Shown one piece after another: positions 1 to 64,000 of a DNA stretch of 64,000 bases (positions within the stretch are counted from its first letter, which is position 1; every line of letters begins with the position of its first letter). A model generated the notes under the pieces. That model saw nothing but the letters and a program-made list of their open reading frames with translations, did no database searches and was not told the DNA's origin. Origin of the DNA: Bacteroidota bacterium (lineage in GTDB: Bacteria > Bacteroidota > Bacteroidia > Chitinophagales > Saprospiraceae); the NCBI GenBank assembly GCA_016124585.1, contig WGNL01000014.1, positions 62,001 to 126,000 on the forward strand, in the 5' to 3' direction. The position numbers were made by a program, and so were the translations under genes.

Positions 1-1077
1 ATTCCCCACCCAGTCCTCCAGGTATTTTTCATCTTCGCAAAGCGGCTTTAATTCTTCTTCGATAAAGCCCCGCACCTCGTGGATAATACCTTCAGGGTAA
101 AGCACATGCAAGTTTGGTCCGGCGTCCAAGCTGAAATAAACTGGGTGTTTCGTATCTGCCCGGTATTGGCGGAGCCGCTCAATCATTTCCAGCGTATTGG
201 GTTTCAGCAAAATATACGACGGATTGCTGCTCATCATCAATCCGTGCAGGGTCAGTGCCTCGCTTTCGGCGATGCGCCCGAATTCTTCCAAATCTCCCGT
301 GCGCAGTGCCGGAATCAGGCGGCTGAGGTTGCGCTTGGCATCGGCATAGCGGACCTCAGCGAAAGGGTGGTTTTCCATCAGGCTGTGGCCCGCCCGGCTG
401 CTCACGCTTTTGGTCGCAGTACTGGCAATCAGGATGTCGTCATGCATATCTGAAAAAACCGAGTGCAGCCCCTCACCCATTGGCACAGCGAAGAGATTGG
501 AAGAGCCTGTTACCTCCCCTGTTTCACCCCAGAGCGCAGCCTTCGAAAAAATAGAGCGGCAGGCGCTGCCAGAACCCAACCTCGCCACATAGCTGGCCTT
601 CCTGTCGAATTCCGCATCGTCGTCCAGCGTCTCGAAAAGCTCATGTTCTAACGAAGTCAGGCAGAGCGCCAATGCACTCATGGACGAAGCCGAAGAGGCG
701 ATACCCGCCGAGTGCGGGAAAGAGTTTCCGGTGTAAATGGTCAAATCCAATTGCCGAAGGAAGGGGAAAATGTCCGTCACGCTTTCGAGGTATTTCACCA
801 GCTTCTCCTTGAACGGTTCGTTGGCCTCTTGATGGAAAAAAAACTCAAGGGAAATGCCGGATTCGCTGGTCTCCCGTGGGCGGTATTCGAGCAGCATCTC
901 CGTGAAACTGCTGCTCAGGGTCAGGCTCAGCGAAGGGTTTTTGGGCAGCTGTTGGCCGTACTTCCCCCAATACTTCACGATGGCGAGGTTCGATGGGCTG
1001 CGCCAAGTGATTTCGCCGGGTTCGAGGTCGGAGGTTTCGAGGATGAGGTTCGGGTTTTTGTAATCAATGTTGGACAT
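1..1077 (-). CDS. mvaD: Diphosphomevalonate decarboxylase (3' end outside window)
   Basis: This is an ATP-dependent decarboxylase of the GHMP kinase superfamily that converts mevalonate diphosphate to isopentenyl diphosphate in the cytoplasm. The frame is open for 359 codons from ATG at 1077 to the window edge, so only the last few residues can be missing. Visible signatures are SNLAIVKYWGK near residue 30, typical of this decarboxylase, and the phosphate-binding loop PHSAGIASSAS around residue 120. It implies a mevalonate route to isoprenoids, which some Bacteroidota use. A good promoter lies just upstream. No other mevalonate gene is in view. The family call is secure; the C-terminal end is unseen. 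Confidence 0.92.
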   Translation of the reverse strand, partial: MSNIDYKNPNLILETSDLEPGEITWRSPSNLAIVKYWGKYGQQLPKNPSLSLTLSSSFTEMLLEYRPRETSESGISLEFFFHQEANEPFKEKLVKYLESVTDIFPFLRQLDLTIYTGNSFPHSAGIASSASSMSALALCLTSLEHELFETLDDDAEFDRKASYVARLGSGSACRSIFSKAALWGETGEVTGSSNLFAVPMGEGLHSVFSDMHDDILIASTATKSVSSRAGHSLMENHPFAEVRYADAKRNLSRLIPALRTGDLEEFGRIAESEALTLHGLMMSSNPSYILLKPNTLEMIERLRQYRADTKHPVYFSLDAGPNLHVLYPEGIIHEVRGFIEEELKPLCEDEKYLEDWVGN

Positions 1078-1100
1078 GCAGTTTTGATTTTGTTTGGGGG

Positions 1101-1131
1101 TAAAGGTAGATAAGCACCCCTACTTTCCCAA
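1101..1131 (-). promoter_or_regulatory. Promoter of mvaD (Bacteroidota type)
   Basis: On the minus strand a TTG (1129-1131) is followed after 20 nt by TACCTTTA (1101-1108), close to the Bacteroidota -33/-7 consensus TTG...TAnnTTTG. The start codon is 24 nt further on. Assigned by motif match and position only. Confidence 0.5.
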
Positions 1132-1245
1132 AAAACTCAAAAAAGCCAACAACAGTGTTAGAGTGCCTCAAATTTGGGGCAGGCTACTTTTATTTTACAA
1201 AGAAAGGAATATGGAATTGCGGCTCCCGCTCTTGCTTTAGCCGAT

Positions 1246-2643
1246 TTATGCTTCTGATAAATCCGGTGTCTGGTTTTCTACCATTGGCAAGTCAATGATA
1301 AACTTACTGCCCTTGCCCAAAGCAGAATCCAGGTAAATGGTTCCATGGTGTTTTTCCACTATTTTTTTGCACAGCGAAAGTCCCAAACCCGTACCCAGGT
1401 ATTCGCTGGAAGTGTGGAGCCGCTTGAAATGCTCAAAAACATAGTCTTGGAATTTAGGCTCTATCCCTATTCCATTATCAGCGAATATAATGCGCAATGG
1501 CCCTTCTGGGCTGGCTTCTGACGAGATATTAATCTTGGGTACTTCCGACTTGTTGTATTTGATGCCGTTTTGAATAAGGTTCTGGAACAGCAGCGTGAAT
1601 TCTACGTCGTTGCAATAATACTCGGGCAGGGGGGTGTGGATGATTTCGGCATTGCGCTCCGCAATTTCCAAGTTCAGGTTGGTGATCGCCATGTCGAGCA
1701 ATTGGCCAAGGTTATGCGCTTTTTTGGTGGCATAAATATCACCGTTGATACTGGAAACCTCCAAGATGCCCTGAATCAGATAATGCATTTGCTCGGCTCC
1801 TCTTCTGGCATAGCCGATATGATTGAGGAGGTTGGAATAATTCCCCCTTTGGATATCCCGTTCGATGAGTCCAATAAAGCTAGAGATATTGCGGAGCGGT
1901 GATTTCAGGTCATGCGATGCGATATAGGTAAACCGCTCCAGCTCTTCGGTCGTAGCTTTCAATGAAACGTAGTTCCGCTCTAAATTTTCAATCAAAAACA
2001 GCCTCTCCCTGTCCCGTTTTCCCAGCAGGCTGTAAGTCCAAATCACGGCAATTACCATCACGACGACTTCATCGAATGGCTGTTCGATTTCAGTGAAAAC
2101 CGTGCCGTGGTATTTTACAAACAGCGAGGAAATAATGAACATGCAGAGCAGGGTCGCCGTCAGAAAATTCCTGAGTTTTTTTCTCTGTTCATAGAACACG
2201 TAAATCATGGCAATGAGCGTCAGGAAAGCCGCACTCTGGCTGAAATCCCCCCCGATGAGCATCGTGGTCACCATTACCCAAAGTGGTACGGCCACAGAAA
2301 AATACAGTTTGAGCGCTTCCAGCTTGTTCAGTTTGTAAAACACGTTGACAAAGGCGAACAACAACCCGACCGACGAGCTGACCACGGCATTGATTTTCCC
2401 ATTCGGCAAGAACAAGGAAATTGAGGCATAGGTAAAGGTAATGGCAGACGTGATGACGGATGCCCGGTGCATCAACCGGAGAAGGTCCTGGTCGCTTACT
2501 TCCCGGAGTAGTTTTTGGTTGGTGGTAAGCTCCTCGTTGTCACGGATTCTGTTGTCTTCTAAGCCCATTTTCCTATGCTTCTTTGTGTACCCCACATAAG
2601 GGTACCCATCAATGATTGTTTTAAGTTTGGTGACAAAATCCAC
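1246..2643 (-). CDS. Membrane sensor histidine kinase, orphan
   Basis: A 465-residue hybrid of an integral membrane sensor and a histidine kinase core. Residues about 62-208 contain six hydrophobic segments. A short coiled coil (about 212-238) leads to the HisKA dimerisation helix with the phosphoacceptor His244 in the motif SHDLKSPLRN. The HATPase domain shows the N box (Asn359 in NLIQNGIKYN), the G1 box DNGIG at 389-393 and the G2 box GTGLGLS at 417-423, so it should be active. There is no PAS domain and no response regulator next to it, so its partner is elsewhere. The HisKA type resembles phytochrome-like and multi-sensor kinases common in Bacteroidota. The ligand is unknown. Confidence 0.9.
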   Translation of the reverse strand: MDFVTKLKTIIDGYPYVGYTKKHRKMGLEDNRIRDNEELTTNQKLLREVSDQDLLRLMHRASVITSAITFTYASISLFLPNGKINAVVSSSVGLLFAFVNVFYKLNKLEALKLYFSVAVPLWVMVTTMLIGGDFSQSAAFLTLIAMIYVFYEQRKKLRNFLTATLLCMFIISSLFVKYHGTVFTEIEQPFDEVVVMVIAVIWTYSLLGKRDRERLFLIENLERNYVSLKATTEELERFTYIASHDLKSPLRNISSFIGLIERDIQRGNYSNLLNHIGYARRGAEQMHYLIQGILEVSSINGDIYATKKAHNLGQLLDMAITNLNLEIAERNAEIIHTPLPEYYCNDVEFTLLFQNLIQNGIKYNKSEVPKINISSEASPEGPLRIIFADNGIGIEPKFQDYVFEHFKRLHTSSEYLGTGLGLSLCKKIVEKHHGTIYLDSALGKGSKFIIDLPMVENQTPDLSEA

Positions 2644-2895
2644 CCGATTATTTAGACGGATTTTGTGCTTTTGTGTTCTGTTCTAACATTTTTGACTGCA
2701 AAAAAAACTTCTTTAATCAAAAATTTGGCCAAGGGAAACTAAGGCGTAGTTTAGAAAAGAGATAGAATAACTACCAGTCACCTTTTCAACAAAATTTCTA
2801 AAAATAAGGGATTGCATAGCTATTGAATATGGCAATATCCTGAAAAAGAAAGCCAATTGCTGGAAGAAGTAAGTCAATATTAAAAAAGAAGTATT

Positions 2896-2996
2896 GGAAA
2901 GCCCGCAAAACCGTTCATGTGTAGCCTTGTAGGTTGCAAACTTGCAAGCGCAACGAGGCTTAACTTCTACTTAAAATATACTTGGCGCAACGGGAA
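2896..2996 (+). repeat. About 100-bp direct repeat, copy 1, with hairpin
   Basis: Roughly three quarters of the bases match the stretch at 3559-3658, from ggaaagcc at the start to caacgggaa at the end. Inside it AGCCT (from about 2923) can pair with AGGCT (about 2956), enclosing an inner stem CTTGTA/TTGCAAG. In the other copy the inner stem is perfect (CTTGCAA/TTGCAAG). In this copy one pair becomes T opposite G, tolerated in plus-strand RNA. Alignment was done by eye. Confidence 0.65.
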
Positions 2997-3059
2997 ACGC
3001 CACCAAAAATCGCTGGCAAAAACGGGTAAGGCAGCACCCAAAAGCAGAGTTTTACCTTC

Positions 3060-3290
3060 AATCACGAGCAAATGGCTTTGCTCGTTGAGCGGACGGCTTC
3101 GCTCAACGAGATAACGACCTTTCTTGACGAGCTAATGCGTTTCCTCAACGAGCAAATGGCTTTCCTCAACGAGCTAATGCGTTCCCTCGACGAGCTAAGT
3201 ACTTTTCTTCATGAGAAAGGCACTTCCCTCAATGAGAAAGGCCGTTTCCTCCTCGGGATAAGCCGTTTGCTTGACGAGGAGGGCTTTTTT
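3060..3290 (+). repeat. 21-bp tandem array, 11 units, heptad-like open frame
   Basis: The triplet GAG (once GGG) recurs at 3066, 3087, 3108, 3129, 3150, 3171, 3192, 3213, 3234, 3255 and 3276, exactly every 21 bp. The unit resembles CTCAACGAGCTAATGCGTTTC with two to eight changes. Read on the plus strand from ATG 3072 the array is open to 3311 and would give heptads of the form LNExMxF, a possible short coiled coil. No ribosome binding site or relative was recognised, and differences between units fall mostly in first and second codon positions. Array is certain; coding status is not. Confidence 0.85.
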
Positions 3291-3450
3291 CCGCTGCACT
3301 TGTGGCAATGAAAGCATCGGTGCCATCAAGAGACGAAAAGAATACGATGACCACCAATTTGATGCAAAAGCACAAAACTGATATTGAGTGTGCGAGCTTC
3401 GTTATCAGTATAGCATAATAGCTGCATTTAGTGCCTGCAACGGTATTTAT

Positions 3451-3499
3451 ACAGTTGGTTGGTGATTATCCATGAGGTAAATAATCATCAATCAACTGT
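3451..3499 (+). repeat. 19-bp dyad with G-U pairs
   Basis: ACAGTTGGTTGGTGATTAT is followed after 11 bases by ATAATCATCAATCAACTGT. Seventeen of 19 positions pair. The two exceptions are G opposite T on the plus strand, which would remain paired in plus-strand RNA but mismatch in minus-strand RNA. It is followed by ttgttt. It could be a terminator or RNA domain read rightward. Confidence 0.55.
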
Positions 3500-3558
3500 T
3501 TGTTTACAATCTATAGGTTTAAGGCCAAGATATGGTAAATTTGGCACGAAGGAAAAAA

Positions 3559-3658
3559 GGAAAGCCTGCGAAAGTGTTCATGGGTAGCCTTGCAAGTTGT
3601 GAAATTGCAAGCACAGCGAGGCTTGGAATTTGCTAAAGGATACTTGGAACAACGGGAA
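3559..3658 (+). repeat. About 100-bp direct repeat, copy 2, with hairpin
   Basis: Second copy of the repeat at 2896-2996. The inner hairpin CTTGCAA/TTGCAAG is perfect here, and the outer AGCCT/AGGCT pairing is retained. It ends 10 bp before the stop codon of the FRG gene. Together the two copies bracket the 21-bp array and the 3451 dyad. Confidence 0.65.
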
Positions 3659-3668
3659 TAAATAGAAA

Positions 3669-4372
3669 TCAAAAAAATGCTAATTCAGGATTTTTATCTT
3701 CAAACATGTCAAGATGTGAAATATGCCAACAGATGTATTCTGAAAGCCCATCTAGACCTGGGAAAAGGGTGTATTTATTGAATCCATAATTATTAAGGTC
3801 AAATATCAATTCTCTTTTTATATCCCTATCTATTACTATCTTCTTTATTCTCTTTTTATCTATAAACTTGTCAAGCCTAGTTTCGGGGTCTTTTTGGATT
3901 GTAAGCAAGCTATGTTGCCTTACGATTCTTATATTATTAGCTTTTGGCCTGAAAGTTCTGTATTCTTCTTTAATATCAAATGGTCCTATTTTTTTTTCCT
4001 CATAATGATATCGTCAAAAAGCATAAAGATTACTCCATCTTCTTGCTGATTTTCATAACAAGCAAAAAAAGCAGCTACTAATACATTCTGTGTCCAATCC
4101 AACAATCTTGTTGGCAACCCATGATGTTGTGCTAACACAAGCCAATCCCAATCGTTAGTTGGTTCTGAGGTTAGATATTCAACTGCCCGTTTTTGCCATT
4201 TATTAAAGTTCTTTTGGTCATTTACTTTGTTAAAAGGGGCACGACCTGCTTTAGGAATTAATTCCCAATTAATGTCTGATTGGCCTCTATAATGCCATCT
4301 TGTATCTTTATTGAAAGACCTTGAAAAGGAAATTAAGTCTAAAAAATCCTTGATTTTATATTCGGCATCCAT
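3669..4372 (-). pseudogene. FRG-domain protein split by a frameshift in an A9 run
   Basis: The first part (ATG 4372 to stop 3986) is an FRG domain, with WHYRGQ near residue 28 and the motif LAQHHGLPTRLLDW near 80-95. It stops in the run of nine A (minus strand; plus T9 at 3989-3997). Reading on in the -1 frame from an ATA codon continues without a stop to 3669 and supplies the domain's expected C-terminal half, including LFPGLDGLSEYI. The combined protein would be about 234 residues, a normal FRG length. One extra A would restore one frame. A homopolymer sequencing error, phase variation or -1 slippage at A-AAA-AAA are all possible. FRG proteins are of unclear function and often lie in accessory or defence-like settings. 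The gene is AT-rich beside its neighbours, suggesting acquisition. Confidence 0.8.
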
Positions 4373-4498
4373 AATACTAATTTGTGGCTAGATTACAACT
4401 CAATATTTCGCAGCAAGCTTACTAGGTCTAGCAAAGCAAAATGCCATCATTTCTTGAGGGCATAATAAAATCAGATATTACCAATTAATACTGTCTTT

Positions 4499-4541
4499 GA
4501 TTAACGAATCCCGCCCCTCTCCGAGACGGAATCCGTTAATC
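4499..4541 (-). terminator. Dyad downstream of gcvP
   Basis: GATTAACG (4499-4506) pairs with CGTTAATC (4534-4541) around a GC-rich middle containing a partial inner pairing. It starts about 20 bp past the gcvP stop. A clear T-run is lacking, so termination is inferred. Confidence 0.45.
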
Positions 4542-4559
4542 CAGTATCAAGTATCCGAC

Positions 4560-7445
<2,886 letters not shown>

Positions 7446-7492
7446 ATTTTATCTTGAATTTGGATGTATTTGGTGAAGAATTTTTTGCGGAG

Positions 7493-7500
7493 CAAATGTA
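7493..7500 (-). promoter_or_regulatory. -7 element of gcvP
   Basis: TACATTTG on the minus strand matches TAnnTTTG, 48 nt ahead of the gcvP start. No convincing -33 box was found at the expected distance. Confidence 0.4.
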
Positions 7501-7552
7501 GCGTTTTGGGCGGTGAAATTAACATGTGGGGACGGGAATGGTTGTAAGACAG

Positions 7553-7622
7553 ACTACCAGTCCGTACTTTCATTTTTTGTGGCTTTCGCAAATTGGGAAA
7601 CAGGAAAGCACGGACTGCCAGT
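7553..7622 (-). repeat. Inverted repeat downstream of aroB
   Basis: Arms at 7553-7571 and 7604-7622 pair at 16 of 19 positions. The right arm is itself nearly palindromic (ACGGACTGCCAGTCCGT). It lies directly after the aroB stop and before the gcvP promoter, so it probably ends the aroB transcript. It belongs with the window's other inverted repeats of this sort. Confidence 0.6.
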
Positions 7623-7627
7623 CCGTG

Positions 7628-8707
7628 TTACAGCGCCATATAAAACCGCAACGCCTCCTCAATCATTTCCGCCTCACAATACTGGTCAATCCTCGCCTCG
7701 CCAATCGCAGGCAAAAGCGTAAAGTTGATACGCCCACCCACGTTCTTCTTATCCTTTTTCATGATGTCAAAAATGGCAGGGAAGTCCGTTTCAGACAATG
7801 GCCAATGCGGGTAAAAACGCTTCACAAAAGCCACAATTTCATCTAACTCCGACTTGGGCATGCCCAATATTTTATGCGACAGCCAACTTTCGCAGATGAT
7901 GCCCAGTGCTACGGCTTCACCGTGCAGAAGTGATTGGTGATTAGTGATTAGTGATTGATTGGTAATACCCAATGAAACACTTTCGACAGCATGTCCGATC
8001 GTATGTCCAAAATTCAAAGCCTTGCGGATGCCCTTCTCTATGGGGTCTTCCTCCACGATGCGCTGTTTGATGGAGAGCGAAGGAGCGAGGTACTTCGCCC
8101 AATCCACTGCCAACAAATCCGTGATTTGCTGCAATTCTCGCCATTGCCCGGCATCGGCAATGAGTGCATGCTTGAACACCTCCGCAAAGCCGCTGCGGAT
8201 TTCGCTTTCGGGTAATGTTTTCAGAAAAGCAGGATCAACGAGCACGGCTTTTGGGTTTTGAAAAATGCCGATGCTGTTTTTCACGCCGTTGAAATCAATG
8301 GCCAGCTTGCCGCCGACTGAGGCGTCCACTTGGGAAAGCAGGGTGGTAGGCACTTGCACGAAATCAATCCCACGCAGGTAGGTCGCTGCACAAAAACCAC
8401 CCATATCGCCCACCACACCGCCGCCGAGGTTGATGAGCAGCGAGCGGCGGTCAAGGCCGAGGCGCATCATTTCCGACCAGACGAAGCGGCAGGTGTCGAG
8501 ACCCTTGTTCAGTTCGCCCGCCAGTACTTCAATGGCAACCACCTCAAAATCAATGTTTTGCAAAAAATAAGGCAGACAGTGGCGGTAGATATTATTGTCC
8601 ACCAGCACAGCGATTTTGGTGTAGGCGCCTTCGGCAACGAGCGCCCGGAGCGGCTCGCCCATTTCACCGATAGAAATATCGTACTCGTTCAAGCTGAGTT
8701 TAATCAT
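7628..8707 (-). CDS. aroB: 3-dehydroquinate synthase with a short repeat insertion
   Basis: The second enzyme of the shikimate pathway, an NAD- and metal-dependent cytoplasmic enzyme. The 359-residue protein shows the NAD-binding GGGVVGDMGGF loop, PTTLLSQVDASVGGK, the metal-ligand motifs FAEVFKHALI and FGHTIGHA, and HGEAVALGI. Between the last two motifs lie about 13 extra residues (248-260, reading ITNQSLITNHQSL), encoded by tandem copies of a GTGATTA-like oligomer on the plus strand. Homologues normally have a short loop here, so the protein probably tolerates the insertion. The start ATG is at 8707, with kmo divergent 72 bp away. Assignment is secure. Confidence 0.97.
   Translation of the reverse strand: MIKLSLNEYDISIGEMGEPLRALVAEGAYTKIAVLVDNNIYRHCLPYFLQNIDFEVVAIEVLAGELNKGLDTCRFVWSEMMRLGLDRRSLLINLGGGVVGDMGGFCAATYLRGIDFVQVPTTLLSQVDASVGGKLAIDFNGVKNSIGIFQNPKAVLVDPAFLKTLPESEIRSGFAEVFKHALIADAGQWRELQQITDLLAVDWAKYLAPSLSIKQRIVEEDPIEKGIRKALNFGHTIGHAVESVSLGITNQSLITNHQSLLHGEAVALGIICESWLSHKILGMPKSELDEIVAFVKRFYPHWPLSETDFPAIFDIMKKDKKNVGGRINFTLLPAIGEARIDQYCEAEMIEEALRFYMAL
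7930..7960. repeat. GTGATTA-type oligomer array inside aroB
   Basis: Four to five imperfect tandem copies of a 7-8 bp oligomer (GTGATTG, GTGATTA, GTGATTA, GTGATTG) lie in frame within aroB. The type resembles the oligomer arrays seen between genes elsewhere in the window, but there is no inverted partner here. Confidence 0.75.
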
Positions 8708-8752
8708 TGCGCAAGATTAGTGACAGTGGGACATATTTCATCAAAAACGCCC

Positions 8753-8760
8753 TAGTTTTG
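8753..8760 (+). promoter_or_regulatory. -7 element of kmo
   Basis: TAGTTTTG matches the Bacteroidota -7 consensus TAnnTTTG and sits 19 bp before the kmo start codon. A -33 box is not obvious. Confidence 0.4.
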
Positions 8761-8779
8761 GCCCAAAGTAAAACCAATT

Positions 8780-10132
8780 ATGGCAAACGAAAAAAAAGCA
8801 GTCATTGTCGGCGCAGGCCTCGTCGGCGCTTTATGGGCAGTGATTTTGGCAAAAAGGGGCTACACCGTTGATGTGTACGAACGCCGTCCCGATTTCCGGG
8901 AAGCTGGCTATATCGGTGGCCGTTCCATCAACCTCGCCCTCAGTGAGCGGGGCTGGAAGGCGGTGGAAATCGCTGGCATTCGGGAGAAAATAGAAAAAGT
9001 GGCCATCCCGATGCCGGGCCGCATGATGCACGGCACGGATGGTTCGCTCACTTTCCAAGCCTACGGTGAAGAGGGGCAAGCCATCTACTCCGTCAGTCGG
9101 GGCGGCCTGAACATTGAGTTGGTAAACATCGCCGATGAGTTTGAGCAGGTGCGTTTTCACTTCAACCAAGCCTGCCGGGGGGTTGATCTCGAAAACAGCA
9201 CCATCCGCTTCGAGGATACCAATACAGGTGTTCGTTACGCCATCGAAAGCGACCTGATTTTTGGGACGGACGGCGCTTTTTCGCCCGTGCGACAGAGCCT
9301 CCAGAAGCTGCCCCGCTTCAATTATTCCCAGCATTATATCGATTCTGGCTACAAGGAATTGGCCATCCTTCCCAACGGCGACGGCAGCCATAAAATGGAC
9401 ACTGGTGCCCTGCACATCTGGCCCCGTGGCAATTTCATGCTCATCGCCCTGCCCAATTTGGACGGTAGTTTTACCTGCACGCTGTTCCTGCCGTTCGAGG
9501 GGGAGGTGAGCTTCGAAAAGCTGCAAACCGAGGTGCAGGTGTTGGCTTTCTTCGAAAAATATTTCCCCGACGTGATTCCGCTGATGCCCACACTGGTGCA
9601 GGATTTTATGGAAAATCCAACTTCGGCGCTGGTCACGGTGCGCTGCAACCCTTGGCACTACCAACATAAAATCCTGCTGCTCGGCGATGCTGCCCATGCC
9701 ATCGTGCCGTTCTATGGGCAGGGTATGAACGCTGGCTTTGAGGACTGCACCATCCTCGATAGCCTGATGGACAAATACGATGAGGATTGGCCCGCCATCA
9801 TGGAGGAATTCAACGCCAGCCGACCGGAAGATGCGAATGCCATCGCCGACCTAGCGTTGTTGAATTTCATCGAAATGCGGGACAAAGTGGCCGACCCGCA
9901 GTTTTTGCTCCGCAAAAAAATAGAAGGGCACCTGCACGAGCGTTTTCCGAAGGAATTCCAATCGGTTTATTCCATGGTTAGTTTCAGCCATGTGCCGTAC
10001 AGCCAAGCACTGGCCGCCGTTGCGCAGCAGGATGCTTTGTTTCAGAAGATGTTGAAAATCAACAATTTGGAAGAAAACTGGAATGGACCGGAGGTGGAGG
10101 CCGTGTTCAAGGAGTGGTTAGCTGGCCTGTAA
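8780..10132 (+). CDS. kmo: Kynurenine 3-monooxygenase
   Basis: An FAD- and NADPH-dependent aromatic hydroxylase that turns kynurenine into 3-hydroxykynurenine on the tryptophan-to-quinolinate route to NAD. The 450-residue protein has the FAD-binding GAGLVGALWAVILAKRG motif at residues 11-27, GGRSINLALSERG near 47-59 (characteristic of this family) and the second FAD motif GDAAHAIVPFYGQGMNAGFED near residue 300. No other kynurenine gene is adjacent, but nadD lies 10 kb away. The last 15 bp overlap the convergent lspA. Start ATG 8780 is supported by the nearby -7 box. Confidence 0.95.
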   Translation: MANEKKAVIVGAGLVGALWAVILAKRGYTVDVYERRPDFREAGYIGGRSINLALSERGWKAVEIAGIREKIEKVAIPMPGRMMHGTDGSLTFQAYGEEGQAIYSVSRGGLNIELVNIADEFEQVRFHFNQACRGVDLENSTIRFEDTNTGVRYAIESDLIFGTDGAFSPVRQSLQKLPRFNYSQHYIDSGYKELAILPNGDGSHKMDTGALHIWPRGNFMLIALPNLDGSFTCTLFLPFEGEVSFEKLQTEVQVLAFFEKYFPDVIPLMPTLVQDFMENPTSALVTVRCNPWHYQHKILLLGDAAHAIVPFYGQGMNAGFEDCTILDSLMDKYDEDWPAIMEEFNASRPEDANAIADLALLNFIEMRDKVADPQFLLRKKIEGHLHERFPKEFQSVYSMVSFSHVPYSQALAAVAQQDALFQKMLKINNLEENWNGPEVEAVFKEWLAGL

Positions 10133-10633
10133 TTCGCTGGTCGCCCGCTCCATGCTTTTGTAGGTGAAAAGTATGATGATGATGCCCGCCGTGATGCACA
10201 CATCTGCCACGTTGAAGATGCCGGTGCGGACGGTGTTGATGCCCAAATTCATGAAATCCGGCACGAGGTGGTTGTTGAAAAAACGGTCGAGGAGGTTGCC
10301 CACGCCACCAGCGATGATGAGGCCTAGGCCCGTCAAGTGCATCAGACTCAAGCGGTTTATATTTTTCAAAACAAAACCCAATACCAAGCCCAAAACGGTG
10401 ACGGGCAGCAAGCTGAGTATCCAAAATTTCAGGTCAGGGTTCCAGTCAGCGCCGAAGCTCATGGCAGCGCCGGGGTTTTCCACGTAAATCAGACGGAAAG
10501 TATCGTTCAGGTAGGAGAACTCGCCAAGGCCGTCCAAGTGTGTCTTGGCCAAATCCTTCGTCACCCGGTCGCACCCCACAGAACCGAACACCAGCAGGGC
10601 GAACACCAGCAATTTTGTTTTGTCAAATTTCAT
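10118..10633 (-). CDS. lspA: Lipoprotein signal peptidase II, first copy
   Basis: Inner-membrane aspartyl protease that removes signal peptides from prolipoproteins. The 171-residue protein has four hydrophobic segments and both catalytic-aspartate motifs, GGVGNLLDR (near 108) and FNVADVCIT (near 140). The family NPGAAMSFG motif is also present. A second, longer lspA occurs at 25.3 kb. Substrates in this window would include SusD, a CRTAC1 protein, the haloperoxidase-type protein and the 576-residue lipoprotein. It converges with kmo, overlapping by 15 bp. Its start at 10633 leaves the long inverted repeat upstream. Confidence 0.95.
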   Translation of the reverse strand: MKFDKTKLLVFALLVFGSVGCDRVTKDLAKTHLDGLGEFSYLNDTFRLIYVENPGAAMSFGADWNPDLKFWILSLLPVTVLGLVLGFVLKNINRLSLMHLTGLGLIIAGGVGNLLDRFFNNHLVPDFMNLGINTVRTGIFNVADVCITAGIIIILFTYKSMERATSELQAS

Positions 10634-10641
10634 AAGCCTTT

Positions 10642-10736
10642 GTGGCCGCCCAATTTATTGGGCTAGCCGAGACGATAATAAACTCTTGATTGAGAAAAAT
10701 ATTCCATTTGGTCTGCCCAATAAATTGGGCGGCCAC
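10642..10736. repeat. Perfect 22-bp inverted repeat with nested palindromes
   Basis: The arm at 10642-10663 (GTGGCCGCCC then AATTTATTGGGC) is the exact reverse complement of 10715-10736, with a 51-bp loop. Each arm also contains its own palindrome, GCCCAATTTATTGGGC. The element fills the gap between the E2 stop and the lspA start, so it probably ends the E2 transcript. Confidence 0.8.
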
Positions 10737-10738
10737 GA

Positions 10739-12085
10739 CTAAATTTCTCTTTTCCCATCAAACTGCTCCAAATAATCCCCTACCCGACGGATGAACGAAC
10801 CGCCCAGCGACCCATCCACCACCCGGTGGTCGTAGCTCATGGAGAGGAACATCATTTGCCGAACGGCAATCAAATCGCCGTACTCGGTTTCCACCACGGC
10901 AGGCTTTTTGCGGATAGCGCCCACGGCCATGATGGCTACCTGCGGCTGGTTGATGATAGGCGTTCCCATCACGTTGCCGAAGGTACCGACGTTGGTGAGG
11001 GTAAAGGTGCCTTCCTGGATTTCCTCCGGTTTCAGCTTGCCTTGGCGGGCACGACCAGCGAGGTCGTTAACGGACTTCGTAAGGCCGACGAGGTTCATCG
11101 TATTCGCATTTTTGATGACGGGTACGATGAGGTTGCCAGTCGGCAATGCCGTGGCCATGCCGATATTGATGTCTTTTTTGACGATGATGCGGTTGCCGTC
11201 CACCGAGACATTTATCATCGGGAAATCGCCAACAGCCCTGGCGACCGCCTCCACGAAAATGGGCGTGTAGGTGATTTTTTCGCCATATTTTTTCTCAAAA
11301 GCGCCTTTCACCCGTTCCCGCCAGTTGACGATGTTGGTCACGTCCACCTCCACGAAGCTGGTCACGTGCGGCGAGGTATGCTTCGACATCACCATGTGGT
11401 CGGCGATGAGCTTGCGCATCCGGTCCATTTCCACGATTTCGGTGTTGCCGGAGACGCTAATGGCGGGTTTTGCCCCCCCTGCCCCCCCAAGGGGGGATTG
11501 AATAGCGGCTGGTTGGACCGGGGCAGCAACTGGGCTGCCAACTGAACTACGATTTTCGACATAAGCCAAAATATCGTGCTTCGTGACCCGACCTGCTTGG
11601 CCGCTGCCGGGGATGCTGTCCAATTCGGCGATGCTGATGTTTTCGGTTTTGGCGATATTTTTTACCAATGGGGAATAAAAACGGTCGCTGGCGGGTGTGT
11701 AAGAAGTAGGTGAAGCGCTGGCAACAGCTACTGGTTCGTGGACAGCGGGAGCAGGGTGTGAAACGCCGTTGGAATGGCCGTTCGAGGAGGCGGGCACAGC
11801 GTCTTCCTTCACGGCAGGAGATGGTTTGGTCGAAGCGGCTTCGCCTTCCGTGGCAATGATGGCGATGGTTTTGCCGACAGGCACCACGTCGTTTTCCTTG
11901 AAAAGTATTTCAGAAATGACGCCTGCGGTGGGGGATGGCACCTCGGAGTCCACTTTGTCCGTCGCAATTTCGAGGATGGTTTCATCGGCTTCCACCCGGT
12001 CGCCTACATTTTTTGCCCACCGGAGGATGGTGGCTTCGATGATGCTTTCGCCCATTTTGGGCATTATCAGTTCTACCTGTGCCAT
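10739..12085 (-). CDS. Dihydrolipoyl acyltransferase, E2 of a 2-oxo acid dehydrogenase
   Basis: The core subunit of a 2-oxo acid dehydrogenase complex, transferring acyl groups from lipoate to CoA. The 448 residues comprise one N-terminal lipoyl domain with the lipoylated Lys44 in TDKVDSE, a flexible Ala/Pro/Ser-rich linker, a peripheral subunit-binding domain (about 137-175, YSPLVKNIAKTENI) and the catalytic domain with DHRVVDG at about 419-425. The single lipoyl domain and its sequence style suggest the branched-chain or general 2-oxo acid type rather than 2-oxoglutarate, but this cannot be fixed without E1, which is not adjacent. A -7 box lies about 100 bp upstream. Confidence 0.93.
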   Translation of the reverse strand: MAQVELIMPKMGESIIEATILRWAKNVGDRVEADETILEIATDKVDSEVPSPTAGVISEILFKENDVVPVGKTIAIIATEGEAASTKPSPAVKEDAVPASSNGHSNGVSHPAPAVHEPVAVASASPTSYTPASDRFYSPLVKNIAKTENISIAELDSIPGSGQAGRVTKHDILAYVENRSSVGSPVAAPVQPAAIQSPLGGAGGAKPAISVSGNTEIVEMDRMRKLIADHMVMSKHTSPHVTSFVEVDVTNIVNWRERVKGAFEKKYGEKITYTPIFVEAVARAVGDFPMINVSVDGNRIIVKKDINIGMATALPTGNLIVPVIKNANTMNLVGLTKSVNDLAGRARQGKLKPEEIQEGTFTLTNVGTFGNVMGTPIINQPQVAIMAVGAIRKKPAVVETEYGDLIAVRQMMFLSMSYDHRVVDGSLGGSFIRRVGDYLEQFDGKREI

Positions 12086-12091
12086 GATTTC

Positions 12092-12277
12092 AATGATGAA
12101 TGATAAATGGTGAATGGTGAACTTTCCAAGACTCCCACCTGCTCGCCATTTCGGTTTTATAAAATTTGGTTAGGAAAATAACGCCGCAAAGTTAGGGAAG
12201 GAAAACGAGAAATGTAAAACGGGCTGAAATGATTGCAGCCCACCTGAAGATTCATTCACCATTTATCATTCATCATT
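12092..12277. repeat. Oligomer-array inverted repeat (ATGAATG type), 25-bp perfect arms
   Basis: Arms at 12092-12116 and 12253-12277 are exact reverse complements built from ATGATGA/ATGGTGA-like oligomers, 136 bp apart. The right arm contains the pcm stop codon and the left arm begins 7 bp before the E2 start. The pair therefore occupies the pcm-E2 gap end to end, with the E2 promoter inside the loop. Confidence 0.8.
12187..12194 (-). promoter_or_regulatory. -7 element of the E2 gene
   Basis: TAACTTTG on the minus strand exactly fits TAnnTTTG. It lies about 100 nt before the E2 start, inside the loop of the 12092-12277 inverted repeat, giving a leader that would carry the left arm. Confidence 0.4.
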
Positions 12278-12929
12278 TACCATTAGAAATGGTGCCGCCG
12301 ATAAAAGGGACGAAGCGGAAATCGCCAAAATCCTCCTCTGCCCATTCGGTTTCCGATTTTTTGGTGATGCGGAGCATCCTTTGTGAGGCCGTACCGACCG
12401 GAATGACCATGATGCCACCAATACGAAGCTGGTCAATCAGCGTCTGTGGCACCTCTGTGGCACCTGCCGTCACGATGATTTTGTCGTAAGGCGCAAACTC
12501 CCGCAGGCCCTTCGTGCCATCCCGGAAATAGCAGCGGATATTAGCGAAGCCCAAGTCGGCGAGCCGTTTTTTTGCTTCGTGAAAAAGCTGCTCCTGCCGC
12601 TCCACAGTGAAAACCCTTGCTTCCAGTTTGCCCAAAATCGCTGCTTGGTAGCCGGAACCTGTGCCGATTTCGAGCACTCGGTCCCGCTTCTGCACATTCA
12701 ATAATTGCGTCTGAAATGCCACTGTGAACGGCTGCGAAATGGTCTGCTCCCGCTCAATGGGCAGGGCTTTGTCCTCGTAGGCAAGGTCGGCGAAGGCACT
12801 ATCGAGGAAGAAATGGCGGGGCACGGCATCCATCGCTGCCAGCACACGCCCGTCGGTGATACCTTTTTTCCGTAGGGAATCAACGAGTTTGCGGCGGAGG
12901 CCTTTGTGTCGGTAGGTGTCGGCTTGCAT
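12273..12929 (-). CDS. pcm: Protein-L-isoaspartate O-methyltransferase
   Basis: A cytoplasmic repair enzyme that methylates isoaspartyl residues in aged proteins with S-adenosylmethionine. The 218-residue protein carries the SAM-binding loop EIGTGSGYQAAIL near residue 88 and family blocks FLDSAFADLAYEDKALPI and ITVTAGATEVPQ-like text (IIVTAGATEVPQ). Length is normal. Its start ATG is at 12929. The stop lies inside an oligomer array. It is the last ordinary gene before the AT-rich insert at 13 kb. Confidence 0.95.
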   Translation of the reverse strand: MQADTYRHKGLRRKLVDSLRKKGITDGRVLAAMDAVPRHFFLDSAFADLAYEDKALPIEREQTISQPFTVAFQTQLLNVQKRDRVLEIGTGSGYQAAILGKLEARVFTVERQEQLFHEAKKRLADLGFANIRCYFRDGTKGLREFAPYDKIIVTAGATEVPQTLIDQLRIGGIMVIPVGTASQRMLRITKKSETEWAEEDFGDFRFVPFIGGTISNGK

Positions 12930-13070
12930 GGTGATTTTAAATTCCGTGCAAGGTAGGAAAAGTGGGGGAACGCCGATTTGGAGGTTCCAAATCGGCGGTT
13001 TTTTTATGCAATCTAATCGGCTTCAAATTGCAAGTCAAAAATATTGCATTATAGCTAACTTGAGATTCCG

Positions 13071-13985
13071 TTATTCAATTTTCAAGGATTTTAGAGCTTC
13101 TTCCTTTTGTGAATATAAATCTTCTAGTGCTTTATCTAATGAGGCTAGGGTTGCCTTGTATTCATCCACAATGTTTGACAGCTGGTTTTCTAAGCTTTTT
13201 ACTTGTTCAATTGCGTTATTTTCTTTAAGCGTCTTGATTGATGTTTTTAACTTACTAATTGCGTCATCATAATTTTTACTAATTGTGCTTCTTTGATTAA
13301 TTAATTCGACTTGCATATTCTCAAATAAATCATCTATTTCATGAGAAATTTCTAATTGTAGTCGAGTTTTCATTTCCTGTTGAGCCGACGCAATCTCACC
13401 TGTCATCTCATTCGATACAGTTTCAATCTCTCTTTTGTGCTCGTCAATTTGAGTACTAACTTCTTTCAAAAAAAATTGGGGTAAATTAAATTTAATTTCA
13501 GTTGTTTCCATTCTTACAACAGGCTTATCAAATTTAACTTCCATACGCCTGCTGTTGAATTTCGGAATATCTGTTTTGATTGTCACTCTTTTCATGTAAG
13601 GCTCAGGCACATCAAGGTATATACATGTCCAGTACATCTTTAGCCCATGAAATTCAGGTTTTTTTGCAACACATTTAGTTACCATTCGAGTAGCAGGAAC
13701 ATCAAAACTGAAATCTTCGGTTTCCATTCTTACTTCGGGGATATCAAATTTTAATTCTTCTCTTTCCATGGTAAACTTAGGCACATCAAATTTTATTGAA
13801 GTAGTTCGCCATTTGACATCAAAAGTAAAATTTAATGCAGCTTCTACATTTGATGGGTCAGGAGCATCTTCGTTTATTTCATTAATTCTTTTTGCCCCTT
13901 TCTCTCGGATTTGATTAATCCTTTCTTCAAATTTTTTCTTAATCTCATCAACTTTTAGTTGAATTCTCTCGTTTGGATTTTCCAT
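13071..13985 (-). CDS. Unrecognised protein: 14-residue repeat region plus coiled coil
   Basis: No family recognised. The 304 residues fall in three parts. Residues 1-45 are a charged helix. Residues about 55-195 contain seven or eight copies of a 14-residue repeat of the form xxxIKFDVPxFxME (for example SIKFDVPKFTME, ELKFDIPEVRME, EVKFDKPVVRME). One longer unit holds two cysteines and reads YLDVPEPYM at its end. Residues about 200-304 are heptad-rich and should form a coiled coil. There is no signal peptide. The regular hydrophobic-charged alternation suggests stacked beta-strands. The DNA is AT-rich compared with its neighbours. It follows the membrane-protein gene at 14.1 kb on the same strand, 150 bp away, and may work with it. 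Confidence 0.75.
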   Translation of the reverse strand: MENPNERIQLKVDEIKKKFEERINQIREKGAKRINEINEDAPDPSNVEAALNFTFDVKWRTTSIKFDVPKFTMEREELKFDIPEVRMETEDFSFDVPATRMVTKCVAKKPEFHGLKMYWTCIYLDVPEPYMKRVTIKTDIPKFNSRRMEVKFDKPVVRMETTEIKFNLPQFFLKEVSTQIDEHKREIETVSNEMTGEIASAQQEMKTRLQLEISHEIDDLFENMQVELINQRSTISKNYDDAISKLKTSIKTLKENNAIEQVKSLENQLSNIVDEYKATLASLDKALEDLYSQKEEALKSLKIE

Positions 13986-14135
13986 TATGATTTTTTTTAT
14001 TGTTAATTAATTTTTTCCTCTTGATAAGGCAGCTCATTTGTGTAGTACCAACCCATTTTGATTAAAAATCATCCCATTTTAATTCCATTATTTATTTATA
14101 ACATGTATTATTTTCAATCAGATATTGAGCTTTCC

Positions 14136-14903
14136 TTAGTCTTTTAAATTCAAAAATCTAGCTATCAAGGAATCCGTTACCCAACCCAAGACTTTACCAT
14201 CTGCATTTCCATTTTCTGTCACGAAAATATCTCTACACTGTTCGACAGCTTTCATTTTTTCGATTGCTTTTTCTAATATTTCATTTTTTGAAACTATAAT
14301 GAATCCCTTTTTCTTGTTCAATGAAAACATTTCTTTATATTCAGCTTCGTTCTTTAAAATAGCCTCTAATGTATAACCATTCTTTTCTTCATCATTTTTC
14401 GCTTTTACTAAATGGTTGTCGATAGTGCTCTTGTGAATAATATATTGCGGACTTAGGTCTTTGCCAAAAATGGGACATCTATCCTTTCTTACACTTGCTA
14501 AAAAAGCGGATAAATCGACTAATTTGCAATTTTTCAACTCATCTTGTGATAATTCTTTATAGACTATAGTTGGAGTGTCTATCATAACATTTTCGATAGG
14601 AATATCATCAATCATATCAGGTCTAAGTGCATTTACTATTTGTCTTGATGCAGCTTCAAAATTCTCTTTTCCAAAGTAAAATGCTAAAACAGTTCCAACC
14701 CATGTTGCAAGTAAGGGGATTATTGTGTTAAAAACAGTTTTATATCCGTCAGGGTTAACAGAATTAATTATCCCCCAAGATAATATCCCTATAATTAAAA
14801 GTGCCCCGCACAATATTATATAAGACAGTAAACTCCTGTTAGTAGAATTTGATGTAGAGTCAGAAGTAATGAGTTTTAAAATCGAATTGCGATCACTTTT
14901 CAT
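14136..14903 (-). CDS. Unrecognised membrane protein with possible CBS-like C-terminus
   Basis: A 255-residue protein. Two hydrophobic helices (about residues 24-47 and 57-75, the second with LLATWVGTVLAFYFGKENFE) anchor it, and the rest should be cytoplasmic. The last 60 residues (FIIVSKNEIL to VLGWVTDSLIARFL) read like a CBS domain, which usually binds adenine nucleotides; this is pattern recognition only. A second CBS-like stretch earlier (about 120-170) is weaker. It is AT-rich and is followed by the 14-residue-repeat gene. The pair looks like an acquired cassette between housekeeping genes. Function unknown. Confidence 0.75.
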   Translation of the reverse strand: MKSDRNSILKLITSDSTSNSTNRSLLSYIILCGALLIIGILSWGIINSVNPDGYKTVFNTIIPLLATWVGTVLAFYFGKENFEAASRQIVNALRPDMIDDIPIENVMIDTPTIVYKELSQDELKNCKLVDLSAFLASVRKDRCPIFGKDLSPQYIIHKSTIDNHLVKAKNDEEKNGYTLEAILKNEAEYKEMFSLNKKKGFIIVSKNEILEKAIEKMKAVEQCRDIFVTENGNADGKVLGWVTDSLIARFLNLKD

Positions 14904-14958
14904 AGTTCATGTTTTAAATTAAAATATTCTATGGAACATTTGCTTTAGAAACTGCTGT

Positions 14959-15690
14959 TCATCCCTCACCTACAGGTGTATCCCCACCCCCCTTCTTCCT
15001 CTCCGCCCTCACCCTCCGCAACAACACCGCCATCGTATAATCCGGCACCCGCTCTGGCGTACCGGAAAGCGTGCTATGAATCACTTTCCCCGTCTTCGAC
15101 ACATCCTGCATGGCTTCAAACAGGGCGTCGAACAGGTCGATATTGTCGTTCATGAGTTGATTGCGAGCTTGTATATTGTCGTTTTGCAGGGTATTGTCGG
15201 TGGTAAGCGCGGCAGGGAGAGCAGCCATTTCGGTTTTGGTGGCGGCTTTGAGTCCCTTTGCGGTGAGGGCGGTCAGGTTCGCATCCATGTTTTGGAGGAC
15301 GGTTCGCAGGCTGGTGATGACGGCTTCCACGTCCTTTTTGCTGAGTTTTTTGCGGAGGTCACGGCAGCCAAAGTCATCGGGAGCAACCGTGAGTGCAGCG
15401 CCAGCCCTGTCCACATAACTTTCAACGAGTTTGTTGAGTGTTTTAAGGCGATCGAGATTGGTTGCAATGCGGGCAGTGACCAATTTACCTTCTTTGGTCA
15501 ATTGGAGAGGATAAACCACTGTGTTCACGCTGGCTATTTGCGCAGCAAAATTGGTAGCATAAGCAGCGTTGAAATCTCCGCTGTAATCCGTGAACAAGGC
15601 TAGGTCACGGTTGAAACTGGAAAGTAGAAACTGAGCGACGGCTGGCTGTTCTTCATGTCGCCCCTGAAATTTCTTTTTAGGGCCTGCCAT
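14959..15690 (-). CDS. Unrecognised helical protein
   Basis: No family recognised. The 243 residues are hydrophilic with no signal peptide or membrane helix, and appear mainly alpha-helical. The N-terminus is basic (MAGPKKKFQGRHEEQPAVAQF) and the C-terminus is Arg/Lys-rich (LLRRVRAERKK). Two long helical stretches run through residues 60-130 and 150-210. Its base composition and codon use resemble the housekeeping genes, unlike the AT-rich gene after it. It is preceded by a 425-bp gap carrying the 21-bp array, so that array is a candidate control region for this gene. The start ATG is at 15690. Confidence 0.75.
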   Translation of the reverse strand: MAGPKKKFQGRHEEQPAVAQFLLSSFNRDLALFTDYSGDFNAAYATNFAAQIASVNTVVYPLQLTKEGKLVTARIATNLDRLKTLNKLVESYVDRAGAALTVAPDDFGCRDLRKKLSKKDVEAVITSLRTVLQNMDANLTALTAKGLKAATKTEMAALPAALTTDNTLQNDNIQARNQLMNDNIDLFDALFEAMQDVSKTGKVIHSTLSGTPERVPDYTMAVLLRRVRAERKKGGGDTPVGEG

Positions 15691-15930
15691 TGGGGGTGTC
15701 TGTTTTAAGTGTTTATACTATGGGCTTGGTCATACCGGGTTTAGGGTCGGCTGTTTTCAAGCGGTTAACGAAAGCAAAGAAAAATAGCAGTTTTGATTTA
15801 GCGAAATATTTTCTAAAATTTTTATTTGGCTAAATTATGTAAGGCAGGAATAGGGTGTCAAGGATTGGCTATTTGGCAGAATTTAAGCTAAGTTGCCAAA
15901 TTTTATAAGGCAGGAACCGATTTTCGATAT
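15691..15930. other. Gap ahead of the 21-bp array, with small repeats
   Basis: No gene seen. The 11-mer TAAGGCAGGAA occurs twice (15840-15850 and 15906-15916), 66 bp apart. Between them ATTTGGCA (15871-15878) pairs with TGCCAAAT (15894-15901). On the minus strand TATTTTTC (15779-15786) is a weak -7-like element for the gene starting at 15690. Confidence 0.5.
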
Positions 15931-16108
15931 TATGAACGCTTAATTCATATTTATGAACTCATTTAATGGGTATAAGAACGCTATTTTTAGCGCTATGAAC
16001 TCATTTTTTGGTCTTATGAACCAATAAATTAACCATAAGAACCCATTTCAATATCGTATGAACCGATATGAATAGTTTATGAACCATGTTGTATTGAATA
16101 TGAACCCT
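15931..16108. repeat. 21-bp phased array of TATGAAC boxes, nine units
   Basis: GAAC begins at 15934, 15955, 15976, 15997, 16018, 16039, 16060, 16081 and 16102, exactly every 21 bp. Seven units read TATGAAC and two read TAAGAAC; the base after the box is mostly C or T. The remaining 13-14 bases differ between units. An imperfect tenth GAAC lies at 15914, 20 bp before. Every frame has stops, so it is not coding now. In the frame of the ATG it would read MN followed by five variable residues. It lies between the accC stop and the 243-residue gene's start. Spacing of 21 bp is two DNA turns, as expected for same-face protein binding. Confidence 0.9.
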
Positions 16109-16115
16109 ATATAAT

Positions 16116-17462
16116 TCAATCCTCCGTCCCCATATCAAAGTCATTCAAGAAGCCCGTGTGGAAGTTCCCGGCACGGAAATTCTCGTCCTTCATCAGTTTT
16201 TTGTGGAAAGGTATAGTGGTTTTGATGCCTTCCACGATGAATTCTTCGAGGGCACGTTCCATCTTCGTGATGCACTCCTCACGGGTGCGGGCACGGCAGA
16301 TAAGCTTCGCAATCATGGAGTCGTAGTAGGGCGGGATGACGTAGCCGGCGTACACATGGGTGTCCACCCGGACGCCGTGGCCCTTGGCGGTGTGGAGGGA
16401 AACGATTTTGCCGGGCGACGGGCGGAAGTCCTTGTACACGTCCTCGGCGTTGATGCGGCATTCCATGGCGTGCATCTCCGGGATGTAGTTCTTGCCGGAA
16501 ATCGGCTCGCCCATGGCCACTTTCAGTTGCTCTTTTATCAGGTCATGGTCAATCACCTCCTCGGTCACCGGATGCTCCACCTGGATACGGGTGTTCATTT
16601 CCATGAAATAGAAATTGCGGTATTTGTCCACGAGGAACTCGATGGTGCCCACGCCTTCATAGTTAATGGCTTGACCCGCCTTGATGGAAGCTTCGCCCAT
16701 TTTCTCTCGCAATTCGGGCGTCATGAACGGGCTGGGGCTTTCCTCCACCAGCTTTTGGTGGCGGCGCTGGATGCTGCACTCCCGCTCGGAGAGGTGACAG
16801 ACGTTGCCAAACTGGTCGCCGACAATCTGGAACTCAATGTGGCGGGGTTCTTCAATGTATTTTTCGATGTAAATGCCGTCGTTGCCGAAGGACGCCTTGG
16901 CCTCGTTGCGGGCCATGTTCCAGTTGGCTTCAAATGTGGCTTCTTCCCAGATGACCCGCATCCCCTTTCCTCCACCACCAGCAGTCGCCTTGATGATGAC
17001 CGGGTAACCGATTTCTTTCGCCAGTTTGATGCCTTCTTTTACATCGGTAATAAGGCCGCCAGAGCCGGGCACCACAGGCACGCCAGCTTCAATCATCGTG
17101 GCTTTGGCCGTGATTTTATCGCCCATCATGCGGATCTGGGTGGGCGTCGGGCCGATGAACTTGATGCCGTATTCCCCGCAGATTTCAGCGAAATCGGCAT
17201 TTTCCGCCAAAAAACCATAGCCAGGATGGATGGCATCGGCGTTGGTGATTTCGGCAGCCGCCATGATGCGGGGGATATTCAGATAGGAATCCTTGGATTG
17301 GGCTGGGCCAACGCAGACGGCTTCGTCGGCGAAGCGAACGTGGAGGCTGTCGGCATCGGCTGTGGAGTAGATGGCCACGGTTTTGATGCCCATTTCACGG
17401 CAGGTACGGATGACCCGCAACGCTATTTCACCTCGGTTGGCTATAAGAACTTTGTCGAACAT
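16116..17462 (-). CDS. accC: Acetyl-CoA carboxylase, biotin carboxylase subunit
   Basis: Carboxylates the biotin of AccB with bicarbonate and ATP in the first step of fatty acid synthesis. From ATG 17462 the protein is 448 residues and begins [17 protein letters not shown], the standard start; the frame extends further upstream but only through an oligomer array. ATP-grasp signatures are clear, including [25 protein letters not shown] and the preceding Glu/Asn metal ligands (FMEMNTR). It follows accB in the order fabH-efp-accB-accC on the minus strand. The array between accB and accC may attenuate or process the message. No odd features. Confidence 0.98.
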
Positions 17463-17468
17463 AAATTC

Positions 17469-17537
17469 AGGTATGAGGTATGGAGGTATGAGGGATGAGG
17501 GGTGTCGTGCATCCCTCATCCCTCATACCTCATACCT
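17469..17537. repeat. Oligomer-array inverted repeat (GGTATGA type) between accB and accC
   Basis: Left arm 17469-17504 consists of AGGTATG/AGGGATG oligomers and right arm 17510-17537 of their reverse complements, with a 5-bp loop and one slipped unit. It ends just 6 bp from each gene. It would form a long hairpin in the accB-accC message. Confidence 0.8.
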
Positions 17538-17542
17538 AAAAA

Positions 17543-18067
17543 TTAATCTGGCTCTACGAGGAAAAGTACTTGGTCGTACTCAACGGGGAGTGCGTTGTCA
17601 ACCATTACCTTGACGACGGTACCGCTGACTTCGCTTTCTATTTCATTGAAAAGCTTCATGGCCTCAATGATGCAAACAACATCGCCTTTTTTGACTTTCT
17701 GGCCAACTTCCACGTAGGAAGGCTTTTCTGGATTGGCGGAGCGATAGAATGTGCCCACCATGGGTGATTTTATGGGTAAATAATTTCCTCCGGATGATTC
17801 GGCTTTTGCTGGTGCAGCCGCAGGTGCAGCGGATGGTGCAGCAGGTGCTGGCGCAGCGGCTGGAGCTGGCGCAGCGGCAGGTGCCGCACTGACCACAGGC
17901 GGCGCTATCATCGGTGCCATTGGAGCGGAAATCACTTGCGTGGACTTCGTTTCCGAGTACAGCGCTGTGCGGATGGAGAGTTTGAAGTCGCCGTCTTCGA
18001 CCTTGAACTCGGCAAGGTTGGATTTGTTGAGGAGCTTGATCAGCTCCTGAATTTCCTGAAAAGTCAT
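17543..18067 (-). CDS. accB: Acetyl-CoA carboxylase, biotin carboxyl carrier protein
   Basis: Carries carboxybiotin between AccC and the carboxyltransferase. The 174-residue protein has an N-terminal helical segment (FQEIQELIKLLNKS), a long Ala/Pro linker (about residues 47-90) and the C-terminal biotinyl domain, with the biotinylated Lys138 in IIEAMKLFNEIE. Length and layout are typical. It lies 80 bp before accC on the same strand, separated by the oligomer hairpin. The start ATG is at 18067. Confidence 0.97.
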   Translation of the reverse strand: MTFQEIQELIKLLNKSNLAEFKVEDGDFKLSIRTALYSETKSTQVISAPMAPMIAPPVVSAAPAAAPAPAAAPAPAAPSAAPAAAPAKAESSGGNYLPIKSPMVGTFYRSANPEKPSYVEVGQKVKKGDVVCIIEAMKLFNEIESEVSGTVVKVMVDNALPVEYDQVLFLVEPD

Positions 18068-18103
18068 ATTCTCCGTTTTATTTGGAGGTCTAGGAGGTTG
18101 AGA

Positions 18104-18149
18104 GGGCTTAGAAGATTAAATAACTAAGTCATTTAAACCTGCTAAGCCC
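18104..18149. repeat. Short inverted repeat between efp and accB
   Basis: GGGCTTAG (18104-18111) pairs with CTAAGCCC (18142-18149) around 30 bp. Nearby text contains degenerate copies (CTAAG, CTAGG, CTACTAAG). It looks like a worn member of the oligomer-hairpin group. Confidence 0.45.
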
Positions 18150-18167
18150 GCTAAACACTAAACCCTA

Positions 18168-18728
18168 CTAAGCACGTCCCATGTAGTCACCGCTGTTGGT
18201 GTCCACTTTGATTTTTTCACCGGTGTTGATGAAAAGCGGCACTTTCACCTCTGCACCTGTGTCCACAGTGGCAGGTTTGTAAGTGTTGGTGGCAGTATCG
18301 CCTTTGATGCCTGGCTCGGTGTAGGTTACTTCCACGATTACTACCGATGGCATTTCGAGGCTCAATGGCATATCGTTGGCGGAGTTAAAAAGTACGTCCA
18401 CCACCATTCCTTCCTGAAGGAATTGTGGGCTGTTGATAAGGGTTTCTTCGAGGGCTACCTGTTCGTAGTCGTCCATGTTCATAAAATTATAGCCCATGTC
18501 GTCTTTGTACAAGTACTGGAACTTGCGGCGCTCCACCCGAACTTCAGTGATGGCGTGGCCGGAAGGCCAAGTGCGGTCCACTACTTTTCCTTTGGTCAGG
18601 GATTTCAATTTTGTTCGAACAAAAGCGGGGCCTTTGCCTGGTTTTACGTGCTGGAATTCCACTACAGTCCAGATGTCGCTGTCAATTTCCATGCACAAAC
18701 CATTTCGGATATCGGAAGTATCTGCCAT
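18168..18728 (-). CDS. efp: Elongation factor P
   Basis: Binds the ribosome between P and E sites and relieves stalling at proline stretches. From ATG 18728 the protein is 186 residues and starts MADTSDIRNGLCMEIDSD, matching the family; an upstream in-frame extension runs through an inverted repeat and is rejected. The tip loop is PGKGPAF with Lys32, the position modified in many bacteria. The C-terminal OB domains end VDTNSGDYMGRA, the standard ending. It has its own -7 box and lies between fabH and accB, as often in Bacteroidota. Confidence 0.98.
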   Translation of the reverse strand: MADTSDIRNGLCMEIDSDIWTVVEFQHVKPGKGPAFVRTKLKSLTKGKVVDRTWPSGHAITEVRVERRKFQYLYKDDMGYNFMNMDDYEQVALEETLINSPQFLQEGMVVDVLFNSANDMPLSLEMPSVVIVEVTYTEPGIKGDTATNTYKPATVDTGAEVKVPLFINTGEKIKVDTNSGDYMGRA

Positions 18729-18782
18729 TGAATTTCTTAAGTTAATTGATGAAAAAATAAATGGGTTTTTGTAAAAGCGGCG

Positions 18783-18790
18783 CAAAGGTA
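18783..18790 (-). promoter_or_regulatory. -7 element of efp
   Basis: TACCTTTG on the minus strand is an exact TAnnTTTG match 54 nt ahead of the efp start. It suggests efp can be transcribed separately from fabH. Confidence 0.45.
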
Positions 18791-18798
18791 GCAAAATG

Positions 18799-18855
18799 GT
18801 TTCAGGTTTTCTATTGGTTTCAGGCTTCAGGGTAGCCACGGTGAAACCTGAAACC
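18799..18855. repeat. Oligomer-array inverted repeat (GGTTTCAG type) between fabH and efp
   Basis: GGTTTCAGG occurs at 18799 and again about 18815, followed by the inverted GAAACCTGAAACC (18843-18855) and another TTGAAACCC. It sits between the fabH stop and the efp promoter, where a terminator is expected. Confidence 0.7.
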
Positions 18856-18880
18856 CCTTGAAACCCGGAACCTCCCACCC

Positions 18881-19870
18881 CTAATACGCCCATTTCACCC
18901 ATATAGCCCCCCAAGTATAGCCCCCACCGAATGCTGTCAGAATGAGGTTGTCGCCCTTTTTGAGCTGATTTTCCCATTCCCAAAGGCAGAGTGGAAGCGT
19001 GGCGGCGGTCGTGTTGCCGTATTTATGGATATTCACCATTACTTTTTCCATCGGGAAATCGGCCATGCTGGCCACCGATTCAATGATGCGCAAATTGGCT
19101 TGGTGCGGCACTACCCATGCGACGTTTTCGGCTGTTAGGCTGTGCTTTTGCATCATTTCCTTTACCACACCCGACATGCCTGCCACAGCAGCTTTGTACA
19201 CAGGGCGGCCATTTTGAAAAGCGAAATGTTCCTTGGCATCCACCGTTTCGTGCGTGGCTGGGCGGAGTGAGCCGCCGCCTCTCTGGTAAAGGTTTTCAGC
19301 GCCAGCACCATCCGAATGCAGGATGGAATCCATGATGCCATTGCCGTCTGTGGAAGGTTCAAGCAATACAGCACCGCCGCCGTCCCCGAAGAGGATACAG
19401 GTAGCACGGTCGGTATAGTCCATGATGGAGGACATCTTATCAGCACCCACCACGATTACTTTTTTGTACATGCCCGATTCGATGTATTTGGCACCTGTGG
19501 TGAGGGCAAACAAGAATCCAGAGCAAGCAGCGCTCAAGTCGAAAGTGAAGGCGTTTTTCATGCCTGTGCGATGGGCAATCAGGTTCGCCGTGTCGGGGAA
19601 CATCATGTCTGGCGTGACCGTGGCACAGATGAGCAGCCCGATTTCCTCTGGGTCAGTGCCTGTTTTTTCCAAAAGCCCCTTCACGGCCTGTTCGCCGAGG
19701 TAGGAAGTAGCCAAGCCTTCTCCCTTCAAAATCCGGCGCTCCCGGATGCCGGTGCGGGTGGCAATCCATTCATCGTTGGTGTCCACCATTTTCTCCAATT
19801 CCGCATTCGTCAGCACATAATCCGGCACGTAGGCATGGATTCCAGTGATTGCTGCTCGAGTATTCGTCAT
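18881..19870 (-). CDS. fabH: 3-oxoacyl-ACP synthase III
   Basis: Starts fatty acid chains by condensing acetyl-CoA (or a branched acyl-CoA) with malonyl-ACP. The 329-residue protein has the catalytic triad: Cys116 in DLSAACSGF, His in VVPHQANLRI and Asn in KYGNTTAAT. The C-terminal GGGYTWGA motif is also typical. It heads the fabH-efp-accB-accC run. No rpmF or plsX precedes it here. Divergent nadD lies 173 bp upstream. Branched-chain primer use is common in this phylum but cannot be read from the sequence. Confidence 0.97.
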   Translation of the reverse strand: MTNTRAAITGIHAYVPDYVLTNAELEKMVDTNDEWIATRTGIRERRILKGEGLATSYLGEQAVKGLLEKTGTDPEEIGLLICATVTPDMMFPDTANLIAHRTGMKNAFTFDLSAACSGFLFALTTGAKYIESGMYKKVIVVGADKMSSIMDYTDRATCILFGDGGGAVLLEPSTDGNGIMDSILHSDGAGAENLYQRGGGSLRPATHETVDAKEHFAFQNGRPVYKAAVAGMSGVVKEMMQKHSLTAENVAWVVPHQANLRIIESVASMADFPMEKVMVNIHKYGNTTAATLPLCLWEWENQLKKGDNLILTAFGGGYTWGAIWVKWAY

Positions 19871-20043
19871 AGTAAACTAAGGTTCGTTATTTTTTTGTTA
19901 TGTTCGGCGGGGAACGAAAACTGCTATCTTCGCAGTCTGAAAAGCGGGGCAAGGTAAGGCAAAATCTGGATTTCACTAATTGATTTTCAGGTTTCAACCC
20001 TCCATTCAATCATTCAATCCCGCAGTCACTTAATCCTTGTAGC

Positions 20044-20622
20044 GTGAAAATCGGTTTGTTTTTCGGCTCCTTCAACCCGGTGCATGTGGGCCATATGATT
20101 ATCGCCAATTACATGGCCACCCGTACCGACCTGCAGCAGGTTTGGCTGGTGGTCAGTCCGCAGAACCCGCTGAAACCGAAAGGGACACTGGCCAAAGACC
20201 ACGACCGCCTGCACCTTGTCCAGTTGGCCATCGGCGACAATCCGCTGCTGCGGGCTTCGAACATCGAATTCAGTCTGCCCAAGCCATCCTACACGATTGA
20301 TACATTGGCTTTTCTGAAAGAAAAACACCCTGACAAGCAGTTTGTGCTCATCATGGGCGGAGATAATCTGGGCACCATCAACAAATGGAAAAACTACGAA
20401 ATCCTGCTTCGGGACTACGAAATCTACCTCTACAAACGCCCCAACTACGATTTGGGGGAATATGCCACGCATCCCAACGTCTGCCAGTTCGAGGCACCCA
20501 TGTTGGACATTTCGGCCACCTACATTCGGCAGTGTATCAAGGAGGGTAAATCGGTGCAGTACCTGCTGCCAGATGCGGTGTTTGAGTATTTGGTGTCGAG
20601 TAATTTTTATAAAAACCTGTAG
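20044..20622 (+). CDS. nadD: Nicotinate-nucleotide adenylyltransferase
   Basis: Adenylates nicotinate mononucleotide to deamido-NAD in the cytoplasm. The 192-residue protein begins with GLFFGSFNPVHVGHM, containing the nucleotidyltransferase HxGH motif (His14-His17), and ends with the second motif DISATYIRQ. The start is GTG at 20044, chosen because the motif must lie near the N-terminus. Its stop overlaps the GTG start of the next gene (TAGTG), indicating translational coupling. A TATCTTCG at 19924 is a possible -7 box. Confidence 0.96.
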   Translation: MKIGLFFGSFNPVHVGHMIIANYMATRTDLQQVWLVVSPQNPLKPKGTLAKDHDRLHLVQLAIGDNPLLRASNIEFSLPKPSYTIDTLAFLKEKHPDKQFVLIMGGDNLGTINKWKNYEILLRDYEIYLYKRPNYDLGEYATHPNVCQFEAPMLDISATYIRQCIKEGKSVQYLLPDAVFEYLVSSNFYKNL

Positions 20623-21233
20623 TGTCAAAAATACTTCCCCGTGATTTTTTCACCCGAACCGACGTCGTGCAAGTCGCCAAAGACCTGCTCGGCAAATACC
20701 TCGTCACCAACTTTGAGGGGGAAATAAGTTCGGGTAAAATCGTGGAGACTGAAGCCTACCGGGCGCCTGACGACCGTGCCTGCCACGCCTTCGGCAACCG
20801 CCGCACGGCCCGTACCGAGGTCATGTTTGCCGAAGGAGGCCGGGCTTATGTTTACTTGTGCTACGGCATCCACCATTTATTTAATGTGGTAACTGGCCCT
20901 GCGGATACCGCCCATGCCGTGCTGATTCGTGCCGTGCAACCCGTTGACAATGTGGAACTTATGCTCGTTAGAAGAAATATGCAGCGCTTGGAACGCAAGC
21001 TGACTGCAGGCCCCGGTGCTTTGACAGAGGCACTTGGCATCCGAACAGCACACACGGACCTTAGCTTTCTTGACCCAACCAGCATCATTTGGCTCGAAGA
21101 CCGGGGTGAAATTATTTTGGAGGAAAATATCGTAGCCAGCCCAAGGGTCGGTGTTGCCTACGCCAAAGAGTGCGTCGACTGGCCTTGGCGTTTTAGGGTA
21201 AAAGATTCTGCTTGGACAAGCCCGGCAAAATAG
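20622..21233 (+). CDS. DNA-3-methyladenine glycosylase, AAG/MPG family
   Basis: Base-excision repair enzyme that removes alkylated purines and, in relatives, hypoxanthine. The 203-residue protein matches the AAG fold family, with LPRDFFTR at the start, IVETEAY (catalytic Glu region), AYVYLCYGIHHLFNVV and RAVQP. The GTG start overlaps the nadD stop, so the two are probably one transcript. It ends at 21233, inside an oligomer hairpin, and faces an unrelated HhH-type glycosylase gene on the other strand. Assignment is secure at family level. Confidence 0.94.
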   Translation: MSKILPRDFFTRTDVVQVAKDLLGKYLVTNFEGEISSGKIVETEAYRAPDDRACHAFGNRRTARTEVMFAEGGRAYVYLCYGIHHLFNVVTGPADTAHAVLIRAVQPVDNVELMLVRRNMQRLERKLTAGPGALTEALGIRTAHTDLSFLDPTSIIWLEDRGEIILEENIVASPRVGVAYAKECVDWPWRFRVKDSAWTSPAK

Positions 21234-21318
21234 TTGGCAGTTCGTCAGTGGGCAGTGGGCAGCCAGGAACAGGATAGCAGCCCCCGACTGCAAACTGCCC
21301 ACTGACGAACTGCCAACT
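21232..21318. terminator. 25-bp oligomer-array hairpin between two convergent glycosylase genes
   Basis: Arms 21232-21256 and 21294-21318 are exact reverse complements made of AGTTGGC/AGTGGGC oligomers, with a 37-bp loop. The left arm overlaps the AAG-family stop TAG and the right arm abuts the other gene's TAA. The position fits a bidirectional terminator. Confidence 0.75.
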
Positions 21319-21926
21319 TACTTCACCCCATCCTTGTGTCGCCAGAGGTAGAGGCAGGCGTAGGAGCGGTAGGGTTGCCAGGCTTCTGCTACTTCGGTCA
21401 TGCGCTGGTGCATGGCTTTGCCCGTTTCCGAAATATTGTACAATTCAGCGATGGCCATTCGGATGCCGAGGTCGTCGAGCGGCAGCACATCGGGGCGGCT
21501 GAGCGAGAACATCAGAATCATTTCCACCGTCCATTTCCCCACCCCTTTTATTTGGGTCAAATAGCGGATAATTTCGTCGTTGTCCATCTCGCTCCAATCT
21601 TTTTCGAGGAGGTTTTCCCGCTGGAAAAACTCAGCGACGTTTTGCAGGTAGGTCGCTTTTTGCCTCGAAAGTCCGGCGGTTCGCAGGGTGTCAATATCCA
21701 TTTCCAGCAGCAGGTGCGGGTGCGGGATTTCATCTGGGAATAATGCCCGAAACCGACCGGAGATGACCTTTGCCACCGTCGTGGAAAGTTGTTGGCTGAT
21801 GATGGAACCAAGCAGGTCGAGGTACACGCCTTTGGAATTGACGGATAGTTCCCGATAGGGAATCCGGCCTACCAGCTCTTTAAAAATTGGGTCTTTTGAA
21901 AGGTGTTGGGTGATCGTGGTTTGCAT
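21318..21926 (-). CDS. DNA-3-methyladenine glycosylase II, AlkA/HhH-GPD family
   Basis: A base-excision repair glycosylase of the helix-hairpin-helix superfamily. The 202-residue protein shows LLGSIISQQLSTTVA, the hairpin IKGVGKWTVEMILMF and the catalytic aspartate in LPLDDLG. It lacks the N-terminal domain of E. coli AlkA, as do many short bacterial forms. It converges on the AAG-family gene, placing two unrelated folds for the same lesion side by side. The start ATG is at 21926. Confidence 0.93.
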   Translation of the reverse strand: MQTTITQHLSKDPIFKELVGRIPYRELSVNSKGVYLDLLGSIISQQLSTTVAKVISGRFRALFPDEIPHPHLLLEMDIDTLRTAGLSRQKATYLQNVAEFFQRENLLEKDWSEMDNDEIIRYLTQIKGVGKWTVEMILMFSLSRPDVLPLDDLGIRMAIAELYNISETGKAMHQRMTEVAEAWQPYRSYACLYLWRHKDGVK

Positions 21927-22220
21927 AGGTTTAATGAATAATAAAACGATTTTTCACAATCTATAAAGGCCACAAAATACAAGCTTGGGATGGAGTGATT
22001 GGAAGTTTTTTTGAAAAAAATAGGCCCAAAATCTTGTCGCTTGAGACAATTTACAGACCTTGGCTCTCTCAAATTATAACCGCAGGAACAGTCTAACTCA
22101 GCTTCGCCAAATATTTGAAACAGAATTGATAATTTTGCAGGCGAAAATTATGGAGTGGCCATACACCTATCATCTTAATGGCAGAAAATTTTTAATCCAA
22201 CTTACAAAACAGACAACACT

Positions 22221-22322
22221 ATGCTAATTGTGTACATTGCGCTGGGCGCTTTTATCCTAGGAGGTGTTATTTTTTTGGTTCTCGGTTTTAATCCACAACG
22301 TAACACCCGCAAATGGTATTAA
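22221..22322 (+). CDS. 33-residue single-helix membrane protein
   Basis: A small open frame from ATG 22221 to TAA 22322. Residues 2-23 are a single hydrophobic helix (LIVYIALGAFILGG onward) and the tail FNPQRNTRKWY is positive, predicting a membrane protein with a cytoplasmic C-terminus. A -7-like TAATTTTG lies at 22130-22137, and a small hairpin AGCCAT/ATGGCT followed by TTTT lies 22 bp after the stop. It stands alone between a glycosylase and an SDR gene. No family recognised; the composition is protein-like rather than random. Confidence 0.55.
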   Translation: MLIVYIALGAFILGGVIFLVLGFNPQRNTRKWY

Positions 22323-22344
22323 TTTAATACCCCGCCGTTCGAAA

Positions 22345-22362
22345 AGCCATAAATGGCTGGTT
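22345..22362 (+). terminator. Small hairpin after the 33-residue gene
   Basis: AGCCAT (22345-22350) and ATGGCT (22353-22358) pair around two bases, with flanking A and T residues and ggtttt after. Weak but well placed. Confidence 0.4.
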
Positions 22363-22540
22363 TTCAATGTTTTCAAAACACCTTATCACCACTTCAAAAA
22401 CTTATGACCTGCTTTTAGGCAAGGTTTTTAGCTGCGCCGTGAAATGAACCTATTGCACCGAACGGTGTTCTGGCCTTGGCTTTTTTACAAGCCCAAATTT
22501 TATTCTTACCTTTTCGGCCTGAGCAATTATTTCGAAACTA

Positions 22541-23569
22541 ATGTCTTCAAAAAAAATATTGATAACAGGAGCCACTGGTTTTATCGGCTCCTACCTAGTC
22601 CGGTATTTGTTGCAAAAAGGGTACACCGACCTACGCTGTACCCGGCAGCCTAGCAGCTCGTTGGCCTTGCTGAAGGATGCCGCCGATAAGGTGGAATGGG
22701 TGAATGCCGACCTGCTGGATGTGATGGCGCTGGAGGAGGCCATGGAAGGCGTTCAGCAAGTGTACCATTGCGCAGCAGTCGTTTCTTTTCAAGAAAAGGA
22801 CAACCGCCTCATGCAAGAAATCAATGTGGGAGGCACGGCGAACATTGTCAATCTCGCCCTTGATTTTGGTGTGGAAAAACTGGTGCATGTGAGTTCAATC
22901 GCCGCTATTGGCAGGAAGCCCAATGACCCGAATATTGATGAAAAAACTGCTTGGAAGGAGGACGGTTGGAACAGCCCGTACGGTATCAGCAAGCACCGGG
23001 CGGAGATGGAAGTGTGGCGGGGCATTGCCGAAGGTTTGAACGCTGCCATCGTCAACCCGGCCAACGTGCTGGGAAGTGGGTTCTGGAAGGGGCGAACGAG
23101 TACTGGACAGATCTTCCATAATATCTGGGTGGGGCTTCGTTTTCATCCGCTTGGCACTACCGGGTTTGTGGATGTGCGGGATGTTGTTCGCTTCATGGTG
23201 TTGCTCATGGAGAGTCAAATCAGCGGAGAACGGTTCATCCTTAGTGCAGAAAACCTAGCTTTCAAACAGCTTTTTGATAAAATTTCACAAACCATTGGTG
23301 TAATATCACCACAGATTGCCGTCACGCCGCTGATACGAGAGTTGGCATGGCGTGGTGCTTGGCTGGCCTCCCTTTTCACAGGAAAAGCTCCATTCATTAC
23401 GAAGCAAACAGCCCGGTCAAGTTCACGCAGTTTTTTTTACGATAATAGAAAGTCGTTAGCAGCATTTCCGTTTCAATACCTGCCCATTGAACAGACGGTA
23501 CAGGAAACCGGGGCGCAGTTTTTGCAAAGCGAAAAAAATGGCTTTGCGCCGGACGTGTTGGCATTTTAA
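22541..23569 (+). CDS. NAD(P)-dependent extended SDR reductase/epimerase
   Basis: A cytoplasmic oxidoreductase of the extended short-chain dehydrogenase type. The 342-residue protein starts with the Rossmann loop TGATGFIG (residues 9-16) and has the active-site Ser (VHVSSIAAIG) and YGISK. It resembles dihydroflavonol reductase/3-beta-hydroxysteroid dehydrogenase-like proteins, and also DUF-type epimerases, so the substrate cannot be named. It lies 141 bp ahead of the lipid-transport genes and may share their transcript. The start ATG is at 22541. Confidence 0.88.
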   Translation: MSSKKILITGATGFIGSYLVRYLLQKGYTDLRCTRQPSSSLALLKDAADKVEWVNADLLDVMALEEAMEGVQQVYHCAAVVSFQEKDNRLMQEINVGGTANIVNLALDFGVEKLVHVSSIAAIGRKPNDPNIDEKTAWKEDGWNSPYGISKHRAEMEVWRGIAEGLNAAIVNPANVLGSGFWKGRTSTGQIFHNIWVGLRFHPLGTTGFVDVRDVVRFMVLLMESQISGERFILSAENLAFKQLFDKISQTIGVISPQIAVTPLIRELAWRGAWLASLFTGKAPFITKQTARSSSRSFFYDNRKSLAAFPFQYLPIEQTVQETGAQFLQSEKNGFAPDVLAF

Positions 23570-23710
23570 CAAATGATTTTGGCCAAATGCCCGCACACTC
23601 TTTTGCCCAGTTTTTTTCACGAACGAGCTTTCTTGTGTACGTTTGTTTCCTTTTTCATAAAAAACAGTGAGGACAAGCAGGTTTTGCGCTTGTTTTTTCA
23701 ATGTAACGGA

Positions 23711-24457
23711 ATGAATTTCAACCTGTTATACCATATTGGTCGCTACATCTTGCTGCTGAAACAGACCTTTTCACGTCCTGAAAACTTCAGTATGTATTGG
23801 AAGGAAACGATGCGACAGATGGAAGATATCGGCATTGGGTCGCTCGTTATTGTGGCGCTGATTTCTGTGTTCATGGGCGCTGTGGCGGCGGTGCAGTTCT
23901 CCTATCAGTTGGATGGAACCCTGGTTCCGCAGTGGTACATTGGGTACATTGTGCGTGACTTGGCCATCATTGAATCGGCGCCGACGATTACCTGCTTAGT
24001 ACTGGCTGGTAAAGTCGGTTCGAACATGGCTGCCGAACTGGGCACCATGCGCCAAAAAGAGCATATCGATGCCATGGACCTGATGGGCGTTAATACGGCT
24101 GCATACTTGATAATGCCTAAAATTATTGCTGCAGTTGTGATGATACCGCTGTTGGTGACCTTGTCGGCTTATGTGGCCATCGGAGGTGGCTACTTGGCTA
24201 CGGTACCGGTCGGTACGCTTTCGGCAGATGAGTACGAACGTGGCCTTCGAGCTTTCTTTTTGCCGCACAACGTGACAATGATGTACGTAAAATCAGTGGT
24301 TTTTGCGTTCATCCTCACCACGGTGCCATGTTTTCAAGGCTACTATGTAAAAGGTGGCAATATTGAACTTGGCAAGGCCAGTACTAATGCTGTGGTTTTC
24401 AGCAATATCTTGATTTTGCTTGCAGATTACATGCTTGCGGTGTTACTGACAGGATAA
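23711..24457 (+). CDS. mlaE: MlaE-family ABC transporter permease
   Basis: Inner-membrane subunit of an Mla-type phospholipid transporter that maintains outer-membrane lipid asymmetry. From ATG 23711 it is 248 residues; a longer upstream frame exists but reads as non-coding and lacks family support. Five to six hydrophobic segments are seen. Family motifs include PTITCLVLAGKVGSNMAAELGTM and EHIDAMDLMGVN. The ATPase partner follows after 46 bp. An MlaD substrate-binding gene is not in the immediate neighbourhood. Confidence 0.93.
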   Translation: MNFNLLYHIGRYILLLKQTFSRPENFSMYWKETMRQMEDIGIGSLVIVALISVFMGAVAAVQFSYQLDGTLVPQWYIGYIVRDLAIIESAPTITCLVLAGKVGSNMAAELGTMRQKEHIDAMDLMGVNTAAYLIMPKIIAAVVMIPLLVTLSAYVAIGGGYLATVPVGTLSADEYERGLRAFFLPHNVTMMYVKSVVFAFILTTVPCFQGYYVKGGNIELGKASTNAVVFSNILILLADYMLAVLLTG

Positions 24458-24503
24458 GACTAAGCTGGGTTTTAGGTTTTGTGAAGATGAATTCAATTGA
24501 AAA

Positions 24504-25268
24504 ATGATTAGAGCCGAAAATATTGTCAAGCAATTTGACGGGCACGAGGTGCTGAAAGGGGTTTCCATGGAGTTCAACCCAGGGAAGACCAACCTCATCA
24601 TTGGTCGAAGTGGGGCTGGCAAAACGGTTTTCCTGAAAATATTGGTTGGACTGATGGAGCCAACTTCCGGCAAAATTTGGTACGATAAAATCGACTTTTT
24701 TTCCCTCAATAAAAAACAAGCTAGGGCGATCCGATTGGAGGTGGGAATGCTTTTTCAAGGTTCTGCGCTCTTTGACTCGATGAAAGTGGAGGAGAATGTG
24801 CGCTTCCCGCTAGATATGTTTACTACCCATACCTTGGCCGAAAAAAACAAACGGGTCGATTGGTGCTTAGAAAGGGTTGGCCTTACCGAGGCGCATAAAA
24901 AATACCCTTCTGAAATATCTGGTGGGATGCAAAAAAGAGTGGGCATTGCTCGTGCCATCGCCATGGAACCCAAGTATCTTTTTTGCGATGAGCCTAACTC
25001 TGGCCTAGATCCCCGAACGGCCTTGCTCATTGATGAATTGATTCAGGACATCACCTATGACCACAATATGACCACCATCATCAATACACACGACATGAAC
25101 TCGGTGATGGAAATTGGCGATAATATCGCCTATCTGCACGAGGGCCGCTTGGTTTGGCAGGGCAGCAAGGATGATGTACTTACTACCGACAACGAGCTGC
25201 TGGAAGGATTCATTTTTGCCTCACCTTTCCTTCAACGCCTGAGAAGTGCCGCCTTAAAGCAAGGTTGA
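24504..25268 (+). CDS. mlaF: MlaF-family ABC transporter ATP-binding protein
   Basis: Energises the MlaE permease at the cytoplasmic face. The 254-residue protein has Walker A GRSGAGKT (near 36), signature SGGMQKR, Walker B YLFCDEPNSGLD and the switch histidine in NTHDMNS. All catalytic elements are intact. It directly follows mlaE and ends 13 bp before the convergent second lspA gene. The name follows the family; transport direction is not deducible. Confidence 0.93.
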   Translation: MIRAENIVKQFDGHEVLKGVSMEFNPGKTNLIIGRSGAGKTVFLKILVGLMEPTSGKIWYDKIDFFSLNKKQARAIRLEVGMLFQGSALFDSMKVEENVRFPLDMFTTHTLAEKNKRVDWCLERVGLTEAHKKYPSEISGGMQKRVGIARAIAMEPKYLFCDEPNSGLDPRTALLIDELIQDITYDHNMTTIINTHDMNSVMEIGDNIAYLHEGRLVWQGSKDDVLTTDNELLEGFIFASPFLQRLRSAALKQG

Positions 25269-25281
25269 TTTCAAAAAAATA

Positions 25282-25986
25282 TCAATCGACAGTTCTAACA
25301 GTCTCTGGGCTGATATTGGGCTCATCACCGCCTTCACCTTTTGTCTCTTCAGTTGTCTCAGTCAGCACTTGGTCAGCCTGTGAACTGAAGAAGCTACGGA
25401 AGAAAATCAGCAGACTCAGCACGCCGACCGTGATGGCAGCATCCGCCACGTTGAAAACGGGCCTGAAAAACTGAAAATGCTCCCCTCCCCACAGCGGCAT
25501 CCAATCTGGAAAGAAGCCTTCATACATTGGAAAATAGAACATGTCCACCACTTTGCCATGCAGGAAACTAGCGTAGCCGCCGCCTTCGGGAAAGATGACA
25601 CCTGGCCCGTGCGGCGACGATTCAGAGAAAATAAGCCCGTAGAACGCACTGTCGAGGATATTGCCGATGGCACCTGCGAGGATTAGTGAAAAACTGGCAA
25701 TTAGCCCAAACGAAACTTTGGAGCGGAGCAGCAAACGAAGGTAGTACAACAGGAAACATACAGCAGCGATGCGGAAAAGGCTAAGGGCTAACTTGCCGTA
25801 GTCGCCGCCAAGTGTGATGCCAAAGGCCATGCCGTCATTTTCGACGAAATGGATAAGTGCCCATTTTTGTCCCAGCAACTGGATTTCTTCCCCGTATGCA
25901 AGGTTAGTTTTTATCCAAATCTTCAGCCATTGGTCTACGATCAAAACTCCGAAGACGATGAGGGCTACTTTGAGTGATTTCTTCAA
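25282..25986 (-). CDS. lspA: Lipoprotein signal peptidase II, second and longer copy
   Basis: A second prolipoprotein signal peptidase. From the TTG at 25986 the protein is 234 residues and begins MKKSLKVALIVFGVLIVDQWLK, a typical start; a longer TTG start at 26052 adds a Cys-rich, unlikely leader. Both catalytic-aspartate motifs are present, GAIGNILD and FNVADAAIT. They are separated by an extra loop of about 40 residues containing HGKVVDMFYFP, which is characteristic of the Bacteroidota form next to dksA. A charged tail follows the last helix. It lies downstream of dksA but after a strong terminator. Confidence 0.92.
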   Translation of the reverse strand: MKKSLKVALIVFGVLIVDQWLKIWIKTNLAYGEEIQLLGQKWALIHFVENDGMAFGITLGGDYGKLALSLFRIAAVCFLLYYLRLLLRSKVSFGLIASFSLILAGAIGNILDSAFYGLIFSESSPHGPGVIFPEGGGYASFLHGKVVDMFYFPMYEGFFPDWMPLWGGEHFQFFRPVFNVADAAITVGVLSLLIFFRSFFSSQADQVLTETTEETKGEGGDEPNISPETVRTVD

Positions 25987-26084
25987 AACGGTACTATTTG
26001 TTGAAGTTTTCTTAATGCAGGAACTTGCGAAATTGCAGCTACGGCAGGACAAAGTTCAGCATTGTTTGCGCATTCCGAAAACAA

Positions 26085-26119
26085 AAATAGTGATTGCACC
26101 TGTGGCACAATCACTATTT
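26085..26119 (-). terminator. Terminator of dksA
   Basis: AAATAGTGATTG (26085-26096) pairs perfectly with CAATCACTATTT (26108-26119). On the minus strand the stem is followed by a T-rich tract. It lies 27 bp after the dksA stop. Confidence 0.8.
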
Positions 26120-26145
26120 CAATTTTTATCTTCTGAATAAAGGTT

Positions 26146-26529
26146 TTAGGCAAGTCCCTTCTGTTTGGCGTCCATGCTCAACGTGGCGTGGGGAACAGCA
26201 AGCAACCTTTGCTTCGAAATGAGCTTTCCAGTGGCGCGGCAAACACCGTAAACTTTGTTTTGGATGCGAAGCAATGCATTTTCTAGGTGCTGGATATGGC
26301 TGCGCTGCCTTACGGCAAGTGAGTTTAGGTATTCCCGTTCCGAAGAGCCTACGGCATCGTCCAAGTTCTTGATTTTGGCATCTTCGTTGTCGGCTAGCTC
26401 TGCCATTTGGCGCATGTAATACTTGAGTTGCTGGTGGGCTTGGTCTAGTTTGTCGGCAATAAGCACCCGAAATTCTTCTAATTCTGCATCGGAGTAACGG
26501 GTTCTTATCTGTTGTGTAGTAGCTAACAT
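26146..26529 (-). CDS. DksA/TraR-family regulator
   Basis: A small RNA-polymerase-binding regulator in the DksA/TraR family. The 127-residue protein has a long N-terminal coiled coil (about 10-80) and the C-terminal region GVCRATGKLISKQRLLAVPHA. This region matches the Bacteroidota family but keeps only one cysteine of the four in the classical zinc finger, so it probably folds without zinc. It precedes lspA, a frequent pairing in the phylum. A well-formed promoter lies about 95 bp upstream. Confidence 0.9.
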   Translation of the reverse strand: MLATTQQIRTRYSDAELEEFRVLIADKLDQAHQQLKYYMRQMAELADNEDAKIKNLDDAVGSSEREYLNSLAVRQRSHIQHLENALLRIQNKVYGVCRATGKLISKQRLLAVPHATLSMDAKQKGLA

Positions 26530-26623
26530 AGTATCAGTAAGTTTATTAAAAAATTGAACGCTCGATTCGTATAAGCGTGAGAAATTTTATTCGGGTAGTT
26601 AGTAGCTTTCAATGTGTGCGGGG

Positions 26624-26655
26624 CAAAAATAGCATACTAACAATGATAAACAAAA
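26624..26655 (-). promoter_or_regulatory. Promoter of dksA
   Basis: On the minus strand TTTTG (26651-26655) is followed after 19 nt by TATTTTTG (26624-26631), an excellent fit to the Bacteroidota TTTG-N19-TAnnTTTG pattern. Confidence 0.65.
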
Positions 26656-26870
26656 TTACAATATCGGTTTTTTTCTCATTGTTGTTAAATTTCATTTGTT
26701 GTTAACCTGCTGAAAATATCGATTTCGACAAGTTGTGTTTCTGTTGTTTGGCCTTTGGCATACACCTTTTACGAGCAATATTTTATTTGACGTAAACCCT
26801 TGGGTTTTAGATTTTTATTTTCAGCAGAACCAACAAGCTTTTTTTATAAATCGGGCAAAAAAACAAAAAA

Positions 26871-26895
26871 GCCAGGCTACATATGATAGCCTGGC
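26871..26895 (-). terminator. Terminator of the TPR gene
   Basis: GCCAGGCTA and TAGCCTGGC pair perfectly around a 7-base loop. On the minus strand the stem is followed by TTTTTTG and further T residues. It lies about 70 bp past the TPR stop. Confidence 0.85.
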
Positions 26896-26966
26896 GTCAT
26901 TCGGGAATGAGGAATATTGATGCTGAAAAAAACTTACATAGTTTCAATAATTGGCTGTGAATATTT

Positions 26967-28067
26967 TCAGTGACCGTTCCCGGTTATCGATTGGTCTTGT
27001 ATGGCTGCGTCAATTTGGCTGTAGGCAGTCTGGAGCAGCTTTCTTGCTTCTGAATTATAGGGCTCCAAGTCCAGCGCGCGGTAGAGGTCGCTAACGGCCT
27101 CGTAGTACATTTTGCCAGTAATATTGGCAGAAGCTCTGCGGATATAGAAATCGGCATGCTCAGGCTTCAAATCGATAGCTACACCGTAGCTATCAACCGC
27201 ATCTGCAACATCCCCCTTGTCCAATTCCACATTTCCGATGAAAGCGTAAACCGCTGCGTTTTCGCCGTCCAGCAACATGGCTTCCTTTGCATCGGCTATG
27301 GCGTCACTGTAATTCTTATCAAGCAGGTAGCATTGTGCTCGGGCCAAATAGATATCGCTTTGCCTAACGCTGCGCAGTGCATTCCGGAAAGCATCCCTCG
27401 CAGCCGTCTTTTCTCCCAACTGAAAGTTGATGACTGCCAAATTGGTTAGTGCAGTGGCATCGCCTGGGCGAATGGCAAGCGCTTGTTCGAGCCAGGCTGC
27501 GGCTAGCTTAGGTTGATCAAGCTCCACAAAAGCAATGCCTTTACCTAAGTTAGCCTCAAAATTTTGCGGGTTCAGCCGAAGCGCTGCATCAAAGTCGTCC
27601 AGCGCCTCGTTGGTATGTTGGGTGCTGATGTAGGCAAGTGCCCGGTTAACGTAACGGGCGTCGGTTGGTGTTGAATTCAGCACCAGGTCAAAACAAGAAA
27701 TGGCTTGCTCAGCTTTTCCATTTTCAAGCAGTGTGTGGCCGTACAGTTCGTAAGCAGCCGTATCATTTGGCACCAACTCAAAGAGTTTTTGCAGCGCAAC
27801 TTCTGCCTTCCCGTATTTTTTTAAATTGAAATTGGCAAGTGCGAGGTTGTAAAGTGCTTTTGTCTGCTGCGGCTCAGCCTCAAAAGCAGCAGCATAGTAC
27901 TCGGCCGCAGATTCCATTTCGCCGGCGTCATAAAACTGGTCAGCCTGTTCGAAGTAGTGCTGGGCTTCAAGTTCAAATCCAGCCTTCTCATGAAATTGCA
28001 CCCCTTGTGCATGAATAAATGCAGTAGTTAAAGCGAAAATCAGTGTGATGGATGATAAAATTCTCAT
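26967..28067 (-). CDS. Exported TPR-repeat protein
   Basis: A protein-interaction scaffold of nine or ten tetratricopeptide repeats. From ATG 28067 it has 366 residues and starts with a signal peptide (RILSSITLIFALTTAFIHAQG); an upstream extension of 26 residues would bury it and is rejected. The repeats run from about residue 35 to 350 with typical spacing of 34 and motifs such as ALYNLALANF and AYELYGHTLLENGK. It likely sits in the periplasm. No neighbour suggests a partner. Confidence 0.88.
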   Translation of the reverse strand: MRILSSITLIFALTTAFIHAQGVQFHEKAGFELEAQHYFEQADQFYDAGEMESAAEYYAAAFEAEPQQTKALYNLALANFNLKKYGKAEVALQKLFELVPNDTAAYELYGHTLLENGKAEQAISCFDLVLNSTPTDARYVNRALAYISTQHTNEALDDFDAALRLNPQNFEANLGKGIAFVELDQPKLAAAWLEQALAIRPGDATALTNLAVINFQLGEKTAARDAFRNALRSVRQSDIYLARAQCYLLDKNYSDAIADAKEAMLLDGENAAVYAFIGNVELDKGDVADAVDSYGVAIDLKPEHADFYIRRASANITGKMYYEAVSDLYRALDLEPYNSEARKLLQTAYSQIDAAIQDQSITGNGH

Positions 28068-28145
28068 AGCGCTTACGGCTTTAGTAGCGCTGGGCTTGAT
28101 CAGGTAGCTGCCCATTGAAATACTTTCGGCAGTTCCTGAAAACAA

Positions 28146-28624
28146 AGCTCGTCGCTATCGGTAAAAAGATGTTCTGGGCATGTGCCATAAAAGCAACACA
28201 TTAATAAATAATAGCAACTAATTTGCCAAAAATATCTCAAAGTGTTAAAAATCAGAAATTTACAAATTTTTTCATTTAAAATGTTGTAATTTATAATATT
28301 AAAATACAACTTACAAGTGTTTGATAATTTGGTGTATAAATATTTTAAAAAAAATAAATTCAATCCCTGATTTTTCAAAAATTGGTATTCTTCTTGTTTT
28401 ACCTATTAAGAATTATGTAAATATCAAAACAGGAGATTAAACCGACTAGAGAAGACCTAAAACTCCTCCTATGTTCCTTGGGTTTGAGAAAAGAAATTAC
28501 ACTACACATTAAATAAAAAAGGCTAGGGCGGCTGATTGAAACGGATGGTAGGCTTAATGCCATCCAGCAAGGCGTAGGCAGCTTCCGTTCATCGATTGAC
28601 GACCGGCCACAAATTACCCGGAAC
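28146..28624. other. AT-rich gap before the glucosaminidase gene
   Basis: A 479-bp divergent intergenic region. On the minus strand TATTTTTG (about 28227-28234) could be the -7 box of the TPR gene. Open frames here are AT-rich with no family likeness. The last 110 bp are more GC-rich but hold nothing recognisable. Confidence 0.5.
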
Positions 28625-29446
28625 ATGAGATTACTACACATCCTATCCGTATCCGCATTGTTTTTGTTGCCAAAACCGGCATCTGCAAACCTTGTCCCTG
28701 AATTTGAACAGCAGCTCTTCATCGAGTCTTGGGCCAGCATGGCCGTTGAACAGATGCGGCTGTATGGTATCCCAGCCAGTATTACTTTGGCACAAGCCAT
28801 CGTCGAGTCGGGCTGGGGGAATGGCTATGTTGCCCAGCGGGCAAACAACTACTTCTGCATCAAAGCCAACAATGGCTGGACAGGCCCAATTGTCAAGGCG
28901 CAGGACGATGACCCAGACTCATCCAGTTTTCGCCAATACCTGACCATTGAGGAATCTTTTCACGACCACTCCAAGTTCCTTTTGGAAAACCAGCGCTACC
29001 AGTCGCTGTTCCGCCTTGGGCTGCATGATTACAAGGGCTGGGCTTACGGACTGAAGTCGGCGGGCTACGCCACCAAAGTGGACTACGCCGAGTACTTGAT
29101 TTCTACCATTGAAAAATACGGGCTGTACCTGTATGACTATGCCATTCCGGCCAGCCAGGTCAATACACCGCAGCTACCAACTGTGCAACAGCCAGATATT
29201 GAAGCAATGCCTGCGCCAGTACCAGATGCTATCAATGGTTTTCAAATTATTGATAATCAAACAGATAGTGGCACTTCAAAAGCTGAAAACAGACAAGCAA
29301 TGCCTGCGCCAGGTTACCATCTTGATGGAGCGACCATACCTGCAACGTCAGTTGAGCAACCTTCGGTGGAGATACCTTCAGTACAATCTACAGTGAAAAT
29401 AAACCTGATATTACCAAAGGCGGCCTCCAAATTCGATCGCAGGTAA
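28625..29446 (+). CDS. GH73 glucosaminidase, exported
   Basis: A peptidoglycan hydrolase of the FlgJ/GH73 type that cuts N-acetylglucosaminyl bonds. The 273-residue protein has a signal peptide (1-21), then the catalytic domain (about 30-175) with ITLAQAIVESGWGNG, whose Glu61 is the expected catalytic residue, and the NNYFCIKA block. Residues 180-273 are a Pro/Gln-rich, poorly structured tail. It may remodel the wall for the surface proteins encoded next to it. A strong hairpin follows the gene. Confidence 0.9.
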   Translation: MRLLHILSVSALFLLPKPASANLVPEFEQQLFIESWASMAVEQMRLYGIPASITLAQAIVESGWGNGYVAQRANNYFCIKANNGWTGPIVKAQDDDPDSSSFRQYLTIEESFHDHSKFLLENQRYQSLFRLGLHDYKGWAYGLKSAGYATKVDYAEYLISTIEKYGLYLYDYAIPASQVNTPQLPTVQQPDIEAMPAPVPDAINGFQIIDNQTDSGTSKAENRQAMPAPGYHLDGATIPATSVEQPSVEIPSVQSTVKINLILPKAASKFDRR

Positions 29447-29480
29447 GCGGCCATTTAAGCTAAAACACCTAGGAGAATAA

Positions 29481-29549
29481 ACGGGAGTAAGCACCTGACC
29501 CACGATATGCAAATTTTTTTGCTGGTCGTAGGCAGCGTCTTACTCCCGT
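29481..29549 (+). terminator. Hairpin after the glucosaminidase gene
   Basis: ACGGGAGTAAG (29481-29491) pairs perfectly with CTTACTCCCGT (29539-29549), followed by tttt. The 47-base loop can form further GACC/GGTC and GCAAA/TTTGC pairs, making a branched structure. Confidence 0.7.
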
Positions 29550-29972
29550 TTTTAGTTAGTGAAAAGCAGCATTAGGTATTCACTTTAAGTCATTTACAGA
29601 TTTTGAAAAAAAAATTTGTCGAAGGTTAAAACAAAGTTTTCTACCTTAGCAGCCGATTTAAGATGAAGCATAAAAACTTCATTTGGACTTTTTATCATCC
29701 CATGAGCATTTTTACTATGAAGCCGATTGTAGTCCGTTTACAAACCTATCTCCTGTTTCCTTCTTTTGCCCGGTATTTAGCTTGTTCGCCACCGGGAAGT
29801 CTTATATTCTCCATGAATAAAAAACTAGACTGATATTATTGATTCGCTTGGAACATTTGGCGAACAGTTCAACCTAATTTCTTTTTTTTTCGTAGAGGAA
29901 ACTGCATCGCTTCTCAGGTAAAATCCTGAAAAATCCATTTTTTTTAATTTTAAACCGGTAAAAAAACGAGGT
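29550..29972. other. Leader region of the giant adhesin gene
   Basis: A 423-bp stretch. TTTG at 29615-29618 with TACCTTAG at 29642-29649 is a possible promoter, though the 23-nt gap is long. A 56-codon frame runs 29663-29833 (listed separately). The last 100 bp before the adhesin start are T- and A-rich. Any transcript from 29.65 kb would have a leader over 300 nt. Confidence 0.5.
29663..29833 (+). CDS. Possible 56-residue leader peptide
   Basis: ATG 29663 to TGA 29831-29833, directly after a -7-like box and 140 bp before the adhesin. It is basic and aromatic, with a hydrophobic middle (VVRLQTYLLFPSFARYL). No relative was recognised. It may be chance; its position in the leader is the only support. 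Confidence 0.2.
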   Translation: MKHKNFIWTFYHPMSIFTMKPIVVRLQTYLLFPSFARYLACSPPGSLIFSMNKKLD

Positions 29973-32900
29973 ATGACGAACCGATTACTCCTCAAATGGC
30001 AGTTGCGCCTATTTTTCGCAATAAGCCTAATCCCATGTACATTACAGCTTTTAGCCCAGTGCGAATGCGGTACCCCAATTCAGGTGGCCGACCCACTTTG
30101 CCCAGGTGGCTACAAGCAACAGTGCTCAGGTGACCTTTTCACGATGAATTACTGTGGCCCGGATACCATTTACGTTGGTGCTTCTTGTATGGGTACGCTT
30201 ACCAGCCCCAGCACTTACATTCAAATTTCTGGTGGAAACATCTCCTCTTTTGTGGAGTATGTGCCACCTGGGGGATACCCTATTGGTAGCAATATTCCGG
30301 CAGGAACCCAGGTCACTGTGCACTACATCATCACGTCTCCAACCAACGTCAAGGACACGCTTTGCTTCAACCTTGCCTTTATTGACACCATTCCTCCCTC
30401 GATTAACATCGCCCTCGAAAGCGATTCGGTCGGCTGTGAAATGAATGACTACGCAGGTTGGTTGCAAGCTCAGATGGATTCCCTGGAAGCTCACAAAACT
30501 GACTTTGACAACTGTGGAATTGACACCATATATAATAATGGTCCAGCCACTTACACTACTAACTGCGGTACAGTTGATGTAACTTTTTACGTGGAGGATG
30601 CCTCTGGGAACATAGACAGCACATCGGCGAGTTACACTGTCACTGATAACACACTGCCATCTTTGAGTGGCGTGCCGGTTGATGTGATAATTAATTGTGA
30701 CGACCCAATTCCCATTGTAGCTGCTGTTACTGCAATGGATAACTGTGAAGCAGGAATCATGGCTGCATTTAACCAAACTACTTCACAAGTTGCGGACTCT
30801 TCCTCTTGCAACCACTACGACTATACCATAATCCGTACATGGACGGCAGATGATGGCTGTGGAAATATTGTTTCAGAAACGCAGACCATCAATGTAGAAG
30901 ATACCGGCCTGCCAAGTTTTGATATTCCTGCTGACACAACAGTAAACTGCGGAACTCCAGTGGATACACTTACGCTTGGCTCCTATAGCAACGTGGCAGA
31001 CAACTGCTCCAGTGTATTGGACATCACCATGGCCGATGTAGTGAATAACGGAGTTTGTCCTCAGGCTAAAACCATTTTACGTACATGGACAGTTACTGAC
31101 CCATGTCTAAACTCCGTTACCAAGACGCAGACCATTTCTGTCATTGATACGATACCACCAACAGCGGTTTTCCCTGCTGATATTACTGTGGACTGTGCCG
31201 ATGCCGGAAACATTAATATCACGGGCATACCAACCATGATCAGTGACAACTGCGATACGTTAGCCTTTTATACCCAATTGCCCGATACACTCGTAACGGG
31301 TTCTTGCGACCATAGTTATGTGCTCAAGCGTCCATGGTTGATTACTGATGCCTGTAACAATTCTGTCCAAGGTCTCCAAATCATCACCGTGACCGATAAC
31401 ATTGCACCAGTGGCAGGAACGCAGGCGCAAAACATGACCATTTTTTGCGACGATACCGTTGATGCCGATAGCGTCTTCAATGATTGGGTAAACAACAACG
31501 GTGGCGCTGCTGCTTCAGACAATTGTACCAGCACAGTTGATTTAACTTGGTTTGCCTACAATGAAGGCACAAATACGAACGCTAGTTTGGCTGCACCAAA
31601 TTGTGTTAACCCAGCGCTAGGCGTTTACCGTACTCGCACAGTGGACTTTATTGTGGAGGATAAATGCGGCAACAGGGATACCACTACTGCTACCTTCACC
31701 GTAGCTGACAATACGGCACCTGTATTGACCAATTGCCCGGCTGACATCACGACAGATACAGACCCTGGACAGTGTGATGCGCTGCTCACGCTGGCACTAC
31801 CAGAAATCGTGGAGGAATGTGGCAACACTGCCGTCGCACAGAGTTTTTCTTTGACTGAAATCCTGACAATCCCCAGTGGGATGGATCCGGTAGAAACACC
31901 TGTAAACGATTTGGTATTCAACTTCGCTGTACCGGGTCCGCCTTTCATCGCTACCTCATCCGCTACCTTAAATATCATTTTGGACAATGTGGATGCGGAA
32001 GAACCTACCGAGTTTTTCATGGTCTATGGCGAGGATGGCTCTGTACTCGGAGCTGTAGCTCATACCCCAACGCAGTGTTCGGACACGATGACCACTTTTA
32101 CTTTGACCGTTGCGCAAGTAAATGATTGGGCGTTCGACGGAGTGTTGACTTTAACAGTGAAGCCAAATATTCCGGTTGGACAACCTGGGCGCTTTTCCAT
32201 CAACCCGATATGCCCCAATGGTGCAGTAACTGCGGACTTGAGTTACATGACGGAATTCCCAGCTGACCTCAAGTTTGAGTACAGCCTCAATGGTGGTGCT
32301 CGTACCTTAGTGTCGCCAATTGCGCCGATAACTCAAAGTTTCGGACAAGGCACTACTTCTGTGACCTACTTCTTCACGGATTGTGCAGCAAATGAGTCCA
32401 CATGCAGTTTCAACGTGACGGTCGAAGACAACGAATCGCCAGTCATCGCCTGTCCTCCGAGCATGAGCATTGACCTTGACCCAAGCGAGTGCACACAAGA
32501 TGTGCTGATTCCGCTTTTTACCAATATTACAGATAACTGCGCTGTGACGACCCCTACTGTACAGGTGCAGCCGCTGGATTCCCTAGACCGCCTCATCACT
32601 TTCAATTACAATCCTAACTTGAACGATTATGTGGGTAATGATAAATCTTTCACCTTTACTGGCTTGCAAGGCAATGCGACTCCAGGCGGTGTGGAACTTA
32701 TCATCACGATTCAAGGGGATGTGGATTCGGTTGGAGCTTACTATGAAATATATGACAACGATGGGAACCTCCTCGGAACTACTTCGAACGGTCAGCCGAA
32801 CGTGACGCCAGGTGACTGCAATACGCCTAGCACTGCGATTTTCACTATCCCCGCCACAACTTTCAACGATTGGGCTTCGGCAGGCGATATCCACATTACT

Positions 32901-35900
32901 GCCGTTTCCTACATGAACTACCCTATTCCGCCTGCCGGACCAGGCTGGGGCATCAACCCTTGCAATCCAAGTGCGGTGACCGCCGATGGCGATACGGATG
33001 GTAGCTTTATTTATGCTACTTTTAGTTACCAAAGTGTGGCACCTACCTTCTCGGGGTCTGGAGCTACAACTATCAACCAAGTAACGTTGACGCCCCCTTT
33101 GGCGGCTGAAACATACACGTTGAACCAAGGAACGACCACTTTTACTTATGGCGTAACAGATTTGGCTGGGAATGCTGGCAGTTGTTCATTTGATGTGACA
33201 GTGAATGATGTTGAACCGCCCGTAGCACTTTGTGGCCCTACTTTTATCGACATCAACCCTTCTGGCATTGTTTCACAGCCAATTATGGTTTCTGATATCA
33301 ATTTGGGCAGCTCTGATAACTGTACCATCGCCTCGATGACGGTTACGCCTAGCTCAGTGACTTGTAACGATGCACAGACCAACCCAAATCCGGTTACACT
33401 TACTGTGACCGATGTCTCTGGCAATGTTTCTACGTGCAACACTTTCGTGAATGTAACCGTGCTCGGCCCTAACCCCACTGTTTCGAGCAACTGCGGTAGC
33501 AACAATTTGATGCTGTTTGCGAACCCACCTCCAGCGCCTGGTGGTGGCAGTAACCCTTATCAATATGTTTGGAAAAATCCACAGGGTATTCCTTTTGCAT
33601 TCGTGCAAAACCCTGTAATCATGGATGCCAATCAAAGCAACCTTGGTTTTTACACTGTTGAAATCCAAGGGCTAACGGGCTGTGTGGCGGTACAATCAGT
33701 ACAAGTAACCTGCGATCTTTTGCCACTTCAAAAACCGACACTTCAGGTGGTCGATGCTTCCATCTGTTCTACGGAAAATGTTGAGCTGAGCACGCCTACC
33801 GTTTGCGGCAGCTCTGTTATTTACAAATGGTACAGCGGCACGTTTCCTGGGGTTTTGATTGGCACTACAACGGTTCCAAATTACTCCATGACGCCGCCAG
33901 CTTCTGGCATGTTCTCCTTTTATGTAATAGTTGAACGGAACGCCTGTGAGTCAGCACCGTCTGATCCAATATCAGTAACAGTGGAGGCTTCGCCAACAGC
34001 TATGCCATCACCAACGAGCATAATTCTTTGCGAAGGAGAGGATATTTTGCTAAACTCCATTAACAACGGAAATGGTACTACTTGCCATTGGACAGGTCCT
34101 TGCGGTTTTGAATCGTTCAGCTGTAGCCCAGCTCCTATCCTGAATGCAACACTTTGCAACAGTGGCGTCTACACTTTGATTACAAGTAAAAATGGTTGTG
34201 CATCGAACCCAGCAACGGTGGCTGTTACAGTGGTGAGCCAACCAGCACAGCCGTTTATTTCCACTTCTGCGGGACAAACAACGCCAGCCTGCCAAGGTGC
34301 TACTCTGACACTCACCTCCACTAATGTGGCAGGTGCGGTGTCATACCTTTGGACCACGCCAACATTTGCAACCATTTCTACCACGACCAATGTCCTGACA
34401 ATTCCAAACGTCAGCATAGCACAACATGCTGGGCAATGGACGGTGCAGGCTATTGGCAACCCATGTGTTTCAGTAGTATCACCACCGGTAACAGTTTACA
34501 TTGTGGCGCCACCTGAAGCAGTGACAGCATCTGCCAATCCGACACAAGTTTGTGAGGGGCAAAGTGTACAACTTTCGGCTTCCTCTTCTTCGCAAAACGT
34601 GAACTACTTCTGGGTGTATCCGAATGGACAGACTTCAACACTGCAGAACCCAGTCATCACGAACGTGAACCTGAATAACAGTGGCATTTATAATTTGACT
34701 GTAAACAACCAGTACGGATGTTCGGCATCTACCTCCGTAGAAGTGACGGTCATTAGCCGGGTCAACATCACCAGTGTCAGCAGTGATGCGCCTGCTTGTG
34801 CGGGCGGCCCTGTGGATGTGCAGTTAGTTTCTACTGTTTTCCCAGTAGACAACGGTACTTACCAATATCTCTGGACTGGACCTAATGGTTATAATTCTGC
34901 AAGCGCCATCGCCACCATCCCGAACGCAACATTTAGCAATAGTGGCACCTACACGCTGGTTGTGACAAATGCGCAAGGCTGTAGTTCATTGCCAGCTTCT
35001 GTAAATGTGGCCGTTCCACAGGTGATTACCACGCCTACTCCACCGACGGGCATTGTCAACCCTTACTGTGTTGGCGATGCTGTGACTATCGCCACTAGCC
35101 CTTACCCCGGACCGAACGTGACCTACGTTTGGCACACACCTTCTGGCGATTACACGACCAGTACGCCATCGCTGACCTTGAGCAATTTGACGGTAACCGA
35201 TTCAGGGCCATACACCGTAAATTACAGTGTAACCGATTGCTTGTCAGGTACTTCTGGCACAGTTAGCTTAGTAGTAAATGCTGCACCTTCGGTGCAAGTG
35301 ATGAGTAACAGTCCTGTTTGCGAAGGACAAACGCTGGAACTTAACGTGAACTGCACGACGGGTGCCATCTATGAATGGACTGGCCCAAGTGGCTTTACTT
35401 CTACTGTTTGTAATCCAGTAATTGCCAACGCTAATCCGGCACTGCACGCTGGCACCTACACTGTTCGCAAGAAAGTGGGCGGCTGTTGGTCGGATATCGT
35501 TTCCGTCAACGTGACGGTGAATGCAAAGCCAACTGTGCCGACAGCTATCAACGCTGGCCCTTATTGTGCTGATTCCGATAATGTAATGCTCAGTGTGACT
35601 TCCAATTCTGCTACACCAGGCGCTACCTACACTTGGTACGATACCAATGGCCAGCCGCTTGGTGCAGGTACGCCTTCCATTAATTTCCAAGTGCCAAACC
35701 CAACACAGTATGGTAACGGTACAGAAGAATTTTATGTGATAGCAACCTTGAACGGCTGTAATTCTTCGCCTTCGGTACCAACAGTTGTTACTTTGAATAC
35801 AATTCCAGGCAATCAAGCAATTGCGGGAGCTGACATTGTAGGCTGTCAGGGCGACATCATCACCCTTTCTGCTACTGTACCAACGGCGGGAACTGGGCAC

Positions 35901-37160
35901 TGGTCTTTGACCAATGGGAATCCAGCGAACGTGGTAATTGCTAATCCAGACCAAGCTACGACTACAGTGGCTGGCATAGTGCCTGGACAGAACTATGTCT
36001 TCCAGTGGGCTTTGTCGAATGGTGCCTGCGAGAATTATTCTACAGATGAAATGAGCGTGTACGTGGATTTTCTGGAACAGGCGAATGCTGGTGACCCGAT
36101 TACCGTTTGTTACACAACGACTGCGAACCTAGCTGCAGTGATGCCGGCCTCAAACGATGGGGTTTGGACGCAACCAGCTTCTCAAGCCGCCCTTGGAGTC
36201 GTAATCGTAGATCCAACCAACCCTGCAACGCAAGTCACTAACCTGACTCCAGGCAACCCTTACGTTTTCACTTGGACAATAGATGGCGGTTGTGGCATGT
36301 CATCTGACTTGGTACAGCTAACGGTTACCAATGAGCAAGCTTCTGCCTCCGCAATTGGTGCTGATGCAATGATGGTTTGTGGTGATTCTACTCAATTGGC
36401 AGCGGTACCTGCTGTTGTTCAGCCAAATGGTGTGACCAACGGGTATTGGAGCAGCCCAAATCCAGGTATCAATATCATTACGCCAACTTCAGCGATCACT
36501 TCAGTTGAAAACCTCGTTCCCGGTCAGAACATTCTCATCTGGACGATTTACGGTGGTGCTTGTGGGCAACAATCGGTTGATACCTTGTTTGTAAACTATA
36601 CAATTCCGCAGGCTGGAGACGATGAAATAAACGTCCCATTTGCTACCAGTGGGTTCACTGATATTCTTGCGAATGACAACCTATCTGACCCCGATGCCAC
36701 TACGATTAGCATTGAGTTGGCGCCTGAGCATGGAACGGCTACATTGGGCACAGGGGTAGCGAAGCATATCTTGACATATATACCAGATGTCAATTTCGTA
36801 GGCTTGGATAGCGCCATCTACGAGGTCTGTCAGGAGGGTTGTACCTGTGCCATGGCTACTGTCTATTTTTATGTAGGCGACGATGCCAAGTGCGATGTGC
36901 CTAGCATTATCACACCCAACGATGATGGCATTAACGATGCATTCATCATTCCTTGCCTTGCAGAAGATGGCTCGTTTCCGAACAATGTGGTCAGTATTTT
37001 CAACCAGTGGGGAGATGAGGTTTACCATGCATCCCCATACAACAATAATTGGGAGGGTACCTTCGACGGTGAAGACTTGCCGCCATCTACCTATTTCTAC
37101 ATTATTGACTTAGGCAATGGTGAAAAACCGATGTCAGGCTATTTAATCATTCAGCGCTAA
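29973..37160 (+). CDS. Giant type IX-secreted adhesin (HYR and Ig-like repeats, CTD type B)
   Basis: A 2395-residue surface protein. A signal peptide (1-28) is followed by about eight HYR-type repeats, each beginning like DNTAPV (near residues 139, 225, 310, 391, 474, 579, 819 and 1079). The sixth and seventh are about 240-260 residues long instead of 80-105 because each carries an extra beta-rich domain (about 624-750 and 871-1015). Residues 1170-1940 hold eight Ig/PKD-like repeats with VCEGQxVxL and YxWTGPNG motifs. Residues 1950-2205 hold three further Ig-like units, 2211-2302 a cadherin-like unit, and 2305-2395 the gliding-associated type B sorting signal (ITPNDDGINDAF to GYLIIQR). It should be exported by the type IX system and kept at the surface. 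PorP/SprF and OmpA genes follow. Confidence 0.93.
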   Translation: MTNRLLLKWQLRLFFAISLIPCTLQLLAQCECGTPIQVADPLCPGGYKQQCSGDLFTMNYCGPDTIYVGASCMGTLTSPSTYIQISGGNISSFVEYVPPGGYPIGSNIPAGTQVTVHYIITSPTNVKDTLCFNLAFIDTIPPSINIALESDSVGCEMNDYAGWLQAQMDSLEAHKTDFDNCGIDTIYNNGPATYTTNCGTVDVTFYVEDASGNIDSTSASYTVTDNTLPSLSGVPVDVIINCDDPIPIVAAVTAMDNCEAGIMAAFNQTTSQVADSSSCNHYDYTIIRTWTADDGCGNIVSETQTINVEDTGLPSFDIPADTTVNCGTPVDTLTLGSYSNVADNCSSVLDITMADVVNNGVCPQAKTILRTWTVTDPCLNSVTKTQTISVIDTIPPTAVFPADITVDCADAGNINITGIPTMISDNCDTLAFYTQLPDTLVTGSCDHSYVLKRPWLITDACNNSVQGLQIITVTDNIAPVAGTQAQNMTIFCDDTVDADSVFNDWVNNNGGAAASDNCTSTVDLTWFAYNEGTNTNASLAAPNCVNPALGVYRTRTVDFIVEDKCGNRDTTTATFTVADNTAPVLTNCPADITTDTDPGQCDALLTLALPEIVEECGNTAVAQSFSLTEILTIPSGMDPVETPVNDLVFNFAVPGPPFIATSSATLNIILDNVDAEEPTEFFMVYGEDGSVLGAVAHTPTQCSDTMTTFTLTVAQVNDWAFDGVLTLTVKPNIPVGQPGRFSINPICPNGAVTADLSYMTEFPADLKFEYSLNGGARTLVSPIAPITQSFGQGTTSVTYFFTDCAANESTCSFNVTVEDNESPVIACPPSMSIDLDPSECTQDVLIPLFTNITDNCAVTTPTVQVQPLDSLDRLITFNYNPNLNDYVGNDKSFTFTGLQGNATPGGVELIITIQGDVDSVGAYYEIYDNDGNLLGTTSNGQPNVTPGDCNTPSTAIFTIPATTFNDWASAGDIHITAVSYMNYPIPPAGPGWGINPCNPSAVTADGDTDGSFIYATFSYQSVAPTFSGSGATTINQVTLTPPLAAETYTLNQGTTTFTYGVTDLAGNAGSCSFDVTVNDVEPPVALCGPTFIDINPSGIVSQPIMVSDINLGSSDNCTIASMTVTPSSVTCNDAQTNPNPVTLTVTDVSGNVSTCNTFVNVTVLGPNPTVSSNCGSNNLMLFANPPPAPGGGSNPYQYVWKNPQGIPFAFVQNPVIMDANQSNLGFYTVEIQGLTGCVAVQSVQVTCDLLPLQKPTLQVVDASICSTENVELSTPTVCGSSVIYKWYSGTFPGVLIGTTTVPNYSMTPPASGMFSFYVIVERNACESAPSDPISVTVEASPTAMPSPTSIILCEGEDILLNSINNGNGTTCHWTGPCGFESFSCSPAPILNATLCNSGVYTLITSKNGCASNPATVAVTVVSQPAQPFISTSAGQTTPACQGATLTLTSTNVAGAVSYLWTTPTFATISTTTNVLTIPNVSIAQHAGQWTVQAIGNPCVSVVSPPVTVYIVAPPEAVTASANPTQVCEGQSVQLSASSSSQNVNYFWVYPNGQTSTLQNPVITNVNLNNSGIYNLTVNNQYGCSASTSVEVTVISRVNITSVSSDAPACAGGPVDVQLVSTVFPVDNGTYQYLWTGPNGYNSASAIATIPNATFSNSGTYTLVVTNAQGCSSLPASVNVAVPQVITTPTPPTGIVNPYCVGDAVTIATSPYPGPNVTYVWHTPSGDYTTSTPSLTLSNLTVTDSGPYTVNYSVTDCLSGTSGTVSLVVNAAPSVQVMSNSPVCEGQTLELNVNCTTGAIYEWTGPSGFTSTVCNPVIANANPALHAGTYTVRKKVGGCWSDIVSVNVTVNAKPTVPTAINAGPYCADSDNVMLSVTSNSATPGATYTWYDTNGQPLGAGTPSINFQVPNPTQYGNGTEEFYVIATLNGCNSSPSVPTVVTLNTIPGNQAIAGADIVGCQGDIITLSATVPTAGTGHWSLTNGNPANVVIANPDQATTTVAGIVPGQNYVFQWALSNGACENYSTDEMSVYVDFLEQANAGDPITVCYTTTANLAAVMPASNDGVWTQPASQAALGVVIVDPTNPATQVTNLTPGNPYVFTWTIDGGCGMSSDLVQLTVTNEQASASAIGADAMMVCGDSTQLAAVPAVVQPNGVTNGYWSSPNPGINIITPTSAITSVENLVPGQNILIWTIYGGACGQQSVDTLFVNYTIPQAGDDEINVPFATSGFTDILANDNLSDPDATTISIELAPEHGTATLGTGVAKHILTYIPDVNFVGLDSAIYEVCQEGCTCAMATVYFYVGDDAKCDVPSIITPNDDGINDAFIIPCLAEDGSFPNNVVSIFNQWGDEVYHASPYNNNWEGTFDGEDLPPSTYFYIIDLGNGEKPMSGYLIIQR

Positions 37161-37166
37161 AAAGTG

Positions 37167-37220
37167 ATTGGGCATTGGGCATTGGGTATTCTTGGCAATA
37201 CCCAATGCCCAATGCCCAAT
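37167..37220. terminator. 24-bp oligomer-array hairpin (ATTGGGC type)
   Basis: Three copies of ATTGGGC/T-like oligomers (37167-37190) are followed, after the 6-bp loop cttggc, by their exact reverse complement (37197-37220). It starts 6 bp after the adhesin stop and ends 20 bp before the PorP/SprF start, where it may limit read-through. Confidence 0.85.
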
Positions 37221-37239
37221 ACCAAACCACATTTTCAAC

Positions 37240-38196
37240 ATGAAAAATATAATCACCACCATCATATTCTGTGCCTTGGGCTTCTCCGTTTTACATGCCC
37301 AGCAACAACCGCAAACCACGCAGTTCATGTACTATAAGTTGGGTTACAATCCTGGCTTTGCGGGCAGTCAAGATGCTGCCTGTGTGACCTGCATTTACCG
37401 TCAACAATGGCTCGGCTTGGACGGTGCGCCTTCTATGGCCATTGCTACTTTCAACATGCCGCTGAACAATCAGCGAGTTGGCATTGGTGCTAATCTCTAC
37501 CGTCACACCATCGGTATTACGACGATGTACAATGCTGATTTGGCTTACTCGTACCGAGTGCGTTTGGGTAGAGGTATGCTAGGTCTAGGCTTGCAAGGTT
37601 CTTTGCGTAGCATGGAACAAGATTTTACAAAGACAACCGCCACTCAACCAAAAGAACAGGATGGCAGTATTCCAGGTGGCACTAGTAGTAAGTTTCTTTT
37701 TAATTTCGGTACAGGGCTTTACTACAATACTGATAAATTTTATCTAGGTCTGTCGGCGCCTCGCCTGCTGGAGAACAATATTGATTACAGTGATTCAGAT
37801 ATTATCATTTCTAGGGAGGTACAACATTTTTACCTGATGGGCGGTGTGACGGTTCCACTGAACGATAACCTGTCGCTGAAACCACAAGCATTGCTGAAGC
37901 ATGCCGCAAAAGCACCGTTGGATTTTGATGCCAACCTTAGCCTTTTGATACAAAACCGCTACGTTGCTGGTGTGACTTACCGCTTGGGCGGCAACAAGGA
38001 GAACAGCACTGGCGAGTCAATAGACCTGCTGGTGGGGGCACAACTTACTCCAAGTCTCATGTTTTCTTTTTCTTACGATTACACACTTTCCGATATAAAG
38101 GGCTATGCCAATGGAAGCATCGAAGCGGCCATCCGCTACTGCTTTGGGAAGGTAAGCGAGGAAGGAAAGGAGTATGATAATCCTCGGTTTTTCTAA
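37240..38196 (+). CDS. PorP/SprF-family outer-membrane protein of type IX secretion
   Basis: A beta-barrel partner of large type IX-secreted adhesins, thought to anchor or help surface display. From ATG 37240 it is 318 residues with a signal peptide (MKNIITTIIFCALGFSVLHAQ). A longer in-frame start would translate the preceding oligomer hairpin and is rejected. Family features are QFMYYKLGYNPGFAGS near the start, repeated amphipathic strands and a final IEAAIRYCFGK. It directly follows the adhesin gene, the usual order for sprB-sprF-like pairs. Confidence 0.93.
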   Translation: MKNIITTIIFCALGFSVLHAQQQPQTTQFMYYKLGYNPGFAGSQDAACVTCIYRQQWLGLDGAPSMAIATFNMPLNNQRVGIGANLYRHTIGITTMYNADLAYSYRVRLGRGMLGLGLQGSLRSMEQDFTKTTATQPKEQDGSIPGGTSSKFLFNFGTGLYYNTDKFYLGLSAPRLLENNIDYSDSDIIISREVQHFYLMGGVTVPLNDNLSLKPQALLKHAAKAPLDFDANLSLLIQNRYVAGVTYRLGGNKENSTGESIDLLVGAQLTPSLMFSFSYDYTLSDIKGYANGSIEAAIRYCFGKVSEEGKEYDNPRFF

Positions 38197-38205
38197 ATAA
38201 AAATG

Positions 38206-38240
38206 GTAGAAAGGCTGGGTTCATCAACCAGCCTTTCTAC
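38206..38240 (+). terminator. Terminator after PorP/SprF
   Basis: GTAGAAAGGCTGG (38206-38218) pairs with CCAGCCTTTCTAC (38228-38240), 9 bp after the stop. The downstream tract is only mildly T-rich. Confidence 0.75.
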
Positions 38241-38382
38241 TTTACAAACGTTTGCATACTAAATGCAAGCGTTGGGTGGTTATGTATCAAATGCACCCTT
38301 GCTCCCACAGACCTAATGTAAAATATCGCTTAGCTAAAACCCAAAATCCCCTTCCATCATACATTCAACCATCGGTTCGTCC

Positions 38383-40431
38383 ATGAAAAATCTGATATTT
38401 AGCCTAGCTGTTTTGATTTTGCCATTCTGCATGTTGGCACAGCAGCAAAGCTCCAAGTCCAAAAGTTCAGACAAACTCTACGAAAAAGGAACAGGAAAAC
38501 GCAGTATTGCTTTGCAAAATGCCAAGGGTATCAATGGCAGTGGCTACGAGTTTTCACCAGCCTTTTATCAAAACGGCATCGTGTATGTTTCGTACCACAA
38601 AAATGGGCCGATAGATACCAACACAGGCAAGCCTTTTTTTGAGCTGTTTTATGCTGAAATGGATGCCCAAAACTTGCCGCAGTCGGGTCGCTCGTTTTCT
38701 ATCACCATCAATTCGCAGGTGCACGAGGGGCCTGTTTCGTTCAGCCGTGACAATAACCTGATGTATTTTACTCGAAATAATTTGGAAGGGGGGATTGCCA
38801 AAGCCAATTCAAAGGGACGTGTCACGTTGAAGATTTATGAAGCCCGTCGGGGACAGTTTGATTGGGAAGGAATTAAGGCGCTCCCTTTCAACAACGACGA
38901 ATATTCCTGTCAGCACCCGACGCTTTCAGCCGATGGAAATCGCCTGTTTTTTTCTTCAGATATGCCCGGCGGTTATGGTGGTTATGATCTTTACTACGTG
39001 GAAAAAAAAGACGGTGACTGGTCAAAGCCTATTAACCTGGGCCCTGATGTAAATAGTAGCGGCAATGAAGTTTTCCCGTTCATGCACGAGTCTGGTACCT
39101 TGTTTTTCTCCACCAATGGACGGGGTGGCGAGGGTGGCCTGGATGTTTTCAGCATTGACATCAGTAGCAATGAATGGGGGCCACTGACCAACCTCGGTAC
39201 TCCCCTCAATTCCGCTACCGACGACCTTGGCTTTATTATCAACAGTGAAGCTACCCGTGGCTATTTCGCCAGTGACCGTCCTGGCGGCAATGGCGGCGAC
39301 GATATTTACATGTTTGAGGCGGATGGACCATTGATTTCGAATGAGGCGCCGATGCTCAGTGCGGCTATCATCGCCTACGACGAGGTGACCAATGAACGGA
39401 TTCCTGACGCTGGCGTACGCATCTTCCAGCAATCGGAAGACGGCTTCATGGAAGGTACTGACTTGTATGATGTGGAGCTTTTGCCTTCGGAAAATGGCGA
39501 ACTGCGTATGAGGCTTGTACGTAAAAATTCCAGCGACCTTGGCAAACCGAACATGTTCACCGATGTGAATGGGACTGTCAACAGCAGTATTCAGCAAGGA
39601 AAGAAATACTTTATTCTTATAACAAAAGATGGCTACGCCGATGGCGAAATTCAGTTCTCCTCCAGCGAAGCTTCTGGCACACAGACCATTCGCATTCCGA
39701 TGCGAACCCGTACCTGCACCAATCTTGACGGCCTAGTGACGGTGCATGGCTACGGTACGGCTGTTCCGAATGCGCTTGTCCACGTACTCAATCTCAGCAC
39801 CAACAAGGAGGAGCTGCTTCGTTCGAATTCAAAGGGCAATTTTGACTACTGTCTCCCAGCTAATAGCGATTACATTGTGACTGCCGAAAAACTAGGCTAT
39901 GAAAGTGTTACTGAAAACGTTTCCACTAAAAACCTTACCGGTACACAGCCGCTTAACCTGACCTTAAAATTGCAACCAAGCGCTGGAGATGAAACGGTGG
40001 TGAAAGAGCCCATCCGTAAGGGGAGTGTAATTTTGTTGGAAAACATCTACTACGATTTCAACCAGTACATTATTCGTAAAGGTGCAGGGGAGGAACTTGA
40101 CGCACTTGCCCAGTTGATGAAGCAATACCCTAGCATGGAAGTGGAACTGACGGCCCATACAGACAGCCGTGGCAATGATCAGTATAACCTCGAACTTTCG
40201 CTCAAGCGTGCCGATTCCGCCAAGCGTTACCTTATCCAAAAGGGCATCAAGGGTAGCCGCATCAAGGCGATGGGCCTTGGTGAGACCCAGATCCGCAACC
40301 GCTGTACGGATGGCGTGGAGTGCTCCGACGAGGAGCACCAATTCAACCGCCGCACAGAGGTTAAAGTCGCTCGGATTGACGAGCCAGTAAAAGTTCAATA
40401 TGGAGAAGGTAACCCAAGTGGAGGGAAGTGA
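38383..40431 (+). CDS. OmpA-family protein with WD40-like propeller (PorE-like)
   Basis: A periplasmic or outer-membrane protein that binds peptidoglycan. The 682 residues comprise a signal peptide (1-20), a PD40/WD40-like propeller (about 50-310, with repeats such as LSADGNRLFFSSDMPGGYGG and GYFASDRPGGNGGDDIY), carboxypeptidase-regulatory-like beta domains (about 325-540), and a C-terminal OmpA domain (about 555-670) with LTAHTDSRGNDQYNLELSLKRA. The layout matches proteins paired with PorP/SprF, including PorE-type parts of the type IX machine. A strong terminator follows. Confidence 0.92.
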   Translation: MKNLIFSLAVLILPFCMLAQQQSSKSKSSDKLYEKGTGKRSIALQNAKGINGSGYEFSPAFYQNGIVYVSYHKNGPIDTNTGKPFFELFYAEMDAQNLPQSGRSFSITINSQVHEGPVSFSRDNNLMYFTRNNLEGGIAKANSKGRVTLKIYEARRGQFDWEGIKALPFNNDEYSCQHPTLSADGNRLFFSSDMPGGYGGYDLYYVEKKDGDWSKPINLGPDVNSSGNEVFPFMHESGTLFFSTNGRGGEGGLDVFSIDISSNEWGPLTNLGTPLNSATDDLGFIINSEATRGYFASDRPGGNGGDDIYMFEADGPLISNEAPMLSAAIIAYDEVTNERIPDAGVRIFQQSEDGFMEGTDLYDVELLPSENGELRMRLVRKNSSDLGKPNMFTDVNGTVNSSIQQGKKYFILITKDGYADGEIQFSSSEASGTQTIRIPMRTRTCTNLDGLVTVHGYGTAVPNALVHVLNLSTNKEELLRSNSKGNFDYCLPANSDYIVTAEKLGYESVTENVSTKNLTGTQPLNLTLKLQPSAGDETVVKEPIRKGSVILLENIYYDFNQYIIRKGAGEELDALAQLMKQYPSMEVELTAHTDSRGNDQYNLELSLKRADSAKRYLIQKGIKGSRIKAMGLGETQIRNRCTDGVECSDEEHQFNRRTEVKVARIDEPVKVQYGEGNPSGGK

Positions 40432-40464
40432 TTTTGAATTCAAGATTTAACAGTTGCGAACGGA

Positions 40465-40496
40465 AACGGCGACAGGATTAGAATCCTGTCGCCGTT
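40465..40496 (+). terminator. Rho-independent terminator after the OmpA gene
   Basis: AACGGCGACAGGATT (40465-40479) pairs perfectly with AATCCTGTCGCCGTT (40482-40496) and is followed by a T-run. Closes the adhesin-PorP-OmpA block. Confidence 0.95.
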
Positions 40497-40570
40497 TTTT
40501 GCTTTCATAACCAAGCCCATTTCTTACCTTGGCCACGAGATTTACTAATCAAAAATTCAATTCACAAAAA

Positions 40571-41323
40571 ATGAAGTTGACATTCCATATCCTGCTGTTG
40601 GCAGCAATATTCTCCTTAGCTTTTGCTTTCAAAACTGTAAGTACTGAGGCTACCAATTCTACTCAAAATAACACCCTTACCGAAGCCGAGAAAGCTGGAG
40701 GCTGGAAACTGCTGTTCGATGGAAAAACGACAAAAGGCTGGCACTCGTTTAACAAAAAGATAGCTGCGAAGAAGTGGGTAGTACAAGATGGGGCGCTCAC
40801 CCTTGACCCTAAAGCACCGGGTGCAGAGGAGGCCAATGGCGATTTGGTGACGGACGGCGTGTACGCCAATTATGAATTGTGCCTGGAGTGGAAGATTTCA
40901 GATTGTGGTAATTCGGGTGTGGTTTACAACGTTGTGGAAGACCCAAAGTATACTTGGGCTTGGCAGACTGGTCCTGAAATGCAAATCATTGACAACTCCT
41001 GTCATCCTGACGCCAAAATTGCCAAGCATCGGGCGGGCGACCTCTACGACCTTGTTGCCGTCACGAAAGAAACAGTAAAACCTGCCGGCCAATGGAATGA
41101 AGCTCGCCTAGTAAATCGCAATGGCAAAGTTGAACAGTGGCTCAATGGAGCGAAAGTAGTAGAGGTAGATATGACAGGCGAGGATTGGAAAAAACTAATT
41201 GCCGGCAGCAAGTTCAAGGATATGCCTGATTTTGGGAAAACAACCAGTGGTCGTATCATGTTGCAGGACCATGACGGCGATAGAGTTTGGTTCCGTAACA
41301 TCAAGCTCCGGCAATTGAAGTGA
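40571..41323 (+). CDS. DUF1080 (3-keto-disaccharide hydrolase-like) exported protein
   Basis: A secreted concanavalin-like beta-sandwich protein. From ATG 40571 it has 250 residues; residues 1-20 form a signal peptide. The DUF1080 domain fills the rest, with GWKLLFDGKTTKGWHSF at the start, GNSGVVYNVVEDPKY, GPEMQIIDN, GQWNEARLVNRNGKVEQWLNG and GRIMLQDHDGDRVWFRNIKLR. Members of this family hydrolyse 3-keto-glycosides in Bacteroidota, but most are uncharacterised, so the substrate is not claimed. It stands alone between terminators. Confidence 0.9.
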   Translation: MKLTFHILLLAAIFSLAFAFKTVSTEATNSTQNNTLTEAEKAGGWKLLFDGKTTKGWHSFNKKIAAKKWVVQDGALTLDPKAPGAEEANGDLVTDGVYANYELCLEWKISDCGNSGVVYNVVEDPKYTWAWQTGPEMQIIDNSCHPDAKIAKHRAGDLYDLVAVTKETVKPAGQWNEARLVNRNGKVEQWLNGAKVVEVDMTGEDWKKLIAGSKFKDMPDFGKTTSGRIMLQDHDGDRVWFRNIKLRQLK

Positions 41324-41356
41324 TATTTATGTGGGTAAAAGAACCGAACAAGAGAG

Positions 41357-41378
41357 CCCAAGGCAAAATCGTCTTGGG
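41357..41378. terminator. Bidirectional hairpin between DUF1080 and ybeY
   Basis: CCCAAG and CTTGGG pair around a 10-base loop, followed by ttttctt on the plus strand. It lies between two convergent stops. Confidence 0.6.
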
Positions 41379-41386
41379 TTTTCTTA

Positions 41387-41848
41387 TTAAATGGTGCTTC
41401 TTAGTTGCAATGCCTCTTCCTCCTTTTGTCGCATAGTAGTTTGTTCGTCGGGCGTCTTGTCACCAAAGCCACAAAGATGTAACACCCCGTGCGCCATCAC
41501 TCGGTTTAGTTCTTGATCAAAAGTCACTTTAAAATCGTTGGCATTGTCCTTTACCCGGTCTATACTAATGAAGATGTCACCTTCTATAAAAGGATGCTCG
41601 GCATAAGGAAAAGTAATAATGTCCGTAAGTGTATCATGGTCAAGGTACTCGACATTGAGGCGGAGTAGGTAATCGTCAGAGCAGAAAATAAAATTGAGCG
41701 AACGGAGCACATAGCCCGCTCGCTCAATTATTTTTTGCAGCCAATCGCTTGTTGATTTTTCGTCCTTAAGTTCAAACTCAACCTCTTCAGAGGCAAATTC
41801 GATAGTGGCTTCATCCTCAAAGGGAAGTGGAAAGGGCGGCTGCGGCAT
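41387..41848 (-). CDS. ybeY: Endoribonuclease YbeY
   Basis: A zinc-dependent RNase involved in 16S rRNA maturation and ribosome quality control. The 153-residue protein has the metal motif HGVLHLCGFGD with His120, His124 and Asp130. The third ligand is Asp instead of the classical His, a variant seen in Bacteroidota. The upstream ITFPYAEHPFIEGDIFISID block is also typical. Its start is ATG 41848. An anti-sigma-like gene precedes it by about 100 bp. Confidence 0.94.
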   Translation of the reverse strand: MPQPPFPLPFEDEATIEFASEEVEFELKDEKSTSDWLQKIIERAGYVLRSLNFIFCSDDYLLRLNVEYLDHDTLTDIITFPYAEHPFIEGDIFISIDRVKDNANDFKVTFDQELNRVMAHGVLHLCGFGDKTPDEQTTMRQKEEEALQLRSTI

Positions 41849-41949
41849 TTAAAGTTGGTAAGTCGAAGAAATGATTAGGCGATTATTTGAAATACCTGAT
41901 TACTAAGCCTCAGGCACAACAATCAAGCAATCTATCAATGCCGTCTTTT

Positions 41950-42336
41950 TTATAATTTGAAACGCATCTCAACGGTGCTGCCGTTGTCATGGAAGCTTAT
42001 GTGGTCTGAAAGTTGACGCATTAGAAATACGCCACGTCCACCACATTTGCAAAGATTTTCAGGGCGGGTAGGATCTGGAACGCTTTCATAATCAAACCCA
42101 TTGCCTTCATCAGAAACCCTAACTGATAGGCAATTTCTTTCTTTTCTAGACCTAACCTGAACGGTTTTGGCTTCTTGCTCACCGTTGCCATGTACGATAG
42201 CGTTCGTAACAGCTTCAGTCAGGCTGATTAGAATGTTGCATTGTTTGCTTGGGTCAAGATTATACCTGCTAACCAGTTTTTCAACGAAAGGCTCCACTGC
42301 TGAAACACTTCCTGTTTTAGATAAAAGTTTTAACAT
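41950..42336 (-). CDS. RsbW-like anti-sigma ATPase
   Basis: A GHKL-fold serine kinase/anti-sigma-type ATP-binding protein. From ATG 42336 it is 128 residues; a longer TTG start at 42375 is possible. The N box ISLTEAVTNAIVHGN, the DEGNGFD loop and GGRGVFLMRQLSD are intact. No sigma factor or anti-anti-sigma gene is adjacent, so its partner is unknown. Such orphan copies are common in Bacteroidota. Confidence 0.9.
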   Translation of the reverse strand: MLKLLSKTGSVSAVEPFVEKLVSRYNLDPSKQCNILISLTEAVTNAIVHGNGEQEAKTVQVRSRKERNCLSVRVSDEGNGFDYESVPDPTRPENLCKCGGRGVFLMRQLSDHISFHDNGSTVEMRFKL

Positions 42337-42599
42337 GCTAGTATCCTGTGTTTGAAGAACGGTAGGTTTCCTCAAGTATGTGGTGAACGAATAAAATTTT
42401 CAAAACAGTTCGTTACGGATACGTTCTCAGATTGGAATAATAATGCAGGTCGGTCTCGGGAAGTTTTTTAACTTAGGGATAATTCTTTATTAACTAACGA
42501 GCACAAAGATACGGGCAAAAAGGGCGCTTGTCAAGGGGGAGGAGAAAAAAGATGTGTGTGGAATACTTGTGTAAATTTAGTAAAAAACATATTTGGCGA

Positions 42600-42635
42600 G
42601 AAGCGACCGGGCAAACACATTTGCCCGGTCGCTTC
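42600..42635 (-). terminator. 16-bp perfect hairpin after the PIG-L gene
   Basis: GAAGCGACCGGGCAAA pairs exactly with TTTGCCCGGTCGCTTC around a 4-base loop, 3 bp after the stop codon. The minus-strand T-run is weak and offset. Confidence 0.85.
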
Positions 42636-42638
42636 GGT

Positions 42639-45143
42639 TCAGGGCTTTTGCTTACGTAAACCTATCAAATTTGCAAACAAACGATATGCTCCTGGAACTC
42701 CTGCAGGTAACTCTCTAAAGAAGGATAATCCGGTATAGACATAATATCCGTCGCCATATTTTGCGATAAGCAAACTGCCATCACGGGCAGGCTCGCCAGG
42801 GTCGTTGCAGCTCAGAATAGGTATGAATTCAGGTCCCCACTCGTTGGGGAAATATAATCCTCGCTCCTGCACCCAGCCATCAAAATCTTTAGTAGTGATT
42901 TTATTTGGGAAATTGAGCACCTCATTTTCAGGGGCGAGGAAGCGAACCTCAGCATCTTCTACAGTAGTCCGGTCACGGCTGATTTTCAGCTTGTAAGGCG
43001 TGATTTCAGTGTCGGGAATTAGCGTTCCGGCAGTATTGTATTGTACGACTACCGTTCCACCTTGCTTGGTATAATCAAACAACTGGGACTGGTGGAATTT
43101 GAGGCGCTCTACGGTGTTATAAGCACGTACGCCAATCACCACAGCGTCATATTTTTTCAAGTTCTCCAAAGTAATGTCCCGGTCTTCAAGCAGGTCCACT
43201 TTGTAGCCGACTTGACGGAGACCTTCGGGCACTTTGTCGCCAGCCCCCATGATGTAGCCGATTCTATCCCCAGCCCTTTTGAGGTCGGTGCGGGCTACTT
43301 TTACCTCTGCTGGCAGCAGCAGTGTTTGAGCTGGTATATGGTCATATTCGATGCTTATTAGTGATTTGGTATAGATATGGCCGTCCACAGTAGCTACTGG
43401 GTTTATTTTACCCTCGCTGTTTGCCGAAGGTGGAAAAACTTGAAATGTGACTAGTTGCTCCTCGCCCTTTAGTTTTAGATTAAAGTCAATGGCAGTAGGC
43501 TCAGCTCGCCAGCCTGTTGGACAATTGAGGCTGACTTTGCCATTAAGGTTAGGGGCTCCGGATTTTACCAAAACACCTACTGAACGGGGAGTTGCATTAG
43601 CAAAAATTAGTGCCTCGTCAGCCATGTTCACGAACACGGGCGGAGTCACTTCAAAGGGTCGGTAAACCTCACCCTTCACATCGTCGTCTTTTTTGTAAAT
43701 GACTTCCCGCTCTAGCGTAAACGGCTGATTTTCAATCAAAAAAGAGAATTCTATTTTGAACTGGTGAGGTGTTTCAGGCAAGCCACGTAAGGCTTGGTCT
43801 TTAACGGTGTACATGCCCAATTCGTAGTTTTCATCAAGCCAGTAAGCGCTAGTGTAAGTTAAATTGGAGGGTAGGTTTAATTTCTTTTTGAAGGAAAAAT
43901 CCTTGTTGCTTGACAATTCGACATTTAAAGTAGAATCAAGCCTAAGTGGCTGGTAGCGCACCGATTGAAGCACCACTGGTTCTTTGCTGCGGTTGATAGC
44001 TTCCAATGTAAGGTCCACTTCTTGGCCAGGCGTGGCTGAAAAATCGCTAGCAGTAGCTTCCACGAAAAGGCCGAGGCAATTGGTGATGACCCGTTTTATT
44101 TCGGCGAGTTTTACCTTCCTCCAGTAGCCGTCGGGCAGCGCTTCAATTTTTTTCATCGCTTCCATCAATATCGGCACACTGGCCCCGGGATTGTTGAAAT
44201 CGTAGTTGGCCTGCGTTTTTTTCAAAATGTCGCCGATGGGGCCACCGCCTGCTACCCTCGTCCAAGTGGTATTGATGCCTTGAAAAAGATCGTGAGCATC
44301 GGTGGGCATGTCGCCTTTCAACAAATCAAGGTATTCCATGCTCTCGCCCCGGCTGCCCACCGAGCCAAACCCCTGAGATTTGTGCATCGAGCGGCTTTCA
44401 GCGGCCATTTCACCGATGGACTTGCCACGCAGTGGGAGGTAAGTGCCGGCATCCACGCTTACCATTTTGGATTTATCGGCTGCATCGAATTTTTCCTGGC
44501 TGCCATAAAACCACCATGAGGTGTTGAAAAACAAACGACGGGGTTGCCAAACCTGCACATATTTTAGTTGCTCTGGATAAACATTAGGGTTTGCGGCGAG
44601 GTCAAATGCCTCGTAACTCAGGATGGCGGAGGAGGTGTGGTGGCCATGCGTTTTGCCCGCCGAATTGTGGTCGAAGCGATTAATGATGACATCGGGTTGC
44701 CATTTGCGGATGGCCCAGACCACATCCGCCAGCACTTCATCTTTGTTCCAGATTTTAAGTGTCTCATCGGGGTTCTTCGAAAAACCGAAGTCGTTGGCTC
44801 TACTGAACATCTGCGTGCCACCGTCAGTGCGGCGCGCAGCTAGTAGCTCTTGTGTACGTATAACGCCAAGTTGCTCCCTGATTTGGGTGCCTATGAGGTT
44901 TTGGCCGCCATCGCCACGGGTTAGCGAAAGGTAGGCTGTATTGATTTGTTGGTCATTTTGCAGCCAAGCGATGAGGCGAGTATTTTCGTCATCGGGGTGG
45001 GCAGCCACGTAGAGCGCCGAGCCAAGTACGTTAAGCTTCTCGATGGCTTGGTATATTTCGGCTGAATTGAGGCGTTCGGGGCGCTGTGCGAAAAGACCCG
45101 TGACGGCCAGTAGGAACAGCAATGTGAGTCGGCAAATTTTCAT
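42639..45143 (-). CDS. Large exported PIG-L family deacetylase
   Basis: A zinc-dependent N-deacetylase of the PIG-L superfamily, exported by a signal peptide (1-19). The 834 residues are much longer than typical 220-300 residue relatives. The catalytic domain is N-terminal, with AAHPDDE (His49, Asp51, Asp52, Glu53) and a later HGHHTSS motif. Residues about 370-830 look like beta-sandwich domains and a flavodoxin/glutamine-amidotransferase-like region (LKKYDAVVIGVRAYNT). Substrate is unknown; a glycan with N-acetyl groups is the usual target. It stands alone, bounded by perfect hairpins on both sides. Confidence 0.88.
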   Translation of the reverse strand: MKICRLTLLFLLAVTGLFAQRPERLNSAEIYQAIEKLNVLGSALYVAAHPDDENTRLIAWLQNDQQINTAYLSLTRGDGGQNLIGTQIREQLGVIRTQELLAARRTDGGTQMFSRANDFGFSKNPDETLKIWNKDEVLADVVWAIRKWQPDVIINRFDHNSAGKTHGHHTSSAILSYEAFDLAANPNVYPEQLKYVQVWQPRRLFFNTSWWFYGSQEKFDAADKSKMVSVDAGTYLPLRGKSIGEMAAESRSMHKSQGFGSVGSRGESMEYLDLLKGDMPTDAHDLFQGINTTWTRVAGGGPIGDILKKTQANYDFNNPGASVPILMEAMKKIEALPDGYWRKVKLAEIKRVITNCLGLFVEATASDFSATPGQEVDLTLEAINRSKEPVVLQSVRYQPLRLDSTLNVELSSNKDFSFKKKLNLPSNLTYTSAYWLDENYELGMYTVKDQALRGLPETPHQFKIEFSFLIENQPFTLEREVIYKKDDDVKGEVYRPFEVTPPVFVNMADEALIFANATPRSVGVLVKSGAPNLNGKVSLNCPTGWRAEPTAIDFNLKLKGEEQLVTFQVFPPSANSEGKINPVATVDGHIYTKSLISIEYDHIPAQTLLLPAEVKVARTDLKRAGDRIGYIMGAGDKVPEGLRQVGYKVDLLEDRDITLENLKKYDAVVIGVRAYNTVERLKFHQSQLFDYTKQGGTVVVQYNTAGTLIPDTEITPYKLKISRDRTTVEDAEVRFLAPENEVLNFPNKITTKDFDGWVQERGLYFPNEWGPEFIPILSCNDPGEPARDGSLLIAKYGDGYYVYTGLSFFRELPAGVPGAYRLFANLIGLRKQKP

Positions 45144-45329
45144 ATCGTAGTTTAATTTTGAAAAGCGAAGATAGTCGAAAGGAAAAAGTACACCTCAGAT
45201 TACGGAAAGTTTGAGGAAAGGGCCTATTTGTTAAACATAAGGCTGTTTTGTGCGATAACCATCAATTTCAGAGTTTGCAGTTCCTTCGATATGCTTGCAG
45301 GTTTGGCCAAGAACTTGTCTTCGAAAAAT

Positions 45330-45369
45330 GGAAAAGCGCTGCCAGAGTCAACTCTGGCAGCGCTTTTCC
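45330..45369 (-). terminator. 19-bp perfect hairpin after the desaturase gene
   Basis: Arms 45330-45348 and 45351-45369 are exact reverse complements around two bases (centre GAGTCAACTC). On the minus strand the stem is followed by ATTTTTC. It lies 17 bp past the desaturase stop. Confidence 0.9.
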
Positions 45370-45385
45370 AAATAAACTTTTGGCA

Positions 45386-46288
45386 TCAAACAACAGCTTC
45401 AGCCACCTTAGATGACTTCCCCATCCGCTCGAATCGCATATTCTGGGTGCGGAAAGCTGGAATGATAGCTCCTAAGAAATAGGTTTTCATGATGAACCAC
45501 AGGAAGCTTTTTTCATTGAGCCTTGGGTCTATTTGACTTTCGATTTCTTTGTGCTTCTCCTTCAGTTTGCTCCAATGGATACCAGGTGACATGTGGTGTG
45601 CTGTATGGAAGCCGTTGTTGGGCAAGGTAAAATTCAGCCCCCAGCCCGTGAAGTTGCGGGAGTGGTTGATGGGCGACTCCTCGTCCGTGTGGATGTGCTG
45701 CACGTAGTTGAAAATCAAAACACTGAAGAGCGAAACCTGCTGAGGGATGATGACATACCAAATCGCCTTGCGCCAGTCGAGCAGCAGGGCAATTACCACT
45801 ACTGCCACCATGGTGAACACTTGCAACATGTGGAACCAAAACTTCCGACTGTTTTGCTTCCTGAGCGCTGCCATATAGTTAAAAATCGCTTTCTGCTGTT
45901 TCATACCGCTGAGCGACGGGTAAGTAATCAACGTGAGAAGGTTATTCCGCTCGGTCAACTGATAGGTGCGGGTGTAATCTTCTTCCTTGTTGATGTGAAC
46001 ATGGTGGTTGGAATTGTGCGTGGGTATCCATCCAAAAACCGGGAAGCCGTAGAAGGCAGTCAGCCAATTATCGGTGAGGATGTTCATCCATTTGTTCTTC
46101 CACATAGGAAGGTGTTGGTGGTTGTGAACCAACACTGCGACCACCACGGCCATGTAAAGCTGAAGGATGTACAGCGGAACGAAAACGGCTGTGCTCAATT
46201 CACTACCATTTTGCCAAAGAAAAATCAGCAGAAAAGTGGTAATGACCATGAAGATGACGGAACGGACGTCGGCTTTGTATCGAAGCAT
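45386..46288 (-). CDS. Membrane fatty acid desaturase
   Basis: An integral-membrane di-iron desaturase that introduces a double bond into acyl chains. The 300-residue protein has the three histidine boxes: HNHQH at 55-59, HNSNHH at 91-96 and HTAHH near 230-235, with hydrophobic segments around 10-50 and 150-200. Regioselectivity cannot be read from the sequence. It may be induced in the cold, as for many relatives, but nothing here shows it. A long AT-rich gap precedes it. Confidence 0.92.
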   Translation of the reverse strand: MLRYKADVRSVIFMVITTFLLIFLWQNGSELSTAVFVPLYILQLYMAVVVAVLVHNHQHLPMWKNKWMNILTDNWLTAFYGFPVFGWIPTHNSNHHVHINKEEDYTRTYQLTERNNLLTLITYPSLSGMKQQKAIFNYMAALRKQNSRKFWFHMLQVFTMVAVVVIALLLDWRKAIWYVIIPQQVSLFSVLIFNYVQHIHTDEESPINHSRNFTGWGLNFTLPNNGFHTAHHMSPGIHWSKLKEKHKEIESQIDPRLNEKSFLWFIMKTYFLGAIIPAFRTQNMRFERMGKSSKVAEAVV

Positions 46289-46738
46289 TTTAAGTAGTTG
46301 TTTAAGCCTACCATTTATGGTAGCTGTCGCTATTTCTAAAATAATGAGGCAACAAAGAGACGGTAAATTTTTGGTCGTTCGGAATAATTGTAAAGATAAT
46401 TACTAGTTGATGCAAAAAAAAATCAAAACCCCTACGGATATGTGTCAGAATATTTAGTATTTATCAATCAAAGAGATGATTGAAAATTTTTTATCATCCT
46501 ATTTTTAAAAAATTTTCCAAAAAAATTATGTTAATTGTTGGATTTACATTTCATTTACAACCCATTCTAAAGAATTTTTAGTGCATTTAGATAAGTAGTA
46601 TTTTTTCTCCATTCGAATCTCCGTGGGTGTTTTGATTTCTTTTCAACTTAGTCTTGAAGAGTATTCAGTTCATTATCCAAAATCAGAGATAGAAAGCGCA
46701 AACATTTCATTACAAAACTTGATAACCACTTTTTAACT
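46289..46738. other. AT-rich divergent gap before susC
   Basis: A 450-bp region between the desaturase start and the SusC start. It is rich in A and T runs around 46430-46560. A TAGTATTTTTTC near 46599 could be a poor -7 element. No anti-sigma/ECF pair, hybrid regulator or binding-site array was recognised, so control of the SusCD genes is not apparent. Confidence 0.5.
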
Positions 46739-49700
46739 ATGACTAGATTCACTACTTTTTGCATGGCTATGCTTGGCATCTTTCTCTCGTTGGATGCTGT
46801 TGGCCAAATGACAGTCAGGGGTGTAGTTTTAGACGAAAATGAGGCTCCCTTAATAGGGGCCACCGTTTTGGTTAAAAACACGACCCGAGGCACAATCACC
46901 GATGTTGATGGAAACTATGAACTCCAGGCCAACCAAGGTGATGTGTTGTTATTTTCTTTTACTGGGTTCTCTTCCCAAGAGGTGGAAGTTGGTAGCAGTG
47001 CTGCTATCAATGTCACCATGAAAGAGGGGGCAAATCTCAACGAAATTGTCGTTGTTGCCTATGGCTCCCAGAAAAAGGTCACTGTGACAGGCGCGGTAGC
47101 CTCCCTGAAGGGGAAGGAAATTGTCAAGTCGCCTGCTGTGGACATGAGCAACTCACTTGCTGGGCGATTGCCTGGCCTCACCGTAATCCAGACCAGTGGA
47201 GAGCCTGGCGCCGATGGCGCAAGGATTTCCATCCGGGGGACTAACACCTTGGGCAACAGTAGCCCGCTCGTCGTCATTGACGGGATACCAGACAGGGATG
47301 GTGGTTTTGGGCGGCTCAACCCAGCAGATATTGAGAACATTACTGTTCTGAAAGATGCTTCTGCGGCCATCTATGGTGCCCGAGCTGCAAATGGCGCCCT
47401 TCTCATCACGACCAAACGTGGTAAATCGGGCAAACCGACCATTTCCTACAGCTTTAACCAAGGTTGGGCGCAGCCGACCCGGGTGCCGGAAATGTCAAAT
47501 GCCGTTGAGTATGCCAATATCATGAATGAACTACCCATCTACAAATCAATTCCTCAGGATGAATGGGCGGCAGCTTCTCAAGCAATCAAAACCACGGGAA
47601 CTTATGATTCACCAACGGATGGTGTAGCAACCTTGAACGCCAACTACAGCCCAGAAGCAGTAAAAAAATATGGTGACCATTCAGATCCTTGGGGCTATCC
47701 CGATACTGACTGGTTTGGCGATGCCTTCAAATCTTGGGCGCCACAACAGCGCCACAACTTGGATATGAGTGGTGGGTCTGATAACCTCACCTATTTTGCT
47801 TCTTTAGGTTATGTAGATCAAGACGGTTATTACAAGAACTCTGCAACCTATTACAAGCAATACAATTTCAGGACAAACTTGGATGCCAAGATTAATGACT
47901 ATTTCAAAGCAAACTTAGGCGTCATGGTTCGTCGGGAAGCCCGTCATTACCCTACGGAAAGTGCAGGTGCTATTTTCAGGATGCTGATGCGTGGTCGGCC
48001 TACAGAACCAGAAGTTTGGCCAAATGGCATGCCAGGCCCAGACATCGAGAACGGCCAAAACCCCTACGTAATTACAACCAATGCAACTGGCTATGTGGAG
48101 GCACCAACGGATTATACCCAGATAAATGGTGGTTTGGAAATCACCAACCCTTGGGTTAAAAACTTGAAGTTGACCTTGTCTGGTGCGGTGGACAAGTCCA
48201 TTGAAGATTTCAAGCGTTGGCAAACGCCTTGGATGCTGTATTACTGGGATAGGGTTTCTTACGAAGCTGATGGCAAGACACCTTTGCTTGAGCCAGCTGT
48301 AAGATCCAATTTTACTGATCCGAGGTTGTTTCAAGCGACTAGGAATGTATTAAACACAAATCTTACAGGATTACTAAGCTATGACTTCAAGTTGGGAACG
48401 GCGCATTCATTTGGCCTCTTAGCCGGGGTGACGAAAGAACAATTTACGGGCTCCAACTATAATGCTTTCCGTCGGAATTTTATTTCTGCTGCGGTTGACC
48501 AATTGTTTGCAGGTGGAACAGTCGGCCAGAATACTGGCGGCGGGGCCTATGAGCGGGCAAGGCTGGGCTACTACGGCCGTGCGCAATACAACTATAATGA
48601 AAAGTACCTTGCGGAGTTCATCTGGCGCTATGATGCCTCCTATATTTTCCCACCATCAAGCCGCTATGGTTTTTTCCCTGGCCTCTTATTGGGTTGGAAT
48701 GTTACAGAAGAGGACTGGTTTAACGTAAATGGCTTGGACTACCTGAAGTTGCGTGCTTCCTATGGCCAAATGGGTAACGACCAAGTCTTCTATAATGGCC
48801 AGCTTCAGGAGTATGCGTATTTGCCAACCTATGGCTTTGGGCAATACCCTATCGACAATGTTGTAGAAGCTACTTTGGTAGAAACAGTTTTAGCAAATCC
48901 TGATTTCACTTGGGAGCGTGCCAATAACTTCAACTTTGGCATTGATGGCAACCTCTTCGGAAAGTTGGATTTTAGCCTAGAATATTTCAAGAACAGGCGT
49001 GACCAGATTTTGATACAAAAAACTGGTTCAACACCAGCTTCCTCTGGTATCAGCAACCTGTTGCCTCCTGTAAATGCTGGCAAAGTGGACAACTCTGGCT
49101 TTGAATACAGCTTTCTGTACAGTGCTGGCCGTGCCGATTTTCGTTGGAGTGCGGGCCTTAACGGTGGTTACGCTGAGAACAAGGTTGTTTTCATGGATGA
49201 AATTCCTGGTGCACCTGACTATCAGCGCCAAGAAGGAAAGCCAATTGGCGCTTATTTGGTCTATGAATCTGATGGAGTTTTCAAAGATCAAGCTGCTATT
49301 GAAGCCAATACATTGGATTACAGCGCAGTCACAGGCACACTTATTCCCGGCGACATGAAGTTCAAGGATATAAATGGGGACGGCAAGATTGATGCAGATG
49401 ACCAAAAAAGGCTGGATCAAAACGCAACGCCTAAATTCTTCTTCGGTGGCACTTTTAATATGAATGTCAAAAACTTCGACTTTTCCTTGCTATTTCAAGG
49501 TGCGACAGGTGCGTTGCTCCGCTTGCAAACAGAATCGGGTGACATCGGAAACTTCGTGAAGTACCAATATGATAACCGCTGGAGCATCGACAACCCAAGT
49601 GACAAACACCCACGTTTGGCCAGTCGGGGCGATACCTACTTCACAGGTGGTTCTTACGGAAACAATACTTACTACCTGCTCAGCAAGAATTATGTTCGTT

Positions 49701-49903
49701 TGAAAAATATTGAGATTGGCTATACTTTCGGACGTGGCTTGAACGACAGGATTCACATCAGAGACCTTCGCGTTTATGTAAATGCCTTGAACTTGCTGAC
49801 TCTTGATAAATTCAAAATCTTTGACCCAGAGACGGAAAGCCAATCCGGTGTTTATTATCCTCAAGCTAGGGTAATCAACATGGGAGCAAGCTTATCATTC
49901 TAA
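46739..49903 (+). CDS. SusC/RagA-family TonB-linked outer-membrane transporter
   Basis: TonB-dependent channel for glycans or peptides. The 1054-residue protein has a signal peptide (1-22), a carboxypeptidase-like domain (about 24-98, TVRGVVLDENEAPLIGATV), the family linker NEIVVVAYGSQKKVTVTGAV, a plug (about 110-230, with VVIDGIPD and LKDASAAIYGARAANG) and a long beta-barrel ending in the hydrophobic strand VINMGASLSF. SusD follows after 12 bp. The substrate is unknown; the neighbouring GH130 suggests a mannose-containing glycan, but this is inference. Confidence 0.96.
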   Translation: MTRFTTFCMAMLGIFLSLDAVGQMTVRGVVLDENEAPLIGATVLVKNTTRGTITDVDGNYELQANQGDVLLFSFTGFSSQEVEVGSSAAINVTMKEGANLNEIVVVAYGSQKKVTVTGAVASLKGKEIVKSPAVDMSNSLAGRLPGLTVIQTSGEPGADGARISIRGTNTLGNSSPLVVIDGIPDRDGGFGRLNPADIENITVLKDASAAIYGARAANGALLITTKRGKSGKPTISYSFNQGWAQPTRVPEMSNAVEYANIMNELPIYKSIPQDEWAAASQAIKTTGTYDSPTDGVATLNANYSPEAVKKYGDHSDPWGYPDTDWFGDAFKSWAPQQRHNLDMSGGSDNLTYFASLGYVDQDGYYKNSATYYKQYNFRTNLDAKINDYFKANLGVMVRREARHYPTESAGAIFRMLMRGRPTEPEVWPNGMPGPDIENGQNPYVITTNATGYVEAPTDYTQINGGLEITNPWVKNLKLTLSGAVDKSIEDFKRWQTPWMLYYWDRVSYEADGKTPLLEPAVRSNFTDPRLFQATRNVLNTNLTGLLSYDFKLGTAHSFGLLAGVTKEQFTGSNYNAFRRNFISAAVDQLFAGGTVGQNTGGGAYERARLGYYGRAQYNYNEKYLAEFIWRYDASYIFPPSSRYGFFPGLLLGWNVTEEDWFNVNGLDYLKLRASYGQMGNDQVFYNGQLQEYAYLPTYGFGQYPIDNVVEATLVETVLANPDFTWERANNFNFGIDGNLFGKLDFSLEYFKNRRDQILIQKTGSTPASSGISNLLPPVNAGKVDNSGFEYSFLYSAGRADFRWSAGLNGGYAENKVVFMDEIPGAPDYQRQEGKPIGAYLVYESDGVFKDQAAIEANTLDYSAVTGTLIPGDMKFKDINGDGKIDADDQKRLDQNATPKFFFGGTFNMNVKNFDFSLLFQGATGALLRLQTESGDIGNFVKYQYDNRWSIDNPSDKHPRLASRGDTYFTGGSYGNNTYYLLSKNYVRLKNIEIGYTFGRGLNDRIHIRDLRVYVNALNLLTLDKFKIFDPETESQSGVYYPQARVINMGASLSF

Positions 49904-49915
49904 TCAAAACAAATC

Positions 49916-51796
49916 ATGAAAAGAATAAATTTATTTTACCTAGCAGCGCTCCTTGCGACAGTGATTTTGCCACTTTCCTGCAAGGACAACTTCTTGGACA
50001 CAAAGCCACTCGACAAGATTTCCAGCGATGCCACATGGGCGGATGGGCCTCTTTCGCAGGCTTTTGTTTTCAATGTGTATTCATTTTTAGGCTATGGTGG
50101 CTTCGAAGAACAAGCATTGGCAGCCATTTCTGACGAAGCCATGTTCACCCACGCCGGCCGAAATATCAACACCTTCATGGAAGGTTCTGAAAGCCCTGGT
50201 AGTTTGTCATGGATGAGCCCTACTTATGAATGGAACACGATGTACTTGGCCATCCGTCAGGCAAACATTGCTTTGGAAAATTTGCCAAAGGCAACCTTCA
50301 CCGATACAGACTTACGTGATAGGCTCTTGGGCGAAGCACATTTCCTACGGGCATACTACTACCACCAATTGTTGAGATATTACGGTGGAGTGCCACTTGT
50401 TGACAAGGCTTATGGTTTGAACGAGGATTATTCCATAGCTCGCAGCACTTTCGAGGAATGTGTAAATTTCATCGTGGCCGATTTGGACAATGCAACGACC
50501 CTATTGGATGGTAAGGCTGAAACAGCTGGTCGTGCATCCAAACTGAGTGCTATGGCACTAAAAGCACGGGTACTACTCTATGCCGCCAGTGACTTGCACG
50601 ATGCCGCTACAGCCCAGTCGAAATCATCTTTGCTCGCTGGCTATTCTGACATTGCTTTGGTAGCATATACGGGAGGTGATCGCAATGCTCGCTGGCAAGC
50701 TGCACAGAATGCGGCCAAAGCAGTACTTGATGCTGGTGCTGGTTACAAACTTGATTTGACAGAACCAGTCACTGCGGAAGAGGGAGAAAAAAACTATAAT
50801 TCTATTGCAATGGGTGGTCAGAGTGCAGTTGGGGACCCAGCTGCGGCGGTCGAATTGATTTTGCAACGCACCCACACCGCTGAGTTTACGCAAGAAGACA
50901 ACTGGCCATTGGGTGGTATTCACTACGGTATTAATAATGGTCCGAACGGCTACCACAACTGGGCTGGCAACACCCCGATACAACAATTGGTAGATGATTA
51001 TGAAATGATGGACGGCAGCAAATTTGATTGGAACAATTCGGCTCAAAAGGCAGCACCATACGAGAATCGTGATCCACGTTTTTACGCTACCATTCTTTTC
51101 GATGGATCGGACTGGAAGCCACGCCCTTCCGATGTCGCAGGGCTCGATCCAGTAAATCAGGTTCAAACGGGATACTACGATGATGGTAGTGGCGGCCTAC
51201 TCAATGGCATTGACACTCGCGAGTCTTCGGTAGAGAACTGGAACGGCAGCCGTACGCACTACTATACCCGTAAGTTTATTGACGCCGACCCTGGGTTGCC
51301 AGACAACCAGTCCAATGCGCAGACTATTCCTTGGCCATTTATCCGCTATACGGAAATGGTGCTGATTTATGCGGAAGCATCTATCGAATTAGGGCAAGAA
51401 GGGGAAGCAAGAAACTGGCTTAACAAGATCAGGTTTAGAGCTGGTATGCCTGCCATCAATGATTCTGGGGATGCGCTGAAAGCACGTTTGAGGAATGAGC
51501 GCCGTGTAGAATTAGCTTACGAGGAGCATCGCTACCATGACGGTCGTCGTTGGATGATGGGTGACGTATTGGGTCGTGGCGTGAAGGCTATCAATGTGAC
51601 CGCTACGCTGAAACCTGGCAAATCAGCGCTCGTGCCTTATCGTCATGATACATCTGTATATGATTATGCTTATACAGTATATGACAATACGGAAAATGAA
51701 ACCCGAATTTGGAATGATAAAATGTATTATCGTCCAATAAGTAGGGATGAGGTTAAACGGAATACCAAGTTGGTGCAAAATCCTGGTTATGAATAA
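49916..51796 (+). CDS. SusD/RagB-family nutrient-binding lipoprotein
   Basis: The surface lid of the SusC channel. The 626 residues begin with a lipoprotein signal peptide ending LPLSC with the lipidated Cys22. TPR-like helices and family blocks follow, such as AHFLRAYYYHQLLRYYGGVPLV, FEECVNFIVADLDNA, PFIRYTEMVLIYAEASIELGQ and LRNERRVELAYEEHRYHDGRRW. It lies 12 bp after susC and is closed by a strong hairpin. Substrate is unknown. Confidence 0.96.
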   Translation: MKRINLFYLAALLATVILPLSCKDNFLDTKPLDKISSDATWADGPLSQAFVFNVYSFLGYGGFEEQALAAISDEAMFTHAGRNINTFMEGSESPGSLSWMSPTYEWNTMYLAIRQANIALENLPKATFTDTDLRDRLLGEAHFLRAYYYHQLLRYYGGVPLVDKAYGLNEDYSIARSTFEECVNFIVADLDNATTLLDGKAETAGRASKLSAMALKARVLLYAASDLHDAATAQSKSSLLAGYSDIALVAYTGGDRNARWQAAQNAAKAVLDAGAGYKLDLTEPVTAEEGEKNYNSIAMGGQSAVGDPAAAVELILQRTHTAEFTQEDNWPLGGIHYGINNGPNGYHNWAGNTPIQQLVDDYEMMDGSKFDWNNSAQKAAPYENRDPRFYATILFDGSDWKPRPSDVAGLDPVNQVQTGYYDDGSGGLLNGIDTRESSVENWNGSRTHYYTRKFIDADPGLPDNQSNAQTIPWPFIRYTEMVLIYAEASIELGQEGEARNWLNKIRFRAGMPAINDSGDALKARLRNERRVELAYEEHRYHDGRRWMMGDVLGRGVKAINVTATLKPGKSALVPYRHDTSVYDYAYTVYDNTENETRIWNDKMYYRPISRDEVKRNTKLVQNPGYE

Positions 51797-51836
51797 GTAC
51801 TATCAATTTATTATTGATGCATCTTAAAATTACTCA

Positions 51837-51866
51837 CTCCCCCAACTACTACAGTAGTTGGGGGAG
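51837..51866 (+). terminator. Hairpin after susD
   Basis: CTCCCCCAACTACT (51837-51850) pairs perfectly with AGTAGTTGGGGGAG (51853-51866), 40 bp past the stop. No strong T-run follows. Confidence 0.8.
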
Positions 51867-51945
51867 CTTAGTTTAAGGGGTGTGTATATTCAAATAATGG
51901 ATAAAATCCTATCTTGTCGCTCTAAGTTTATTTTCGAAACAAACT

Positions 51946-54900
51946 ATGACGACAAACTTAAAAATAGCCATCTACACAGTTTTTGGGTGCATGATATGCT
52001 CGGTTTTTTCTTGTAAGAATGAGAATGAAAAACTTGATACAACTGAAGAAACGGCCAACTCCCAGTCTGCACTTTTTGAATTATTGTCTTCTGAAAAAAC
52101 CAATATTACCTTTCAGAATAAGCTCGAAGAAGGGTTGAACACCAATATTTTGATGTATGAATATTTCTACAACGGTGGTGGTGTCGCTGTGGGTGATTTC
52201 AACAATGATAGTTTTCAGGACCTTTATTTTACCTCCAATATGGGGGAGAACAAGTTGTATATCAATGAAGGTAAAGACATGAAATTTCGTGATGTGACTG
52301 CACAGTCCGGTGCAAGCGGAAGGCCCGGCCCATGGAAAACGGGCGTTAATGTAGTTGATATCAATGGCGATGGAAAATTGGATATATACCTCTGCTACTC
52401 AGGTGCAATGCCGGATGAAAAAAGGAGAAACCAACTTTTTATCAATACAACTTCAGATGGGTCAAGAGGTGCTACTTTTCAAGAAAAAGCAGCGGAATAT
52501 GGACTTGATAGCCCTGCATTCAGTAACCAATCCTATTTTTTTGACTACGACCGAGATGGTGATTTGGATATGATTTTACTCAATCATAATCCTAAAAATC
52601 TGCCCATCTTAAACGAAGTGCAGACTGTTGAAAAGTTGAAAACCGACGACCCAATGAAAGGCACTAGGTTCTTTCGGCAAGATAAAGGTCACTTCGAAGA
52701 TGTCACTGAAAAAGTAGGCATAAATGGCTCAGAACTCTCATACGGTTTGGGAATCAGCATAAGTGATTTCAACAATGATGGTTGGCCAGATTTTTATGTG
52801 TCCAACGACTATCAAGTGCCTGATTACTTGTACATCAACAAACAGGATGGTACTTTTTCCAACAAACTTTCAGAATCCATGGGGCATACCAGCCAGTTCA
52901 GTATGGGTAACGATGCGGCCGACCTCAACAACGACGGCCTGACAGACCTTTTCACCCTTGATATGTTGCCAGAGGATAATTCTCGTCAAAAACTGCTTCT
53001 TGCTCCTGATAATTATGGCAAATTCGACCTCAATGTGCGCAGTGGTTTTTATTACCAATTTATGCGAAATATGCTCCAATTAAATAATGGTAATACCACA
53101 GGAGAAGGGGTTGTTTTTAGTGAAGTGGGGCAGTTCGCAGGGGTATCCAACACAGATTGGAGTTGGTCGGTACTTGCTGCGGATTATGATAATGACGGTT
53201 GGCGAGATTTATATATCACCAACGGTTATAATCGGGATTATACCAACCTTGATTTTATCAATTACATGGATGAATATGTGAAGGAAAAAGGACGTTTGGT
53301 CAGGGAGGATGTGTTGGATATTATTGCAAAAATGCCAGCTTCGAATGTGGTTAATTATATGTTCAAAGGGAATGATGATTTGAAGTTTTCCGACATCACA
53401 AAATCGTGGGGAATGTCGCAGCCATCAAACAGCAATGGTGCTGCTTATGCTGATTTGGACAACGATGGAGACCTGGATTTAATCGTAAACAATATCAATA
53501 AGCCTGCTTTTATTTATGAAAATTTAGCAAATAAAGATGTCGCACATTACTTACAAATTCGACTAAATGGAGAAGACATGAATACGCAGGGAATAGGCGC
53601 TAAAGTCAGCGTATATAGTGGTGGCAGGCAATACATTGCGGAGCAATACCAAACACGGGGCTATCTTTCTGCCGTATCACCAGTATTGCATTTTGGACTC
53701 GGCAATAATGCCAATATTGACTCATTGATTATTAATTGGTCAGCTGGCAAGCAAGAGACATTAAAAAGTATAGCGATTAATTCAACGATAAAATTAGAAG
53801 AAAAAAATGCCGCTATTGCAAAGCAAAACAAACTGCAACCTGAAGGTGTTTTCTCGCCCATCCCACCCCCATTTGCCTACACCAATCCTCCACTTCCTGC
53901 CAGGGATTTTGACCGCCAAAAATTACTCATTGGTCAACTTTCCACAAATGGTCCATGTCTAGTGAAAGGCGATTTGAACGGTGATGGTAAGGAGGATATT
54001 TTTGTTGGGGGTGCAGCTGGTCAAAGAGCCAATGTTTTTTTTCAAACCAAGGATGGGAGCTTTTCCACGGCAAAAATCTCCGTCTTTGAAGAAGACATGG
54101 CAAGCGAAGATACTGATGCCGCCCTCTTTGACGCCAATGGTGATGGTAATTTAGACATCTACGTGGCAAGCGGGGGCTATCACCAATTCCAAGTGGATGA
54201 TACAGCGCTACAAGACCGCCTCTATTTCGGGGATGGAAAAGGGGGCTTTTCGAAAAGCCAAAATGCCCTGCCAAAGATGCTATCTAGCACTGGTTGCATT
54301 GCTGTGAGTGATTTAAACGCGGATGGGTATCCCGACATTTTCATCGGTGGAAGGCTGGTACCCGGTCGCTACCCAGAACCACCAAAAAGCTATTTATTGG
54401 TGAATGATGGGAAGGGTAATTTTACGGACCAAACTACCAGCATTGCAATGGAACTTGCACAATGTGGAATGGTCTGCGATGCTATTTGGACTGATATAAA
54501 TCAAGATAATAAACCAGATTTAATTGTGGTAGGCGAGTGGATGCCTATATCAATATATATAAACGAAGCTGGAAAGCTGAAGAATGAAACGGAGCAGTAT
54601 TTAAATAAATCATATGGGCTTTGGAACCGCATAGAAACGGCGGATTTGAACAAGGATGGTCGTCCAGATTTCGTCATTGGAAACCTTGGCACAAACACAC
54701 AAATACAAGCATCAAAATCACAACCAACAGAGATTTACTTCGCTGATTTTGACAAAAACGGATCAGTTGACCCATTGCTTTGCACTTATATTCAGGGGAA
54801 ATCTTACCCCTATCTCACCCGTGACGAGTTGCTTCAGCAGTTAGCTTCGTTCAAAAAACGCTTTACTGATTACAAGAGTTATTCGGGTGCAACAATGCAG

Positions 54901-55308
54901 GATTTGTTTACTGAAAACGAGCTTTCTAACGCTAATCATTTGATTGCCAATGATTTAAAAACCTCTATTTTATTAAGTGATGCAACGGGAAAGTACAAGC
55001 TAGTTGCTTTACCACCGCAAGCGCAGTATGCGCCTATCCATGCTATTGCCGTTTTTGACGCTGACAAGGATGGCAATTTTGACTTGCTACTTTGTGGTAA
55101 TGACAATAATTTAAAACTCCGGCTTGGTCGAGCCGATGCTAACCATGGCGTGCTGCTTCGGGGGGATGGAAGAGGAGGGTTTCAGTATATTGAACAGGTA
55201 AAATCTGGACTGCGGATTAATGGAGATGTGCGCAGCATTGTACAATTGGGCGATAAGTTTTTATTTGGAATCAATCAAAAAACTATAGTCGCATATAAAT
55301 TGAAATAG
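51946..55308 (+). CDS. CRTAC1-type lipoprotein with FG-GAP repeats and ASPIC/UnbV domain
   Basis: A large surface-exposed lipoprotein (1120 residues) with signal peptide and Cys23 lipobox. Repeated FG-GAP/VCBS units with calcium-type loops (for example DFNNDSFQDLYF, DINGDGKLDIYL, DLNNDGLTDLF, DANGDGNLDIYV) should form two beta-propellers (about 60-510 and 660-1110). Between them is an ASPIC/UnbV domain (about 530-620, YLQIRLNGEDMNTQGIGAKV to HFGLGN). Such proteins commonly follow SusCD pairs in Bacteroidota, and their role is unproven. It heads a run with the haloperoxidase-type gene and a second CRTAC1 protein. Confidence 0.92.
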   Translation: MTTNLKIAIYTVFGCMICSVFSCKNENEKLDTTEETANSQSALFELLSSEKTNITFQNKLEEGLNTNILMYEYFYNGGGVAVGDFNNDSFQDLYFTSNMGENKLYINEGKDMKFRDVTAQSGASGRPGPWKTGVNVVDINGDGKLDIYLCYSGAMPDEKRRNQLFINTTSDGSRGATFQEKAAEYGLDSPAFSNQSYFFDYDRDGDLDMILLNHNPKNLPILNEVQTVEKLKTDDPMKGTRFFRQDKGHFEDVTEKVGINGSELSYGLGISISDFNNDGWPDFYVSNDYQVPDYLYINKQDGTFSNKLSESMGHTSQFSMGNDAADLNNDGLTDLFTLDMLPEDNSRQKLLLAPDNYGKFDLNVRSGFYYQFMRNMLQLNNGNTTGEGVVFSEVGQFAGVSNTDWSWSVLAADYDNDGWRDLYITNGYNRDYTNLDFINYMDEYVKEKGRLVREDVLDIIAKMPASNVVNYMFKGNDDLKFSDITKSWGMSQPSNSNGAAYADLDNDGDLDLIVNNINKPAFIYENLANKDVAHYLQIRLNGEDMNTQGIGAKVSVYSGGRQYIAEQYQTRGYLSAVSPVLHFGLGNNANIDSLIINWSAGKQETLKSIAINSTIKLEEKNAAIAKQNKLQPEGVFSPIPPPFAYTNPPLPARDFDRQKLLIGQLSTNGPCLVKGDLNGDGKEDIFVGGAAGQRANVFFQTKDGSFSTAKISVFEEDMASEDTDAALFDANGDGNLDIYVASGGYHQFQVDDTALQDRLYFGDGKGGFSKSQNALPKMLSSTGCIAVSDLNADGYPDIFIGGRLVPGRYPEPPKSYLLVNDGKGNFTDQTTSIAMELAQCGMVCDAIWTDINQDNKPDLIVVGEWMPISIYINEAGKLKNETEQYLNKSYGLWNRIETADLNKDGRPDFVIGNLGTNTQIQASKSQPTEIYFADFDKNGSVDPLLCTYIQGKSYPYLTRDELLQQLASFKKRFTDYKSYSGATMQDLFTENELSNANHLIANDLKTSILLSDATGKYKLVALPPQAQYAPIHAIAVFDADKDGNFDLLLCGNDNNLKLRLGRADANHGVLLRGDGRGGFQYIEQVKSGLRINGDVRSIVQLGDKFLFGINQKTIVAYKLK

Positions 55309-55356
55309 AAGTAGGTTTCGTTTAGCAGATTCTCGCCTGCTTTAAATTCAAAGATT

Positions 55357-56715
55357 ATGAAGCATAATAGACGATTTAATGTTTTAAGAGCAGTTTCTCT
55401 TTTCTTTTATGGCATATTAATAATTGGGTGTTCAAATTCATCAAATATAGCTCCTTTGGCTGACTATGAAATAGTAGAAAAGTGGGCAGAAATGACACTG
55501 TATATCACCCAATATACCCCTGCCAATACACCCACTTATGCCTCACGTTGTGTCGGTTATATTGGCTTGACTATGTATGAATCAGTAGTGCCTGGCTATT
55601 CTGAATACAATTCATTAGTTGGACAACTCAACGGATTGGATAAACTTCCCATTGCCAACCCCAACGAAAAATATAACTGGCAACTTTCCTTCAACGCTGG
55701 GCAAGCGGCCATTCTTCGTAATATTTATAACCAAACTTCTGACGAAAACAAGGTGAAAATTGATTCTTTGGAAAAACTCATTTTTGAAGATATTTCATCC
55801 AGTATTGAGGATAAAAAGTTGATAGACAGGTCAGTAGCATTTGGGCGTTCCGTGGCAAACAGCATTTTTGAATGGTCTAAAAAGGATGGCGGCCATCGAG
55901 GGTACCTGAAAAATTTTGATAAAACGCTAGTATTTCCTGAACGCCCTGGAGGATGGAAGCCACCGCTTTATGCACAATCATTTAGCCATTATCCGTTGCA
56001 TCCGCATTGGGGGGAGAATCGGACATTCTTGAAAGTGGACTCGGAGATTGAAACCCCGTATATGATACCTTATGATACAGCTAAAACCTCGCCATATTAT
56101 AAACAATATTTGGCCGTTTATGAAAAAGAAAAATTGCTGACACAAGCTGAAAAAGAGTGTGCAATATGGTGGGGAGACGATCCAGATGTGACATTCACAC
56201 CTCCTGGCCATTCTTTTTATATCGCCACGCAGGTCATAAAAGATAAAAAGCCAGATTTAATACATTGTGCTGAGACATATGCACATGTCGGGTTGGCTGT
56301 AGCCGATGCTTTTATAAATTGCTGGAAATGGAAATACCATTTCTTTTCAGAACGCCCTAATTATTACATCACTGAACATATAGACGAGCGCTGGGAGTCA
56401 TTTTGGCCCGATCCCCCCTTTCCGGCTTTCCCTTCTGGGCATGCTATTCAAGCGGCAGCGGCAGCCAAGGTCTTAATGAACCTTTATGGTGAGAATTTTA
56501 CTTTTACTGATAGATCACATGAGGGCCGAGAAAGAGATGAAATAAGGAGTGCTGATTTCAAGCCAAGGTCATTTACGACTTTTTGGGCAGTGGCGGAAGA
56601 GACGGCTAATTCCCGGTTTTATGGTGGTATCCATACCCCACAAGATAATAATGTTGGACTTGAAGAAGGTGCTCGGATAGCGGAGAATATCAATCATTTG
56701 AAATGGAAAAAATAA
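55357..56715 (+). CDS. Vanadium-dependent haloperoxidase/PAP2-family lipoprotein
   Basis: A PAP2-superfamily enzyme of the vanadium-haloperoxidase kind. The 452-residue protein has a lipoprotein signal ending IIGC with Cys25. The vanadate or phosphate pocket is complete: Lys326 and Arg333 in KYHFFSERP, PSGH at 359-362 with His362, and SRFYGGIH with Arg420 and His426 (the usual axial ligand), then Asp430. It may oxidise halides or act as a phosphatase. Halide use cannot be decided from sequence. It lies 49 bp after one CRTAC1 gene and overlaps the next by 13 bp, indicating coupled expression. Confidence 0.9.
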   Translation: MKHNRRFNVLRAVSLFFYGILIIGCSNSSNIAPLADYEIVEKWAEMTLYITQYTPANTPTYASRCVGYIGLTMYESVVPGYSEYNSLVGQLNGLDKLPIANPNEKYNWQLSFNAGQAAILRNIYNQTSDENKVKIDSLEKLIFEDISSSIEDKKLIDRSVAFGRSVANSIFEWSKKDGGHRGYLKNFDKTLVFPERPGGWKPPLYAQSFSHYPLHPHWGENRTFLKVDSEIETPYMIPYDTAKTSPYYKQYLAVYEKEKLLTQAEKECAIWWGDDPDVTFTPPGHSFYIATQVIKDKKPDLIHCAETYAHVGLAVADAFINCWKWKYHFFSERPNYYITEHIDERWESFWPDPPFPAFPSGHAIQAAAAAKVLMNLYGENFTFTDRSHEGRERDEIRSADFKPRSFTTFWAVAEETANSRFYGGIHTPQDNNVGLEEGARIAENINHLKWKK

Positions 56716-58430
56716 AAATAACCCGTATAAAACAATTCATGTTAATCCCTTGCTGTCTGATGTTTTTTGTTTTTAATCTAAAGACAGAAATAAGGGCACA
56801 AATTAGGTTTTCAGATGTGACAGAAGCTGCTGGTATCAGCCACCAATTTCGAGTGTATGAGGGTATGTTCGGCGGCGGTGCTTGTGTTTTTGACATCAAC
56901 AATGATGGTTACGAAGACCTCTATCTTACTTCAGGAATGAATAACGATCAACTACTGCTGAATCAGAAAGATGGCACTTTCAAGAATATTTTCGAAGGTA
57001 GCGGGCTGGAGTCGACCAATGAATATGCAACACAAGGGGTGTCAGGAGCCGATGTAAACCGTGATGGCTGGGTTGATTTATTTATCACTACAATCAACAA
57101 AAAAGGTAATAAGACCGGCATTCCCCGTGCGGAAAACTTACTGTTCATAAACAATGGCAATAATACTTTTAGAAATGCGACAAAAGAGTATGGTATAAAC
57201 GATTTATATTCCTTCAGCACGGGCGGCAGTTTTGGTGATTTTAATGCAGATGGGTATCCAGATTTATATGTCGGAAACTACTTCTTGGAATATGATGGGC
57301 CGTTGACTGAAATCAACGATGCAACAATCGTAAATGCAAGTAAAACAGCGGAGGGGTATTTGCTTTTGAATAAGGATGGAAAGCGTTTTAAAAATGTTTA
57401 CAAAGAATACGGACTGGACCACCGTGGTTTTGGTTTTGGTGGTGTTTTTACGGATTATGACAATGACGGTGATCAGGATTTATTCATAAATAATGATTTT
57501 GGCTATAAGGCAAAACCTAATTATTTGCTTCGCAATAATTATCCCAAAGAATCCTTCACTTATGTGGAAAAAGAGACGGGTATGGATTTGCGCATCAATG
57601 CTATGACCACTGCCGTCGGCGATTATGACAATAATGGCTATCTTGATTATTTTGTCACCAATATTAAGTTCAACCGGTTTATGGTAAACCAAGGTGCAGG
57701 AAAGCCCTATAAAGATATGTCAAAAGAATTGGGCATGTCCATGTTTACAATTAGTTGGGGGGCGAACTGGGCCGATTTTGACCAAGATGGTGACCTTGAC
57801 CTTTTTGTTTCCAATGGAGACTTAAACCCTAACTGTGTGCCCATGGGCGATTTCTTATTTGAAAATATAAATGGCCATTTTCAGGAAAATGCTCGTGCTG
57901 CTGGCATAAACGATTACGGTATGGGCCGAGGCTCAGTTGTCTTTGACTTCGATAATGATGGCGATATGGATGTACTTGTAGTCAATCAGAAGCCGATAAA
58001 AGATTATCCAATGCCGTCAATAACTAAGCTTTATCGAAACGATTCTACACACGGCAACTGGCTGAAAGTAGCCCTGGTGGGAACTCAAGCTGAAAAGCAT
58101 GGCATTGGGTCTAGGGTCAAAATCGTGCTTGGCAAGTCACAAATGATTCGGGAAATTGATGGCGGCGGCTCTAGTCACCTCTCCCAAAACTCCACGATAG
58201 CCCATTTTGGATTGGGCAATGCAACGGTCATTGATTCTGTTATTGTCACATGGACGGGTGGAAATCGGCAAGTGCTACTGAATCAAGCAGCCAATCAAAC
58301 GCTGACCGTTGTTGAAGTTGGTTCAATTAAAAAGAAACAATCCCCATATTATCTTGGCGCTATCTTTTTAGCACTATTTGTAGTTTTTTTAGTCTTAAAA
58401 CACCTCAAACCAAAATTTATAACAAGATAA
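56703..58430 (+). CDS. Second CRTAC1-type protein with C-terminal membrane helix
   Basis: A 575-residue exported protein with one FG-GAP/VCBS propeller (about 35-440, with loops such as DINNDGYEDLYLT, DFNADGYPDLYVG, DYDNDGDQDLFIN) followed by an ASPIC/UnbV domain (about 450-540, NWLKVALVGTQAEKHGIGSRV). A signal-type helix lies at residues 10-30 and a hydrophobic helix at about 547-567 (YYLGAIFLALFVVFLVL) before KPKF, so it is probably membrane-anchored, unlike its lipidated neighbour. Its start overlaps the haloperoxidase-type gene by 13 bp. The convergent 576-residue gene begins only 23 bp after its stop. Confidence 0.9.
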   Translation: MEKIKITRIKQFMLIPCCLMFFVFNLKTEIRAQIRFSDVTEAAGISHQFRVYEGMFGGGACVFDINNDGYEDLYLTSGMNNDQLLLNQKDGTFKNIFEGSGLESTNEYATQGVSGADVNRDGWVDLFITTINKKGNKTGIPRAENLLFINNGNNTFRNATKEYGINDLYSFSTGGSFGDFNADGYPDLYVGNYFLEYDGPLTEINDATIVNASKTAEGYLLLNKDGKRFKNVYKEYGLDHRGFGFGGVFTDYDNDGDQDLFINNDFGYKAKPNYLLRNNYPKESFTYVEKETGMDLRINAMTTAVGDYDNNGYLDYFVTNIKFNRFMVNQGAGKPYKDMSKELGMSMFTISWGANWADFDQDGDLDLFVSNGDLNPNCVPMGDFLFENINGHFQENARAAGINDYGMGRGSVVFDFDNDGDMDVLVVNQKPIKDYPMPSITKLYRNDSTHGNWLKVALVGTQAEKHGIGSRVKIVLGKSQMIREIDGGGSSHLSQNSTIAHFGLGNATVIDSVIVTWTGGNRQVLLNQAANQTLTVVEVGSIKKKQSPYYLGAIFLALFVVFLVLKHLKPKFITR

Positions 58431-58453
58431 TATGGAATGGTTATATTAACGTG

Positions 58454-60184
58454 TTATTTTTCATACCTATAGTCCACAGTCAATTCATTTGCCATTAAGA
58501 CCCCATTTGTGACAGTGAATTTGCTTCCTGTCGGAACATACACCAAAAGTCGGGCGTTGTTGGCAGTAATGTCAAAAGTAACATTGCCGCTTACATTAGT
58601 TTTTAATATTACTCGATTCACGGCGTCATATATGTCAACAGGTAGTTCTCCAATATTGGTGGTCACATTTTTCACTTCAGAATATGGATTGTAAAAAAGA
58701 TAGGTCGGATAAGCTTTTTGTTTCAAATACATATCCGTCGCAACGCAATCAACCTGTAATATACGTTCCACATTCGTTGGCTGAATAATGGCTCCAAATA
58801 TACCCACATGCCCACTTCCATATACGGAAAACATAGTCTCCTGCGGCATGCCCGGTGCCCAAAGCGGGCCGTCACCCTGCGCCAATGGCGTAATCCCTTT
58901 GTAAGCCTCATAAGATGGTTCTTTGATAAGCCCCTCGTAAGCAATGCAGTTTTTGGTGATGGCTTTCAAATTTGGCAGCGCCTGAAGTGAATCAGGAATT
59001 TCGTTTGGGTAAAACAGGCGTGCAGCATTGGCAGCATTCAGCATCAGCTTTCCAACGGCACGGGCGTAACGCTGGTCATACCGAAGCATCGCTGTCAGTG
59101 GCCAGGCCAGGTCAAAAGTGTTCATGCAAAAGCCATAGCCGCCCCGGTCAATCGTGCTGCCAGCGATGCCGCTGACGTCGTAGCCACCCCAATTCCCGAC
59201 GACTACACCCCAGCCTTCACGCCCTACGGCATCGCCGTCCAAGGCCCAATTCAGGAATTTTTGCACCTCATAATTCTCGCCCGCTTCAGCATTCAAACGG
59301 GCGGCCATGTAAGCGCCGAAAGGCATGAACATTTCATAATTGCGGTTCTCTTTTTGGGCTGCCAATACTGTCAAGGCATTTTTGGCAGCTTTTAAATATT
59401 TTTCATCCCCGAATTTTTGATAGGCCCCATATAAAATAAACGAATAGCCCGCTGCCACATCTTCTTGTGTTGGGATGTGGTTTTTACCGGGCTGCATATT
59501 TTTAAAATCGAAGTAGGAATAGCTGTAATTATTGCCCAATATGGAGTCGGATTTATAAAACTGCTCCGCTATGGTGCGCTGTAATTCATCGAATCCCGGC
59601 TCCTTTGGATAATAATTTGCAACGGCATAAAACAGCACATTATTAAACACGTCATACCAATAATCATTGCCATATCCGCCGCCTATATGCGCACTTTCAT
59701 TGGTGAAATTCTGTATGATATTCCAACCACTGTCCTTATTGAAATAATTGCGGAGCATGCCCACATAATCGTGGCCGTCTTGATTGCTTTTGTCTATCCC
59801 CATCAACGTGGCACCGAGGATAGCTCCTTGTGAACCAAGTGCTTCGTGGTTCTGTCCATTATTAACATTCGGGCCTTCCCGCACGTCACCGATGGCGGTA
59901 TAAATCCCAAAGGTTGTTTCCTTGAAATTATGCCCCGTGGAGTCTAGCCATATCAGTGGCAGATGTTCTCCTTTTTGACCAAAATCAAAAACATATTGGT
60001 CGAACTCCAAGGCGGTTTGCTTCCAGTCTTTTAAATGGTAAGGCTCTGGCAAATTGGGCATTTGCTCAATGCGGGAGACGGCCACTTGCTCCACAGCTTT
60101 TCCCGAAGGAGCAAAAGAAGTCGAGGTTTTACAGGAGAAAAAACCAAGGAATAATAGGATTAGGATAGGTGTATTCTTAGTCAT
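58454..60184 (-). CDS. Unrecognised lipoprotein, probably alpha/alpha-barrel then beta-sandwich
   Basis: No family confidently recognised. The 576-residue protein has a lipoprotein signal ending GFFSC with Cys18. Residues about 50-450 look helical with many aromatic positions (FNNVLFYAVANYYPKE, GYSFILYGAYQKFGDEKYLKAA, AARLNAEAGENYEVQKFLNWAL), as in alpha/alpha-toroid glycan-processing enzymes. The last 100 residues (YLFYNPYSEVKNVTT to VDYRYEK) look like a beta-sandwich. It is followed on the same strand by an MFS transporter and GH130 upstream of it, suggesting a carbohydrate role, which is inference. Confidence 0.75.
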   Translation of the reverse strand: MTKNTPILILLFLGFFSCKTSTSFAPSGKAVEQVAVSRIEQMPNLPEPYHLKDWKQTALEFDQYVFDFGQKGEHLPLIWLDSTGHNFKETTFGIYTAIGDVREGPNVNNGQNHEALGSQGAILGATLMGIDKSNQDGHDYVGMLRNYFNKDSGWNIIQNFTNESAHIGGGYGNDYWYDVFNNVLFYAVANYYPKEPGFDELQRTIAEQFYKSDSILGNNYSYSYFDFKNMQPGKNHIPTQEDVAAGYSFILYGAYQKFGDEKYLKAAKNALTVLAAQKENRNYEMFMPFGAYMAARLNAEAGENYEVQKFLNWALDGDAVGREGWGVVVGNWGGYDVSGIAGSTIDRGGYGFCMNTFDLAWPLTAMLRYDQRYARAVGKLMLNAANAARLFYPNEIPDSLQALPNLKAITKNCIAYEGLIKEPSYEAYKGITPLAQGDGPLWAPGMPQETMFSVYGSGHVGIFGAIIQPTNVERILQVDCVATDMYLKQKAYPTYLFYNPYSEVKNVTTNIGELPVDIYDAVNRVILKTNVSGNVTFDITANNARLLVYVPTGSKFTVTNGVLMANELTVDYRYEK

Positions 60185-60226
60185 TTTACCATTTCTGAGT
60201 TAAAAAAATTAGGCAAAGAAAAGCGG

Positions 60227-61477
60227 TCATTCGGCATTTTTCATTTCTGGCTCATTCAAGATGTTTTTCATCATGAACCAACCCATAAAATGGACAATAG
60301 CAATTACCAGTAACGCATACCGCAAGGCCACATAATCACTGATATACCTAGCCAATAAAATAAATAAACCACAGCCAAATAACCGTCCAATGTACAAACC
60401 AAATTCATGGTTCAGGATATAGGCAAATGCATTGCGGTCTTCCTTTGCAGCCACGACATCAATCACTTTTAATTGTGTCGGGAAATACGCCATATCTAGC
60501 AATGGGCGGGCAAATAATAAACAGACCATAAATAGGATAACACCCATAGCTGAATACAATCCAGCATTAAACAAAGCGCCCAAAACAAACAGCGAACAAG
60601 CCACTAAATAAATGGCCAATCGGTGCTTTGGAAATGATACTCTGCCGAGGATATACAACAATATGGCCGATAATGCTGCCGCTATTCCCTGTATCAAACC
60701 TAACGAACCCTCTTTACCCACCAAAGTAAGCACCAACATGGTTGGAGCGGTGACGATATATCCCTGCGCCACGCCTTTAAGTGAGGCCAAGGCCATCATT
60801 TTGTTCCAAAGCCGATCGAACTTAAAAAACAGGAAAGGTGCCCGTTTCGGATTCTGAAAATTACCCCGGTGTACAAGCACCGATGCCAGTGCCGACAGTG
60901 CAAATACAAAGGCCGTCAGGCAATAATACGCCACGTTCACATTGCCGCCAAACCACCCATTTGCCTCGGTGGAAGCAATGAAAGCACCTGCGGCCATTGG
61001 TACGACGATGCCTGTGACGGTGTAAAAAAACGTCTCTATACCGTAATAGTAATTTCGGTTATCATCCTTGGTGGTGTTCAGGGCGAGGAAGTCCCTATTT
61101 GCCCAGAAAAAGCCATACGATAAACCCATGATAAGCCCTGCTACGAACACCCCAGCAGTATCTAATTTGGGCAGCATCATCATGGCTGTAAGGGATATGC
61201 CGGATAGCAACATACCAAATGCATATAACCGTGCGATGGGCATATATTTCAGCAAATATCCATTAATGGCAAAAGTCAGCGGAATGCCTGTATATACTGC
61301 CAATTGGAAGATGACGACGAGCGATAAATCACTCGAATTCCGCATGATATATGCTCCGACAAATAACTCAATTATGGGAATTACCAGCCCATATATGAGG
61401 TTGGTCAGCAACAACATCCGCATGCCCAGCGGGTGGGATTTAAAAAAGCTGATTTCTGTCGTCAGTTTATGCAGCAT
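60227..61477 (-). CDS. MFS transporter, probably sugar uptake
   Basis: An inner-membrane major-facilitator protein of 416 residues with about twelve hydrophobic segments. It overlaps the GH130 gene by 11 bp, so the two are translationally coupled and the transporter presumably brings in the GH130 substrate or a related disaccharide. In Bacteroidota mannan-use loci, an MFS permease next to GH130 imports mannosyl-glucose-type disaccharides; this analogy supports but does not prove the role here. The start is ATG 61477. Confidence 0.9.
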   Translation of the reverse strand: MLHKLTTEISFFKSHPLGMRMLLLTNLIYGLVIPIIELFVGAYIMRNSSDLSLVVIFQLAVYTGIPLTFAINGYLLKYMPIARLYAFGMLLSGISLTAMMMLPKLDTAGVFVAGLIMGLSYGFFWANRDFLALNTTKDDNRNYYYGIETFFYTVTGIVVPMAAGAFIASTEANGWFGGNVNVAYYCLTAFVFALSALASVLVHRGNFQNPKRAPFLFFKFDRLWNKMMALASLKGVAQGYIVTAPTMLVLTLVGKEGSLGLIQGIAAALSAILLYILGRVSFPKHRLAIYLVACSLFVLGALFNAGLYSAMGVILFMVCLLFARPLLDMAYFPTQLKVIDVVAAKEDRNAFAYILNHEFGLYIGRLFGCGLFILLARYISDYVALRYALLVIAIVHFMGWFMMKNILNEPEMKNAE

Positions 61478-62528
61478 GTGTTGCGGTGGTTAAAATGTCA
61501 GATAATATCTTTTCAATGGAAAGCTTTGCGCCGCATATCACCTCATCGGAAGCGCCGTAGTACATGGTTATTTCATCACCATCTATTAAGTGCCCATTCG
61601 TGAAAACAACGTTGCCGAAGAAGCCAGTTTTTTCATAAGTCTCAGTTGGTTCCATGAGCGGCTCTTGTGAACGGGCGAGCACTTTGGTGGGGTCTTCCAA
61701 ATCGAGCAGCGCCGCACCAAGGCAGTAGCGGTGATGGTGGTCGGCTCCGTGATAAATCATGAGCCAACCTTCCTCCGTTTTGATGGGGGCTGCTCCAGCG
61801 CCTACTCTTGCGCTGTCCCACATGCCGGATCGGGTGTGTAAAATGCAATGGTGTTTTCCCCAATGCAGCATATCCTTCGAAGCAGCGACCCAGATGAAAT
61901 TACCGCCCAAGTCCACCCCAGAAGGACGGTGCAGGCAGTAGTAACTATCGCCGATTTTTTCCTCAAAAAGCGCACAATCTTTATTGTGCGGCGGCAAAAT
62001 CATGCCTTCCCGGGAGAAGTTTTTCCAGTTGGTAGTGCGCATCAAGCCAACACCGACGCCACTTTCCGATACCTGGGTGTAGGTCAGGTGATAAACGCCA
62101 TCGATGAGGCTGACCCGACAATCCTCGATGCCGAAAGTCTCGAGCGGACCATTGCCGAAAATCTTGGTCGGCTGGCCTTCTGGCTCATAAAAATTCACGC
62201 CATCATCGCTGCAAACAAGCCGCAGATGTGAAATCGTGGTCAAATAAGTATTACCCTTGTAGTTTACCATCCTCGCATCTGACAAATCCAAATCAGGGTC
62301 AGATTTGTCAAATTCCATGATGGTATAACCACCGTCCATTTTCATCACAGGGAATGAAATCATGCCATCTTTTTGAACGGGCCTTTCGGCCACCCGCAAT
62401 AGTAGCCATGTTTTTCCATTATAGGAAAACACGCCGGGATTGAGCACACATTCCACCACCAAACTGGGCTGACTGGGGACAATATCTTTTGTGCTTAGGA
62501 TTGGGTTTTGTGTAAATCTAGTTGGCAT
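61467..62528 (-). CDS. GH130 beta-mannoside phosphorylase family
   Basis: A cytoplasmic phosphorylase of glycoside hydrolase family 130, which cleaves beta-mannosidic bonds with phosphate. The 353-residue protein forms a five-bladed propeller pattern. The general acid is expected at Asp136 in GIEDCRV; other family blocks are VVECVLNPGVF, TTISHLRLVCSDDG, RPSGVDLGGNFIWVA and MIYHGAD. The activity (mannosylglucose, mannobiose or mannosyl-GlcNAc) cannot be fixed by sight. It overlaps the MFS gene by 11 bp and is preceded by a large type IX-secreted protein. Start ATG 62528. Confidence 0.92.
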   Translation of the reverse strand: MPTRFTQNPILSTKDIVPSQPSLVVECVLNPGVFSYNGKTWLLLRVAERPVQKDGMISFPVMKMDGGYTIMEFDKSDPDLDLSDARMVNYKGNTYLTTISHLRLVCSDDGVNFYEPEGQPTKIFGNGPLETFGIEDCRVSLIDGVYHLTYTQVSESGVGVGLMRTTNWKNFSREGMILPPHNKDCALFEEKIGDSYYCLHRPSGVDLGGNFIWVAASKDMLHWGKHHCILHTRSGMWDSARVGAGAAPIKTEEGWLMIYHGADHHHRYCLGAALLDLEDPTKVLARSQEPLMEPTETYEKTGFFGNVVFTNGHLIDGDEITMYYGASDEVICGAKLSIEKILSDILTTATHAA

Positions 62529-62626
62529 AACGATTTTGATTGGGTTAATAAAATGATAGAGTTGATAAAGGCTCGTGCCGAAGTACTGACCCTTACCAAC
62601 TTATCAACCTTATTTACCAACTTATT

Positions 62627-64000
62627 TTACTGCTTGTCAAATTTCACGGAGCCGAGGTTTTTACCACCCAATACGAAATTGAGGAAGTAAGAACCAGTAG
62701 CATATTTGCTCACGTCCACGTTGAACTGTCCGCTAGACAATTCTCCTTTTTCAAAACGGAGGTCGCCTACTTGCCTGCCTTCCACATCGAAAACCCGCAC
62801 GAGCAGTGGCTGTAGGTTGTTGAAACTATGTTTCACCAAAAGCTCTGACGTCGTCGGGTTTGGATAAACCGCTTTCACCACGCTGCCCAAGTAAGCGCTC
62901 AACTCCTCCGTACCTGTGGTCGTACCTGCATTGAAAAGATTGGAAACCTCCGCAGGTGTCAGCGCTTTATTGTAAAATTTCACCTCATCCAGTGCGCCAT
63001 TGAAGTATTGGCCGCCCTCAATTGGGTTGTTGCCCATGCCCAGCGGATAGCTGGTGCTGTTCAGCGTTCCAGCCGCTGGCAGGTTGTTCACTTCTTCACC
63101 GTCGAGGTAGATGATGTCGTTCGTGCCATCGTGTACCATCGTCACGTACCACCAGTTGCCGACCACCAATTCATTGCCATCCTTCGAGTCCATGTCGTGG
63201 ATAAAATTGTCGGAAACAGCATTGTGGCTGTTTGTTGTCCAAACGATTTTCTGGTGCTGCGGCAAGGAGATTTTGCAGCGCTGGCTCCAGTGGCCAAAAT
63301 CAATGACGTAAGCTTCGGCGTCCGTACTTACCGCATCTGGACGGATCCAAAAACTGATGGTCGCATAATCTGAAATCAACTGCACGGCATTGGGTGCCAA
63401 TACGGAATCCTGCATCCCATCAAATTTGATGGCCTGATTGCCAGTGCCGTTCGGGTGCGTGACTGGAATATAGGTTGGATTACCACCTGCTATGCCGTGG
63501 TTGGCGTATGGTGTGGCGTCATTGGCGTTTCCGTCAAATTTGTACCAAGCCACCAAGCCCGGTTCGGAAGTAGCGATTTCAGCATCCGTACCAACGGTGA
63601 TTTCTGAAATAGTCGAATTATTGCCGGCAAGGTCAAAGGCATAGATTTCAAAAGTATAATCCGTTTCAGCATCCAAGCCATTTACCAACACCGAAGTTGC
63701 CGTGCCGGGGAGGCTGTCAAAGTAAACGCCATCTACCGAAACCACATAGCCAGCTACAATCACATCATCCGTAGAAGCATCCCAAGAAAGCAACACAGAG
63801 TGCGAGCCAGTCGTAGCCGAGAGGTTGCCTGGTGCAGTCGGTGGGGTAACATCTGGCGTCTGGTCTGGACCAGTCGTCACGAACAAAGAAGACCAAAGCG
63901 ACTCATTGCCTTCTTCGTCAACAGCAGATACAGCGAACTCAAACTGCGTCAGTGGCGTGAGTGCCAACAGGTCAGCGGATGTATTAGCAGTGGTAAGCAC
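62627..64000 (-). CDS. Type IX-secreted protein with FnIII and LamG domains (5' end outside window)
   Basis: Only the last 457 residues are in the window; the gene continues beyond 64000. Residues visible include one fibronectin type III fragment at the edge, a complete FnIII domain (PTAPGNLSATTGSHSVLLSW) and a LamG/concanavalin-type domain (about 150-350, GLVAWYKFDGNANDATPYANHG to EVKFYNKALTPAEVSNLF). The C-terminus is a type A sorting signal (VKAVYPNPTTSELLVKHSF to GSVKFDKQ). It should be secreted through the type IX system and bind a glycan. It probably precedes GH130 in the same transcription unit, with a 98-bp gap of TACCAACTTAT-like repeats. Confidence 0.9.
   Translation of the reverse strand: MLTTANTSADLLALTPLTQFEFAVSAVDEEGNESLWSSLFVTTGPDQTPDVTPPTAPGNLSATTGSHSVLLSWDASTDDVIVAGYVVSVDGVYFDSLPGTATSVLVNGLDAETDYTFEIYAFDLAGNNSTISEITVGTDAEIATSEPGLVAWYKFDGNANDATPYANHGIAGGNPTYIPVTHPNGTGNQAIKFDGMQDSVLAPNAVQLISDYATISFWIRPDAVSTDAEAYVIDFGHWSQRCKISLPQHQKIVWTTNSHNAVSDNFIHDMDSKDGNELVVGNWWYVTMVHDGTNDIIYLDGEEVNNLPAAGTLNSTSYPLGMGNNPIEGGQYFNGALDEVKFYNKALTPAEVSNLFNAGTTTGTEELSAYLGSVVKAVYPNPTTSELLVKHSFNNLQPLLVRVFDVEGRQVGDLRFEKGELSSGQFNVDVSKYATGSYFLNFVLGGKNLGSVKFDKQ

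Follow-up and report, generated by a model that had tools for sequence, protein, structure and literature searches.

Arrays of direct repeats with a period of 21-22 bp are associated with genes of a helical-domain protein family, here called family X, across the phylum Bacteroidota, where they lie upstream of the gene. The period and upstream position of these arrays outlast their sequence. One such array, of nine boxes, is found in the window, the whole stretch of 64,000 nucleotides analyzed here (G000:C34:62001-126000, from contig C34 of a 6.63-Mb genome). We tentatively interpret it as a helically phased, locus-specific DNA-binding array in a gene control region, bound by a cognate protein that is perhaps the adjacent gene product; we give this reading somewhat less than an even chance. 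If true, it would define an unrecognized gene-plus-array unit in many Bacteroidota, with at least 10 copies in this one genome, and would provide a handle on protein families without known function. An upstream period of 21-22 bp is also a searchable signature that groups proteins beyond homology.

The nine-box array and its locus

The window array combines a 7-bp box with a 14-bp spacer. The features discussed here are as follows, in window positions.

15931-16105, minus strand: array of nine boxes with 21-bp spacing; read along the strand of the downstream gene, the unit consists of GTTCATA and 14 variable bases
15691-15930, minus strand: 240-bp leader between array and gene, with a block around GTTAACCGCTTGAAAAC common to the orthologue in a same-genus relative (G005)
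14959-15690, minus strand: family-X protein of 243 aa, helical domain only, without the CarboxypepD_reg tail
14136-14903, minus strand: 255-aa open reading frame (ORF) with weak CBS-domain similarity below the Pfam cut-off, in the same insertion as the array
13071-13985, minus strand: 304-aa ORF with weak apolipoprotein-type similarity below the Pfam cut-off, in the same insertion
12930-16115, no strand assigned: 3,186-bp stretch missing from four same-genus relatives
16116-17459, minus strand: accC, biotin carboxylase; upstream neighbor, outside the system
3028-3311, no strand assigned: another 21-bp array, of ACGAGCTAATGCGTTTCCTCA type and lacking a recognized X gene alongside; a separate locus

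The boxes start at 15931, 15952, 15973, 15994, 16015, 16036, 16057, 16078, and 16099, with a spacing of 21 bp throughout. A sequence-only reading of this DNA had described nine TATGAAC boxes at exact 21-bp spacing. Their number and spacing stand; the sequence is TATGAAC in seven boxes and TAAGAAC in the third and sixth. The majority base fills 61 of 63 positions in the box columns and 64 of 126 in the spacer columns (Fisher p = 8.6e-12), in agreement with the conserved box and free spacer of that reading. The spacers are almost random, indicating old duplications, and a box that stays nearly intact beside them is under constraint. The longest 21-bp chain of TA[TA]GAAC boxes numbered 9, against 1 in 5000 two-base-block shuffles of 15691-16116. 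None of the six frames is open across the array, which was correctly described as non-coding with stops in all frames.

The array had been placed between accC and an unrecognized gene. This is accurate (the accC stop codon lies 10 bp beyond the end of the last box), but it overlooked that the array is upstream of that 243-aa minus-strand gene, 240 bp from it, and that the genome has many more 21-bp arrays, of differing sequence. In four relatives from the same genus (G001, G005, G006, and G012), the gene corresponding to 12273-12929 of the window comes 76-82 bp after accC. The window thus contains 3,186 bp more than they do, and the array sits at one end of this insertion. In a fifth relative, G008, different DNA follows accC. 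The window accC is closest to those of metagenome-assembled genomes labeled Saprospiraceae or Bacteroidetes, with a best identity of 83%. No relative of the 255-aa ORF was found at the other own-genome X loci examined.

We rejected the idea of a conserved accC-linked element, as the examined stretches of 80 accC loci from other Bacteroidota hold no X gene. Repeats of other kinds do occur at such loci. Tandem 8-bp repeats of TGAGAGWT type or AGGAATCG type immediately follow accC in other genomes (L039 5340-5450; L331 and L335), and a CTTAACGCTTAACGCAGAACG repeat of period 21 with sub-periods lies at another Bacteroidota accC locus (L066 8672-8760). Within the second array of the window, positions 3072-3311 form an open 79-aa ORF that reads like a heptad repeat.

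Genome-wide, all four exact box pairs, and four of the six one-mismatch pairs, fall inside the window array. Elsewhere in the genome, the nearest match is on contig C30, where about five TATGAAT units form an array that contributes four two-mismatch pairs. This array (L111 9540-9782, TTATGAATGTCGCATAGAGCT type) differs from the window box by one letter and is flanked by a 401-aa gene and a 116-aa ORF without known family. A genome-wide family of TATGAAC arrays was therefore rejected, the closest candidate being this single array without a recognized X gene beside it.

Upstream arrays at family-X genes across the phylum

A period scan of genome stretches revealed further 21-bp arrays in the same genome, each differing in sequence. 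Family X was discovered via one of these, the array of L112. A 319-aa protein behind one own-genome array is one of 12 full-length members in the genome. All 12 have a C-terminal CarboxypepD_reg match (E <= 0.1), and nine, as well as the window gene, have an upstream array of period 21 or 42 (absent at L136, L137, and L139). The N-terminal domain is helical by prediction for the window member. Searches of Pfam and other collections returned no convincing family match for the helical domain, and the best PDB sequence match, at E 0.11, is likewise unconvincing.

The window protein is probably a remote, distant member of family X, judging from profile comparison. Against a profile of the 12 paralogues with itself left out, it scores 15.2 bits over nearly its full length, while the best of 2000 shuffles reaches 9.4. 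hhalign gives E 4e-4 with a probability of only 34%, and a blastp-type search of its own genome matches only itself. A later profile gives a strong E-value, but it already contains the window protein as one of its rows, which makes the argument circular. Its array provides independent support for membership. The protein ends 13 residues past the helical domain and has no CarboxypepD_reg match; other short-tailed members exist, so this tail does not define the whole family. An AlphaFold2 model of the protein alone has a mean pLDDT of 39 and is not usable.

No neighbor family is general to the own-genome X loci; a few pairs of loci have common relatives (L270 and L271 have two). Searches that require fairly close relatives gave no sign of carriage on mobile elements: the X protein L254 and the Y protein L378 (family Y is described below) had no match in plasmids, phages, or IMG/VR, L132 and the window protein had none in IMG/VR, and L305 had none in plasmids. 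Two paralogues share inverted TTATCAACC-type units of about 10 bp between the array and the X gene (L112 at about 17991-18110 and L268 at 9802-9938).

Upstream arrays are associated with X genes well beyond this genome. For genome searches, we used a profile of the helical domain built from 33 sequences (A3), and our own genome is included in each of the family, order, and phylum counts. Matches occur in at least 53 of 248 family genomes at E <= 1e-3, mostly weak and single, with strong matches in G000, G008, and G181. At E <= 1e-8, at least 25 of 396 order genomes and at least 13 of 395 phylum genomes have a match. Dropping duplicates, the partial gene L194, and the hitless L199 left 92 distinct X loci, and excluding four with less than 400 bp upstream left 88. 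We find an upstream array of period 21, 42, 22, or 43 at 65 of these 88 loci, which are the better-scoring members.

The best period is 21 at 52 loci, 42 at 6, 22 at 6, 43 at 1, and 33 at 1, and 22 loci have none that passes. The 23 loci without a passing 21/22-type period (these 22 and the one at 33 bp) include 3 of the 13 full-length members of our own genome. Of the 22, two are high at short periods but were filtered, with runs of N (L198 and L311), L200 is a gene fragment, and four peak at period 21 below the threshold (L185, L190, L282, and L302). At L191, likewise one of the 22, an array at 1599-1787 lies inside the frame; it may encode the N-terminus of the protein, or the start codon may be further in.

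The arrays lie mostly on the upstream side. Downstream flanks of X genes have a period-21 array at 2 of 59 loci and a period-14 array at 1 of 59. Among 629 control tiles of 1 kb from the 80 accC loci, period 21 was detected in 2 and other periods in 16, and no array match arose when 617 kb of own DNA was shuffled in two-base blocks. Averaged over the 65 arrays, self-identity reaches 0.61 at lag 21 and 0.33 at lag 22, and the remaining lags between 15 and 30 give 0.24-0.30. None of 27 weak-hit loci from the family search, single-copy proteins of about 240 aa that were not counted as X, has a 21/22 array. The promoter signal TAnnTTTG is not clearly enriched at the 65 loci, where the largest excess in a distance bin is 4 loci against 1.5 expected.

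Array sequence is rewritten at related genes. Among 14 genomes of the genus, only G005 (68%) and G001 (66%) have orthologues of the window gene, and neither orthologue has accC within 1.5 kb on either side. Both have upstream 21-bp arrays that are unrelated in sequence, of CTGGAAATACCTCTCCCACGA type and TAAACAC...AAAAT type (the G001 start codon is provisional). The leader between array and gene retains a recognizable block in G005 and less of it in G001. Thus, the gene, the upstream position, and the period persist while the unit is rewritten. The sequence-only reading had made conservation of the spacing in close relatives a test of itself, and at both same-genus orthologues the 21-bp spacing is kept. 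It had also proposed a search for TATGAAC arrays in the genome and its relatives; in the genome the nearest is the TATGAAT array noted above, and at the orthologues the box is not conserved. TATGAAC therefore does not serve as a general signal, and the recurrent features are the period and the type of gene behind it.

Across loci, array similarity has a mean z of 2.21 for 31 pairs with proteins at least 45% identical, versus 0.21 for 1515 other pairs, and several protein pairs at 63-74% identity show no array similarity. The arrays of L276 and L279, with proteins 98% identical, are without difference, and those of L308 and L319, which belong to one genome, show 10 substitutions between them over 420 bp, with no unit gained or lost. 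More distant pairs differ in unit number (18 versus 16 in L316/L320 and 8 versus 7 in L258/L262). A set of 60 arrays, the 65 minus L260 (period 43) and four with fewer than five units recovered (L187, L276, L279, and L295), spans 5-20 units with internal identities of 0.59-0.97. Column conservation is more uneven than under row-wise permutation in 34 of the 60 (p <= 0.01), in a test that presumes independent units and is inflated by block duplications or a common duplication history. A core of TCCG (8 arrays) or CGGA (5 arrays) recurs weakly among the 60, above column-permuted arrays, although related arrays are not independent.

Similar arrays precede genes of other families. The X member L310 can be aligned to almost the entire profile of the PQLLE family NF052641 of NCBIfam (E 9.9e-6). 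Its 25.4 bits, like the 16.5 of L300 and the 14.3 of L305, fall short of the curated cut-off of 80 bits, and the family lists of the 13 own-genome X members, which extend to E 0.1, do not include NF052641. Of 395 phylum genomes searched for PQLLE proteins, 7 have a match at E <= 1e-10, which exceeds the cut-off in 5; 14 control genomes have none. An upstream array of period 21 or 42 is present at 9 of 11 PQLLE loci (6 of 8 over the cut-off and 3 of 3 under it), and a downstream array at none of the 11. Family Y has four members in our own genome, three of them with arrays, of periods 22, 43, and 21. It was discovered through the 22-bp array that precedes its 226-aa member L120 (= L376), so the independent count is two of the three other members.

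On a further 400 kb, of contig C35, an array precedes the 307-aa protein L356, which has a CarboxypepD_reg tail. The same stretch has a period-21 match inside an ORF (L364) and, at 371.6 kb, the X gene L137 without an array. hhalign shows no relation of X to L356 or to Y. Some arrays have no X, Y, or PQLLE gene alongside: window 3028-3311, L111, L268 5824-6192, and L269 16155-16405. The one at L268, with a tandem period of 43 bp, neighbors what looks by eye like a restriction-type specificity gene and is some 4 kb away from an array-bearing X gene.

Possible roles of the arrays

In the reading that we favor, the array would act in cis, as a DNA element of the control region upstream of the X gene at 14959-15690. 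Each unit would be a single non-palindromic binding site, and units two helical turns apart would place protomers of one protein on one DNA face, bound cooperatively and head to tail. The binder might be specific to the locus, most simply the adjacent product or its oligomer. The outcome could be a nucleoprotein scaffold or autoregulation, and binder and array would perhaps co-diverge quickly, in the manner of ParR and parC. If such self-recognition is true, there would be many natural orthogonal DNA-binding pairs, and a bacterial case of array turnover under constant spacing.

Several points weigh against this reading. The X helical domain is usually acidic, with a predicted median pI of 5.6 and 25% above 8 among 88 domains (8.9 in the window member), which would not favor self-binding. 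Arrays differ between several proteins that are 66-74% identical, which seems fast for a change of specificity. Furthermore, there are arrays lacking X, Y, or PQLLE neighbors, and 23 of 88 X loci lack a 21/22-type period.

A wider interpretation is possible but doubtful: an undescribed, phylum-wide class of elements, in which two-turn-locked, locus-specific arrays are each paired with their own helical protein as a private address, forming a dozen or so orthogonal pairs in one genome. The partner protein would often be longer-tailed, with an N-terminus that is not signal-like. Array and gene would stay together while loci change, and the array would be rewritten faster than the protein, by analogy with eukaryotic centromeric satellites. 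This claim of a new class is based on gene-array association rather than on a proven mechanism.

The main rival to a locus-specific binding array, which we consider rather unlikely, is a sequence-independent structural element, where two-turn repetition yields a curved or bendable segment for a general nucleoid protein or RNA polymerase. It accounts for a period that persists while sequence turns over, and the predicted end-to-end ratio of 58 arrays averages 0.79 against 0.91 when shuffled, with 0.60 for the window array (wedge-angle model). However, the 0.79 is hardly below the 0.82 of column-permuted arrays (median percentile 0.47, same model), which suggests that little besides the period is selected for curvature, and a 97% conserved 7-bp box beside near-random spacers is left unexplained. 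If DNA geometry alone matters, helical phase would be selected irrespective of sequence, an unusual case that could be tested. Slightly less probable is a separately encoded protein, either a diversified regulator or a borrowed factor, that binds the locus-specific arrays and controls X, Y, and PQLLE genes. The element is common to proteins without detectable similarity to X (L356 and Y), X domains are mostly not basic, and the TCCG or CGGA core is recurrent, all of which would fit; on the other hand, each array would require its own regulator, and no neighbor family recurs throughout the own-genome X loci.

We regard a contingency locus as improbable. Slippage in unit number would here toggle the gene on or off, as tandem repeats do in some bacterial promoters, and the range of unit number and internal identity among the 60 arrays, like the unit differences in the more distant pairs, would fit it. 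However, the two very close pairs (L276/L279 and L308/L319) show no unit change, and degenerate arrays like that of the window are poor substrates for slippage. Neutral minisatellites accumulating by chance in non-coding DNA would explain why some arrays stand alone (window 3028-3311; L268 5824-6192), yet they are contradicted by the upstream bias (65 of 88 upstream versus 2 of 59 downstream, in one period class) and by the constrained window box, and we give them very little weight. Least credible of all are coding heptad repeats or a structured RNA. At least one frame is open in 43 of 56 21-bp arrays (mean 1.80 of 6 versus 1.40 when column-permuted), and the ORF in the second window array reads as a heptad repeat. 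Against this, homologous X genes are preceded by arrays of period 22 (e.g., L253, L261, L285, and L286) and 43 (L260), which excludes heptad codons for the array class, and the window array has no open frame. The decayed heptad-coding repeat that the sequence-only reading offered as its alternative thus fails for the class. Its primary proposal is supported in part, for a DNA-level element with exact two-turn spacing; the cooperative binding that it expects is putative. The folding energy of the 60 arrays equals that of column-permuted controls (mean z 0.05 sense and -0.16 antisense), and there is no Rfam match in 12000-18500. We therefore rejected coding heptads, RNA structure, and selected curvature on the basis of periods 22 and 43, the folding controls, and the column-permuted curvature, respectively.

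Comparison with known systems

The repeat element is apparently new to the literature, although direct-repeat binding arrays as such are already known. In the open-access full texts searched, we found no description of these arrays. CRISPR arrays have repeats of about 23-47 bp with unique spacers, plus cas genes. The 7-bp box and 14-bp spacer of the window are unlike this layout, and a Pfam scan of the five neighboring ORFs gave no cas match.

The iterons of plasmid replication origins are direct repeats of roughly 19-22 bp, spaced by some two helical turns. X-type arrays resemble them in repeat size and two-turn spacing. They differ in that no Rep initiator is recognized at the window, and in that one genome has 13 full-length paralogous X loci, of which 10 bear an array, with a unit particular to each. 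Among protein families, NF052641 is the nearest, through the alignment of L310 and the arrays at PQLLE loci, but the three X members tested are far under its cut-off. Its listing, which is separate from the full curator note, mentions neither function nor arrays.

The closest working analogue is parC of ParMRC plasmids. According to the part of one account that deals with these sites, parC consists of direct repeats of 10, 11, 17, or 20 bp bound by ParR; families have diverged, each with its own repeat sequence upstream of parM, and cognate-only binding has been demonstrated (PMC9426499). As described there, parC is like X-type arrays in having direct repeats upstream of its own gene with a family-specific sequence, and differs in that repeat size varies among parC sites while X-type arrays keep 21-22 bp throughout. 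At the window, no ParM-like actin-like ATPase is recognized among the 255-aa and 304-aa neighbors, and X has no match to ribbon-helix-helix proteins in Pfam, NCBIfam, or PDB sequences, a fold that sequence searches can miss. Thus, the window array may work like parC, and we do not propose that it is one.

Tandem repeats also lie upstream of the core promoter of the Mannheimia haemolytica leukotoxin gene, where unit sequence and number are associated with lineage, as far as the relevant portion of that study goes (PMC2697988). Those repeats comprise 2-3 units of 10 bp at one gene in one species (PMC2697988, same portion). X-type arrays, by contrast, have 5-20 units of 21-22 bp and occur at several gene families, phylum-wide.
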